From Mytilus galloprovincialis (taxonomy: Eukaryota > Mollusca > Bivalvia > Mytilida > Mytilidae): a DNA stretch of 64,000 nucleotides. The notes under the pieces were generated by a model. It saw nothing but the letters and a program-made list of their open reading frames with translations, ran no database searches and had not been told where the DNA came from. Of this stretch, positions 1-64,000 are shown one piece after another. The stretch is taken from positions 73,050,910-73,114,909 of the forward strand of contig NC_134839.1 of the NCBI RefSeq assembly GCF_965363235.1, written 5' to 3'. The position numbers and the translations under genes are program-made. How positions within the stretch are numbered: the first letter of the stretch is position 1; every line of letters begins with the position of its first letter.

Positions 1-1500
1 TCCTGAAATCTTATTTTATTTTTATATAATACATCAAGGTGACAGAAACTTCAGCATTGGCGCGACATACGGGTAACACTTTTCTCCAGTTTGTATGAAC
101 GACACAGTAACAAAAATACAGATAGCGAACCAAAGCGCATTAATGCATACACTTTATCGATTTTTTTAATTTTTTCATTTACTCAATGTATAAAAAAAAG
201 TTGTCCCCTGACATAAATGTAATTATATACCTACCAGAGTCGAACAGATTTTTTATGTCTGAAATAGAGCAAGTATTCGGCACACATATCCCGACCATAA
301 TTTCCATTCCTTTTGCTTTCGTTAGCTGAAATAATATCATTTGAAATAAAGAAATATCAATCAAGCTATGCACTGTTTTCATAATTTAAACTTAAAAGAA
401 AAGTTAGATTCTTAACCAGAAGAAACCCCTCCCCCTTTATGCCGTGAATCATTAAAACATGTGATCCGTTTATCCTGTGAATATTTAAAAACTTGTGATC
501 CGTTTATCCTGTGAATCGTTTAAAAGGAAATCAAAATAATGATAATATGCAGAGTCTTGTTAAAATACCCTGCATAATACAAAAGTCCTTGTTTAATAAC
601 CATAAAGTCAGCCGGAGTCCCCATGTATCCAACATAGATAATTTCACTACGTATGATAAAGTTCATCATTCTGCAGTTTGCGAATGTTTAAACAAATGAA
701 ATCCGGTGAATTTGAAATATTTTTATATTAAAACACTTAGAACAACACGAAAAAAAATGTAGAATGCAATACACTTGTGTTATTGTTAACAAGAAAAACT
801 AGTTCTGGCCGGAAAACTGCGAAAGTAATAGCTGGAAAAAAACATGTGTCCTGCATGCTTAACTTACCCCAAAAATTACAGTTTAATATTCTGTCATTTG
901 CGGAAATTTTGAAAGAAATTGAAATCCTGATAATATTCATGCCATGTATATACATATATACAAACATTTTGATAAATATAGAATATAGATATTGTATATA
1001 TGCAGAGGTCACGCCATGCAACCTTTATCGGACAGACGGATAGACGGACAAAGGTAAAAAAAAAATGTTTACAGCAATTAAATCTCGTTGTTATTTTCAA
1101 ACATCAGCAACTGTTGCTTACATTCTCAATATTCTCTTTAAGTCATATAAAAAGCTCCATAACTTTGGAAAATGTAAGAATGATTATATAAGTGTTTTTA
1201 TGATATTTTATAGATTCAAATCTTAACGTACTGGATTGGAAATAGATGCAACATAAAACTTGGCAAGACAGTATTCTCCGTGGAATTCCTCGGCTTCTAT
1301 ACCAATGCATTCGTCATAATCACCAAGCCAGGCAAATTTTCCGCGAAGTAAACCTGCAGGAGGCTTTCCCAGAGCATCCAACACTGAAAAAGAAAACTGA
1401 AAGTGTTCTAATTATATTAAAATTAAGTAAGTAGACACTCTTGCTAATCGTTAACAGACATTTTAGCTCTGAGTACAGGTACATTTTCATATCACATGTA
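1..1500. other. no gene recognised
   Basis: AT-rich sequence with only short chance reading frames on both strands. I see no splice-bounded coding exon, no conserved protein motif and no clear repeat boundary here. Confidence 0.5.
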
Positions 1501-1516
1501 AAGTCGTATATCACTT

Positions 1517-1858
1517 GTACGAGCAAAAAGGAAAAGTAATTATGCAAGTAAGTTGCATATTTATAAAAAAAATAAATAAATAAGTGAACAAACATGACTT
1601 TTTTTTTGTATGATATATTTAGAATAATATTAGTACATGCTCTTGATATAAACAAAACTGTGTTTTTGTAATCATTTTAATGTACGAGCAAAATGGAAAA
1701 GTTATTATGCAAGTAAGTTGCATATTTATAAAAAAAAAAAGAAAAAAAGACATGCGTTAAGCGGACATTTGATACATTTTGGAATAATATTAATACAGTC
1801 ATGCTCTTGATATACACAAAAAAGTATGTTTGTTTTTTTAAATTCTAGCCATTTAAAT
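1517..1858. repeat. two-copy tandem repeat, about 165-175 bp
   Basis: Two diverged copies follow each other, each opening with tgtacgagcaaaa and continuing through gcaagtaagttgcatattta and tgctcttgatata. A third partial start (tgtacgagggttg) follows at about 1858. The copies differ mainly in homopolymer length. No coding potential is visible. Confidence 0.6.
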
Positions 1859-2432
1859 GTACGAGGGTTGTCGAACTTGTATTGTGTTTAGAGAATAAAG
1901 ACCAGGCCACATTTATTTAATTCCTAATAATTAGTTCGACGGATCCGTCTGCATGGTTTTTTTTTTTTATCAAACCGAAATTTATTTATTTTTTAATATT
2001 CACGCTTTCCGGATCTTGAAAAGTGATCTTGTCTATTTACCGCGCCCGGTTTTTTGTAAACATTAAAAAATTTAAAAAATGAGCATGAGCATTTTAGTCA
2101 ACACTTTACAATTCAGTCTTTAATATCTGGCACTTATGGTAGAAGCATCGTTTTGGAATAAAGAACGATAACTCTCTCTACACGACCCATCTGAAAAGTT
2201 TCGTCACTCTCGTTAAATCTCGTTCGATTATTTTTTTTAATGGCGGCCGAATTTAACGTTTCAACGCGAGCTTGGAAAAACGTGACATATCGGAATAATT
2301 TCAATGTTTAATACGACATTAATTTTTATTTGTTTACAAAAACAAGAATTCAGAAATTTTGGTAACTTGTGTAGCTTATTTTAATTTTATTGTACCACGG
2401 AAATTACCGAAGTTAGGACAACAACTGACGCC

Positions 2433-2642
2433 ATGTTTCGTCTGCTTCATTTTCCATTATCAGTGAGGTCAAAACAAAGTTCCTTAGTAATCACAGGTAC
2501 TTCATTTAAAAGTCACAAAATCATACTTAATGTTAACATATTTAGCGTAAAAGTTCCGTCCAGCCATGGGAACACAGAAAAAACCTCTGCAAGCAATACA
2601 TTTCGGGATTTTTTTATAATGGCCATGCGGCATGTGGGGTAA
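2433..2642 (+). CDS. possible first coding exon of an unknown small protein
   Basis: An ATG-initiated frame of about 69 codons begins with MFRLLHFPL and contains several basic residues and few acidic ones near its start, which could suit an organelle-targeting peptide. The 200-400 bases upstream are richer in CpG than the surroundings, as promoters can be. A possible donor (GTAAAC) overlaps the stop at the 3' end. A lysine-rich stretch after an acceptor-like ttatag near 3180 does not join in a compatible phase. I do not recognise the product, and it may be a chance frame. Confidence 0.2.
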   Translation: MFRLLHFPLSVRSKQSSLVITGTSFKSHKIILNVNIFSVKVPSSHGNTEKTSASNTFRDFFIMAMRHVG

Positions 2643-2796
2643 ACTCCGGTGCACTGGTTGACCATGACTACTTATGTTCACCTGCTACATAATTCCCCAC
2701 ATTAAAGAACAGTGATAATGACGTTATTTATACTGTTGAATGTGATCACGGTAAGTCATGTAAGCCCACAGACTAATTCAAAACTTTAATTACGCC

Positions 2797-2833
2797 CCCC
2801 CCTCGACCCCCCCCCCCCCCCCAAAAAAAAATG
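2797..2833 (+). repeat. poly-C / poly-A tract
   Basis: A run of C, interrupted once by tcga, passes directly into a run of A. Low-complexity sequence, prone to assembly error. Confidence 0.8.
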
Positions 2834-2849
2834 TATATATAGCATATAA

Positions 2850-4570
2850 AAAACACCAATTTTTTTTATGTCAATTTGTCATATCAAGTCAATCAATCAT
2901 GTTGAAATCAAACATATTTTAATTTGGGACCCTTCAAACTTCAATATGGACTAATTTGATAACAGGTATCAAGTGAACCCAAACATTTCTATTCAGCAGA
3001 AGTCTCTAACTACATATCTCCTTAATTTCATATGATATTGATAGTATTAACTGAAGTCCTACAAAAATATTGAAAATGTGTCCATTTATTTTTTTCCTAG
3101 CTTCTTTCATGTGAAAGCGGTACCTTTTTGGTCATTATTTATGTGTTGTGTCTAAATAAGAATTTTAACCCTTTATAGTGACTGAACAGGTTAAACAAAT
3201 GCTTCAAAAGAAACAGAAAAAGAAGACAACTTGGAACAGCACCAGCCATGCCAGTATATATTTATGAATAAAAACTCAGATCAGAATAGCATGGACAATA
3301 TGTTAGTTGTATCCTTGTGAATATATAGTGAGGAAAGTTATCAATAATTCTGCAGATAATGCTGCTGCAATTTCATCAAGACTAGTGTTTTGTACATTTT
3401 CTGTTAAAATATTTTTCACACAATCAGTGAAACATTCAAAAAGGCTAAACTTAATTTTTATTACTGAAAGTTTTAAACAAGGACAAGTGTTTTATTTATC
3501 AAATGACTCATGTGTTTCTGTGAGAAAAAAAGTCATGTGCAATTTTGGGAATTAAAGGGAAAGAAGATCCTTTTGCCTCACACTGGCGCATGTCAATTGT
3601 GAATATACATGTACTTACCAAATATATTTTCTTTATCATGATACTCATGTCGACATTATGAAGAAGTACACATCATAGGAAAAATGCAAAAATTACAGAT
3701 AAAATAATTAAAACATCCTATTTTGTGTGCATCTCCTGCCAAATCAGTATTTGTTGCATCTATATATCCTAGATGAGTATAATCCATGTAAATATGGTAA
3801 ATTTTTAAAGAAAAACACAAAATTTTGATAAAAAAAAATAACCCCAAAAATGTTGTACCATAACCCCAAAATTAATTCTAATCTTCCTTTTGTGTATTGA
3901 ACCTTCTAGTACAATTTCATGGAGATCCATTCACTTATAATAAAGTTATTGTCTTGAAACCAAATGTGTATTCTTGAAAACAACTATGACATGATTAAGC
4001 ATGACTTGAAAGCAAATTTTTGACATGCTTGTATTTCCCATTTCCATTCTCAAATTTATTTTGCTGTCATATAAAAACTTGAAAAGTGAGCTAACAAAAA
4101 AAAATATGCAAGAAATGTCATAAAACTGACTCTGAATTAGGACATGAAATTGATGTAGAACTAACAAACTGAAGATGATCAGGAAATGCTTTTTTGTTTG
4201 AGTCAGATTTTTTTCACTGAACCCTTTCATCGCTATCAATTCTAATATGACGTCCTTATTACGCTTTGTAAACAAAGCCGTGTTCTAATGAGCACAAAAT
4301 ATGTTTGACACATGCGCACGAACTTACTGTTTATATTAACGTTATTTCAATCGTTATCCATTAAAATATATACATTTAAGCAGCTAACATAAACTTTTAT
4401 TGTATATTTTCATAAAACAACATATATTTTCCCTGCACGTAGTTTTTAAACTTATCAAATTTGAAATGTAATGTACTGACTCCTCGGGGAGGAAACGGGA
4501 ATAGTCAAAGATTTTTACAGTATTTTCGTACGCTTCAACCTATAGAAATACAGTATTTGTCCTATTAGAA
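2850..4570. other. no gene recognised
   Basis: AT-rich sequence. The short frames on both strands lack recognisable motifs and supported splice sites. No repeat structure was identified with confidence. Confidence 0.45.
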
Positions 4571-4572
4571 TC

Positions 4573-4733
4573 AAAATAATTCCTTCATGTCATGCTCTAT
4601 GCTCATTTTAACATGGATAGGCATTATATTTTACCACATTTTACACCTCGCTAACGCTCAGTGTAAAATATCGACAAATATAATGCCTACCCATGTTAAA
4701 ATGAGCATAGAGCATGACATGAAGGAATTATTT
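4573..4733. mobile_element. foldback (MITE-like) repeat
   Basis: Two inverted arms of about 60 bases, reading aataattccttcatgtcatg on the left and its complement on the right, flank a spacer of about 35 bases containing ctcgctaacgctcagtg. The arms are nearly identical. The transcript of either strand would fold into one long hairpin. There is no coding capacity. Confidence 0.75.
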
Positions 4734-5564
4734 CTTAATTAAAATTATTTAGTCAAAATTTAACACTAGTATTAAGGTTCATCATAACAAATTGGCAAAC
4801 ACAGCCTATTATCACCTAAAAAAAAAATACTGTGTACAGACTTACCTGTGCTGTTTGGGAAGTTTTAAATATTTTTAGATATATAAAAATAAAATTTATT
4901 TTGCATTTCTGAAAGATAAAATCATTTTTGGTGAAGATCTGGATTTAAAAGATTTTTTTTGTCCTCTGCTTTAACAGATTTTTTTTCATCAATTTGGGAA
5001 TTAGAATATATTTTTAGGAAAAATACCATAACCCCCTCCTGACTTTTGAAGTTCAATGATCATTCCCTAAACATTTTCAATCTGAACTTATAATTTTATT
5101 TTATACAAAAAATATATGTTAATGTAGTTTAGGACATTCGTCCTGAAAATGCATGAAATATTTGCCACTGGACGTTAAACAACCAACAACCAATCGATAT
5201 ATAGGATATAGTAGTCTTAGTATAAAGCTGGCATTAAAGGTAGCGCTTTCCTCATATTATCTGTATATATTATACAGAATTTTTTTAAACTGAAGCACCC
5301 AACCACACTGTAATTATACGTGTAAATATTTGACTAACTAACGCATTTTAAAAGCATTAAAACTAGTATATCCAAAATGGGAGTGCTGCAATATATAAAA
5401 TAACGTAGGAAAATACCTGTAAAGAACAGAACAGAACAGAACAACGTCAAATCGCGACCTGTTAAACTGATTTGAGCATTAAAACAAATTTCTTATCAAA
5501 GTCAAGGATTCTTCACAAAATCATGCCAATTTTTGTTGCTAGAATAAAGAACGCAGAAAGAGAG
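4734..5564. other. no gene; fragment of a dispersed repeat
   Basis: No coding exon is visible. The stretch near 5125-5193, including gccactggacgttaaacaac, resembles a repeat tail I associate with bivalve genomes. The rest is unclassified AT-rich sequence. Confidence 0.35.
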
Positions 5565-5770
5565 AAGACATTTAAACTGTGGGGTCACCAAAGGTTTCTT
5601 AACGCCTTTAGTTAATTATAGAATAATTCGAAAAATTAATCAGGAATAACCTTTATGTTTTGATTTATATAATTGATATAAATCAAAACATCGTGTTATT
5701 TCTGATTAATTTTTCGAATTAATTTATTAAGGTGTTGAGAACCTTTGGTGACCCCATAGTTTAAGTGTCT
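5565..5770. mobile_element. foldback MITE, about 205 bp
   Basis: The ends are inverted copies: left AGACATTTAAACTGTGGGGT, and the right end on the other strand is AGACACTTAAACTATGGGGT. The pairing continues inward through tcaccaaagg and through ttcgaaaaattaatcag to a central ttgatttatata palindrome. The whole element is close to one perfect hairpin. No open frame. Confidence 0.75.
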
Positions 5771-5934
5771 TTAAAAAGTACATAGTGAGCAGTGGTCGTT
5801 ACATACAAACGTTCTCCTAAATTGTCCCAGTCAATGGATGAATTTAATGTGTCAATCAATGGCCACAGCCACACTGATTTGAATTTCATTCTAGATTAGA
5901 CTGTTAGTTTTCCTGTTTGAATTGTTTGAATCAT

Positions 5935-6067
5935 TTGGGCCCCTTTAAAGCTTGTTATAAGTTGTGAGCCAAAGTCCCGGGTAAAGGCTTTGACCTATAA
6001 TTTAAAACAATAAATACATTGTGACTTGGACGGAGAGTTGTTTCATTGACACTCACTCCACATCTTA
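5935..6067 (+). repeat. diverged short dispersed repeat
   Basis: Contains tgacttggacggagagttg and ends in cactccacatctt, matching the ends of the copies near 13.7 and 55.3 kb. It appears to be an old relative of the 3' tail repeat found at 8.0, 10.9, 40.5 and 43.9 kb. Confidence 0.55.
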
Positions 6068-6553
6068 TTTATATTCATAGTGCTAAAAAAAACAAAGAAC
6101 AAAACAAAAAATGAAAACACCTAAACGACAGGAGACACAGACAACCAACCGATATAGCACAAAAACCTTAAAAGTACATATCAACGAATAGCACAAACCC
6201 CCCAAATACTATGGGTAAACCCAGGTGTTCCTGCTTCTTGCAAGATACCTACCGTGTTGTTAGTTATTAGTCATGTCCGGCGATAATTTAAAGCAGTTGA
6301 AATAATTTTTCACCTATTCAGTTCAAGATCTGATGACCTCTGACAGAAAGTAACAGTAATACAAGAAGTCATAAATATACTGCAATTAAAAGTGGAAATG
6401 ACATGTCTTAGTTACCAGGGATTAACAATGTTTTATCATTTAATTTTGCTATTTGAATAAGGAATTTTCGTTTTGAATTTTCCTCGAAGTTCAGTATTTC
6501 TGGATTTTACTTCTTTCTATTGTGTATTGCACTGGCATTCTACATGTACTTAC

Positions 6554-7124
6554 TTTGCATAGCCCATTGTTTTCCTCCAAATAGTCCCGCAAGAATACTT
6601 TGGGTATGGTTCAAGCAGAGTGCATTCACTTTAGGTAAGGGTGGAATTGTATTGGCTGTAACTGGAGACTTAGAAGCAGTAACTGTTACGGGTAGAACTG
6701 TTGTTGGTATTGATTTTGTGGTAACGGGAACAGTTGGTGTTTCTTTGGCAAGTGTGGTATCACCTTGTTCAGGAGTTGCATTAGCCGTTGTAGGCAAAGA
6801 ATTGATATCTGTGTTCTGGTTTAAAGTCGAAGTGACATCAAAACCATTAGCATACGTGGTATTTCCAATTATAACACTATCCGATAGTTCTGATAATTTG
6901 TCCAACTCATCTGAAAATGTCTGAAGATTGTCTAATAAGTTCCGTACATTCAATGCTTTATTCATTGTATTTATATCTTGAAGTAAAACCGTCTGGTTAA
7001 CATGCTGTGAATATCCTTTCAATGTTTGATAACTGTTTTGTATTATGTCATGATAATTATCTTCTAAAGCAACTGAGCATCTGAGTAGTAGTAATAGGAA
7101 ACAGTAGACATACATCTTTACCAT
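6554..7124 (-). CDS. signal-peptide exon of a secreted or membrane Ser/Thr-rich protein
   Basis: An ATG at 7124 opens a 190-codon exon. Residues 1-20 (MVKMYVYCFLLLLLRCSVAL) form a clear signal peptide. Residues 25-90 are acidic, with a heptad-like Leu/Asp pattern that could be helical. Residues 100-165 are rich in Thr, Pro, Ser and Val, as in O-glycosylated stalks. Asn-X-Thr sites include NQT, NTT, NAT and NHT. The frame runs into a strong donor, CAAA|GTAAGTAC, giving a phase-1 exit, so the apparent C-terminus is probably intron read-through. I found no matching downstream exon between 1 and 6553. I do not recognise the family. A link to the PPxY membrane proteins further along is possible only on splice phase. 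Confidence 0.6.
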
Positions 7125-7960
7125 TGTGTTGTACAGCTCGATGGTATCAACTGGGACTGTTTTAAATCAACTCCAAGGATAATATACCCTGCTACCTGAG
7201 ATTTTCGTAATATATGGGTAGAAAAACACGTCCCATATTTTCACTGGACTATAGGTAGATACCAAATTTGTCATCGCTTTTGTTATCAAGTATTTAACCC
7301 AGTGTACTTTGAAACTTATGTATATCCAACGTAATCCTTTTGAGATAATTGGTGCAATACCATTTTATATTCCAGCCTTCAAGTTGTTTATGTTTAAAGT
7401 TTAAAAAAACATACTCTTTCCAAATAGCTTAAGTCGGAGCAAAATCTAAAATATAATCATTTATGAAGTATTTATTTGAAACCTTCAAATAAATGGTTTT
7501 GTAGGGAAATTTTACCAAAAACCCTCCCAAAAATTGCATTGATTAAACATGCATGCATAATTACACTGTGAATAAAGATTGGCTTAACGCCAAGTGCCAG
7601 ATTTTTCAGGCATATTCTTAATGTGGTACTAAAAACCTTGACTAAAATTAATTTGGCTCCTTTAATTTTCATAACATTTTGACAAAATAGTTACTTTGAC
7701 CCTATGACGAAGACATAAATATTTCAAAATATTTGAATTTCAGCTGTTTGACAAACACTAATTTTGATCATTGAAAAGCATTGAAAAACACTAGAACGTG
7801 TTTAAAACGTTCACCTGATATTTACAGAGTTATCTTCCTGTAGTGTTTACCACCTAAGGCATAAGAGAAATGTAGGTTGTAAGTAGAAAATGCCACACAA
7901 CTATAGACACAATATATAGAGATAGCTACAATGTCAATTTATTAATAAACTGAGATGTGG

Positions 7961-8142
7961 ACTTTCTCGTTTGAATTGTTTTACATTGTAATTTCGGGGC
8001 CTATTATATAATAGCAGACTATGCGGTATGGGCTTTGCTCATTGTTGAAGGCCGCACGGTGACCTATAGTTGTTAATTTCTGTGTAATTTGGTCTGTTGT
8101 GTAGAGTTGTCTCATTGGAAATCATACCACATCTTTTTTATA
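7961..8142 (+). repeat. 3' tail repeat of a Penelope-like family (SINE-like copy)
   Basis: Runs from ttctcgtttgaattgtttta through gcggtatgggctttgctcat and tgacctatagttgttaat to tcataccacatctt. The same series forms the end of the longer element at 43.1-44.1 kb, so this looks like a 5'-truncated retrocopy and not an independent SINE. Confidence 0.65.
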
Positions 8143-8365
8143 TATTTATTTAAAAAGTACAACAACACACATACAAATTTCTTTTGAGTTTGTTCGTTGG
8201 GTTGCTGACTATTTGCATGACGTTTTTCCAGACGCATTTCCATTATTCAAACGATAGAACGTACCAAAAAAATATTTGAAAATCCTATTACTATATTATA
8301 CCGGTATAAAAGACATTAATAGCACTTGTAACATAATACTGAGCTGATGAATTAGCCACGGGCAT

Positions 8366-8554
8366 AAAAGAGGGGCGAAAGATACCAGAGAGACATTCAA
8401 AGTCACAGATCAAAAATAAACTGACAACGCCATGGCTAAAAAAACAAAAGACAAACAGACAAATAATGGTACACAACACGAACCCCACCAAAAACTGGGG
8501 GTGGTCTTAGGTGCTCCGGAAGGTTAGGCAGATCTTGTTCCACATGTGGCACCC
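8366..8554 (-). repeat. 3' tail of the Penelope-like family with cctcttttа end
   Basis: Read on the minus strand it begins at gggtgccacatgtgg, passes through aggtgctccggaag (plus-strand reading) and the ccatggc block, and ends at the gaaagatac/cctcttt terminus. It matches the 3' tail that follows the reverse transcriptase at 33.9-34.6 kb. A 5'-truncated copy. Confidence 0.7.
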
Positions 8555-9059
8555 ACAAGCTGTCCTATAGCTGCTGTTTCGAACCATTGATAGGAAAAGA
8601 AAATAACATTTTTTTAATAGGTGAGTCTGTCGCTAGTTAACGATAATATGTGGTCTACCACAAACTACCAGAGTACCAATAAAGAATTCCTAATAAGGTT
8701 TATCAACGTTTATTAGAGATTGTTGTCTGAGTAAATAAACAATATAACACATCGGTTATATCAAATGACCTTAACCCCTGATATCATCACTGTCATAAGT
8801 CAATAACAAGATTTAAACATAGAAAAAAATACACACTTACAGCGCATTTAGATAAACCATTGAAAGTTAATTATACAGTTTGTTCTTTCTATAACCGTTA
8901 CCAGGAAAAAAATGACTAGTCCGTGATCCAAAAATGCGAGCACGAATTAACGTACGCAATGGTCTTTCACTAATAGTCCAGCGGATATCAAAATAATTGA
9001 TCACTTTATGACAGAAGCATGAAACCCGGCATAGTGAAAGATTAAGGGGTATAGACAAA

Positions 9060-9640
9060 ATTCAGATATGGAGCCACAAAGAAAAATTCCAATATGGCCG
9101 CCAAATTCAAGATGGCCGACATAAGTATAGCATCATTCACTTCATGAAGTCTTCCAATTTTAATGAGTTCAGAAGATGTCACAAACTTAAGGAAATACAA
9201 TTAAGATATGTCAATTATTATTTTTTTAAACCTTATAATACAAAAATCATCAAAATGGCGTCCAAATTCTAAATGGCGCGTCACAATGTCTAAGTTTGAC
9301 ATTATTCGTACAATGTATCATGTATACACCATCATTGTCTGATAGAAAGTTACTAAAGCCGTGAAACTTATCACTTGATACCGACAAAGGCCTACAATGC
9401 ATCATTTATATATGGGTGCATAGATAATATTTTCAAAATGGCGGCAATATTCAAAATTTGACGTTTGTTTTTGAATATGGTCTAAAAAAGATTAAAAATA
9501 ATGGATAATTTATTTTAATACAAGCACGTTTATACAAACTTATTGTTATTTAATGTAACAGGTGACATTAATTATGAAATAAAAATCATGGCTGATACAA
9601 CTCAAAATGGCGTCTTTGGCGAGTTATTATTTTTCACAGT
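9060..9640. repeat. degenerate repeats with an AAATGGCGGCC-type motif
   Basis: Short motifs such as aatatggccgccaaattc, atcaaaatggcgtccaaatt and caaaatggcggcaatattc recur roughly every 160-170 bases. They resemble the tandem units at 12.1-12.6 kb in the opposite orientation. No coding exon. Confidence 0.4.
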
Positions 9641-9764
9641 TTCAGGTATTGACCTCAGAAAATTTCACAATTTCTGAAATAAAAAAAAACAACATTTACA
9701 GTATTAAATCCTACAAAGAATACTTCTTTTTTTTCGAAATGAGGTTAGAAATTAAAAAAAAACC

Positions 9765-12038
9765 TCACAAGTAACTATTTTTAAAGCATATCAACAGATT
9801 CAAATTATAACTAAAATATGATCCAAATGCAGGAAAATCAAATAGAGCACAGTCTAAATCAGTTTCTCTTTCAGAGTCCGGTGAGCAGTTGCATGATGCT
9901 GTGCATTTGAAGGCTGCTTTCAAGCATTTACATGCTCCTCTACATCCTTTCTTACAGCAACAGTGGATGAGCTCTTGGCATGACATTGAAGCTTCAGCAA
10001 GCACAGACCAGAATGGTACCAAAGTACCATCAAGTTTTTGCCAACCAAATAAATCTGGTGATGGCATACATGGATATGCAACTAAACAATTTTCCGAAAT
10101 AACACTACCTTGGTAAACTGTACGTTTCGTATGTTGAAGAAGTGCATCTCGTGTTGGATGAATCTTGTCTTCCGTGTTAATAATTGTTTCCTTAACTCAT
10201 TCACCGTGTTAGCTGTACTAGACCGATCATACAAAAGCACAACATATCGTTCTATTACTTTTAACACTTTTAAAATTTCCACTTCATTTGGATTCTCAAT
10301 AACCTGCAGAAATGCTTCTAACAACTCTTCATATAAGGACCATGTGTCCCAAGCTGATTTCTTACCTTTCCCTGAAAAAGCTGAGACTGTGTCACAACCG
10401 GTAAAGGCATGGAACACTGGAAAGACTGTCGATTTCAATGGTCCAAAAGCAAGGCACAATCCATGAACTGTTATATATCGGAAGGTCTTTCAAGTGCAAA
10501 TCTGTGGTCTGTTGAAACAAGAGACAGACAAGAACCAACGACGTCGGTGTCAACTGTTCTGATCAGTATTTTGTTGTGGCCTTTCTGGGAAGCATCTAAG
10601 GCATGCAACAATATTCTAGTATCAGCTTCCTCGTGTGAACATGGGCTTAACAGTTTATAACTGTGTTCTGCAGAATTCCAAAGGCGTTGTTCTTGTCAGT
10701 TACTACGATCTCATTGTCGATACCAGTATTGGTTATTTTATCAGCGAGAAAATAAAATAACTCAACTTTATTTTCGTCTTGGCACATGAATTCCTACCAA
10801 TTCTAACTCGTCTTCGAATACCTTAACCCCGTTTTCCGTGTTTAGACACTTTTAAGCTATGGTTAATGTATGTTTCAAATACAATACCAATTATACCGTA
10901 CGGTGACCTATAGTTGTTAATGTCTGTGTCATTTGGTCTTTTGTGGATAGTTGTCTCATTGGCAATCATACCACATCTTTTTTTTTTTTATATTTGTCCA
11001 TCTTTTCTAATATTCTGAATATACGGTTTAAACACTTTTGAAGCGTGTTAAATAAATGATTTGCTATTGACAGGCTTAAGCATATTAACAACTGTAGATC
11101 CATCAAGATTAATAGAAGATACTATAGGTTGAACATCAGTTGGAGGGATGACCTCTCAAGACATTTCGACAGAAGGTCAACTTTTGTTCCTAGACGTATA
11201 GTACCATTTTGACTAAGCGATTAAGGGAAATCATGTTTCTCATGTCTGAAGAAATAGTCAAGGTTTCCATCTCTTGATTGACAAGCAATATACAATCTTA
11301 AATCTTTATTTCAAAGACATTAAAGCTTGTGATCTGTCGTAAACGTTTTCTTTGCAGGAGGTGGTGTTTGAAAAAGTGGTAACTTATTCCTCTTGATTTT
11401 ATCAAAGACAGACGTTGTTCGATCAACAAGGCGTTCTTTCATATACTTCGCCAACTGTTCTTGTCCCAATGATTCTATTGTGTTAACGGTTTTAACAACT
11501 GATATATCAACAATGTACTTCGAATCTTATACTAGAAATCCTTACCTGTCTCTAAAAAAGGATTTCCAAGATCACCAGTTACATCATACAAAGACACAAT
11601 GTCATTTCGGAATGATTCTTGAAAGGATAATGTTTGTTCATAATGTAGTTTATTAGATTCGTTAGTGTTCACAAAGCATTCAGTGACATTTTTAAATTCA
11701 TTTACCAACCTAGCCATTTCAGGCTCAGCAACCATCCATCTACGAAGTGCTCCTGGATTTTCCGTCAATCCAACAGCACCATCATCTGCTTTAACACACG
11801 CATTATTTTGTTCGTGGCCTTGATCAATAGCCATACAGGAAAATTCTTCTCGGTCTTGTTGACAACAAAGTTGCCCTAAAGGGCTGCTCTGTTGGTTTCT
11901 GGATTCGTTTTTGGTAACTGAAGCATATATTACGCAGATGTTTTGGCAGCCATTGTGAATAGTTGGTGTGATCCAAGGCAAAGAACTAATGAACGATCTT
12001 TGAGATTGCTTCAATAGATAATAAAAGGTTAACCTCAC
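9765..12038 (-). pseudogene. decayed multicopy gene with an FTGCDTVS motif (transposon-like)
   Basis: Fragments in changing frames follow the order of a repetitive gene I recall from cnidarians and molluscs. First, 12038-11532 contains AIDQGHEQNNACVKADDG and GALRRWMVA. Next, about 11520-11340 carries ESLGQEQLAKYMKERL. Around 10660-10560 there is an EEADTRILLHALDAS-like stretch read with frameshifts. Then 10459-10082 contains FHAFTGCDTVSAFSGKGKKS. Last, 10115-9765 has a cysteine cluster, ELIHCCCKKGCRGACKCLK. At least three frame changes, in-frame stops and an inserted repeat tail at 10.9 kb show it is dead. The family is multicopy and probably mobile, but I cannot name a biochemical role. Confidence 0.65.
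10892..10990 (+). repeat. 3' tail repeat inserted in the pseudogene
   Basis: A truncated copy running from taccgtacggtgacctatag to ataccacatctt and a poly-T stretch. It lies inside the decayed FTGCDTVS gene, on the opposite strand, so it arrived after that gene was inserted. Confidence 0.7.
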
Positions 12039-12139
12039 GTATAGACCTTATACATATTAATAATTGTCAATTCAAATTGGAGAGCTATATACCAGAATTT
12101 AAAATGAGGAGATTCTTCTCGATATAGTTTCTGAAAATA

Positions 12140-12590
12140 AGCAAATTTTTATGCTTTTATTTTCGAATGATCAATTATACCATATTTTTGGGACTCTGCC
12201 TCAATACTGTTGGCGGCCATTTTGAATTTGTCGGTCATTATGCACTTATTTTTTATTGTTCTATATTCATAAAAGATTGATAAGCATCATTAATATAATA
12301 GCCATATGCAAAGTGTTGTGCTTTTATTTTGAAATGATACATTATTATAATACCATATTTTTGGACTCTGCCTCGATCATGACTGTTGGCGGCCATTTTG
12401 AAATTGGTGGCCATTAGGGAACTATTTTTGGTTGTTCCATATTCAGAAAAGATTAAGTATCATTATAATTAGCAATATGCAAAGGTTTGTGCTTTTATTT
12501 TCAAATGATAAATTATACTATATTTTTGGACTCTGCTTCATGTCTGTTGGCGGCCATTTTGAAATTGGCGGCCATTGTGGATTTTTTTTC
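12140..12590 (+). repeat. tandem repeat, three units of about 165-173 bp
   Basis: The block tatttttgg(g)actctgc recurs at about 12183, 12357 and 12521. Each is followed by gttggcggccattttgaa, and units 2 and 3 share gtgcttttattt upstream. Units differ by small indels. No coding potential. Confidence 0.75.
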
Positions 12591-13619
12591 TCTATATCCG
12601 CTGTTCATTTGCTGTTTGTGTTTTAGTTGTACATTTACTTAATTCGTGTCATAAATGGATACCCCAAATCCTTTCTTTCTATTTTAGCAAGAATTGTTAA
12701 AAACTATGGCTATCCAACAAACTGTCAATCATGATAGTAATATGGTCAAAATGTAAGATGGCATGATTCTATATAAATAAAATGTAGATATTATATCCAA
12801 TGGCTGCTCTTTTTGGTTTGTTTGCCATATGCCTGTAGTGTGTCGCGTGATAACGTGCACTAACGTCTCCCTTTTCTTTAACAGTCTTTGATACCGTTCA
12901 TACTAATAATGGCATACGTTGTTTAAATGTACATTTTTTTCTTTATTTATAATAACTATATTTTTGAGTTACATGATTTACCAAGATTCAAGATTGTATT
13001 CATAACTTTAGACACATTAGAGTGTACAAGAGGAGACTGACATGGTTACACATAAGGTAATTTATTGCGGGACAGGACTGCCAACTTGAACACAAATCCA
13101 TAGTGTGGTATCATAATGAAAGACATGGACTGCATTTTATATTCACAGTTTTATTTCTATATTGTAGGGTAGTTAAGTACTCGCGTAGCTAGGTTTTCGT
13201 CACTTTAATATCGCCACCTGTATTTTTTTTTTATCAAAGTTATCATCTATCAAACGGTAAATATTTCACAAGTCATCTTGTTACTCATAGCTGATAAAAA
13301 CATACGTAACGTTTAATTTTAAAGTAGATATAAACCCGACATATAAAATGTACCTTTAATTTATCTTTTATTTCGGTCGAACATTATCACGAAATGACAT
13401 ACTGTGTGCTATTTAATTTTGAATGGTGAAATACGCAACGTTTGGGGACGTATCTGTCAACATAATTTAATTTTACCAGACTTGTATGCGACATTCTACT
13501 TACCATTATTTGATCAAGCCGAAGGTTTACTACACGTGCAGTCAGGAATCTAATGTTCAGTAGTTTTCGTTTGTTGATGTGGTTCATAAGAGTTTCTCGT
13601 TTCTCGTTTTTTAAATAGA

Positions 13620-13826
13620 TTTGTTGACCGTTGGTTTTCCCGTTCGAATGGTTTTACACTAGAAATGTTTGGGCCCTTTATAGTCTTTATAGCTTGCTGC
13701 TTGGTGAGTCAAGGCTCCGTGTTGAAGACCGTACTTTGACCTGTAATGGTTAACTTATATAAATTGTGACTTGGATGGAGAGTTGTCTCATTGGCACTCA
13801 TACATGTATCACATCTTCTTATATCT
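13620..13826 (+). repeat. diverged dispersed repeat ending in catcttc
   Basis: Contains ttgaagaccgtactttgacc, gacttggatggagagttgtc and tattggcactcatac-like blocks, shared with the copies at 5.9 and 55.3 kb. An older relative of the Penelope-like tail repeat. Confidence 0.55.
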
Positions 13827-14689
13827 ATTGTATATGAATATACATCATAAGCACACAACTTGTATTTCAGACTTTTTTCTACCTCTGGAAAACATTCTAT
13901 TTTAAATTAACGTTTGATTTTTGTCATTTGCTAAGGGACTTTCCATTTGAAATTTTGCTTGGAGTTCGATACTTTTGTTATTTTACTTTTTTCATTTATT
14001 TATCGCACAAACGTAAAAGCTGCATGAATATAATCAAACGGAAATTTTAAAATAAATAGTGTTTTTACTCATTTCTTGGTAAGTGACTGTGAAGGTGTGT
14101 ATTGCTAAAACTCACACAGGTTTTGTTCATGTTGGACCGTTTTGGCTGGTGTGTTAAATTCTATTTCGTTTCTGTTGTTCTTTAGCCATTGATATTTTTT
14201 GCTTTTAAATCTTCTGAGGTCGAGAATACCTGACGAAGGTAATTGCAGAAGCATGTGTCTTATGTATTTATATTGTTAGTTTATGTTTTTGTTTGTGTCT
14301 CTTTAAGGTAATTGGAAAAGATTTGGATACAACAATCTAACACTGCATTTAAACAAACCATTCAACGGAAGAAGATTATATACCATGTAGATCACAAATA
14401 CCATCAAATATTTTATTTTCTACTTGTACCGGATTCCAAATCGTGTATAGTGACCTTATTGATTTCTGCTTGTCAATAAAAAGTTGTGAAAGCCGCTACA
14501 GTGCTTTTTATAAAACTTTTGTCAATTTATTGTTATACGCTATGCATGTTACGGAGTTAGTTAAGAAAAACGATCTTTTTGTGTTCTCGTTACTATCGGA
14601 TGTAAATACCAATTACATATTTATAGATGTGAACTGAAGCCTTATTAGTCTCTGTTAATCACGAAAAAGCATCCAGTTAATACTAATAA

Positions 14690-15080
14690 AATGAAGAGTG
14701 GAACTGGGACTTGTTTCAAAGAGATAACAACCCCATCAGCAGAACACAGCCCAAGGTTACCAATTTGTCCTCAATACAGCGAAAAAATCCCACACTCGAA
14801 GGTGGGCTTTAGCTAACCCCTTAAAAATGTATACTAGTTCAGAGAAAACAGACATCACACTAAACTCCAAAACATATGTAGAATTACGAGCACACAGCAA
14901 TACGCAAAGTAAAAAGTTCAAAAGAAGTCCGAGTCCGGTATCAGAAAAGGTAACAACAGAAACTAAACAAAATGACAATGATACATAATTAACAAAGGAC
15001 TAGCCGTTACAGACCACAAATAAACTGATTGGAAGATTATGTCTTCATCATATAAAAATCAAGCACAATCCCTCCCGTTA
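14690..15080 (-). repeat. 3' tail of the second Penelope-like family
   Basis: Shares aaacaaaatgacaatgatac and the caaagagataacaacccc / tcctcaatacagcg blocks with 57.95-58.4 kb, where the same sequence follows a reverse transcriptase on the minus strand. A 5'-truncated, diverged copy. Confidence 0.55.
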
Positions 15081-17039
15081 GGGATTTAGTATCATATCAT
15101 CATAAAATATATGAGAAGAAAAATATAACCCGTATCATACAAACAACTGGTTTGAAAATAAGTGTATGTATTTCCGATGAAAAGACCCTATAAGTGAATC
15201 AATATATACACCAAAATATGCCATCTTTAATGACCATCTGAATAAGTCTGTTTAAAGGTTTATTTAGCTTTTGGGGTGCATGCCGACATTGCTGTGCTTT
15301 GTATAGAATATTACACTTAAAGTTTGGATGTGAAATACCTGACGGTAAAATATGTCTGCGTGATGATTTATATCTAAAACTCTATACCTTTCTCAATATA
15401 ATTGTACAATTCAAAGAGTTATGATCGTACACAATTACTTAGTCAGAGACAATACAGACTAATTATTATCATTTCACTTTTACTTTTAATATTTGTGATT
15501 CGTATGTTTATTAGAATACTTATTAGAAACTTCTCAAGTCTATAGATATCACTTTTAAGTAAGTAAGTGTATGTCCATAACTTAATTTACCAGCATCTTA
15601 GCATCATAACAGTTTTCAAAAGTACTTGCAACATGAATTTAGTTTTTTCAAGGCTTTTATACCAGATATTATTTATGTAATTTAAAAAGTAAGACGCTTT
15701 GGTTTTATTATCAATGAAGACTTTAAGTTAGTTTTGTTTTGAAATCAACAGTTATTGAGAAGACTATTCACATTTGTAACAGCTTTTCTGGATGACTGAT
15801 ATTTCAGATTACTTGTTATGATGGAAAGTTACACCTTCAACTATGTTAAAGGCAATGGGATGACAAAAAGTGATGCTCTATAAAGCACTAAAGAAGAGGG
15901 ATATGCAAATGATTTATACTACAACAGTTAACAAAATAAATGACATTCAGACTTCAACCAACGACAACCACTGAATCACAGGTTAGTTTTGGGATAGTGG
16001 TGAAACAGCCAAACCGTCAAACATTTGACCTATTAACTGTAAAAAGCAGCTGAATCAATTAGGAAATAAACATAGAGGCAATTAAAAAAAGTTAAATTAA
16101 ACTTTTGGTTCTTGTCTCTTATTATACATCCCTTTGCATAAACAGTCTAGCCGTTCTCATTCGTTGTAAAAGTTTGGTGGGACCATTCTTATTTATACAT
16201 CTTAAATTGTTTTAGGATAAAGATTCAAAATAAAATATTTCTAAAGCTGTATATTTCGTTCGTGGGGAGGATATTAACATCACGTTGTGACATCGTGGCA
16301 TAGACCTTTAATCCAACAGGTACTTGGAGAATTTGTTTCACCTCAACTTTTTTTTAAATCTGATATTTTTCTTTTTTTCTCATTTGTTTGGTGTTTTATC
16401 TGTGTTGGATTCAAAAACATTATCAATTTTGTTTATTATTCATAAACGACGGATGACTTACTATACACACAGGTCACTGATAATATCTCTCTATATATGA
16501 ATATAAATATGATTAGTCATATTGTCTCAACTTTACAAATAGTTCATGTCTTCTTAACACAACAACCCAAGAAGTTATTACTTCTTGTGTGTGTTTGATT
16601 TTAACCACACTCAAGCAGACTGGAATTCCGATGGTAACGAAATTTCATTGACCATTATTTAACATTGTTGTGGATATTTTTGTTCTCTGAATTACTTTGA
16701 TTAAGATTTTTTATTTAGGTCTGTCTAATCAGTGTTAGACGTATTCTTGTCTTTCATTTTTGCTAATGTGCTTTGTCTATATGCCTTTTGGTGTTACTTC
16801 GAAAACTTGTTATTGTACTATAGTAAATTTGTGTATTCTTGTTTTCAATTTTTGCTTATATACTTGGTCTATATTCCATTGTGTGCTTCTTTGTTACATA
16901 AATATTGCTTTGGTGATTAAGATTATAACACAATGTTGACTGCTGTATTTTTGACATTTTTACCTATTATGTCTGTTTGTTTTGTTCACGCATCGTTGTC
17001 AATTTAATGGAATTTAATGCCACTGTAATACTAGTGAGA
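15081..17039. other. no gene recognised
   Basis: AT-rich sequence without a supported exon or repeat boundary. A short 16.73-16.92 kb plus-strand frame is hydrophobic only because of its T content. Confidence 0.45.
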
Positions 17040-17225
17040 GGTTAAGTTAGCTTAAAAAAACAGGTTCAATCCACCATTTTCAAGAAAATGTCTGTACCAA
17101 GTCAGGAATATGACAGTTGTTATCCATCCGTTTGATGTGTTTGAGCTTTTGATTTTGCCATTTGATTATTGACTTTCCGTTTCGAATTTTCCTCGAAGTT
17201 TGTTCTTTTTGTGATTTCACTTTTT
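17040..17225 (+). repeat. dispersed repeat (aatccaccattttc family)
   Basis: Runs from ttcaatccaccattttc through gtaccaagtcaggaatatga to ttgtgatttcac. Matching copies lie at 37.30-37.47 kb (plus) and 45.05-45.24 kb (minus). Fragments of its end occur near 6.45, 13.95, 56.7 and 59.75 kb. Confidence 0.7.
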
Positions 17226-17582
17226 AATAGGTAAATATAACGTACGAGAATAGCCACTAATGCATAACCCAACAGAAAAAAAAACCATTTTACAATTTAT
17301 TAATAATAATAAAATTATTTCGGAATAACATTTTTTCAATTAAGCATTTAATATATTCTACAAATAATATAATTTACAAATAAAAAAACATTTTGAGGTT
17401 TTTAATTTAAATATGACAGTTTGCAATTTAATTCAAGGTACTATAATTTTTAAAATGCTTTTTAATGCAAATTAATTAAAAATGAACGTCATTGCTCGTA
17501 CTAGGAAAATTTAACACATTATTGTTTGATTTTTCCGTATAACAAGATACGTTCTCCTATTCTAAATAGGGTTCTGTTCTTG

Positions 17583-17734
17583 TTATACTCTCACTTGATG
17601 GTCAGCTCTATTATAACCTATGATACGACAGGCCTGGCTATATGTAGGTAGTAGGTGAACTGACAAACCAGAATATAATGGCGGCAATGTTGCTTCTTGA
17701 GGTAATGATTCCAAAGTAAATATACGTTCATCAC
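17583..17734 (-). CDS. tail exon of PPxY membrane protein, copy A
   Basis: Last exon, entered in phase 1 after acceptor ttatttcag. It encodes a cytoplasmic tail of about 50 residues ending in TAA. The block LPPLYSGLSVHLLPTYSQAC aligns with copies B-D: a first PPxY overlapping a YxxL signal (PPLYSGL), then a second site in which the first proline is replaced (LPTY for PPSY). PPxY motifs bind WW domains such as those of NEDD4-type ubiquitin ligases, and YxxL is a sorting signal. The tail ends in NRADHQVRV. Loss of the second PPxY and the frameshift in the membrane exon upstream suggest relaxed constraint. Confidence 0.65.
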
Positions 17735-17879
17735 CTGAAATAAGAACAAAACTCGCACCATGGTAAACTATGTATAGTATAATACATGACAGCGGTAGAT
17801 GAACTAGCAAATCTGATTGTGTTGTCAATTTGATGGTAAAAATCATTCCAAACCTTAGTAGCAAGAAAAATAGTCTGAC

Positions 17880-18960
17880 GGCAAAAGACTTTTTTATATC
17901 ATTATGTTACATGTTACTATAAATGCGTCTTGTATATATTTCCTTTTATATAATAGTTACAAAGTGTTAATGGATTAAAACAACAATAGTTCACCGCTGT
18001 TCAAATCTTACAAATCGACCAAGTGTCAAGTCAAACCAAGGTTACACATGAACTCGAAGCTTAAATTAGACAGATACCGGATGTGTCGATAGAGTAAGCG
18101 TCTCCTGCTATGCATGCACCACTAGTCATTCTTACACGAAGTCAAAATATTACCCTACCATACCACGAAACTGCTTCCTAAAGATATCAGAAAACCCGTC
18201 GCTAGTAGTTTCGATACCGACAAAACATATATGAAAAACAATTAAGTTCGTGATGGTGAACTAACGTAAAGCTGATGTACATGTACATTTAGGTCGTGCT
18301 TCCTCCTAGCTCTGCTGGAATTATGTTTTTTTGTGTGAGGAACCGAGGGGGTATTACACATGTAAGTATGTTCATATAGTGTGAGCATTTACAAGGGTAA
18401 CGAATTAATTGAGATATATAAACGCCATACGATGGGACATACGTGCATGTTACTGCTAATATGGGAAGTTAATAAACGGACAGTTGTAATTATCACATTT
18501 GCCATATATTCTAGTTTGAAAAAATCAAGATATGGAGAAAAAAGTCTACTTTTAGTAATATCCACTGGGGTATATTGGATGTAAAATTAAATTAAAATAT
18601 AATAGGTTATCGAATGACAGAGCATCGTCATTATATCTGACAGTAAAATCAAAGAACATGGTACAAGATACACAGTCGATAATAAAGGTCTTATTTTCAT
18701 AAGGCTAATGTGGTCAAATAGACTAGATCTCCGGGCTAATTTTTTTTATAGAGCTGACATTTAAGTGGTGCGTCATTGATGCTCCAGCACACCAGTTAAA
18801 AAGTTCTGCAGTTAATGTTGGAGATCAAAAATACAATTGCAGGTTACAGCTATGAGTTATAAGTCTTATTACTTTTTTTCTATGAAATGCATAAAAGTGG
18901 TACCCAATTGAAAAAAAAAATGATATTGAACGACCAGTTCAGACAAATTTTGCTGTAATA
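17880..18960. other. intron-like stretch of copy A; nothing else recognised
   Basis: Lies between the membrane and tail exons of copy A. It has no repeat boundary or coding exon that I can support. Confidence 0.4.
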
Positions 18961-18970
18961 ATTAAATTAC

Positions 18971-19121
18971 CAGGATTGCTGGTCGATCTACAGTTCCCAC
19001 AAGCTGACTTTATACAGTAATACAATAACAGGCTAGGAATGTCACTAATGCTAGGCCAAAGATGACTGTTGCCACAATGATTGCCTGGAGTGTTGAAATG
19101 CAATGCCAAAATCTTTAATAT
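18971..19121 (-). pseudogene. transmembrane exon of copy A, frameshifted
   Basis: Between acceptor tttttacag and donor CCTG|GTAATT (phase 1, matching the tail exon) lies a hydrophobic segment, AIIVATVIFGLALVTFLACYC, which corresponds to the membrane exons of copies B-D. The juxtamembrane part with CIKSACGNCRSTSNP is in another frame. The two frames are separated by TATTGTAT followed directly by TACTGTAT, an imperfect 8-base tandem duplication whose length explains the shift. No ATG precedes the membrane segment in frame. An assembly error is the alternative explanation. Confidence 0.55.
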
Positions 19122-19489
19122 CTGTAAAAAAAAATATGCAAGTAAGGAAATATTTTATAATTACAGATTTGTAGAAAAAAAAGAGAGTCAAACATATCAC
19201 GCTCAAATAAAAAAAAACATTTAAAAGGCTAAATCAAGTACAATGTAGTAAAGCATCAAAGTACTGATGGAACGAAGAAGTTAAATACCCGTAACAAGAG
19301 CATTATCAGACCTGTGTGTGAATAAAATTCATAATAATATTGTAAGACTTTGATAGAAAAAGCCTTCTGGATTTGACTAGCATCATTTCTCTGCCTCGCC
19401 TGAATAATTTCATGACAAAATTCTCTATTAAATGACATATTCGTACGACGAATCAATCACTACCATTTACCTACGTGTGATTTCCCTTT

Positions 19490-20560
19490 CTAGACCACGT
19501 CAAACCCATGAAAGAGATTACAGATCTGAGATTACTCGCAGTTACTGATAGCTAGTTCAAAGCTAATAACAACTAATATAAAAAATCATGCATCTAAGAA
19601 TAAATTATCAATGAGTACAGATCCAACATCCAATAAATAAAAGACGTCTTAAACAGTCAGAGAAAAACACGACCTTGTGTAAGGCCAATACGCAGGAGTC
19701 GACAGATGGTAGATCTATTAAAGTGCATATGTTACATAACAATAATATTTAGTTTACTTTTCATTTACTGTTAATACAATCAATATTAATACCAATAAAA
19801 ACAATATTCAAAGATCTAATGACAGTCTAAAGGATCGGTAAGTTTACTAGGACCGTTTCTAAATTTTCGGGCACGGTAAACAACATGTCCGTATAAATGA
19901 GGATGTGCTACCCCGTTTGAAATACATTTTTTACTGATACAACCTACTTTCAAAACGTTATCTTTATATCTATGAAGGAATTTAGTGAAAGTTTTAAGTA
20001 ATTTGTGGTCACGAAATCCCTGACTTTATAATTTACCAGTAATACATAATATACATGTAACGATTGTTAAAGTCTAAAAGGTCACAACAGACACGGGCAT
20101 AGCGAACGAGGTGTGAAATATAAACACCGTAAGATGGTGCCAAAGGAACATCACCATCTGAAAAAGGAAAATTAACAATAGAACGAATAATCGTCCCTTT
20201 TGTCGTAAATGTAAGTGCGGATTTTCCCGTGTAAAACTGAAATATCTAAATTGAGAAAGGACAGTTCTTAGCGTTTACATTTGATTTATTTATGTAAGTT
20301 CCTTTCGGTAAATTTAGGCAGTATATTTAGAAAATTCTTGATTATATAACGAAAAAATATTATCAAGATAAGATTAAGTGTTGTTGAATTTATCTATTTA
20401 ATCCAATTTAGACGGGTTTTCAATGAGTTTGGTCATAAACTGTGATTCATAACAGTACAAAACGAGCCTGCTAATAAAGGGGCGCAGTTGGTGACAATAG
20501 AACTACCTACAATCTGTCAAACACTATTGTACGAAACGTACATGAATATTATAAAGGGAG
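19490..20560 (-). mobile_element. decayed Penelope-like element fragment
   Basis: Read on the minus strand, 20.53-20.40 kb gives a degraded VTNCAPLLA block comparable to [12 protein letters not shown] at 58.7 kb. Near 20.0-19.83 kb it gives ISNGVAHPHLYGHVVYRARK. The same C-terminal block, as ISNGIAHPHFYGNVVNRARK, occurs at 43.15 kb on the plus strand, and the non-coding sequence after it also matches (tttttattgg, agttattg, gcgagta blocks). Frames are broken throughout. The element would have used the encoded reverse transcriptase for target-primed copying. It lies directly upstream of the copy A membrane exon. Confidence 0.6.
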
Positions 20561-22950
20561 AAAATTAATAGCTTTTAAAAATTATTTCATATTTGGTTCT
20601 GCTTGTATTAAAACAAAGATGGATTGACTTTAGAAATCTACGAGAAAACTTCTATTATCGATTTTTATTGTTTATAACAGTTACTTAAGAATAGTAAATG
20701 ATAGAGTTAGATTGTTAGTAATTATAATTGGATATTCCGACTTACTCAGGGTCAGAGGTTAGTAGTCGCTTAATTATGACCTTGAACACTATTTTGAATA
20801 TAACACAAAATACGTAATAAGTATGGAGTACATGTATTTAATGAATGTAAATGTTCTACATGACAATGCAAATTTATTTAAATCCTACATTAGGTTGAGT
20901 CACAAGTGGCCATCCCAACCCCATTTATTAAGAACGTTTAACTTGTTAAGATTTCTCTCCCTTAGCCATGCATTGTCTTGTTTCAGATGTCAAAAAGGAT
21001 AAATAGAGTGAGATTCTTCAGTGCATTTCCGTCCCTGTAATTTGATGATAGTGAAATATCTTGGAAATAGTTAAGATCATCGTTTAACTTTTATATTTTC
21101 TTGTTTTATTTGTCAGGAACAATTGAGCATGGGATAGGATAAGTCTACAGGGTTATTCTATTCACTTGGTTTTTTTTTAAATGCTTTTAAAAATATCTTA
21201 AAATAGTTTGAGACCTATCCAAACAGTGGTTACAGTTCTCAGGTTTGCAAGCAAACTCTGAAGATGTCTTATTTGCCGGGCGTTCAGCTTGGGAACTTTA
21301 TAATATCTAAAATATAATCACATCTTTTTATATGTTTAGATATATAGTTCGACGTTTCTTATCTCATCAAAATATTTATTTATTTGATACTGTATTTACG
21401 CAAAATGTCGACATGTTATTATTGATAACAACAATATTCGTGTGCACATGCATGTACTACAAATGTATCATAACTCCTTACAAAGACATTACTTGAATAT
21501 CAAAAGCATATTTAAATAACTTGAATAATATGTGTATGTGCAGCGTATTTCAAATCTTCTGTTTGTGAAACATTCTTTATATTTGCGCTGTTTATCAATT
21601 TCGATTATTCACTTCTTAAGTGTCACTATTGAATATGAATTATCAATTAATGTTATATTATCATTTTCAACGAAAACAAATTGGTGAAAAACGTCTTACC
21701 TGAGTGTTTACCTGTTTGTTGGGTCATATTACAAAATGAACGAACTATTTTTTGTCTTCAGGATATCTAATACGTACAGTAAAACTTTGAAAAACAACAG
21801 TGAAATAGGAAATGAAATAGGGTGAAAAAAATCAAGACTTTTCAGTAGCCCCTTTACTACATATGGTTAGATTTCTTCAAAACGAATTCAGTAATTAAAA
21901 CAAAATTCATAAGATTCGACATTTATCGTACTAACGTCTCGTTAAATGTACAATTATGTGAGAGAATTTAATGAAGTTTAAAGAAACAGAATCGTCAAAC
22001 TGTCCGTATCGTGATGCTTTCGGAGACGTCTTTGAAAACGATAAACCACAGAGTGACAGACTAACCTCACGGTTCTTTATATTATATATATTTATTTAGA
22101 AACTACCCCTTTACAACGGGGGCACTTGCGGACGGGGTATCCACAAATGCGTCTAACAACATATGCAATGAATATAAACAGACAAGTAAAAATATTCATA
22201 AAACATTTTCAGACTTAAAATTGGTACATTGTAAAATAAGACATCATCTTTACATAAGAAAAATAAACATTTTGTACAGCATAAATAATATGAACTAAAC
22301 TAAAAGTAACGTACAAAATGGCATTTAAAGTTTAGGTTCCAAAACCAATTGTCTCTTAGAGTACATTTTACTGAACATCTTTTTACTTAAAGTCATAAGA
22401 AACCTCAAATTAAAAAAATAATGCATATGTTTTTTTATAACTCAATGGATAGTTTTCATTATAAAACTTATGTACATATACTTTTTTTCTGAAGAAAATT
22501 CTTTAATTTATTCATATTTAGAAGAGGTTTACTTTATTTTAATTGCTTCCTTCCAGGAATTCCCCCGACATATTTTCCGTATGCAAAGTGACCTCAGTGT
22601 GACCCATCTCGTAAAAATCCGGTGATCGCAATACGCATGGATGTCCTTAAAATAAACTATTATCTGAATTTACATGTTAAACACGTTCTCAATTTCCATG
22701 CTTTTTTGTTGATTTTTTGTTGATTGTTGACAAACAGGTGACAATCATTAAACTTCGGCTTCAAAACACGAACTTTAATTACCTACCATATTTTCACAAC
22801 AACACTGACCGATTGAAAAAAAAATTGACGATTAATTTATACGAAATTTATGCGAAAAAAATGAAAATTATTGAACAGAAGACTAAGTTTATGATGTTTG
22901 TATGCATTGGTTCAAGAATTGAAAAAACATTATTTTTCACCGGTCACTCG
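20561..22950. other. no gene recognised
   Basis: AT-rich sequence with no supported exon. A plus-strand frame at 22.72-22.99 kb is lysine- and phenylalanine-rich with no motif. I see no repeat boundary that I can defend. Confidence 0.4.
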
Positions 22951-22954
22951 TTTC

Positions 22955-24880
22955 TTATGACTTTAAACTGTCCAAAGTTTTACTAATGTAGGGATCAACC
23001 TGATAAAAGCAATCACCAACCAGTATTTGTATGTTATCGTTAGACGATAACTCTGTGAAGCAGAGGCCCGGGAAAGTAAAACTTAGATATTCATTTATAT
23101 CAGTTATGTATTTATTACGGATTGAGGAGAAGCCAGAACACTCTAATAGGAAATATTCAATAGACTCTTCGGAATTAAATAAACACATTTGGCAAGTGAG
23201 ACTCTCGCTAAGATTCATCCTATACAAGACTTTGTTTACAGAAAAACAATTTGTTCGTATTAACAGTTTGAGTCTTGCAGACTTAAAGTCCAGCAAGTTC
23301 GTCAGATATGGTTGCCTTCCTTGTGCAAAGTTAAATTTTGAGAAAATATTTAGACTACTTTTATCATTTATTACTTGATATTGCCATCTCCGGACAAACC
23401 TTCCAAGAAACTGTTTGAATATATAAGAGTTGACATTCGAGTTATAAAACTGATCCAGACCAACCATATTGAATAAATTGATCATATATTGTGGATAGTC
23501 CCATCCCCTTTGAGGCTTTAAGGACTTGAGCTCTTCAAATACAATTCGGCATAATTTACTTGAGTCAAGGCCTTGAATCCTAGCAAAATAAGACACCCTT
23601 TGTCTATCAAGAAAATTGTTTATTGGCTCCCATCCCAAATCTAGGAATAAAGCAGAATTTGGAATATTCATCTTAGTATTAAAAATCCGTTTCGCGGTTT
23701 TATATTGCCATGTTTCAAGTATATGTTGACTAGAAGCGGATGACGGTAGCCATACGGCACACCCGTGTGCTAGAGAAGGACGGATGACCGAGTTCCAGAG
23801 AGCATCCCCAAAAGATATGCAATTAAAAGATCCGTGTTAATTAAGTAGCTTAGTCATATAATTCAGTTTGCGCTCGAAAGTATCTTCAAGGAAGCTATTA
23901 AACCAAGAGTTCCAAATGGTGCAGTTGAAATCATCCCTTCGTAAATTTTATGGACGCCATCACGAGTTGGTTGATCGTTATGGAATAACCGTTTCACAAA
24001 TGATATTGAATATGTTCCTTACGTCGTAACTACACCCCATTCCCTTTCATGAATGTGACCTACCGAATTAGACTATTTACCGGATTTGTAATCACATAAG
24101 CAACACGACGGTGCCACATGTGGAGCAGGATCTGCTTACCCTTCCGGAGCACCTGAGATCACCCCTAGTTTTTTGTGGGGTTCGTGTTGTTTATTCTTTA
24201 GTTTTCTATGTTGTGTCATGTGTACTATTGTTTTTCTGTTTGTCTTTTTCATTTTTAGCCATGGCGTTGTCAGTTTGTTTTAGATGTATGAGTTTGACTG
24301 TCCCTTTGGTATCTTTCGTCCCTCTTTTAAGAAATGATTGATAAGGTAAGCAAAAGTCAAAGAGCGGGTAAAATAAACTCCCAAACATTTAAATTCATTA
24401 GTCTCGTCCTAATGCTCATTTCCTAGGTACCATTTCTTAGTTTTATCTAAACGTTTACCTACTATTAAAATTCTAGATTTGTATGGGTTAAACTTTAAAT
24501 TCCACTTAGATGCAAAGTTAGCTGTTATATCCAACAGACACTGTAGTTCCTTCTCGGGAAGTTCGATAAGGACTACATCATCAGCAAACATTAAACAGTT
24601 CAAAATTTGTGAGGAGAACTCGACGCCAATATTACTGGTTTCAAGCATTTCTGTGAGGTCATTCATTAAAACAGAAAAAAAGTGTTGGAGACAAAACACA
24701 GCCTTGCTTAATGCCAAATTCTTGGTCGAAGAAACCTGTTTCACTAGCACCAAACAAGACTTTATTAGATACATTGCTATAAAGAGATTTGAGCAATTTC
24801 CAGCACTTGCCTTGAATGCCATTTTTCCACAAAAGATAGAAAAGGCCATCTCGCCAAACTCTATCAAAAGCCTTGTTTAA
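22955..24880 (-). mobile_element. LINE-type retrotransposon, 3' part, split by a later insertion
   Basis: On the minus strand, 24867-24333 encodes the palm of a non-LTR reverse transcriptase with the catalytic block FADDVVL, then NLKFNPYKSRILIVGKR and KCLGVYFTRSLTF. After an interruption, coding resumes at about 23890 with TFERKLNYM, DALWNSVIRPSLAHGCAVWL and, from 23671, a C-terminal domain containing CQMCLFNSEESIEYFLLEC, which resembles the zf-RVT region. In-frame stops occur near 24407 and 23838, so the copy is dead. The sequence 24331-23888 between the halves is a Penelope-like tail on the other strand. Clade (Jockey/CR1/RTE type) is not decided. Confidence 0.8.
23888..24331 (+). mobile_element. 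5'-truncated Penelope-like element nested in the LINE
   Basis: Begins with ggaagctattaaaccaagag, identical to the reverse transcriptase C-terminus at 34.48 kb (RKLLNQE), continues through KSSLRKFYGRHHELVDRYGI, then the 3' tail with tgccacatgtggagcaggat and ends at cgtccctctttta. Both flanks are LINE sequence on the opposite strand in continuous order, so it inserted into the LINE. I could not define a target-site duplication. Confidence 0.75.
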
Positions 24881-25752
24881 AACTTTTCAGAATATTGAAT
24901 AATACTTAAAAACTCCAATCAACACTTTATATACTGTATGTATTTTATGATAGAATCACATTAAATCTTGAGAAAATATCTGACGATTCATGTAGAATAA
25001 AATAATCAAACACTTGAACTTAAGATTGAAAACAATTGTTGTTGGGAAGTTTTTATGCATAATGACGTAAAATCTTGAACGTTTCTGAAAAGGGGGAATA
25101 AAAGTCAAACAAGGTACATGTCATTGAATATAACCATGACTTTACATGTATGAATTTGATGTGTCCGAACTTTTTTTCTGGATTAATCTTCGCATGGAAC
25201 TCCCAAACAAAATTAATTTGAACGCTCTGAAATACTTAAGGAGTTAAATGTGCAAAACATACCTTGAAAAAGGATATCTGCAAACCCAACAGGTACAAAA
25301 TCACTAATTCATAGCCTCATTGTATTCTATATCAAATTCTGCAATTTCATGCATTAATTGTTACTTTGTCTTACATTCAATTAAAGCGGCAGTCATTTCA
25401 TGACAACACTGTATCATATGCTAATTTGTACTGAATAATTCAACATCCCTTAAGTTGCTTATTAGAGACTACTGGTTCCCGGAAGTTTGATAGTACATTG
25501 TACAAAACAGGTACTTCTGATATGAACAGTAGGACAACATTAGTATGCCCTTCTATGAAAATGTTATATACATCTTTATCAAACAAAAGAAACTTTTAAC
25601 AAAGGTTCTACAGTGATCCCATGTCCTCAGGCTTTCATTTCGATACAAAAACTACCCAAATATTTTACCTATTGATCGACCGTCCCTGAATTTGTGGTTT
25701 CATACCAACAACTAGTCATGGGAGGGTCTTCAAACTTCATAGAGTGTTAATG
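24881..25752. other. no gene recognised
   Basis: AT-rich sequence between two retroelement copies. No supported exon and no clear repeat. Confidence 0.4.
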
Positions 25753-25966
25753 GTGCACATGTGGAGCAGGATCTGCTTACCCTTCCGGAGCACCTGAGAT
25801 CACCCCTAGTTCTTTGGTGGGGTTCGTGTTGTTTATTCTTTAGTTTTCTATGTTGTGTCGTGTGTGCTGTTGTTTGTTTGTCTTTTCATTTTTAGCCATG
25901 GCGTTGTCAGTTTGTTTTAGATTTATGAGTTTGACTGTCCCTTTGGTAACTTTCGTCCCTCTTTTA
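25753..25966 (+). repeat. 3' tail of the Penelope-like family (cctctttta end)
   Basis: From gcacatgtggagcaggatct through gccatggcgttgtcagtttg to ttcgtccctcttttat. Nearly identical to 56.04-56.27 kb. A truncated retrocopy. Confidence 0.75.
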
Positions 25967-26377
25967 TCTGTGAGTAAGAGATTACCATTTTCCTATAATT
26001 AGAATACAACTTCAATCGAAAAGTAAAAGACTAAATATGAAATTGCTATAAATTGCAGATGTGAATAAAAAATCAAAAATATCATATTATTGCAATTGGT
26101 ATAATGTCATTGCATTTAAACATTCCAAACACATTATTTTACATGGCATTTCGAGTAAATCTAACACAAAGAGATTCAGTAAAGTATAATGTATCACTTC
26201 GGAAAACATTGAATTACGTATCATGCATCTGAACCGATAATGTGAATGTTTTAAATCAAAAGTTCTTGATATGAAAACATACTGTTTTATTCACATGTTT
26301 TCAATTATTGCGTGAACAAAAATCACATTGATAAGGCTGAGATCTGCTGATGATTCTGTATGATGTAAACTGGTTTC

Positions 26378-26745
26378 CTATTCAGTGTTCACTGTCTGTT
26401 CCATTCCAGTCATACTTGCTGATATATTACTGGTTTCTTGTTCAATGTTTGCTGTCTGTTCCGATCCAGTCAGACTTACTGATAGATTTGTATGATGTAT
26501 ACCGGTTTCCTGTTCACTGTTCGCTGTATGTTCCAGTCCATTCCGATGTGTAAATGATTCTGTATGATTTATTCTGGCTAGTACCTGTTCAGTGTTCGCC
26601 GTCTGTTCCTCCAAAGATATCCCGTCACTTGATTGTGTATTACATAACATTGAACAATGAATTTGACTGTACGAGGGTGGGAGACCAAGCGATAATTCTG
26701 AATATGAAGGCGGTATGGTGTCTGTAGAAAAAACGTTGCCAGTGC
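26378..26745 (-). CDS. tail exon of PPxY membrane protein, copy B
   Basis: Entered in phase 1 after acceptor tttttatag and ended by TAG. It encodes a tail of about 122 residues. The proximal part carries two PPxY sites, PPSYSEL (also a YxxL signal) and LPPSYSQ, in the same order as in copies A, C and D. The distal 85 residues are unique to this copy: a hydrophilic region with diverged repeats around GSEQTANIEQETSNIS, rich in Glu, Gln, Thr and Asn. Copies C and D lack it, so it looks like a lineage-specific expansion of a short coding repeat. Predicted role: membrane adaptor recruiting WW-domain proteins. Confidence 0.7.
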
Positions 26746-27567
26746 CTATAAAAATACAAAAATGCCCCTTAATTCATTAAACAAATAACGACACCTAGCA
26801 AATATAATTTATATTATTTGTTTCAATTGTAATTATGAATAAAATATTTCAGGTTTTTGTAAATGAAATAGCCATTTTAATAAAAGACAACTGTCAAATT
26901 TGAAATACTATGAGTGCAAACAACAAAAAATCAGTCTGAACAAATATCTTTTATAAACCTTTTTAGATCTTTAATTAAGAAAAACAAGTTATTTATGTGT
27001 TAAAACAACCGCTTAAGAGACTTTTGACTTAGCATATGTCCGGTTTGAAATTAAATATTGAGTACTTATTCACATTACTAGTTGACATCTCTTCATTGAA
27101 GGAATTATATTAAGATAATATTATTAAATAGCTGAGACAGGGAATTATGACGACCTGAATGGTATCGTATATACATGTAGCAATAAATCTAGTGTTTAAC
27201 ACTTGATTTGTGTAGAAATGAAAAAAATCAAGTTTATATGAATGTGGTTTGACTCCTTTAAACAGCTGTAAAATCTATCGACACATATTGCATCTTGTAT
27301 ACGAGTCCTTAGGCTAGTGTCATCAAATGATTAATTTATTATTATTGATTCTAAGGATGATCCAAAAGAGTCGTTGTAGAATTGTTTTAGCTTGAAGAAT
27401 ATTGCACTCATCTTACATGAGGCATCGAATTTAACGGCAATTTATTCCGACCAGACGTATATATATGTCGATATTTATAAGTACGTCCGAGTCAGTGACA
27501 ACTCTACAACAGATTTATCCATCGGATCAACAGCAGTGATGGTGATACATGGCTGTGTACATTATTT

Positions 27568-27833
27568 ATATACAACTCGTCTAAACATCAACCAAACAAT
27601 GTTAGATCTGTAAAATTGCTTTCGCAAAATTTGTTCTTACCTCGCCGGGATTCGAACCCATGCTACTGAGATATCGTGACACCAAATCGCCTGGACGGCT
27701 GCAGTGCAGGCGATTTGGTGTCACGATATCTCAGTAGCATGGGTTCGAATCCCGGCGAGGAAAGAACAAATTTTGCGAAAGCAAATTTACAGATCTAACA
27801 TTGTTGGGTTGATGTTTAGACGAGTTGTATATA
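27568..27833. mobile_element. palindromic foldback element with tRNA-like B box
   Basis: Two arms of about 127 bases are near-perfect inverted copies around a spacer of about 12 bases (gacggctgcagt). Each arm contains GGGTTCGAATCCC, an exact polymerase III B box / T-arm core. No full tRNA cloverleaf or A box is evident. It lies in the intron between the two recognised exons of copy B. It could be a head-to-head dimer of a tRNA-derived SINE or a foldback DNA element. Confidence 0.7.
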
Positions 27834-28014
27834 GATATTTATATATCCATCACAGCCAATCAGACGCCATTCACATGGGATTCTTACCCCTTATACGAAG
27901 TAATTTGGAACACATTTTATTCCACTGGATACCGCGGGACTGTAAATCATCAAATAATATCGTTTACATGAAAAATCGATATAAATTGTTCGTCCTACTC
28001 TGACTATCACTTAC

Positions 28015-28144
28015 TAGCTTCGTGGTTTATTGATGAATTATGAACTTTCATCCAGTAGTAAATAACTATCACAAGAAGGACAGCAAAAGCTACTCCAACT
28101 ACTAGTATAACAACTGGTATGATTACAGCGAGGTCATAATATGT
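28015..28144 (-). CDS. transmembrane exon of PPxY membrane protein, copy B
   Basis: Bounded by acceptor attttgcag and a strong donor GCTA|GTAAGTG. It has 43 codons plus one base, leaving in phase 1, which fits the tail exon at 26745 exactly. It encodes YYDLAVIIPVVILVVGVAFA and continues hydrophobic to IVIYYWMKVHNSS, a single membrane helix followed by a basic juxtamembrane stretch. It enters in phase 0 without an ATG, so an upstream exon carrying a signal peptide or ectodomain is expected. I did not find that exon. Confidence 0.7.
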
Positions 28145-28479
28145 CTGCAAAATATATATATATATTTCTCTATTAAAAACAATAAATAGTAAACTGTTAC
28201 TTAATTGTCTAGATACAGTATGGGACAAATAATTCAACCCAGTTTATATTTAACTCCACAAATGAACTTAATTAAAAGGCAGTTAAATGTACTAAAACGA
28301 ATTGGGAGACATCTATCTAAATTGGGAAGGTTGACTATTTATCATTCATATACTTTATTATATCTACTATTGTCCAGTTGTTTGGCATTTTTGTGGGGAG
28401 GGTAACACTAAAAAAAATAGAAACAAATACAAGAACGTGCCTTGAGGTTCATCTATGAGGATGTTAATAGCTATTTGTT

Positions 28480-28760
28480 AAAATCTGGTTAATTTCTTTA
28501 AAAATAAGACGTCTAAGAATGATGGCAAAAGAAGTTTTTAAAATGTAACACAAATAGTCATCAATTCATCTCCATGATATTATGAATTTTAAAAATGTAC
28601 CTTACTCTTTTAGAAAGCTAGATACATTTGAAGTACCACAGGTGAGAGCAACACAATTTGGACTTCATTCCTGGACCTACACTCTGGAATGAGCTGCCTG
28701 ACGCGATACGAGCGCAGTGGAACCTGAACCTGTTTAACAGTATGATTAACAACTAGAATA
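28480..28760 (+). repeat. LINE C-terminal fragment, copy 1
   Basis: Includes a frame reading FIPGPTLWNELPDAIRAQWN, resembling the C-terminal block of some non-LTR reverse transcriptases. Frames before it are broken. The same 280-base segment recurs at 29190-29470. Confidence 0.6.
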
Positions 28761-28830
28761 GCAACTCATGCAGATGCGGCTACTGTAGATCTTGTACAAA
28801 TATGTAACAAAGAAGGACAAAAAGGCAAAT

Positions 28831-29150
28831 AGACAAAGCATATTAGGAAAAATGAAAGACAAGAATACAAAAATTCACCATAGCACAATAACGGGATGTT
28901 TAAGTTCAGAGCCACGTCATGTGTATCACAGAATCACTTAAAATGCATATAGACAAGCACATTAGCAAAAACGAAAGACAAGAATACAAGAAAATACCAT
29001 TGGACAATAACACAATGACGGGATGTATGAGTATACAGCCAAGTCATATGTATAAATGAAACACAAAAAAGTATATAGACAAAGCACATTAGCAAAAACG
29101 AAAAAAACAAATCGAAAAATGATCATAGAACAATAATATAATGATATTTT
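28831..29150 (+). repeat. tandem repeat, about 122 bp, 2.6 units
   Basis: Units begin at about 28831, 28951 and 29075 with agacaaagcacattagcaaa-like sequence, followed by gaaagacaagaatac and caatgacgggatgt. The third unit is diverged and short. The array sits between the two LINE fragments. Confidence 0.65.
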
Positions 29151-29189
29151 ACATTGATAGCTATCAATAGTGACTTAAAAACTCTTTGT

Positions 29190-29470
29190 TAAAATCTGGT
29201 TGATTTCTTTAAAAATAAAACGTCTAAGAATGATGGCAAAAGAAGTTTTTAAAATGTAACACCAATAGTCACCAATTCATCTTCATAATACTATGAATTT
29301 TAAAAATGTACCTTACTCTTTTAGAAAGCTAGAGACATTTGAAGTACCACAGGTGAGAGCAACACAATTTGGACTTCATTCCTGGACCTACACTCTGGAA
29401 TGAGCTGCCTGACGCGATACGAGCGCAGTGGAACCTGAACCTGTTTAACAGTATGATTAACAACTAAAAT
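29190..29470 (+). repeat. LINE C-terminal fragment, copy 2
   Basis: Nearly identical to 28480-28760, including the stretch ctggaatgagctgcctgacg. The two copies are about 710 bases apart in the same orientation with a tandem repeat between them, so a local duplication is likely. Confidence 0.65.
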
Positions 29471-29744
29471 ATTTTTAAGAAACTCTAATGCAAAAATAAT
29501 TAGGATGGAGCGGTCGTATGTAAATGCAGTAGATGTGTAGGGCATTGGAGACAAGGGGTGTGTGAATTCTTTGGCGAGCCCTTAATAAACCTTGCAAATA
29601 ATCTTAAGTATTATGATCTGTTTTATGTTTTCTTATCCCAGGCATAGATTACCTTAGCCGTATTTGGCACAACATTTTGGAATTTTGAATCCTCAATGCT
29701 CTTCAACTTTGTACTTGTTTGGCTTTATAAATATTTTGATATGA

Positions 29745-29788
29745 GCGTCACTGATGAGTCTTATGTAGACGAAACGCGCGTCTAGCGT
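29745..29788 (+). ncRNA. hammerhead ribozyme 1 (type I, minimal stem III)
   Basis: Order of elements: stem I strand GCGTCA, core CTGATGA, stem II GTC-ttatgta-GAC, GAAA, stem III of two pairs (A-U, C-G) around loop GCGC, cleavage triplet GTC ending at 29782, stem I strand TAGCGT. All core residues of the family are present. The A in TAGCGT gives one C-A mismatch in stem I compared with ribozyme 3. Confidence 0.85.
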
Positions 29789-29888
29789 ACTAAATTATAG
29801 TCCTGGTACCTTTGATAACTATTTACACCACTGGGTCGATGCCACTGCTGGTGGACGTTTCGTCCCCGAGGGTATCACCAGCCCAGTA

Positions 29889-29908
29889 GTCAACACTTCG
29901 GTGTTGAC
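29889..29908 (+). other. perfect hairpin with TTCG loop, unit 1
   Basis: GTCAACAC-TTCG-GTGTTGAC: eight pairs closed by C(UUCG)G, one of the most stable RNA tetraloops. It is conserved in the next unit at 30244-30263. Confidence 0.75.
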
Positions 29909-30099
29909 ATGATTATCAATAATGTGGTCATTTTTATAAATTTCTTGTTTACAAAACTTTGAATTTTTCGAAAAACTAAGGATTTTCTTATCCCAGGCAT
30001 AGATTACCTTAGCCGTATTTGGCACAACATTTTGGAATTTTGGATCCTCAATGCTTTTCAACTTTTTACTTGTTTGGCTTTATAAATATTTTGATATAA

Positions 30100-30143
30100 G
30101 CGTCACTGATGAGTCTTATGTAGACGAAACGCGCGTCTAGCGT
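30100..30143 (+). ncRNA. hammerhead ribozyme 2 (type I)
   Basis: Same core, stems and TAGCGT variant as ribozyme 1. Predicted cleavage after 30137, exactly 355 bases from the first site. Confidence 0.85.
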
Positions 30144-30451
30144 ACTAAATTATAGTCCTGGTACCTTTGATAACTATTTACACCACTGGGTCGATGCCAT
30201 TGCTGGTGGATGTTTCGTCCCCGAGGGTATCACCAGCCCAGTAGTCAACACTTCGGTGTTGACATGAATATCAATAATGTGGTCATTTTTATAAATTTCC
30301 TGTTTACAAAACTTTGAATTTTTCGAAAAACTAAGGATTTTCTTATCCCAGGCATAGATTACCTTAGCCGTATTTGGCACAACATTTTGGAATTTTGGAT
30401 CCTCAATCTCTTCAACTTGTACTTGTTTGGCTTTATAAAATTTTGATATGA

Positions 30452-30495
30452 GCGTCACTGATGAGTCTTATGTAGACGAAACGCGCGTCTGGCGT
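30452..30495 (+). ncRNA. hammerhead ribozyme 3 (type I, full stem I)
   Basis: Core CTGATGA and GAAA intact. Stem II GTC/GAC, stem III with loop GCGC, triplet GTC ending at 30489. Stem I strands GCGTCA and TGGCGT form six pairs, two of them G-U. Best-formed copy on the plus strand. Confidence 0.87.
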
Positions 30496-30539
30496 ACTAA
30501 ATTATAGTCCTGGTACCTTTGATAACTAATTATACCTAC

Positions 30540-33500
30540 TCTTGAATATAACAGTCATTTTTATATAGTTATGAAAAGCAAACAAAGGAGTGTATGTTTT
30601 TTGATTCAGTTGTTTGCCACCTAAATTTTTATCTAACGAGGTCTGTTTCAAAACACTTAAATCAAGATTTTTTATACAATTTCAACTTGAAACATGATGC
30701 ATTATAGTTTTAGAAAATTTACTCCCGGTCATATAGCTTCATGCATTTTCAGAACAATAAGAGTTTTGTGACACCAGAAACACTATCGGAAATGTTAGGC
30801 GCAATTGAACTTCCAATCAACCGTCTAACGATGGTAATTTTGTGGTTGAGAAGCTACCCTTGCTATGTAATGCTGTCTTAACTCTTTAACGTTTCTGTTC
30901 ATGCTGTCAGTGCACCAATAAATGCCTTGATTCTCATTCTTTGGGAAATTAAATATGCCCCAATATTTCTTGGCCATCCGAAATAAAAATTGGCGCCAAC
31001 TACGCGATGGGTGGCATACATTACCCGTAGCAGCATTAGCTGCAATCGACGGAACCTGTCATGTCATTTAAACAGACCTCAGACGGACCCTCAAGAACAC
31101 AGACACAGACATTGCATTCATACAAAAGTGATTGTGGACAACAGAAATCATATAAGATTTATTCGAAGCGGTTTTCTAGGACACTAAAATAAATATTCTT
31201 TAGCCTTTTATTGTACCAGAATTTTGTCATCGCCCCTCTCTTCCCCCTACAGACGCCATTAGCAAAGAGTTAAACCACGAACAAAAAAATGTGAATGTAA
31301 AAAAAATGAATTTGCGTATATCAGAGTGTCGGGTATATGTCGAACACGCTATAAGACGCTCTAAAACTTTCAGTCATTGGAAGCTGATGGAGACACCCGA
31401 GAGACAAAATCAACCAGACTGTAGAACTTTGTACGGGATTAGTGGAGCGACAGATTAAACTTTTTCAGGAACTGTAATAAAACAATAAAACTAATATCTA
31501 ACTGGCTTACTATGAATATATATTCAATCTAGAATCGAATGAGCTTGTATAACTCTCAGCCCCCCTTTTTCTAGCCCACCAACTCCTGCATGCGCATACC
31601 TTTCATGTCGTGTGATAGCCAACAATGATATCTAAAAAGCAATTATCATATAGGATGTTACATAATGATTTTCTAGATAAATGTGATTTAAATTTACCAA
31701 GACGCACAGGATTTAAATTTTACCTGCTTAAATCCATAATCAATGTTTTGACACCGTCCCCTAATTTAAAGTCTAATTTGTCAACCTCAGTAACGAGAAT
31801 ATACCTTTTCGTAATATGTCTAATAGAAACATTAATGTTCTGAGACAAACAATTATAACGTAAAAAATCATCAGACGCGTTTTGTGTAGTGTTAAATTAA
31901 CAGTTGTTTTTTCTTTCATTTGTCTTTGCCTCGGTTGGTTGTCACAAAGTAAGCTACACCATTGTTTGTATAGTTAATCATCAAACAGTATTGAACACCT
32001 CAGCTTTGTCAAGAAAATCTTGAAATAAAACAGGGAGCTCAGGATGGGCTAGTTTATCTAGTACCCACTTTGGTCCTTTATTGAAGAAGGAAATAACATA
32101 ACTAAAATAAAAACATAAAACATGTATTTACTTCACAAATGTAATTGATATATAAAAATAGGAAGACGTGGTTTGTTTGCTTCTGAGACACATATCCATC
32201 GGAAACATAAAGCAGATTTAAACATCCATGACATCAGTGATAAAATGCGAACAACCGACATCAAACATAAAAAAAATGAACAATCCAAATCTCTATACAA
32301 CATTGTACAAGGGAGGCTCATTTTTTAAACTATGAAGATGATCATAAAAGGAAGGAATATTCTCTACATGCAAAAAAAGGTAAATAATTATATCCTTGAC
32401 CTGTAAGAAAACATGCTTGAAATAAGATGCTTACCATAATATTTTTTCAACAAAGTGTTGTTTAAGTTGTAACGTCCATTACATCAAAGTGAACGAAGTT
32501 CGTTTTGTTCAAATGTAAAGTTATAATTGCATACTGTAAGTGCAATTATATTTGTATATCATTGTCTACAAGTGTATAATATACACACACTTCTACCTGT
32601 CTGAATCTCTACACATTTTTCCTTATCTCATGTTTATTTAACATTTACTGTTAGTCAACTCAAAAACGCACTGGATAATATAAATATCCGATACGATACA
32701 TGTGATTTAAACAAACCTTCGTTTTCTGTTTTATTTGTTGTTACGACCTTCCCTGATAACACTCATCTAATATCTTTATGTGTCGGGTTGTCACATTGAC
32801 TTCAAAATTATATAATTATCAGATACGTCTAATGCGGAATATGCGTACTTTTCCGAATCGCATACATTATTGTCGGTTAACTTTGTAGATCCTTTTTAAA
32901 TAAACAAAACTTAAAACTTTAGGTATCAAAACAGGTACTTATTCCATCAAATGCACATATAAATTAGGCTTGTTTTAGGTACCAAACCGCAAAAGTTCGC
33001 CTTTACCTTAAAGGGACACTAGTTACGAGATGTAGAAAAAAATAAATTTTTTATTTGTTCAATCATTAAGGAGAGCGAAATTGTGAGAGAAAAAAAATCG
33101 CTTTTAGCAGCCAGTTTGGTTCAATTTTGTCAAAATAAGCAAAAAAGCTTTGCTAATTAATTATTCACTTAGAGATGGGTTACGCGTGACATAGACGTTT
33201 TCAGCTGGTAAAAGGAGAAGAATGTCATCATTGAAAGTGAAACAAGAGTAAACCATTTGGTTGACTGCTTCGATTTTCAAAAACGCAGTCTTACACAACG
33301 ATATAAACACATTGTTTAAGCTACAAAATAAAATCAAATAGACCTAGAGTAATCCAAGTGCACAAGTTGTTTATTTATATCTATGTTTTTGTTTATATCG
33401 GGTTATGCAACCGTTGGCTGTCTTCGGAAGGTCACTTCGATGGTAAATTAGATGGCTCCTAGACTTAAATACAAACGAAATGCGGATACATAATTTCGAT

Positions 33501-33864
33501 CTGATGCATCGTAGATTTTTTTGTTTTATACTTTTTTTATTTTGATTTACGTTTTAGTCTGATATAAGTCGAGTATAAGAATATGAGTCAAATTGGTGAA
33601 CATGAATTTGACAGCTCATGTCCCTGTAACTTCAAATTATAAATCAGATTCTGTAAACAAGAAAAATATACACAAAAGATGTCAAAATTCACAAACAATA
33701 TTAGTCAACACAACAGACTATACCATGCAGCACCCGATTCTTCGGGAAAATATGCGTACAAAACAAAGACTCAACCAAAATAACGATCAACACATGGTTA
33801 AGAAATGTAGAATTTGTGCTTGGACAATATGTATTCAAACATTCCAATTGCTTTTCTAGACTAT
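30540..33864. other. no gene recognised
   Basis: Mostly unclassified AT-rich sequence. The stretch near 33.0-33.4 kb, starting aaagggacactagttacgag, has the look of a DNA-transposon-derived repeat, but I cannot define its ends. No exon with splice support was found. Confidence 0.35.
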
Positions 33865-35072
33865 TGTCTTAGGAAGGGATAAAACCTACTTTGTAAAGGA
33901 TCACTCTGATTCAAATAAAAAATTTACTGAAACTGACATTATCAAGATGCTTGATTTCTTAATTGAAAACATATTTGTTACGTTCGGAGGACGTGTTTTA
34001 CAACTAACTGTCGGCATTCCAATGGGAACAAATTGTGCCCCTCTTCTTGCCGACTTGTTTATTTATTATAATGAGGCTGACTTCATACAGGAACTTCTTA
34101 GGAAGAAAGATAAGAAGTAAGCGATATCCTTTAACTCTACGTTCCGCTATATAGATGATGTGCTTTCACTAAATAATTCAAAATTCGGTGACTATGTGGA
34201 ACGCATCTATCCCATCGAACTAGAGATAAAGGATATTACAGAAACAGTTATGTCGGCCTCATATCTTGACTTACATCTAGAAATTGACAATGAGGGTCGG
34301 TTGAAAACAAAACTTTACGACAAAAGAGATGATTTCAGCTTTCTAATTGTGAACTTTCCATTTCTTAGTAGCAACATTCCAGCAGCACCTGCATACGGGG
34401 TATATATCTCCCAATTGATACGATATTCCCATGCTTTCATTTCCTATCATGATTTTGTTGATAGAGGTTTGCTGCTCACAAGGAAGCTATTAAACCAAGA
34501 GTTTAAAATGGTGAAGTTGAAATCATCCCTTCGTAAATTTTACGGACAGCCATCACGAGTTGGTTGACCGTTATGGAATAACCGTTTCACAAATGATATC
34601 GGATAGGTTCCTTACGTCGTAATTACAACCCCCTTCCCTTTCATTAATATGACCTACCGAATTAGACTATTGACCGGATTTGTTATTACATAATCAACAT
34701 GACGGGTGCCACATGTGGATTAGGATCTGCTTACCCTTCCAGAACACCTGGTATCACCTCTAGTTTTTGGTGGGGTTCGTGTTGCTTATTCTTTAGTTTT
34801 TTTATGTTGTGTCTTTGCTACTTCACAAAAAGTATTTTCAGATATATTCATAAAAAATATCTACACAATAATTGTTTTACGGAAATTAATCATTCATCCG
34901 GAATGACTTTCGGGATTCTTTTATTATCTAGTCAGAAACGAATTGCGGTCAAGTGACCTCACACGACTTTTCTGTTCCTCGTGTTTGGACAATATTTTTT
35001 GAAGTGTTATGGCGTTGTCAATTTATTTTCGATTTATGAGTTTGACTCTGGTATCTTTCGTCCCTCTTTTAA
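33865..35072 (+). mobile_element. Penelope-like element, 5'-truncated, with RT and 3' tail
   Basis: Encodes the reverse transcriptase core in one frame: [20 protein letters not shown], then FRYIDDVLSL with the catalytic Asp pair, SASYLDLHLEI, KTKLYDKRDDF, and a C-terminus RGLLLTRKLLNQEF. A TAA at 34118 interrupts the frame between the two catalytic blocks, so this copy is dead. The 3' tail follows with gtgccacatgtggattagga and ends at cgtccctctttta; its middle (about 34812-35010) differs from other copies. Assignment to Penelope-like elements rests on the block order and is from memory, not a search. No GIY-YIG endonuclease domain is visible. Confidence 0.7.
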
Positions 35073-35074
35073 GG

Positions 35075-36086
35075 TAACCACAGCTGTCGACTGAATTTCA
35101 ATATAACCGCTTAAAAGAACAAAATAACACAGTTGACCCATCTGGTTGTGTACACGTACTTTTAATATTTCTACTCAAACATTTGTAATTAAAATAATAT
35201 TGATGATGAACTAACGTGCTGTAAACAAAAGCTCTTTTTTTTTATTAATTCTGTCAGTTTCTCCATTTTACAAATTATTACAGACGTTTAAAAATAGATC
35301 ATCTAATGAATAATATGACCTTTATAAAGGACTTATTAGTGTTCACACAAGCAAGCTGTTGGCATTATCGTTGACAATTACATATATAAACTACATGTAT
35401 CATCTTTTGTAGTATAGGCAACAGTGGAAATATAATCATTATAAATTAAAAATTGTATCTTAAATAGTTTGAAAGGTTGTGTCCATCTAAATATATGAGG
35501 AAAAATGATTCTGTACATCAATATGTCACAGTTTGTTGTAATATATATATACATAGTATGTGCTGTTGTTATTTTATATTTAAAATATATTGTACAAATA
35601 TATTTCTTCTAACATTGAACGTTGTTCGCCTTCGAAATTTATTATCGGAAGCAGCAGGTAATCAACACTAGTGAAACATACATGATTGTTGATGACAAGT
35701 GCAATATTTTGACGATTCCAACATAACTACATTGTTTTGTACAATGTGTTTTGTACAATGTCTTATCAAACTACAGCATGCTCTATTTTATCATTTTGTA
35801 ATTTTCAATACTTAATAATCAACTTACTTGATTAATTTAGAATTCATATTTACGGTACGTTATAACGATCATGTCCTATACACAGATAAACTACTATGTC
35901 AAATCCGTACGTTTGGAGGCGAAATACATCAAATTTTACTCTTAGCCTTCGTGGTTTGTCTGTTCAGTTTTCAAATCTTTTCACCAATGAAATGAAGAAC
36001 CAACTTGACGTAATTAGATAGTTTAGTTTTGATATACTAAAGAGCAAGAGGTGAGCATTCACTTTTTACGTATTATTCAAATTTTA
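35075..36086. other. no gene recognised
   Basis: AT-rich sequence downstream of copy C. No exon or repeat boundary supported. Confidence 0.4.
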
Positions 36087-36307
36087 TTAGAATACTGTTT
36101 CTTCCTCTGAAATACTTTCTAGTGATCTCCTGTCAATGTCAATAGTGCTATCCAATGATTGTCTATCGGCTACAATACAAGCTTGACTGTACGACGGTGG
36201 TAGTTGAAGAAGTGAAAGGTTGGAATATGTTGGTGGCAATGTCCCTTCATTTTGTGTAGTGTTCTGTGGAACTGTGTCTTCATTCGGTATGGAACTAAAT
36301 TCTGTTA
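36087..36307 (-). CDS. tail exon of PPxY membrane protein, copy C
   Basis: Best joined in phase 1 from acceptor ttttttaag at 36308; the next AG would create a stop. It encodes about 73 residues ending in TAA. Order: EFSSIPNEDTVPQNTTQNEG, then LPPTYSNLSLLQLPPSYSQA with two PPxY sites, the first overlapping YSNL. The C-terminus is acidic with Arg-Asp-Ser repeats: DRQSLDSTIDIDRRSLESIS. The tail shares SQAC after the second PPxY with copies A and D. Likely role: cytoplasmic docking of WW-domain proteins and endocytic sorting. Confidence 0.72.
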
Positions 36308-37007
36308 CTTAAAAAATATACATACTTTAATTATTTATTGTATCAGTTCTTACTTGTTAGTTTGATGAAATTTAAAAGCAAAATCTTTCGTATGGAACAC
36401 TGTATTGTTCTGTATTTATTTCACCAGTTGGAAATTATCTCCAAAACAGGTTATTTTAACCAGTTGCCTTAATATACCCCGAATAGGTTATAAAGGTTAT
36501 AAAGAATGCAGTTTTTTGTTGTTGTTGTTAATAGTAGCACATTTTAGAAAGCGACTTTTCTAGAGGGTAAATGAGATTTTAGATTGATCCCTGTAAAACA
36601 CAGCATCTTCAATGAATTCGTATCACATCACACATATTCAACCAGATACTTAGAGTAATGGCTAACCAAAAGCTGTTGGGTTTTTTTTTTGTAATCATTT
36701 ACACTATGCATTATTTTTCCTTTCATCCCAAATCGGGATATTATACCACATTTAGGAGATAATATCCTACCTGTTCATCAAGAATGACATTTTTTAATAT
36801 GGTGGATTTGTAGGGAAAAAAAGAGACTCTATTTTTCTTGAAACTGTTGGGTTTTATTTTGTTTTTGCACCAAGAGCAATAAATTACTTTCTCTGATATG
36901 AATATTGTTAATGTTTCAACAAGATTAATATTTGCATTCAACTGTTTATTTATAAGTTTTTCGTGTCTACATACGTATAGTATCATTTCGTGAAAGTCTG
37001 TGTTCAC

Positions 37008-37141
37008 ATAGGGTCTTGAGACAGCACAAAATCAATACGAGAACTGCTGATATAACACCGACGGTGGCAACAACAGCAAGAACAGCTGAACTTGAGGCCA
37101 TGAAACATAACCATTATAAAGTGTACCATTTACTTTGACAT
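37008..37141 (-). CDS. membrane exon with start codon, PPxY protein copy C
   Basis: After acceptor ttatttcag there is a short 5' part with an in-frame TAA, then ATG at 37101. The product begins MASSSAVLAVVATVGVISAV and continues to LVLILCCLKTL, a single helix that could act as a signal anchor, followed by two cysteines. The exit T|GTGAAC is a weak donor but gives the same phase 1 as copies A, B and D. The joined protein would be about 105 residues. The weak donor is the least certain part. Confidence 0.6.
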
Positions 37142-37299
37142 CTGAAATAACAAAAAACTCAGACATTTACTTATATCAAGTACATGTAAATATATGACAA
37201 ACAATGATATCAAACTGTTTTGGTTTTAGTATGTGTTATTGATCATCAGACCTTAAAATAAAAGACAATAGCAGTATACCGTTGTTCAATAGTCATAAA

Positions 37300-37472
37300 C
37301 CAGTTTCAATCCACCATTTTCTAAGTAAGAAATTGCCTGTACCAAGTCAGGAATATGACAGTTGTTATCTATTCGTTTGATGTTTTTGATGTTTTGATTT
37401 TGCCATTTGATTCAGGACTTTCCGGTTTGAATTTCCTCGGAGTTCATTTTTTTGTGATTTTACATGTTTTTC
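37300..37472 (+). repeat. dispersed repeat (aatccaccattttc family)
   Basis: Same series as 17.04-17.23 kb: tcaatccaccattttc, gtaccaagtcaggaatatga, ttgattttgccatttgatt and ttgtgattttac. It lies just upstream of copy C. Confidence 0.7.
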
Positions 37473-37479
37473 TTCGATT

Positions 37480-38640
37480 ATTGACGCTGTTACCTTAAAT
37501 AGTGTTCACCCATTACAATAATTGTTAATATTGACATGAGAACGACTTCTAAACGGCACATATGATTCTAATGCAGTCTAAAAGTATCCGTTGATAAATC
37601 ATTCAAAAGGTCAATAGATTACAAACTAAACTATTAGTTTTCAAATTAATTTATGTCGATATTATACACGTATATATTTACCTGTTTAACTATATTTTCT
37701 TAGTCCTTGTATTGTACTTACATATAAAGTATACAAAATCACTCACCTCAAATAATATATTTATCATGTTTATTCTGTATCCATGCATCTGTATAGGTGC
37801 AAATATTGCGTGCAATTCAACTAAGTATTTGCAAAGATTTGTCTACCTGTCTTTTAAATAATGCACATCGTTTTAAGGTGATTTCATGTGTGCCCATGTA
37901 TTACACAAACATTCTTTAACTATATTCCATATAGTAATATATCAACCATATACACTTTTTTTTTATTTGTATGGTACACAACTTTATTTAAAGTCATATG
38001 AAACGGGTTTCTGGTGATTACAATGTTAATGAGTGGTTACAAAGTCCTCAGAGATTATTTTTTTTAACAGTTGTGACAAATTCACAACGTATAATCGACA
38101 AAAAATATTTCTTTAATTAGTTGTTTATCAAATTTGGGTTTTTTGTGACGACATTTAATGATTTACTAAATATGACCTTGACAAACAAACAAGACGGAGA
38201 ACGCAAAACATAAGTGAAATAATGGAGTGATGTAAATTATTTATTTTCTTATTGTCCATGCGTTCCATTTGGTCAATAAAACTGTGTCATAATAGTTGTT
38301 ACATGATTTGATGTATAGAATATTTCTTTAAGAAATGAAAGATAATATCATCTTTAGTCAATGTTTGTTTACCTTATTTTTCAATACGGTAATTCTCTTT
38401 AAATTTGCGTTACGTGAATCCCGAGGTTCTTACGAGATATCTAAACTTTAAGGTCGGTGCATACGAAAAATTTATAGACGAATTTGAAAACTGGAAGACA
38501 ATGTTTCAATGCAGGACATTTTTGTATCTCTTCATTTATAAAACAAATGTAAAATGTCCACAATTTTTATAGTAAAAAATAGCCATTCAAGTTCATTAAC
38601 ATAAATTTATATTTTTTTAGACTTAATCTAAGATATCCTA
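37480..38640. other. no gene recognised
   Basis: Unclassified AT-rich sequence left of the large inverted-repeat element. Confidence 0.4.
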
Positions 38641-38669
38641 AATACAGTGGAGATCACTTCTAACCTCTC

Positions 38670-39040
38670 ATTAAATCTGTCAGGAGAACTGTTCTAGAAC
38701 AGTACGTAGAACTGTCAGCCTGACACCTTTTAGTCAGTTCTAGGTTAGATCTGTTCTAGCTAGAACTGATTTGGTCAGTTCTACCTACAACTTATCCTGA
38801 CAGTTCTACCCTAGAACAGTTTTAGACAGTTCTAGCTAGAACTGACCAAATATTTGGTCAGTTCTACTTCTAGAACAGTTCTACGGTTAGAATTGATTTC
38901 TAATTCTACGGCTAGAATTGATTTTTATAAATTCTACGGCCAGAATTGATTTATAAGTTCTACGGCTAAAATTGATTTATAAATTCTACGGCTAAAATTG
39001 ATTTATAAATTCTACGGCTAGAGTTGATTTATAAGTTTGA
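38670..39040. repeat. left subterminal repeats
   Basis: First part: AGAACTG/CAGTTCTA palindromes every 20-30 bases. Second part (38880-39036): a 30-31 bp array of ttctacggctagaattgatt with small changes, absent from the right end. Confidence 0.75.
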
Positions 39041-39419
39041 AGAACTCTTTGCCTTAATATAAAGGCTTGGGTAAAAAAGCGATTTAAATTATATAGAGTT
39101 TTGCTATTTTGCCGGTTTTATTTCAGATTTATAATCGGCAAGAGAACATGTTTAACCTGTTAACCACGTCATATTCTGCATGTATGTGCCTGTTCCAAGT
39201 CAGGAGCATGTAATTCTCTCTTTTCTTTTATTGATGTGTCACATAAATTATTTGTTTTTCTTTCATTTTTTGTACATAAATTAGGCCGTTAGTATTAGGG
39301 GGGAGCATTATTATTTGAATTGTTTTACATTTGTTATTCCGGTAGTCAGGATGGCTCGTTATTACATAACAAAATTATCGGACCTCATTAACCAATATAA
39401 TATCAGTTCACGAGTAGTT

Positions 39420-41120
39420 TTCATACCTCGGACGTCCTGTTTAACAAAAATCCTTTGACCGCATCAATCTAAACTGCCATTATTTGCTTTTTCTTTCTGC
39501 AAATCTATATAGCTGCACAGTACTTCAGTTTTAATTTTAGGTCTAGAGGGACTGTAATATACAAGTTACAGCAATTTTTGAAAAACAATTTGTTCGCATC
39601 AGTTTATATAGTGCCAGCATGCAGGGGCAGATTCAGCCATTTTTAAAAGGCTGGGGGGGGATACAACTATATGCTCCCATTCAAATGCATTGATGTTAAA
39701 AAAAAGTGGGGTTCCAACCCCTGGACCCCCTCCCCTTGATCCTAAATATTGAATCATAATCAAATATCAGTACTTTTTATACTTCAGACTGAGTTGTGTA
39801 ATAAAATCTTTTGGCTGCATCAACCAAAACTTACCTTATTTGCTTTTTATTATGTAAATCTATATAGCTGCACAGCAATTCAGTTGGTCGAGAGGGACTG
39901 TAGTATATAAATAACTGCAATATTGGAAATCAATGACCACAAATTTTTTTTCGCATCAATTGAGGGTGCCAGCATTTCCTATTTTTATTCAAAATATCGC
40001 ATCAGAAACAAATATCAGTAGTTTTCATACCTCAGACTGACTCATGTAACAAAATTATTTGTCTGCATCAATCAAAACTGACCATATTTGACAGCATCAA
40101 CCAAAACTGACCATATTTGAGCACATCAACCAAAACTGACCATATTTGCTCTTTTTTATGTAACTCTTATAGTCGCATAGTAAATCTGTAATATTTTTAT
40201 GTAAGGATGGAGTGTATAATCATGATAATACAAATGATCTATATTATGGGGTTATTGCATGAATATTGGGGAATATTGTTCAGAGTAGAATTTTATATTG
40301 CACGAGCTTATATTTTTATAGCAGGATGGATTGTTTAATATAAATGAAAGCAATATTGGAAAACAAAATTATGCTCGCATCAGTCTATAGTGCCAGCATG
40401 TCCTCTTTTCAATCAAAATTTTGAATCGTAAACTAATTTCAGTAGTTTTGATATCTCAGACTGACTCATGGATATAACAAAATTATTTGTCCGCATCACC
40501 CAAAACCATGAAAACTGACCATATTTATAGCTTACTATGCGGTATGGGCTTTGCTCATTGTTGAAGGCCGTACGGTGACCTATAGTTGTTAATGTCTGTG
40601 TCATTTTGGTCTTTTGTGGATAGTTGTCTCATTGATGCAATAATACCACATCTTCTTTTTTATATTTGACAGCATCAACCAAAACTGACCATATGTGACA
40701 GCATCAAGCAAAACTGACCATATTTACACTTTATAATGTAAATCTTAATACATATATATAGCCGCATAGTAAATCACTTATAGTTACATATAACGATGGA
40801 TTGTATAATTCAAATGACAGCAATATTGTAACACATTGGCTACACAAAAATTTCCACATCAATTTAGAGTACCAGCAATTTTCTGCAAGTCCTCTTTTTA
40901 TTCAAAATATTGAATTGTAAACAAATGTCAGTAGTTTCGATATATATGTATCAGACCGAGTCGTTTTAACAAAATTATTTGACCACATCAACCAAAACTG
41001 AACTTATTTACACTTATGATGTAAATATATATGGCCTCAGTCATTGTAAACCAATAATATTTCTATGTCAGGACGGATCGTATGATAAAAATGACACCAA
41101 CTTTGGAACACAATACACCT
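39420..41120 (+). repeat. internal degenerate tandem array, about five units
   Basis: Each unit contains, in order, tcagtagttttgatacctca-like sequence, gcatcaaccaaaactgacc, ctatatagctgcacagta, agcaatattggaaa, and gtgccagcat. Unit starts are near 39410, 39765, 40010, 40435 and 40925. Small internal copies of catcaaccaaaactgaccat are also repeated two or three times. No coding potential. Confidence 0.65.
40528..40661 (+). repeat. 3' tail repeat nested in the transposon array
   Basis: From actatgcggtatgggctttg to ataccacatcttct, interrupting an internal unit of the 3.8 kb element. A truncated copy of the tail seen at 43.9-44.06 kb. Confidence 0.75.
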
Positions 41121-42119
41121 TATTTCTAATCCTGGCTGACCCGGCCTCTTGAACTTTTGAAGCATACAACAATCACTTTTCCATTGTGGCGTCATATATT
41201 TTGTTTTATGACGTTAAATTTTTACGGGAACCTGTGTGATATCCAGTAATGGCAGACAAATAGCGATAAGGTGTATTTATACCATATCTAAAAATTTAGC
41301 GCGCCGTTATTTCCTCTCTGTATCCATAATAATGAACCGTCACTAAAGTGGCTTTTTAAGTCCGTTAGTTTGTGCTGAGACCATGGAGACTACTATATAG
41401 TAGTATATAGTAGTCTCAGGTTTGTAATGGGTTTTTGTTTTAACCAAAACTATTTTACAGCATCATCCAACACTCACATGACTGATTCATATACTTTATT
41501 TTAAAATAAAAAGTACATGTATGGGAAGTTCTCTTCTTGGAATAGTATACTGTTAATATAATTTGAAGAAGGCAAAGAAAAATGCATGATTTGGTTTGTA
41601 GCCGAACGTCCAGGGGCAAATGTTTCATTCATGTTCAGATGAGTATATTTTTCTGAGTTCCAGACTCCCTGATATCATTTATAATCGTTATGGATAAGTC
41701 TGGCTAAATTGACGAGATGGTGCAAATGTGTATAGTTTTTTTACGTTATAATACAACAGTTTTTTCATTAATATCCCATAATTCATCCACTGTACAATTT
41801 TCGTTTCAACATTTGTCAAAACAGAATCTTAAATGAATGTAAATCCAAGGCAAACAAGGTAAATTATGATTAAAATTCCATGAATTAAATGCAGAGTTAT
41901 ATTTATGAAGAGACTGTTAATAACGGGGAACGAAGAAACGTAAACAATGATGTTTCCTAAGCAATCTTATAAAAATATTTCTCCGATGAGTTAGATAACC
42001 TTCTATTCACTTCGATATTTGTACATGTAACGTTTGATCAGTAAAAAATATAGAAAATCTGCTATAGCAAAGTAATTGGAAGGGATTTATTTCTTCTAAA
42101 TTCTAAAGTGCCCTTACTG

Positions 42120-42404
42120 CAGTGACGTCATTTAGAACTGTTCTACAGTCCTGACTGATTTAGTCAGTTCTGCTGACAGTTCTACGGTTAGAACTGATTT
42201 GGACAGTTCTACCTAGAACTGATTTAGACAGTTCTACCCTAGAACTGATCCTGACAGTTCTACCTAGAACTGATTTAGTCAGTTCTACCTAGAACTGATT
42301 CTGACAGTACTACTTAGAACAGTTCTAGGGTAGAACTGTTCTAGGTAGAACTGTTCTAGGACAGGTTAGAACAGTTCTATGACAGATATTCTGACAGTTC
42401 TAAC
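42120..42404. repeat. right subterminal repeats
   Basis: Tandem and inverted AGAACTGATTTAG-CAGTTCTACC units, complementary to those at the left end and ending just inside the terminal 28 bases. Confidence 0.75.
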
Positions 42405-42954
42405 GAGAGGTTAGAAGTGATCTCCACTGTATATATATAATTATATATATCACACGACCAGACCACACCATGTTGTGCACCAACAAGTTATGTTATTTGG
42501 ATAAGTGTATCTTTTTTTTTCTTCGTGTTTTTTCATTTCCCGTTCATCGTGGTTTGTACGAGGGATATGGTCAATTGTGATATACAATATGTGTGGGTAT
42601 TTCCATTTATTCTTTTTTTTTTATGTATTCCGTTATCTTAACTGGCAAACTAATTTATCACTTAAAAAATACAAAGAACCGTATTCAAATGAGATTGGAA
42701 AAAGTTGGAATGGAGTTTTATTTAGGTTTCCAGTTGATTTTATTTCACACGTTTTCTTGTCAATGAGCTGTTTATTGTAGATTTTTTCCAGGCAAAATAG
42801 GTAAACATACCTTGTTGAAGCCAATGCCTGTTTACCAACGTTACGAAACATTTAACACGAGTTCATGCAAACAATAACAACACAAAACACGTTATAAATT
42901 GTTCTGTTTGCAGGACGGGATTTTCCACAAACAATCAGTAATACTATTTGAAGC

Positions 42955-43076
42955 AAAAGAGGGGCGAAAGATACCAGAGGGACATTTTAACTCGTAGATC
43001 GGAAATAAACTGACAATGCGATTGCTTAAAATAACAATCAGACAAACTATAGTACACAAGAAATCACATGGAAAAC
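42955..43076 (-). repeat. partial 3' tail of the Penelope-like family
   Basis: Starts at aaaagaggggcgaaagatac (complement of the cctctttta terminus) and is lost after about 120 bases. Confidence 0.6.
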
Positions 43077-43144
43077 TGAAGAACATGCAACCTCAACTCT
43101 AAAAAAGAAAAATGAAATGATACAATCATTATCCTCCAACTAAA

Positions 43145-44065
43145 CATTCTGAAGTTTGGATGTACCTGTAGAAAACTTATTTCAAACGGGATAGCACATC
43201 CTCATTTTTACGGAAATGTTGTTAACCGTGCCCGGAAATTTAGAAATGATCCATGTAAACTTGTCGCTCCTTTAACAAAACTTATTCTTAAAGGTTACAT
43301 ATTTAACACTGTAATAAGATCATTGAATATTGTTTTTATTGGAATAAATATTGATTTTGTTATCATTAGATTAAAAGCTAACTAAATTTTACTAGTATGT
43401 TATATATATGCATATTCATGGATCTACAATCTGTCGATACCTGTAACTTGTCATTGCACAATGTTTTTCTCTGGCTGTTTATGATGTCTTTACACTAAAT
43501 CCATTGGATGTAGGATGTGTACGGATTGATAGTTTAGTCTTAGATGCATGATTTTTTTATTAGTTGTTAGTGGCTTTGAATTAGCTGTCAGATAACTGCG
43601 AGTACTCTCAGATCTGTTCATTGTGTCTTTTTGTGTCGGGATGTATAAGTACCCGGCCACGTCCAATTATATTTTTGTCCATATGATGAGTTAAGGCTTT
43701 TTCAACTGATTTTTATAGTTCGTTCTTATGTTGTACTGTTATACCACTGTCCCAGATAAGGGGGAGGGTTGGGATCCCGCTAACATATTTAACTCCGCCA
43801 CATTATTTATGTATGTGCCTGTCCCAAGTCAGGAGCCTATATATTCAGTGGTTGTCGTTTGTTTATGTGTTACATATTTGTTTTTCGTTCATTTTTTTAC
43901 ATAAATAAGGCCGTTAGTTTTCTCGTTTGAATTGTTTTACATTGTCTTATCGGGGCCTTTTATAGCTGACTATGTGGTATGGGCTTTGCTCATTGTTGAA
44001 GGCCGTACGGTAACCTATAGTTGTTAATGTCTGTGTCATTTTAGTCTTTTGTAGATAGTTAGTAG
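43145..44065 (+). mobile_element. Penelope-like C-terminal fragment with full 3' tail
   Basis: A broken frame gives ISNGIAHPHFYGNVVNRARK and KLILKGYIFNTVIRSL, matching 19.83-20.0 kb. It is followed without a visible junction by 3' non-coding sequence: gtcgggatgtataagtaccc, atgtgcctgtcccaagtcag, ggccgttagttttctcgttt, gtatgggctttgctcattgt and tgacct/taacctatagttg. The last 180 bases equal the short repeats at 8.0, 10.9 and 40.5 kb, which identifies those as truncated copies of this element. Confidence 0.6.
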
Positions 44066-45049
44066 CACAGTTTCACCTTACTTATTGCGATAAACCTAAG
44101 ATCACCCCGTTTTTGTGTTGAGTTCGTGTTTCTAATTTTCTTTGTATTTTTTTAGGACCGGTTTATTGTTTCGTTTTTTTTTATCACGATTTTAAACGTT
44201 GTCGGTTTCTCTTCGATTTACGAGACTTGAATGTTCATTTAGTATCTACCACCTCTTTCTTTTATGTCTCATTTCAGGAACTACGTTTAAAAATTACTTA
44301 ATTTTGAAAAGTACGTATGGATGTCATCTACAACATATGGTGCCTTTTTTTTTATCAAAGTAAACACGATAATATTGAAGCCAACATAAAGTAAAAGGTA
44401 CAAGTATGACTATGGCGTTTTAAGTAAAAAGGGTAATGTTATTTCGTGAAGCGAATTTAATCCATTTTTAAGAAACCATACATCCTTGCAAATGAATCCT
44501 GGACCCGCTGGTCGGCAAAAGGTAAGTAACATTAATTTTACAAATGTATTACCGACACAATTTTCCTTGTTCAGTGCCTTCACATAGTTACACAAGAGAT
44601 AGCAGTTATCATTCATTACACCCTTTTAATACTAGTAACTTATACTAGCATATCAAAAGAAAACGTCATTACTATAATTCATTTTTTCCAGGATTTTTTT
44701 TTTATACAGCAGACGTTGTACTTTGTTTGATTTTTTATGTAATTGAGAGCAGGGTTAGTTATCAATTAGATTTAGTTATTGATAACTTGGTTTTTGTAGA
44801 TAAATCTAATTCAAGTGTAGTTGATTAAATTGAATTAAAACTTGTCTAGCAATTCGAGTTTTTTTTTTTATCTGGTATAGATACTTCTCCGATAGTTACG
44901 ACCGTACATTTGGAATCAATTACAACCTCTCTTCAACACAATAAATGAGAATCTGTCACACAACTGTTACCGACTGTTATAGACCAGTTCCTAAACGAAT
45001 TTGACCTTGAACAGTTTTGAATGTTACGTTAAGATTCCTGTTGGTTGAT

Positions 45050-45238
45050 AAAAAGTAAAATCACAAAAAATACTGAACTTAGAGGAAAATCAATTCGGAA
45101 AGTCCATAATCACATGGCAAAATCAAACAACAAAACGCATCAAAAACGAATGGACAAGAACTGTCATATTCCTGACTTGGTACAGGCATTTTCAAATGTA
45201 GAAAATGGTGGATTAAACCTGGTTCTATACCGCTAACC
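45050..45238 (-). repeat. dispersed repeat (aatccaccattttc family), inverted
   Basis: Minus-strand copy of the repeat at 17.04 and 37.30 kb. Three of these lie beside members of the PPxY gene family. Confidence 0.7.
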
Positions 45239-45557
45239 CTCTCACTTTAATGACAGTCTCATCAATTTCCGACATATTTACATTGATGCGTTAAATAAAC
45301 AGACACAATAAATATAATAGTCAAAATATGGGTACATCAGTCATCATCATATAACAATTTTAAAAGGAACAATCTAACAAAACACAAAAACATCTAAGCT
45401 ATTGTACATTTTATACGAAGGTCATTAGAGTATGTTCTCCGTTTCATCTTCTTCCTTCCTCCGTTCTCCGTTTTCATGTTAGACAATTGATTGTGAAGTT
45501 CTTGAAATAATCAAGATGCATTGAGAAAACTATACATGTATTTCACAAATTCTCTTG

Positions 45558-45787
45558 TTAATTTTCCTGTACATCTGGAAAATTAATAACATTATTCGTA
45601 CTTGAACTCGAATATGAATCGGTATCATTAGGTTGAATCTCAAAACTAGGGTTTGTCTGTCCATCAACAATGTTGTCTTCTGATCTTGTATAGTCAATTA
45701 CATGACAAGCCTGACTGTAAGATGGAGGGAGATGCTGAGATAAATCAGAATATGCTGGTGGTAGGGTCCATACTGACGTGTCTTCAA
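45558..45787 (-). CDS. tail exon of PPxY membrane protein, copy D
   Basis: Entered in phase 1 from acceptor tttgctatag and ended by TAA. It encodes about 76 residues. The core LPPAYSDLSQHLPPSYSQAC carries two intact PPxY motifs, the first overlapping a YSDL sorting signal. It continues HVIDYTRSEDNI and an Asp/Ser-rich end, NDTDSYSSSSTNNVI. This is the best-preserved tail and a good reference for the family. PPxY tails of this layout occur in small adaptor-like membrane proteins (the Shisa/CYYR1/WBP1-like group); the cysteine-rich ectodomain of that group was not found here, so homology is only suggested. Confidence 0.78.
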
Positions 45788-46273
45788 CTATAGCAAATTT
45801 AGGAAACAAGAAAGAGTAGTAATTTTAGAAAGTTTTGCACGATAAATTATTGTTATATAAGTCCAATATGACAAGATGATATGTAACAATATATTAAGAA
45901 ACATACAGAGAAGAATCTGATGTTTTTACCTGTCATTTGCTTTTCAAACTTTTGTCTCTCAGACGCTTATAATGATTATTCGGTACTGTGTAGTGGTGTG
46001 GTATGTTTATATTTTATGATGAGTAACGAATGTTAATGTACAAAATATAATGATATTAAATCGGTTTATTTTTGTAAAAGAAAGATAGTTATGTATCCAT
46101 AACAATACAGTTTTAAACTGAATATGCTATGAATTTTGTTTTATATCAATTTCATTCTGTCAAGTTTTATTTAAACAATCTAATTTTCGCTCTACAGAAT
46201 AACAGATTTATTTCTAGTTAATAAAAAAATGTTTTTCTTTTTCAGTATTCTTTTTGAAATTACTTTTACATAC

Positions 46274-46417
46274 TTGTGTTAAGATTGGAAGAAGCTCTGC
46301 GTGCACATGCTGCCTTAATACAACAATATCCCATCAATGAAAAGAGAAATAGTATTGCAACTACAACTATAACTATAGATTCCGTGGACCCGTTGCTCAT
46401 GTGAATGAGTAAGTTAA
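46274..46417 (-). CDS. membrane exon with start codon, PPxY protein copy D
   Basis: Acceptor aatcag near 46418 and donor CACAA|GTATGT, leaving in phase 1 to fit the tail exon. An in-frame ATG at 46400 starts MSNGSTESIVIVVVAILFLF, then SLMGYCCIKAACARRASSNL. It has an N-glycosylation site (NGS), one membrane helix and a Cys- and Arg-rich juxtamembrane stretch, which by charge places the C-terminus in the cytoplasm. With the tail it gives about 118 residues. The frame is also open upstream of the ATG (NLLIH), entered in phase 1, so an ectodomain exon further upstream remains possible. Confidence 0.7.
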
Positions 46418-47226
46418 CTGATTATGGATAAGTTTGCCATCTTAAAAAAAGAAATTAATACTTTGAGACGTCATAAAGATATTCATTTGTTTTCATTATG
46501 AGGCAAATTTCCTCAATCACAATCGCATCACACCTTTATATTTAATAATATGAATTTGTAGATATTTATTTCGCTGATACTTCATATGGTACCTTTGATA
46601 ACTATTGTATTGTTTTTGTCGGCTTTCATAAGATAAATCCAATACTATAGAAATAGACGGTACCAATAATCAAAACTTTATATGGCATTGCGATAGGGGC
46701 TGCTTGTGTTTTAATTTCTTAATTAATATCATGCGATTTATTTTCCATAAATATCATGGAATGTCATTGACCAATCTGTTTTGTTTTAATAGTATTTTCG
46801 TATGAATTAGGAGTGTGTACATTTTTACATCTAGCGGATGCACATACTAGCATTTAATCTGTATAAAGAAATTTAACCTCCATTATTGATTGCCTATTCA
46901 TCAATATCATACACTAGTCAACAGGTTTAAGTATGAGACGGTCTTTTGGTCTGGACATCTAATGAAAAGTTGGAAAAACAATTTGTTAAGTCGTGTTCAG
47001 TCTTTTTGTTTATATATAGATTTAAAATAGAACAGCAATTAGAGCTGTTCAGACAAATCGCGTGTTGTCAATTCAGTACTGTCCATGCTGTCATGACTAT
47101 TTAGCATAAACTTTTCAGACATTTCAGTATGTCGTTTAAACATGTAAATAGCAGCTACTTAACGATTTTAATATATAGGCGTCAGAGAAGATCGCTTATA
47201 ATGCTGTTAATATAATTGATTGGCTA

Positions 47227-47783
47227 TTAAGGAGGCTCGCGGGTATAAGATTTTCAGAAAAAAATTAAAGTTTTATTAATTTCTTTTAGTAGTTGTTACT
47301 TTATCATATGGTACAAGAATCATTCCAAAATAATATTTGATGTTGGCCCCAGGTGTCTTTTTAAATGTAGATATCATTGAAAAAGGTCAAAATTATCTCC
47401 CTTTGGTGCAAAAATGCCATTTTTTGTCATTAAAATTGAAATATCTTTTTTAACTAATCGGTGACCTGTATTTTTATTGCTGTTTTCAAATAAGCTGTAC
47501 ATAAACTGTATAATTGTAAAATTTTAGCGACTTCTGTAATTTAGTTTTTTTTTTTTTTATTTCGATATTACCGCTATTTCTCCTATTAGTTCAACAGAAA
47601 AAAGTGACATTAACAAAAATGTATGCTTCTTTTGAAGGCAGATTGTGAGCGTAAATAAACGGTGAACTCATTTTTTTATTTCATTTTTCTATTAAGAATA
47701 AGATAAAGTTTATTTATAGAAAAATATAGCGAAATCTTATATTAAATTAAAAAAAAATGATTTAGAGCCGCGAGCCCCCTTAA
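47227..47783. mobile_element. 0.55 kb TTAA-flanked MITE
   Basis: Starts TTAA-GGAGGCTCGCGG and ends, read on the other strand, TTAA-GGGGGCTCGCGG. The 549-base interior is non-coding and AT-rich. A TTAA target with short inverted ends is typical of piggyBac-like elements; the assignment is inferred from the ends only. Confidence 0.65.
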
Positions 47784-47862
47784 GTCCAAAGTTGTCCAAG
47801 ATCTTGCTTATTAAACTTTCGAACAGTAAAAGTTATCAAAGGTACCAGGATTATAATTTAGT

Positions 47863-47906
47863 ACGCCAGACGCGCGTTTCGTCTACATAAGACTCATCAG
47901 TGACGC
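47863..47906 (-). ncRNA. hammerhead ribozyme 4 (type I, intact)
   Basis: Read on the minus strand: GCGTCA, CTGATGA, GTC-ttatgta-GAC, GAAA, C-GCGC-G, triplet GTC, then TGGCGT. Stem I has six pairs. All core residues are present. Confidence 0.86.
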
Positions 47907-48216
47907 TCAAATCAAAATATTTATAAAGCCAAACAAGTAAAAAGTTGAAGAGCATTGAGGATCCAAAATTCCAAAAAGTTGTGCCAAATACGGCTAAGGT
48001 AATCTATGCCTGGGATAAGAAAATCCTTACTGTTTCGAAAAATTCAAAGTTTTGAAAACAGGAAATTTAGAAAAATGACCACATTATTGATATTCATGTC
48101 AACACCGGAGTGTTGACTACTGGGCTGGTGATACCCTCGGGGACGAAACGTCCACCAGCAGTGGCATCGACCCAGTGGTGTAAAAGTTATCAAAGGTACC
48201 AGGATTATAATTTAGT

Positions 48217-48260
48217 ACGCCAGACGCGCGTTTCGTCTACATAAGATTTATCAGTGACGC
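48217..48260 (-). ncRNA. hammerhead ribozyme 5, inactivated
   Basis: Same layout, but the core reads CTGATAAATC in place of CTGATGAGTC. This changes G8, which is needed for catalysis, and removes the first G-C pair of stem II. Predicted inactive. Confidence 0.75.
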
Positions 48261-49296
48261 TCAAATCAAAATATTTATAAAGCCAAACAAGTAAAAAGTT
48301 GAAGAGCATTGAGGATCCAAAATTCCCAAAAGTTGTGCCAAATACGAGTAAAGTTTGCACAACGGCTTATGATATAATTACAAGGAGAATAAATCCTTTA
48401 AAAATAGTTGATCGACACTGTTTTATTTTAACTCAGCCGGTTTATTACTGATACACACCCATACACACCTTTCAAATAGCTTTCATAAAACTCTGGACCA
48501 CTTACAAAATTGGATCGAATGGACGCCCCGTGCTGCGGTAGGGTACAGTAGAACGCTGAAAGACAACCTGTCCACAGTTTCACAATACACTTTAACAATT
48601 ATTATTTTTGCTGATGTTGAATATCAAGTAGCCAAACGTTTTTATTTTTCCCGATGCTGTATAAAATTATACGCATTAAAATATTCTTACTTAATGAAGA
48701 ATAACATTTGAACATAAATTATGCATTTGTTATATTAGCTTTCTTTCAAATAGAAGTTACAATTGAAAACTTACCTTTTCATACATTCCTTTATATTTAC
48801 ACCCGAGCACACTTACTATAGGGTTGTGTATTTTACGTGTCCTATATATAGATAGAGATAAGTTAAATGCTATTCAAATATATTATCAGTTAATAAAGTA
48901 AGTTGATAACCACACTACAGTTGTGTTTTGTAATATTATGTTTGGTCATGATCATTTATATAAAGATAAAGACTAACAAAATAAGTCCTACATTACCGGA
49001 ACCCATGTTGTTCAATATTAAGGTTTTAAGCTATGACACTAGTTATGACAGTAGTAGTACTAGTACTAGAATTAATGGTTGCAGTACTTCCAGTAATGTA
49101 ATTGAAGTAGATAATGCTTTAAAACATATTTTATTTTACATAGCTCGGTGTGTTTGTATTTATTTCTTCTAAAAAATAGACGCACTCGATTAGTTATATT
49201 AAATGGAAAACATCCGTCGATTCTATTCTTCAAATTTATATGTAATTCATTTTTATATCTTCATGCTAAAATAATTATTGGTTAAAGTCATATGTA

Positions 49297-49400
49297 AAAG
49301 AGGGACGAAAGAAATCAGAGGGACAGTCTAACTCAGAGATTGAAAATAAACTGACAACGTCATGGCTAAAACTAAAAAGACAAACAGACAAATAATAGTA
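49297..49400 (-). repeat. partial 3' tail of the Penelope-like family
   Basis: aaaagagggacgaaagaaat (complement of the terminus), then ctgacaacgtcatggctaaa. Truncated. Confidence 0.6.
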
Positions 49401-49556
49401 TGGTTCCATGTTATATTGAAGAAAATGCAAATGTTATAGACACAGGTAAACAAATATTGTATATCTAATTATATATGTTGACAACTTGTTTTGCATTTTA
49501 CAAAATGTTCAGCCAAAAAAATAATTACCCGTGCCTGAATATACATTACTTTAAAC

Positions 49557-49737
49557 AGGGGCGAAAGATACAAGAGGTCAAACGCATAGATCGAAAATAA
49601 ACTGACAACACCATGGCCAAGACAGAAAAAAAAACCAGACACATAATAGTACACAAGACACAACAACGAAAACTAAAGACTAAGCAACACGAACCCCACC
49701 CAAAACTGGGGGTGATCTTGTGTGCTCCGGAAGGGTA
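49557..49737 (-). repeat. 3' tail of the Penelope-like family
   Basis: Starts aggggcgaaagatacaagag and reaches ccaaaactgggggtgatctt and tgctccggaagggtag. Same series as 8.37-8.55 kb. Confidence 0.65.
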
Positions 49738-49794
49738 GTGTTCATTCATGTGTATATTTATGTATGTATTGGAGAAGACGTTGGTAGTACTTCA

Positions 49795-51070
49795 TTTGCC
49801 ACAGCGGCTTAACCCGGGTAAGCCCGGTCGACGCTTCCGGTATAGGCACAGTCGCTTCATTCTCTGTAAAATCGGCCGCCGGCGCAAATAGGCATACGCC
49901 GCCCTCGCCGGTCTTCTATCACCGGCAAGCAATCAGCCGGTCATAAAAGTATGGCGGGAAGCGCAATTTTAGATAAACTAGAACATACCCGTGATATCGC
50001 GGGTCCGTGACTGAATTAAAGTATATAACTATGCGCAAGCCTTTTCTTAGTATTAGTACTGTCATCTGATAAAGTCAGGCCGATTATAAGATACACAATT
50101 TTCTCTGCTTTCAAATCTTTCTGTTTGAACCCGTGGAACTGGAACTTATCAATTATTGGTAATATTAAATATTTGGAAAACAAAAGGTCCTGGAATAGAG
50201 TATTTTTTAATCAACAGCATTGTCCTATATTAGTTATAAATAAGTTGAATTCTACGTCATGCCCGCTAACAAATTGAAACTTATTTTTAGTCCAGATTTT
50301 TAGTATTCGTATTGTTATCTTAGAAAGTCTTACGGATTAAAATACTACAATAGGTAACAATTTGACAATTTAGTAGTGTCAACCCTGTGATAATGATCCG
50401 TTTATATAGCATATTACTCCTGAATACACCATTTGGTGATGCGGAACGTACAGATAAGGTAATAGGTAACAGGTGATCATACTATTGGTATCGATATCGG
50501 ACACGACCCGGAACTTTCTAATTATTGGCGATATTAATTACGTGGAAAACAAAAGGGCCTGGGGTGGTGTAATTTTTAATCTACACCTTTGTAATATATT
50601 AGTTGTATATAAAGTTGAATTCTTTGATTCGTCGTTTTTACGTGATGACGGCTGATAAATTGGACCTCGTAATTTTAGTATTATAGATTATCGGAATTTA
50701 AAAGGTGAAGATTGATTTTTGTGAATCAGACTAGTATATAACATGATACTGCATTGATAAACTATGACGATATTAAATTACCACGCTATATTTTATTTTC
50801 AAATTTATAAAATTATCTCGAAGAAACGTTTTTATGATGAATAAGGCCTCAGAAAAAAAGATTGCATTTTAAAAATATATATTTATTGTTAATAGGTTCA
50901 TCTTTTATATTCCCTAGCTTAGAAAGGAAAAAAGTATAAATTTGAACTTCTGTCGTCATCTTTAAATCAGCCGGTTCCACTCGTTTTATTTTTAGTCATA
51001 TTTAACCCGGTCACGTGATAGGGGGAACCGGGCATAGCCCGACCTAGAACAAATGAAGCAGCCCCGTTAC
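49795..51070. repeat. unclassified repeat region with GC-rich edges
   Basis: Begins with a GC-rich block (cttaacccgggtaagcccgg, ggccgccggcg) and ends with another (aaccgggcatagcccgacct). The interior holds two diverged copies of a segment of about 150 bases (about 50125-50275 and 50495-50650) sharing attattggtaatatta-like sequence and gtggaaaacaaaagggcctg. Short inverted cttcatttg / caaatgaag words sit at the two edges. The boundaries are a guess. Confidence 0.35.
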
Positions 51071-51764
51071 TAAGTTGAAAAACTTGTGTCTAATCCATTT
51101 GTCATTTTTGAACAATAAAATATGTTTGAACTTAACAATGCTTTAACACAAGGTATAACTCATATATACAGATGATAAATGGTCACTGGGATTTCTCCTT
51201 TGCAAATGTTAAGCTGTTAACTCGGGAGTTTTACGTTGACTGATCTATGTATGCAAGCAGCCGGTTTTGATCCGAGTAGAATTTAAATCATTCACTATTG
51301 CCATGTTTTCTGCAAGACAACGAATCTCAAATTAATTATGGTCGACGTATTCACAAACCTCTTCTATACTATTAAACGAGAAGACCTCGTTTTGCCTGTC
51401 GCTTCTCTTCCTTTCACAATAAATTAATCATCATTTCTCTGTGTCCTATAGTTACCATGCATAGCCGCATTTTTATTGTGACAACATTCAAAGATACTAG
51501 CAATTAAGATTTGTTTTTTTTACTTTGAGCAAGACGATGTGTTTTATAGTCGTTACATTTCTAGAACTGTTTGGTAGACTGTTGCCTTTTCGTCGTCCTT
51601 TGCAACGATTTAATCTTTCTGTCTTCGACTTCTGATATGTTCATATACTCTCTGTAGTATCTTCTGTCTTTTTTCTCCTTCTCAAGTGAGATTATAATGG
51701 GAGCAAAGAAATTGAGGCTGACTGGAAATACTACATTGTACATTGTAGCTATCTATTTAGGTTA

Positions 51765-51965
51765 TTAGTCAACAACATTAACGGTACCAATTTTCTTGCA
51801 CCAGATGCGCATTTCGACAATACATGTCTCTTCAGTAATGCTCGTGGCCAAAATATTTGAAATCCAAAGCTTATATAAAAGATGAAGAGCTATAATCCAA
51901 AAGGTCCAAAAAGTATAGCCAAATCCGTGAAAGGAATCAGAGCTTTGCATAAGCGAGATACATTC
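51765..51965 (-). mobile_element. diverged hammerhead-bearing repeat
   Basis: A single repeat unit whose layout parallels the retrozyme arrays: hammerhead, then (minus strand) sequence corresponding to ccaaaatatttgaaatcc and gaagagctataatccaaaag on the plus strand. It shares words such as aaaatattt and gaagagc with the 355 bp family but is otherwise different. Confidence 0.55.
51798..51841 (-). ncRNA. hammerhead ribozyme 6 (diverged family)
   Basis: Minus strand: stem I strand GCATTA, core CTGAAGA (position 7 is free in the family), stem II GACA-tgtat-TGTC, GAAA, stem III A-U and U-A around loop GCGC, triplet ATC (NUH rule satisfied), stem I strand TGGTGC. Stem I pairs over six positions with two G-U. 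Compared with the 355 bp family, stem III changes C-G to U-A and stem II is different but paired, so the fold is kept by compensating changes. Confidence 0.78.
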
Positions 51966-52302
51966 GTTAATTTATAATAATAACAAGTTTAACCAAGATT
52001 TGTATAAAAAAAAATATTGTTACATTGAAAATATCATTAATTTGTTTTTGATGCACTCACCTACCTTCTCTGAGGCTCATTTAAACTTAGTCACTAGGGA
52101 GAGGACGTCACTTATGTTGTTATAACTTTTGTCCAATCCCTTTTGCTACTTTTGCAAAGAAAACATGTTTAAACTAAACTCAGTCACTGTATGGTAACGT
52201 GTCCTGAAAAGTGATTCCTATATTCGTACTCAGAATGGAATATTATCTTGTATCATACTACCTTGATCTCAAATCCAGGATCTGTTTGTTATCTGAACTT
52301 CT

Positions 52303-52393
52303 ATATCAAGTCATAAGACAAGCCTGACATTATGTCGAAGAGGGGTGTTTTCACAAATCAGAATATACCAGCGGTAGTAGTGTCCATCAGACA
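52303..52393 (-). pseudogene. relic of a fifth PPxY tail exon
   Basis: Minus-strand sequence still aligns with copy D at the DNA level (ggtatattctgattt and gtcaggcttgtc), but it reads LPLVYSDL followed at once by a TGA stop, the first PPxY is lost, and the second is not recognisable. No membrane exon was found upstream. Confidence 0.6.
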
Positions 52394-52399
52394 TACTAA

Positions 52400-54515
52400 T
52401 TATTACTAATTAACATTAGAGAATCCCTCAAATTATGACATTTCAACACAAATTCAGTGCGATCTAATGCATATTACACTCTGGAATTTGGCTATCATTG
52501 TATATCTGTCTTTGGCTTTCAAGTATTCCGCTTTTGGCATTCCTGATGAAGATTAACCCAGAAAATCTAAATTCGTTCGGATGAGTTTAATGTTGTTTTA
52601 TTAGTAAGCAAATGAAGAGTATATTTTGTAACTATTTCTGAATTGCATTTGCAAAAAAAAGATATACGCTTTTATAAGCACAAAGTATGTGACAAAAATA
52701 CAATATATCGGATGACTTTTTATCAAACAATTTCTTAAATTGTCCTGCTATTCAGCTAGTGGACGTTTTTTCTCCGAGGAAATGAAATTTCCAGTAATCT
52801 TTTTGCTGACATGAAATATCTTTAATTCAGTCGTATTTTGTAAATTTAAAGTTCATAAAGTGTTGAAGTAAGGTTGTCCTCCCAAAGACATAGACCATCA
52901 TAGCCATTCTTTGTCAGTACAAATAATTGTATATTATCAAAATCAGAATGCTGAAATTGGCGTTAAAACTTATCTCTAGTCTTTTTTCTCATTAAGACAA
53001 ACTTTTGGAACCATTAGTAAAATCGAAGTCAATATCAATAAGTGCATCAAGGATTACTTGGAAAATGCGGATAATTTAAAATACACAAAAATTAATAAGG
53101 AAACAATGGCCTACTTTTGAAATATTTACTTCCTTATTTGTTTAAACAAGTACACTTATACGCAGGTACGCAGAAAGTTGTTGATACTATTCAAATATTA
53201 TAAATTGCGCACATTTATTACGTTTTAATATTATCAATAACTGATATAAATATAAGTCGACAGAGTATGTTTTAATATAGATTACTTTCTTTCTTTCTTT
53301 CTATTAAGTTATTTTAACGACAACCTATGTATAACAACCTTTTGACAGTGCATTACATTGATTGATTGAAATAATACGACATAATATTAGTAAACAATAA
53401 TTTCTATACATAGAAAAACATATCTTAATTAGTTAGTTGATATATTTTAAATGTTTTATTTCATTCATTCATAGGTGCCTATTATTCTTTAATCAATATT
53501 CAATGTTCTGAACCAATCTAAATTTAAGTTTTTAAATAAGGTTATTAAACTTGTATGGCAGTTGAAAGCATAAAACAAAAAGAAAATCCTTAAATGTATT
53601 TAAAGTATACATTGAATTAAAGATTTCTTTTTCAAATGGCTTTGAAACACATTCAGCACAATTTCTATATCATTTTTCCTACACGAGAAATATCAATGCA
53701 GACATTCGTGTACTGTAATAAGCTCAATTACAACCATCTTGTTGTAAAATGTAATCTACTAGGAAACGTTATATTTTAACCTCAGAAATGCATGACTTGT
53801 CTTTGCAATTAAGTGTATAGACACGTGTCTATTGTTGAGAGTAACGTTTGTTGGCTATTTGTGTTGTTAGTTTAGTCTCGGTGACGTATACTCCCTCATC
53901 ACTTTTTATGTACTACTATATGAAATTCACAATCGCAAACAATAATTGAACTAAAATGGAACAATAAAATTGTCATCGCTGAATTTCATTGTAAATTGTG
54001 GCCTACTCCATGAAATAACAACTTGAAACATGTAGATGGCATACCAAATAAAGGGAACAGTAGTTTATCGCTGTTTAAAAGTCATAAATCGATTGAGAGA
54101 AAACAAATCCTGGTTACAAACTAAAACCGATGGAAACACATCAACTTTTAAGTGGAAAGCAACGAAACAACAGAACGCAAAACGGTTTCCAATGAGGCAT
54201 TATTTTAACTCTGTAACAGAATGTACAATTATATGGTCTACAATTATTTTGGTTTCCATTTTCCATTATATAAATCAAACCCGTTGATATGAAACTACGT
54301 GAATTTCTTTTTGGTACTACCAGCAAATTCGATTTCCACATGCACATCTTTCGTGAGATCATACAAAATTAGTTAAATATATCCGTACATGTTAGAAGAG
54401 TCATTTTTTGTTAAAAGAATCAAGTGCAAAACATGAATGAACCAAGGAATGATATATACTTAGTTTTATTTTAAAAAGATAATTATTTTCAATCATTATG
54501 AAAGATAAAACAATA
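52400..54515. other. no gene recognised; 3' flank of the SLC23 gene
   Basis: AT-rich. Contains a short ctttctttctttcttt microsatellite near 53287-53302. The 3' untranslated region of the SLC23 gene must start at 54515 and run into this stretch, but I cannot place its end. Confidence 0.4.
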
Positions 54516-54820
54516 TCACATTTTTGATTGAATTTCTATATCTGCCTTACTGTTTGAATTAGGAATACCAGTATATTTTTCTTTCTGTATTTCATCTATA
54601 TTTATCTTTTGTTTTTTAGATTTGCAACATTTCTGGAAAATAGACTGTGATTCATATTTGAAAGTTGGTAAAAATGGTATGTAAGAGAAACACTTATATC
54701 GTCGTAAAAATGGCATAATAAAAGGTAAGTCATATGTTGATTGATATGTGGTATCATCTGAGGCACCTGTTGTGGATAACTGGTTCCTCCATTTTATAAT
54801 CCCTCTTTCCTCATCGGTCC
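54516..54820 (-). CDS. SLC23 last exon (cytoplasmic C-terminus)
   Basis: Acceptor ttttccaaag, entered in phase 1. Encodes [40 protein letters not shown] and a Lys/Ser-rich end with [14 protein letters not shown], stopped by TGA. The EERG, YDLPF and YIPxxPTF words match the family's C-terminal region. Confidence 0.9.
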
Positions 54821-57800
54821 CTTTGGAAAAAAAAAGTTATTCAAAATAATTGTTGCTGTTTCGTCCTAGTTCTTTCGCAATTAAATAATTTCATATTGAT
54901 AATGGATCCTGATTGGTACAATATTTTCTATTAGTCACGATAATATCTAGACTCGGCTATTTAGAAATTGGAGTGAGGTATAGACGCTTTTGTCAAAGAT
55001 TGGTTGTTATTTCACAACTCATGTGGTATTACTGTTAGATTGCAATAACCGATTATATCATTTTATTTAAAGATTACTTTTTATAACATGTATAAACCAC
55101 TCCATCTTTGTGCTTATATAGAAATCATGTGACTAATAGTATTGAAAGAAAATACCGAAGAAGGTATAGTTTTAAGTGTTAACGTCTACACAATTTCGAA
55201 CCTTGTTTTATGATATGTCTGCAGTACGTTTGCTTGATCAAGAAATTTCATATACCATAGCTTGCTGTTCGATGTGAACCAATACCCCGTTTTGAAGACC
55301 GTACCTTGACCTTGACTTGGATGGAGAATTGTCTTATTGGCACTCATACCACATCTTCATTTATCAAATAGGATGTCGTTTGTGTATATTTCAGAATACA
55401 GATACATTAAGGTTTGACAACATCGATGTTTCATTTTAATTCCAATATTTCTGTGACATTATAGCGTAAACCAGTTTCTTCAGATACAAACCTGGAACGG
55501 TATTATCTAATATGAAGCCAAGCATTCCACCAACAAACATAGCTGTACTCAATAGTACTGTTAATACTTGGTCTAGTTCAGAATTACCTGCAAAAATAAA
55601 ATTATAATTAATTTGAACAAGAAATGTAGCTTTTTTGCACTTGGAGATCATGGAATTAGTGATAATGTTATATACATTTTGGCACAAAAATAAAACTGAT
55701 GCAAAATGTTTACATCGCATTTCATTTTGGTTTTTTCTTCACATTCCTTGTCCCTTCATTAGTTTTGAGGTCTAAACCGAATACTGAAATTTACTTATAA
55801 TCGCTTCGAAACAAATGGAACGCATGGTGCGAGTGTCACGTTTTATTCTGTTTCTTAGGTTCTCTAAATGGAATGAAATCTCTCTCTCTGTCATCATGGA
55901 AGATCTATTGGGGCATTTCATATTATGCGTGTGGTTAACGTTTTAGAATTAGCAACAAGGTTATTGGAGTGTTACTTGTTGAATCATCTCTATGACAGGT
56001 AAATATTTTATATTATTGCTAAGTCTACTTTACATAAGCAACACGACGGGTGCCACATGTGGAGCAGGATCTGCTTACCCTTCCGGAGCACCTGAGATCA
56101 CCCCTAGTTTTTGGTGGGGTTCGTGTTGTTTATTCTTTAGTTTTCTATGTTGTGTCGTGTGTACTATTGTTTTTCTGTTTGTCTTTTTCATTTTTAGCCA
56201 TGGCGTTGTCAGTTTGTTTTAGATTTATGAGTTTGACTGTCCCTTTGGTATCTTTCGTCCCTCTTTTACAACTCATAATTTGGTACTGATGTTTTTTTCT
56301 ATTAACTGTAAACTGCTAAAAATGATATGAGTCAAGCCGACTACAGCCAAATGCAAATGTTACACCTTACTATTATTTTAGTTTTTGTTTCAAACTTTTC
56401 AATCATGGTAATTTCAGTCCTTAGTTTTGTTATTTTATTTCTAAAACAATGATTCTTAAAAATTTAATTGAGTAATCAATCAAAATCAATCGCAAAAAAA
56501 AATGGAAATATTATCAACAAGTCGATATATTATCACAATACAAATATAAACGTAAAACAATATTTGGATTTTTCAACAGTAAATATTTGATTTCTTTTCA
56601 TGTCACATATTTGATAACCATACTAGTTAATCATCTAAAGTATTAAATATTCGAACACGTAATGTTATTTATTTTTTTAGTGACTTTCATTTTTGAATTT
56701 TTCCTCAGAGTTCAGTATTTTAGTGATTTAACTTTTTTCTTACTGAAAATTTTGGTAAAAATCAAAACAACATATATATATTTAGATATAAAATATACTT
56801 TTACCTGTGTCTATAACATTAGCATTTTCTTCAATGTAACGTGGAACCATAAGACCTATCAAGAGTGACGAGCCAATAATACACAGATTTCTACCAGATG
56901 ACAAATCAACAAACTGAAGGGTAGAGAGACCAACTGATGTTACCATTCCAAAACTTAGAACAACAGTACCACCAAGTACAGGATCCGGAAGTAAAGTCAG
57001 TACAGCACCTACTTTTCCAAATAGGCCACATATTAAAAATATTATTCCAGCATATTGAAATACTCTTCTACTTGCATTCTGGAAAACAAAATTGCATTTT
57101 GTACATATCGTTGTAAATTTTTTCCAATTCAAGCTTTTAAATTCTATGCTTAAATTCTTTTCAGTTTGACATTACTATATTTTCTCATAGTATTGGATGC
57201 CATCATAAATTTTCTTTTTATGCACCATAATGAACTTCAGACATGTATTATAATTGTGTATAAAATTTTAAAGTTGTCTCCGTCGAAATAGAACTAGGTG
57301 TGTGCTTGTGTAATATGTAAAAAAAATACATAATGTTACCTTTGTGAATCCTATAGCACCAACATTTTGGCTGTATGAGGTAGTTGCTCCTCCTGATCCT
57401 ACAGCACCTGATAGGATACTTCCAAATCCTTCCATTGCTATCCCGCGATTAATCGCATGGGCAGGAGGAGGAGGAGCACCTGATATTCTTGCACATGCGT
57501 AATAGTCTCCAACAGATTCAATAATCGAGGTAAATGTAGCTGCCATCATTGCCATGTAACTTGCAACACTTAATGTTGGAAGTCCCCACTGTCCTAGGTA
57601 GACAATACAAAGACATATTAAATCAGATTCCAAAATGATCCTGTCTATTTAGTTTAATAAAGATTATAGACTATTTTCATATTACCGACAGGACATCCTC
57701 GGACACGGTCAAGTAAGAGTAACCAAAATTAAGTGCAATCAAACATATATAATCGGTGCAATTTTTGGGGAAAGTTTAAAATTATGAATGTTTTTGTGGT

Positions 57801-60800
57801 GTATAGAAAAATAAAACAGTTAAATTCCCCCCAAAGTTATACCGATTAAAAACTTCTTTACACTGCTTGTACTTGACCGAATACCAGAATGTCTAACCAC
57901 AAAGAAGATAACTTGTCGAAAAAAAGTGGGTAATAACAAATAATAAAATTGAGAATGGAAATTGGGAATGTGTCACAGAGACAACAACCCGACCATAGAG
58001 GAGACAACAGCAGAAGGTCACCAACAGGTCTTCAATGCAGCGAGAAATTCCCGACCAGGAGGCGTCCTTCAGCTGGCCCCTAAACAAATATATGTATACC
58101 AGTTCAGTGATAATGAACGCCATACTAAAATCCAAATTGTACACAAGAAACTAAAATTAAAAATAATACAAGACTAACAAAGGCCAGAGGCTCCTGACTT
58201 GGGACAGGCGCAAAAATGCGGCGGGGTTAAACATGTTTATGAGATCTCAACCCTCCCCCTATACCTCTAGCCAATGCAGAAAAGTAAACGCATAACATAA
58301 CAATACGCACATTAAAATTCAGTTCAAGAGAATTCCGAGTCTGATGTCAAAAGATTTAGCCAAAGAAAATAAACAAAATGACAATAATACATAAATAACA
58401 TCAGACTACTAGCAGTTAACTGACATGCCAGCTCTTTTATCATAAATTTTAGTATTAAGCTTTCCGTTAATGATATAGATATCAAAATCGAGGAAAGGAA
58501 AGGACAGTGGTCATTGTCAGTATTAGCTTTATTTAAAGTAAGTTCAACAGGATAAATTTCTTTAGTATACATACTGAGGTCGTCATTTTTGAGAGCCAAA
58601 ATATCATCCAAATATCTAAAAGTATTATCAAATTTGTGTATCAGATGTTGTTTCCATGGGTCTTTGCTGATTTTTGTCATAAATTGTAAGTCATAGCAAT
58701 ACAAAAACAGGTCCGCAATAAGTGGTGCACAGTTAGTCCCCATTGGAATTCCGATAACCTGGCGATAGACGGAATCTCCAAAGCGAACAAAAATGTTATC
58801 TAGTAAAAATTCAAGGGCAGATAGAGTACCAAAGCATGTCCAATTGACATAGTTTTTTTGTTTATTGCTACTAAAAAATTACCTTAAAGAGTTTGAACAT
58901 AATATATTCACATTCTGACTTTTTAAATGCCCAATTAATCAGATGTGTGAATTTTTTCTTAATGAGAATGTGAGGACAAGTAAAAAGTAAAATCATAAAA
59001 TGTATTGATAAGAAATACATAAACCAGGTAAAAGATAAATGTCAAAAATGGTTGACTCATATTTTTTTTTATCCTTTCAAGTTTATTTTGGTTGTTAATA
59101 AATAAAACGTATTAAGTTTAAAAGTAAGTAATCTTACCTGGATATGGAAAAAAGAACCATTTTGCATTGCTTACTACATGAAGTCTAGCATCTGTCCTCG
59201 CTTTGTATTCTGGTAGTGTGGAATTCGACGTAAATACATCGCATTCGGTCAATATTGCAGTTATTGACCAAGACAGTATCACTGCAAGAATCACCTAGAA
59301 TATATAAAATTAATAAGTTAAAGACAAGTTTCATTTTGCATTTGGTCAGTTATTTTAGAAACCTTTTAAAGTAAGAGAATGAGCACCTTATCAAGATGTT
59401 GACACCGAACATCACTGAGAAACATTATTTGCCTGTTTTTTTCAAGTGAATTGGTTCACATGTTTCATGTTGTGGCTTTAATAGCAGACAATTCTATTTT
59501 TTCTCTTTGTTGAAGGCCGTCCGATTGCACACAGTTACTTACATCAACTGTGTTTGATTATTGGTGTAAAATTGTATCTTTGGAATTCATACCACATATC
59601 AATGTTTTTATTCTTTATTTAGTTTCATTGATAATGGAAACATGTTTTGTCAAAATCCCCTTTGAGTGGAATATTAATGTTACAGTTTAACCTTTCTGTG
59701 CATGTATATATAACGTTTACCAAGTATAAAACGTAAAATCACAAAATTACTGACCTCCGAAGAAAATTCAAAACGGAATGCGGAATTTTACAGTATTTTT
59801 ATCATTCAATTGTCTTTTGAATATCAGTGAAGAAACAGCAATGTTTTGAGACATTTGTAAATATAACTAATAAATGAAAATGAAGACTGATATCAATCAA
59901 ATAATGAATACTTACTGGGAACAGTCGGAAAACTGGAAAATGAGAGATGAAACATTTTTTCTTTGTCGTCCATGAAGGTATAGGACAGGAAATATTACGT
60001 AGATATAGAGAAAACAATAACAGGAAAAATATTGTTCTGAAAACATAACATGTATTTGTGATTTTAGATAGGTAAATGTTTGTAAAAGAAAAATGTACCT
60101 TCATAAAATAGAAGTTTGTCAATCTTTTTTTTTATTATTAAGGATTAATCTCTATTACTGCAAAGTTATGTTTGATGTGTATTTTATAATTTATTTTTAA
60201 ACGATTATCTGTGTGTTAATTTTTGCGCCTGTCCCAATTCAGGAGCCTCTGGCCTTTGTTAGTTTTTAATTTTAGTTCATTTAAATATTTCGGAGTTTAG
60301 TATGACTTCCATTATCACTGAACTAGTACACATGTTTGTTTTTTGGCCAGCTAAAGCACGTCTCCGTGTGCGGAATTTTCACGCTGTATTAAAGACCCAT
60401 TGGTGACCTTCTGCTACTTTCTGCTCTTTGGTCGGGTTGTTGTCTCTTTGACACTTTCTCCATTTCCATTCTTAATTTTATCTGAAGGAAATCGTTTAAG
60501 ATAATTTCCTGATTGTGTTAATCACCATTCATGCTTAGGTTTGGTTAAGGTTGAAACAATTAACAAGTCTTACAAGATTGATACTCCCCAGTGGATTTTG
60601 CAAAAGTTCAAAGCAACGTCGATCAGGGATAGTCCTACCAAAGTGATTGTTGGAACAACTGTTATTGGTCCTATATACTGCAACAGCACGCCCAATATCC
60701 CAGTACAACCAATCAGAACTTGTGTTACAGATGCAACAATTATGCCTCCTTGAATCTATACAAACAAGTATAAATATGAAGATATGTAAAACCTTGCATT

Positions 60801-63800
60801 ACCACATTTGAAACATCTCTGTTTCACAATTTTTATTATTTTTATAATCTGGTACTGACACAAACGATTATTCTCCGCTCTAGACATAAGAATAAATACC
60901 AGCCAAATTAAAAACGCGATGCATGACGAGTGATTTAAATATTCAGTGCAAGTTTATTTGTCGATAGGGCCACACCAATTTAATTTCGTTTTCTACGGAT
61001 TTTTGGACTCCAAAATTTGGGGCGAGCGAGCGATTTGAAAATTTTAATAAAAAAATATTTAATTAGAAAATTTTTGAGTCGAAGCTTGAAAAGTAAAGGC
61101 GAGCGATTATAATTCTTTTGTGTAAACATAAAATAGTAGGTTTTGACAATATTCCAAATTCATTTATAACTTGTACTTTGACATTTCTTTAATTTCTGAA
61201 GTATTTTTTCCCTGTTCACCAAGAAATAATTAAATCTGGTCTATGTATGTGTAACTGACAATGAGACAATTCTCAATCCAAGTCATTATCAGTTTTGGGG
61301 CAACCCCTTAATGTTATAAATATCCCTTTTACATTTTTTATGAGGGATCAGTATATAAAAATATAATATATTTTTTTGTACAAAAGGGCTCATATTTTCT
61401 CAAAGAACTATATATCTATCTGGTATTAAATGGTCAAAACATGTCCAAGATGTTTTGTAATATTCCTGGACTTTAACCATGTTAACACATTTACTTTAAC
61501 AGTTTAATATTATTCAAAATAAGTGGACCCCTCTTTTAGAAAAAGTTGTTTAACATATGATGTAACTTTCCTCTTTTTGAGTACAAATTTCTAAGTTTTC
61601 AAAGGTTTTGTATAGAAGAACTATACAAATCCTTGGTATTTCTACTTTCTTTTCTACATCAGTAAAACTAGTGACCCCTTGTCTGAGGGGAGGCTCGTCT
61701 GAAGGAGGGTTGTTCTCAACCTGATAATAACAAACACAGGTCAAAGTACGGGCTTTTACACAGGGCTTTGATACAGACCAAACAGCAAGCTAAAAAGGAC
61801 CCCAAAATTATTAGCGTACACAATTCGAACAGGAAAACCAACGATCTAATTTATATATCCGAACTGGAAAATACCAATGAACCACATCAACAAATGATAA
61901 CTGCTGAACGACAGGCCCCTGAATCAATCAGGACAGGTTGCATAAACATGCAGCGGCTATGGATAGTTTGTTTCGCCAGCATACAATATAATTGCAGTTG
62001 AAGGCAAATCCTTCAGAAGTTCTTTGTACTTTATTCTAACAACGAACAGTTTTTGATAGGGAATATAAGTAAGGGGGAAAGAAACTAATTTTTTGTTCTT
62101 TAAAGGTATTCCCGCTGTTATGTATAAATTTACATCGGAGCACTCTCACTTTTGATAAATAGGTTTCATGCTTAAACAAATATTCTCACAGATATTTACA
62201 CAGTGTGGTGGGGTGCTTTTATGTTTAAAATCGTTATATACAGGTTAGACTGTGATTTTAAAAACAAATGTTGATATCTTTTTATAATATTTTCAAAAAA
62301 AAACGGTGCGGGAAATGGACATGATTACATTTCCGGATGCGGGAAGCGGGAATATAAAAAAAATAAATATATTCTGTTTTGAAAAAAAATAGGTGCGGGC
62401 GGGTCCGTCGAACAAGGAATCAAATTGGTGTGGCCTAGTGAAAAAATATCATATTACACGATATTCGGTGGTGGAATTTTTTTCTCACTTGATATTAAGA
62501 CGATATTTAAGTAAAATTTAATTTTCTTTTTCAGTAATCAGCAAATATGATACGTGGTCTTTTTATGACATCACCAGACATCGTTGCTTATTTTATGAAT
62601 TCAAAATAAGTAGTCAGATAATAGCTAGCCAGAATATTTGACGTCTTGAATTATTAAGAGAACGGATAATTTGAACTTCCATCTATTTAAGACTCTTGTA
62701 TGAAATCTGCTACCATTAAAGTAAAATAAAATCGGTGTGAATAATAATAGGAGTAATGAATGTTCGAAATTTTTTTTATAAGAAGACGCATCATCGGACT
62801 AAACGGAAAGTATACAGCAAAAACAATGGATTATTTTCAAATAATTTTGTGAATTAAACATCACTGAGTAATAACCTCTCTCATTCTGGACTGCCACATT
62901 TCTGTTACATCTAATTCTGTGTAGTTACCACTAGTACCATTCAGTGTCAAATTTCCCGTTAATGCTACAAGATAAAGGTTCATGTTTACATGTTTATCAT
63001 TCTCATACAATTTATATACTCACTGCCTTATTAAAATTAACATAATTATGGTATGATTGCCAATAAGACAACTATCAAATGAAGTGGATGCAAGCAATTA
63101 TAGACAACCGTACGCCTTCGACATAATGAAAAATCCAAACCGTGCGTATAGTCGCGGCTATAAAAAGTCCCGCAATTACAATATGAAACTATCCAAAAGA
63201 GACAACTAACTGTCTAATTTATAACAAAACAATTGACTAAAAACAAAGATGACAGACATGAACCAACAACAACTTCTTAACTACAGGCTATTGACTTGAG
63301 ATAGACCCATAAAGAATTGTTAAGAAACATGATTGTGAGCGCTCGACCCTCCTCTAACATGGGATAGTGGTGTAACAGCACAACATAAAAATAAAATATA
63401 AACATAGTTGAAAAAGGCTTAACTCATCAGATCGATGGAAAGACATAATCATCAAACTAAAACACAGATAGGACAGGACAGGACGTTCGAGAGTACCGAT
63501 CCATCCTCAATCCCATGACTCATGATCAAATATAAAATACATGCCATAATGCTTTATTTTAGAAATGATACAGAATTCTTATTCAGACGTTCTTCAGTCG
63601 AGGTTTAGTCGATGAAATGTAGAAGACAATTTATTTAAAGTATATGAAAGTTAAGCACATGAAACAATAGCTATGGTAACCGATAGTTTTACAATTAAAG
63701 CTTCTGGCATTGTAAACGTAAAGGTTTATTGTGACGCTGAGATAAAGAACAGCAATTAAATCGCTGTTTGCTTTCTATGTGTTTTTGCTGTGGTACTGAT

Positions 63801-64000
63801 TTTGTGTCTGGAATAATTTTGGATACCCCATATCCTTTGTGGGTTTTTTTTATTATGTAGTACACGACATGACAAAACTAACTGATACATTACCATTATG
63901 TATTACGGACTGAGATGGACATTTCCATTTATCTAATGCCATTAAAGCAGTTATTGCAGGAATGAACTTATGGCATCCTCCTTGGATTATTGGAAGTCTG
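54516..64000 (-). CDS. SLC23-type nucleobase/ascorbate transporter (5' end outside window)
   Basis: Nine exons, each joined in compatible phase: 64000-63894, 62964-62876, 60755-60574, 60036-59916, 59294-59138, 57593-57340, 57078-56805, 55587-55492 and 54820-54516. The product is a multi-pass NCS2/NAT family carrier. It has [17 protein letters not shown] near the start, [14 protein letters not shown], the transport-domain helix [33 protein letters not shown], the family signature [57 protein letters not shown] and a C-terminal [17 protein letters not shown]. In vertebrates SLC23A1/A2 carry Na+-coupled ascorbate; others carry nucleobases. Q, not P, at the first signature position leaves the substrate open. 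No frameshift or stop was seen. Confidence 0.93.
55262..55362 (+). repeat. diverged tail repeat
   Basis: ttgaagaccgtaccttgacc, cttggatggagaattgtctt and cactcataccacatcttc blocks, as at 13.7 and 5.9 kb. Confidence 0.5.
55492..55587 (-). CDS. SLC23 exon
   Basis: Acceptor atttttgcag and donor TCCAG|GTTTGT. Encodes [20 protein letters not shown] and [12 protein letters not shown], the last membrane helix and the conserved ILDNTVPG end. Phase 1 in, phase 1 out. Confidence 0.94.
56038..56269 (+). repeat. 3' tail of the Penelope-like family in SLC23 intron
   Basis: gcaacacgacgggtgccaca through gccatggcgttgtcag to tcgtccctctttta. The best-preserved tail copy in the window. Confidence 0.78.
56805..57078 (-). 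CDS. SLC23 exon
   Basis: Acceptor attttccag and donor CACAG|GTAAAA. Encodes [40 protein letters not shown] and [20 protein letters not shown], the longest exon in the membrane part. Phase 0 in, phase 1 out. Confidence 0.94.
57340..57593 (-). CDS. SLC23 exon with NAT signature
   Basis: Acceptor ctacctag and donor ACAAAG|GTAACA. Encodes [40 protein letters not shown] and the signature [10 protein letters not shown], which fits [QEP]-N-x-G-x(4)-T-[RKG]. In this family the first signature residue varies with substrate class. Phase 1 in, phase 0 out. Confidence 0.95.
57953..58845 (-). mobile_element. Penelope-like element, second family, in SLC23 intron
   Basis: Minus strand: a frame from about 58845 gives [20 protein letters not shown] and [17 protein letters not shown], then [12 protein letters not shown] (catalytic Asp pair), then a frameshift into [16 protein letters not shown]. 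The 3' non-coding tail follows to 57953, matching 60.2 and 14.7 kb. The frame is broken, so the copy is dead. Same block order as the 33.9 kb element but clearly different in sequence. Confidence 0.68.
59138..59294 (-). CDS. SLC23 exon
   Basis: Acceptor atattctag and donor ATCCAG|GTAAGA. Encodes [40 protein letters not shown] and PG. The ARTDAR and W...PYP blocks are conserved in the family. Phase 0 in, phase 1 out. Confidence 0.92.
59478..59605 (+). repeat. diverged tail repeat in intron
   Basis: Shares ctttgttgaaggccgtccga and tcataccacat with the Penelope-like tail repeats. Strongly decayed. Confidence 0.45.
59916..60036 (-). CDS. SLC23 exon
   Basis: Acceptor atgttttcag and donor TTCCCA|GTAAGT. 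Encodes [20 protein letters not shown] and HFPVFRLFP, a membrane helix and the loop that leads to the next helix. Phase 2 in, phase 0 out. Confidence 0.88.
60224..60477 (+). repeat. 3' tail of the second Penelope-like family, inverted copy in intron
   Basis: Runs from gcgcctgtcccaattcagga through ttggtgaccttctgctactt and ggtcgggttgttgtctcttt to ctttctccatttcc. It is the inverted counterpart of 57.95-58.21 kb. The two lie about 2 kb apart, in different introns of the same gene. Confidence 0.7.
60574..60755 (-). CDS. SLC23 exon (membrane helices)
   Basis: Acceptor ttgtatag and donor ATCTT|GTAAGA, phase 0 in and phase 2 out. Encodes [40 protein letters not shown] and HWGVSIL, matching the family helices that follow the extracellular loop. 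Confidence 0.9.
60966..62436. mobile_element. 1.47 kb element with terminal inverted repeats in an SLC23 intron
   Basis: The left end reads TAGGGCCACACCAATTTAAT and the right end, on the other strand, TAGGCCACACCAATTTGATT. The interior holds gcgagcgagcgatttg near the left and gcgggcgggtccgtcg near the right. It has only short unrelated frames, so it is non-autonomous. The target duplication is not clear. Confidence 0.6.
62876..62964 (-). CDS. SLC23 exon (extracellular loop)
   Basis: Acceptor tcttgtag and donor GAG|GTTATT. Encodes [20 protein letters not shown] and EMWQSRMRE. It has three Asn-X-Thr sites, which fits the glycosylated outer loop of the family. Enters in phase 1 and leaves in phase 0. 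Confidence 0.85.
63048..63470 (-). repeat. long copy of the Penelope-like 3' tail, inverted, in SLC23 intron
   Basis: Begins (plus reading) gtatgattgccaataagaca, the complement of the tail end at 8.1 kb, and extends to gggatagtggtgtaacagca and gttgaaaaaggcttaactca, which match the complement of 43.69-43.77 kb. It supports the tail at 43.1-44.1 kb being one continuous unit. Confidence 0.65.
63894..64000 (-). CDS. SLC23 exon (first in window, partial)
   Basis: Encodes [20 protein letters not shown] and [15 protein letters not shown], the loop after the early membrane helices. Donor AATG|GTAATG, phase 1. Continues beyond the window edge. Confidence 0.88.

Follow-up and report, generated by a model that had tools for sequence, protein, structure and literature searches.

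A hammerhead retrozyme of Mytilus galloprovincialis and a putative Naiad-type Penelope-like element carry a similar hairpin beside a common 3ʹ end

The stretch of Mytilus galloprovincialis DNA considered here, 64,000 nucleotides in length and hereafter called the window, contains a short tandem array carrying hammerhead ribozymes, related copies on the opposite strand, and scattered remains of a Penelope-like element (PLE). The plus-strand array is recognized by Tandem Repeats Finder with a period of 355, 2.6 copies and 96% matches. The core CTGATGA-N13-GAAACGCGCGTC occurs in it three times without a mismatch (29751-29782, 30106-30137 and 30458-30489), and the two results together confirm the tandem array with three hammerheads that an earlier note on this DNA had described. 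With up to three mismatches allowed, the window yields six core matches against 0.02 expected, and none of 100 shuffled sequences reaches six. Each of the three predicted cleavage sites has the triplet GTC, and the distances from cut to cut are 355 and 352 nt, in agreement with the unit-length cuts proposed previously. Stem II (GTCT/AGAC), stem III (AC/GT) and the loop GCGC also are as originally given. The further claim that each unit holds a complete type I hammerhead stands for the core, which is exact in all three copies, but not for stem I, where copies 1 and 2 read TAGCG for TGGCG and thus carry a C-A mismatch; only copy 3 is fully paired at this position. The two full units have GC contents of 37.7 and 38.4%, and no open reading frame (ORF) of 130 or more amino acids is found within the array. 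A 261-bp direct repeat lies just upstream (28500-28760 and 29211-29471, 97% identical, 711 bp apart), its position 28500 being the edge of the stretch searched.

On the basis of topology, core sequence and a comparison between two families, rather than of the Rfam cut-off, we classify the window copies as type I hammerheads. The Rfam model RF00163 gives the three copies scores of 33.0, 28.5 and 28.5 bits (E = 6.6e-6, 2e-4 and 2e-4) against a gathering score of 34, and no Rfam family attains its gathering score anywhere in the window. The earlier note had named sub-threshold covariance scores in every copy as grounds for abandoning the assignment, and formally this is the outcome, with the best copy falling short by one bit. 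We do not count it as a refutation because the E-values range from 2e-4 to 6.6e-6, because the ribozyme core is matched 39,434 times in the genome, and because a second family of sequences preserves all three stems. The genome count refers to a 1.385 Gb assembly of 331 contigs searched with the ribozyme pattern at up to three mismatches, for which the reversed control pattern gives no match. Among viral contigs there are no matches to the ribozyme pattern or to the hairpin pattern discussed below, and bacterial and archaeal genome contigs contain four single matches to the ribozyme pattern.

Comparison of the first family with the second reveals that stems I, II and III each contain a base pair in which both partners have changed, 4 of the 12 pairs in all. 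In the corresponding alignment, 12 cells carry double changes versus 5.0 after shuffling, and the covariation score of 0.425 compares with a shuffled mean of 0.211 (reached by none of 500 shuffles) and with at most 0.190 for slid versions; this set comprises 7 distinct sequences of 9, the shuffles ignore relatedness, and the contrast between the two families provides most of the signal. Two further measures are unremarkable: 261 of 500 shuffles match or exceed the count of pairs with double changes, and 494 of 500 do so for the count of further pair types. Plain minimum-energy folding does not choose the hammerhead (z = 0.03 and -0.16) and is uninformative.

The original census of ribozymes was correct for the three plus-strand copies and missed three more on the minus strand, two of which lie in a second array and one in a monomer of the second family. 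The hammerhead of this monomer is not listed by Rfam at E values up to 1, and the 3ʹ end of the monomer is not sharply defined, as the sequence near the hairpin is too diverged. A third family, represented at four other loci (L017, L030, L062 and L069), has a similar ribozyme and a different spacer, GGTATCTATGATGAGTTTAT, before the hairpin. The coordinates of all retrozyme and PLE features are collected below.

Table 1. Retrozyme and Penelope-like element features of the window
Feature	Position	Strand	Remarks	Score
Retrozyme array, 2.6 units	29628-30536	+	First unit 5ʹ-truncated, full units 355 and 352 nt	
Type I hammerhead, copy 1	29745-29788	+	Predicted cut after 29782; C-A mismatch in stem I	RF00163 28.5 bits
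Hairpin common to retrozyme and PLE	29827-29890	+	Starts 44 nt past cut; proposed signal recruiting reverse transcriptase	
Type I hammerhead, copy 2	30100-30143	+	Predicted cut after 30137; same stem I mismatch as copy 1	RF00163 28.5 bits
Hairpin, second copy in array	30182-30245	+		
Type I hammerhead, copy 3	30452-30495	+	Predicted cut after 30489; stem I fully paired	RF00163 33.0 bits
Array 3ʹ end	30524-30536	+	Up to 46 nt past last cut, where next hairpin would begin; proposed start of reverse transcription	
Second array	47826-48354	-	Same family as first array (family 1); same 3ʹ end	
Hammerhead in second array	47863-47906	-		33.0 bits
Hairpin of second array	48116-48179	-		
Hammerhead in second array	48217-48260	-	Core mutated	21.5 bits
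Monomer of second retrozyme family	51766-51981	-	5ʹ-truncated; 350-nt unit	
Hammerhead of family-2 monomer	51798-51841	-	Compensated stems	
Broken Naiad-type PLE copy (putative)	33864-35071	+	End of reverse transcriptase ORF and pseudo-LTR; interrupted at 34813-35009; 3ʹ end at shared point	
PLE 3ʹ fragment	23887-24329	+	Stops just before hairpin position	
PLE 3ʹ fragment	25752-25967	+	Stops just before hairpin position	
PLE 3ʹ fragment	56032-56268	+	Stops just before hairpin position	
PLE 3ʹ fragment, diverged	8364-8554	-	76% identity; same end	
PLE 3ʹ fragment, diverged	42955-43091	-	77%; same end	
PLE 3ʹ fragment	49295-49400	-	86%; same end	
PLE 3ʹ fragment, diverged	49553-49737	-	82%; same end	

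The likeness to animal retrozymes proposed in the earlier note is supported, in that architecture, unit size, low GC content and ribozyme type match the mussel retrozymes described in the part of the 2020 report available to us (Cervera and de la Pena, PMC7229834). The non-LTR retrozymes of metazoans, as presented there for M. galloprovincialis, resemble the present sequences in their type I hammerheads, ribozyme families, tandem arrays and high copy number. The accessible text mentions about 5000 type I hammerheads in repeats of 350-390 bp, whereas we count 39,434 matches, although both the assembly and the criteria differ between the two figures. It also describes a cloned mussel repeat that cleaves at about 0.1 per min and circular RNAs (circRNAs) detected on Northern blots. 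Retrozymes of this class have no LTR, PBS or PPT, occur as linear and circular RNA, and carry target-site duplications that exceed 4 bp when there are any. Their units are repeats of about 170-400 bp with low GC content, and the window units of 355 and 352 nt agree with both traits; the window family, as is typical of the class, is dispersed, non-autonomous and devoid of a long ORF in its own genome. For the array studied here, self-cleavage, circularity and mobility would follow from this resemblance.

Insertions of the retrozyme end at a nearly constant point on their 3ʹ side. We mapped homologous islands in the window and at 63 non-overlapping loci (70 fetched, of which 7 overlapped and were dropped), using the natural window units as query; the loci follow the order in which exact core matches were listed and lie in the first 15.4 Mb of a single contig (C1). 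Seventy-three islands have a ribozyme core and lie wholly within their locus, forming a sample anchored on the ribozyme; 61 of the 73 stop between +36 and +46 after the cut, whereas their 5ʹ ends vary. These 61 islands range from 83 to 1199 nt, with 36 of 355 nt or less, 14 of 356-710 nt and 11 longer ones. Clustering of this kind has a probability of about 1e-79 if ends were distributed uniformly and independently. Some of the 12 islands that end elsewhere belong to families 2 and 3 (L030, L045, L046 and one of those at L069), and are placed outside the interval because the family-1 query stops early there. True exceptions that carry a family-1 ribozyme are found at L007, which ends at +19, and at L037, which ends at the cut itself. 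Judged by eye, and from two ends each, family 2 (L004 and L045) and family 3 (L017 and L069) terminate a few nucleotides before the hairpin.

The same boundary is visible in counts that are not anchored on the ribozyme. By an approximate, mismatch-tolerant count, the 32-mer spanning +8 to +39 is matched 28,175 times in the genome versus 14,857 times for that spanning +44 to +75; the latter stretch is the better conserved of the two in 25 full units, yet it is rarer genome-wide. This step in abundance agrees with the fixed end observed in the anchored sample. Matches of at least 7 nt are present at 20 of 65 junctions compared with about 12 expected, only one exceeds 9 nt and it falls in a local repeat, and the matches do not sit consistently at the insertion ends. 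We found little sign of long target-site duplications, and a modest excess of 7-8 nt matches is without explanation. No strong insertion motif is apparent.

Directly after this fixed end, at +44, begins a conserved hairpin of 64-71 nt that is also present in the PLE. In an element located elsewhere in the genome (L075), 71 nt match the retrozyme hairpin with 86% identity in the same orientation (E = 1.5e-18), and the hairpin sits directly upstream of the ATG of the element's ORF. Both hairpins are predicted to adopt the same fold except for two outer pairs, at -28.8 and -27.6 kcal/mol (z = -2.5 and -3.5); the second hairpin copy in the window has z = -1.7. We evaluated covariation in 45 distinct sequences (44 retrozyme-like and one from the PLE) of 46 listed, excluding one row with an insertion in a C run. 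The minimum-energy fold gives 13 cells with double changes versus 3.9 when shuffled, with a score of 0.091 versus 0.066 (slid versions at most 0.050). An alternative fold with a three-way junction gives 14 versus 3.7 and 0.115 versus 0.070 (slid versions at most 0.059). The signal derives mostly from the terminal stem, in which G-C, A-U, U-A and G-U pairs all are found. By a different measure the minimum-energy fold has four pairs with double changes, a number reached in 138 of 500 shuffles, and slid versions have up to eight. RNAalifold predicts 12 pairs only, covering part of the hairpin. The two folds appear to fit the sequences about equally, and the terminal stem is common to both. A GGTAYC motif, noted by eye and without a test of chance occurrence, precedes the hairpin by 21-25 nt in the PLE and in all three retrozyme families.

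Copies of the PLE end at the equivalent position. The window holds a broken reverse transcriptase gene in pieces at 33860-34567, and all eight window pieces that include pseudo-LTR sequence end at positions 928-931 of the element (-5 to -2), where the hairpin starts at 933. The 3ʹ sides of 20 copies were sampled from among 150 listed, with the window's own copy and four list places skipped, and in all 20 the first match stops between -5 and +6 of the hairpin start, beyond which the flanks differ; these copies are close relatives and therefore represent nearly one subfamily. Second PLE pieces at two of the sampled loci end at -3 (L094) and at -329 (L089), and another locus (L090) holds a family-2 hairpin.

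The element L075, a relative of the broken gene in the window, has an open frame of 1000 amino acids and is arranged in tandem copies at about 3370 bp. Among five relatives of this protein, a GIY-YIG endonuclease domain exceeds the Pfam cut-off in three (amino acids 129-226), and the reverse transcriptase domain RVT_1 lies downstream of it in all five, below the Pfam cut-off in each case (E = 2e-6 to 7e-3). L075 itself falls below the Pfam cut-off for both domains (GIY-YIG, E = 0.034; RVT_1, E = 3.5e-4). Between the two domains is a CxC motif whose cysteines, C431 and C433, are invariant in all eight aligned sequences. We found no hammerhead in L075 at E values up to 10 and no CTGAYGA on the element strand. 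Naiad elements have a CxC motif between the domains and are not known to carry a canonical hammerhead, and the clade, described by Craig et al. in 2021, reportedly has an N-terminal GIY-YIG domain and a C-terminal reverse transcriptase. Going by this domain order, L075 would be a Naiad-type PLE. It differs from the retrozyme, which has a hammerhead and no long ORF, in that it encodes GIY-YIG and reverse transcriptase domains with the CxC motif, forms tandem copies with pseudo-LTRs and has no detected hammerhead. The PLE fragment has no sequence match among solved structures.

Other traces of retroelements are present in the window. An ORF at 24409-24867 (minus strand) matches a reverse transcriptase (PF00078, E = 1.3e-7) and belongs to a retroelement fragment of another kind; a neighbouring ORF at 22955-23671 has no Pfam match. 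A reverse transcriptase fragment with a GTNCAPL motif at 58324-58878 (minus strand) is without an alignable pseudo-LTR and matches L075 only over short stretches (70-78% over 64-125 nt), and it probably derives from a different PLE family.

We consider it likely, from the placement of the hairpin and the ends that adjoin it, that the Naiad reverse transcriptase uses retrozyme circRNA as its template and starts synthesis beside the shared hairpin. In the mechanism that we propose, a retrozyme array represents one insertion of a non-autonomous non-LTR retrozyme. Each hammerhead would cut array transcripts into RNAs of 350-355 nt, which would then be closed into circles. The PLE protein would bind the hairpin and reverse transcribe from a point immediately on its 5ʹ side, some 40 nt past the cut, and the enzyme might then run around the circle for anything between a fraction of a lap and tens of laps. 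A fixed start combined with a variable number of laps would produce insertions that are alike at the 3ʹ end and differ at the 5ʹ end, with tandem ribozymes wherever more than one lap is completed. Because the start signal would lie outside the stretch that is copied first, the template must come round again. Put differently, the signal is 3ʹ of the start site, and therefore a linear monomer cut by the ribozyme could not give a full copy that bears the signal, whereas a circle or a tandem PLE transcript could. After one lap the enzyme would meet the hairpin again, such that longer products regain both the signal and a second ribozyme. In copies of less than one lap the hairpin would be incomplete or missing, and such copies could not release a unit. 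If true, this mechanism would account for the association of hammerheads with tandem structure in retrozymes.

The most extensive array that we encountered belongs to family 2 (C1:433592-448317; L096-L098, G000) and contains 43 hairpins spaced every 350 bp over more than 14 kb. All 41 of the cut-to-cut units that were read, in three stretches, are identical. By eye, the array has the usual 3ʹ end point and a 5ʹ end that is truncated shortly before the first ribozyme. A single event of rolling-circle reverse transcription would explain this array simply, and a recent DNA amplification or an assembly error could mimic it. On balance we lean towards a fuller reading in which a self-cleaving circle parasitizes the telomerase-like Naiad reverse transcriptase through its start hairpin. 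This hairpin would be located right after the start site, an order usable only by a closed circle or a tandem RNA, and several families in the genome would use the same one; a single insertion may record one such event, in which a 350-nt circle was traversed more than 40 times with no copying error.

A PLE of Anolis carolinensis, Poseidon, offers the closest comparison. In the available part of the report on its reverse transcriptase (PMC11167929), synthesis begins internally, at sites that match the ends of genomic copies, and a hammerhead lies upstream of the start, as in the arrangement proposed here. Poseidon differs in having a C-terminal endonuclease and in starting inside the ORF, within an AC-rich stem loop, whereas the start proposed here is just upstream of the ORF and adjoins the shared hairpin. 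The portion of the 2020 mussel report that we could consult (PMC7229834) does not settle the identity of the enzyme that mobilizes animal retrozymes or how a circle becomes a template; it names PLEs as a strong candidate only, and describes neither a constant 3ʹ end nor an RNA signal in common. The retrozyme family has thus already been published, and the partner and the start signal appear to be new as far as we could find. In the literature searched, which comprised listings together with parts of PMC7229834 and PMC11167929 and passages of PMC7761336, we met no description of a Naiad partner, of the hairpin in common or of the constant 3ʹ end, and this constitutes a weak negative. A defined hairpin, start site and partner ORF make the mobility of retrozymes directly testable in vitro.

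Either a circle or an uncut multimer could serve as the template, and we favour the circle. In the second case, the PLE reverse transcriptase would begin at the same point but read linear multimeric transcripts of an array, which we regard as unlikely. It is a real alternative because, in the accessible text on the Anolis PLE (PMC11167929), ribozyme cleavage is not needed in vitro: insertion is unchanged in ribozyme mutants, and no reads end at the cut. Copying of a multimer also would accommodate the variant that units 1 and 2 of the window array share and that has no counterpart in unit 3. Given that this stem I change is confined to two units, the window array does not fit one untouched rolling-circle product; conversion or unequal crossing-over at a later time, or else a multimeric template, would be required. 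Family-1 units from the same array are 91-100% identical (nine pairs, mean 96.4%) versus a mean of 89.1% between arrays. In a tally made without a control, 75 variants were noted within arrays; 15 of them are seen again in at least two other arrays, as multimeric templates might predict, whereas the remaining 60 are not and speak for the circle, as do the uniform units of the long family-2 array and the mussel retrozyme circRNA that is described as abundant in the part of PMC7229834 available to us.

The circle might instead be mobilized by some other retroelement, such as a hammerhead-bearing PLE of the Penelope/Neptune type or a LINE, and the likeness to the Naiad hairpin would then be a relic of common descent. 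Mussels do carry PLEs with atypical hammerheads, according to the accessible text of PMC7229834, but retrozyme and Naiad copies stop at matching positions with respect to the hairpin, the terminal stem of which has been kept through changes on both sides, and we judge this explanation quite improbable. That the repeats are ordinary satellite DNA spread by recombination, with a hammerhead arising by chance, seems highly improbable despite the existence of tandem arrays, including the one of more than 14 kb with uniform units. The insertions are dispersed on different flanks and more than half of the 61 with the common end are no longer than one unit, and recombination does not predict fixed 3ʹ ends together with variable 5ʹ ends. 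We also rejected, as having virtually no likelihood, a second hammerhead on the opposite strand of the unit (CTGGTGATACC...GACGAAACGTC on the minus strand), which would permit replication through both strands in the manner of viroids. The minus strand of the hairpin does place GACGAAACGTC between CTGGTG and CACCAG. However, CTGGTGA does not qualify as a hammerhead core, the GAAA-like loop lacks conservation and the last pair of the stem that borders it can be G-C, A-U, U-A or G-U, and Rfam lists no antisense hammerhead at E values up to 10.

Elsewhere in the window, between 38745 and 42385, short tandem arrays with units of 25-29 bp were observed, some of which include palindromes resembling TAGAACTGTTCTA and others GACAGCATCAACCAAAACTGACC.
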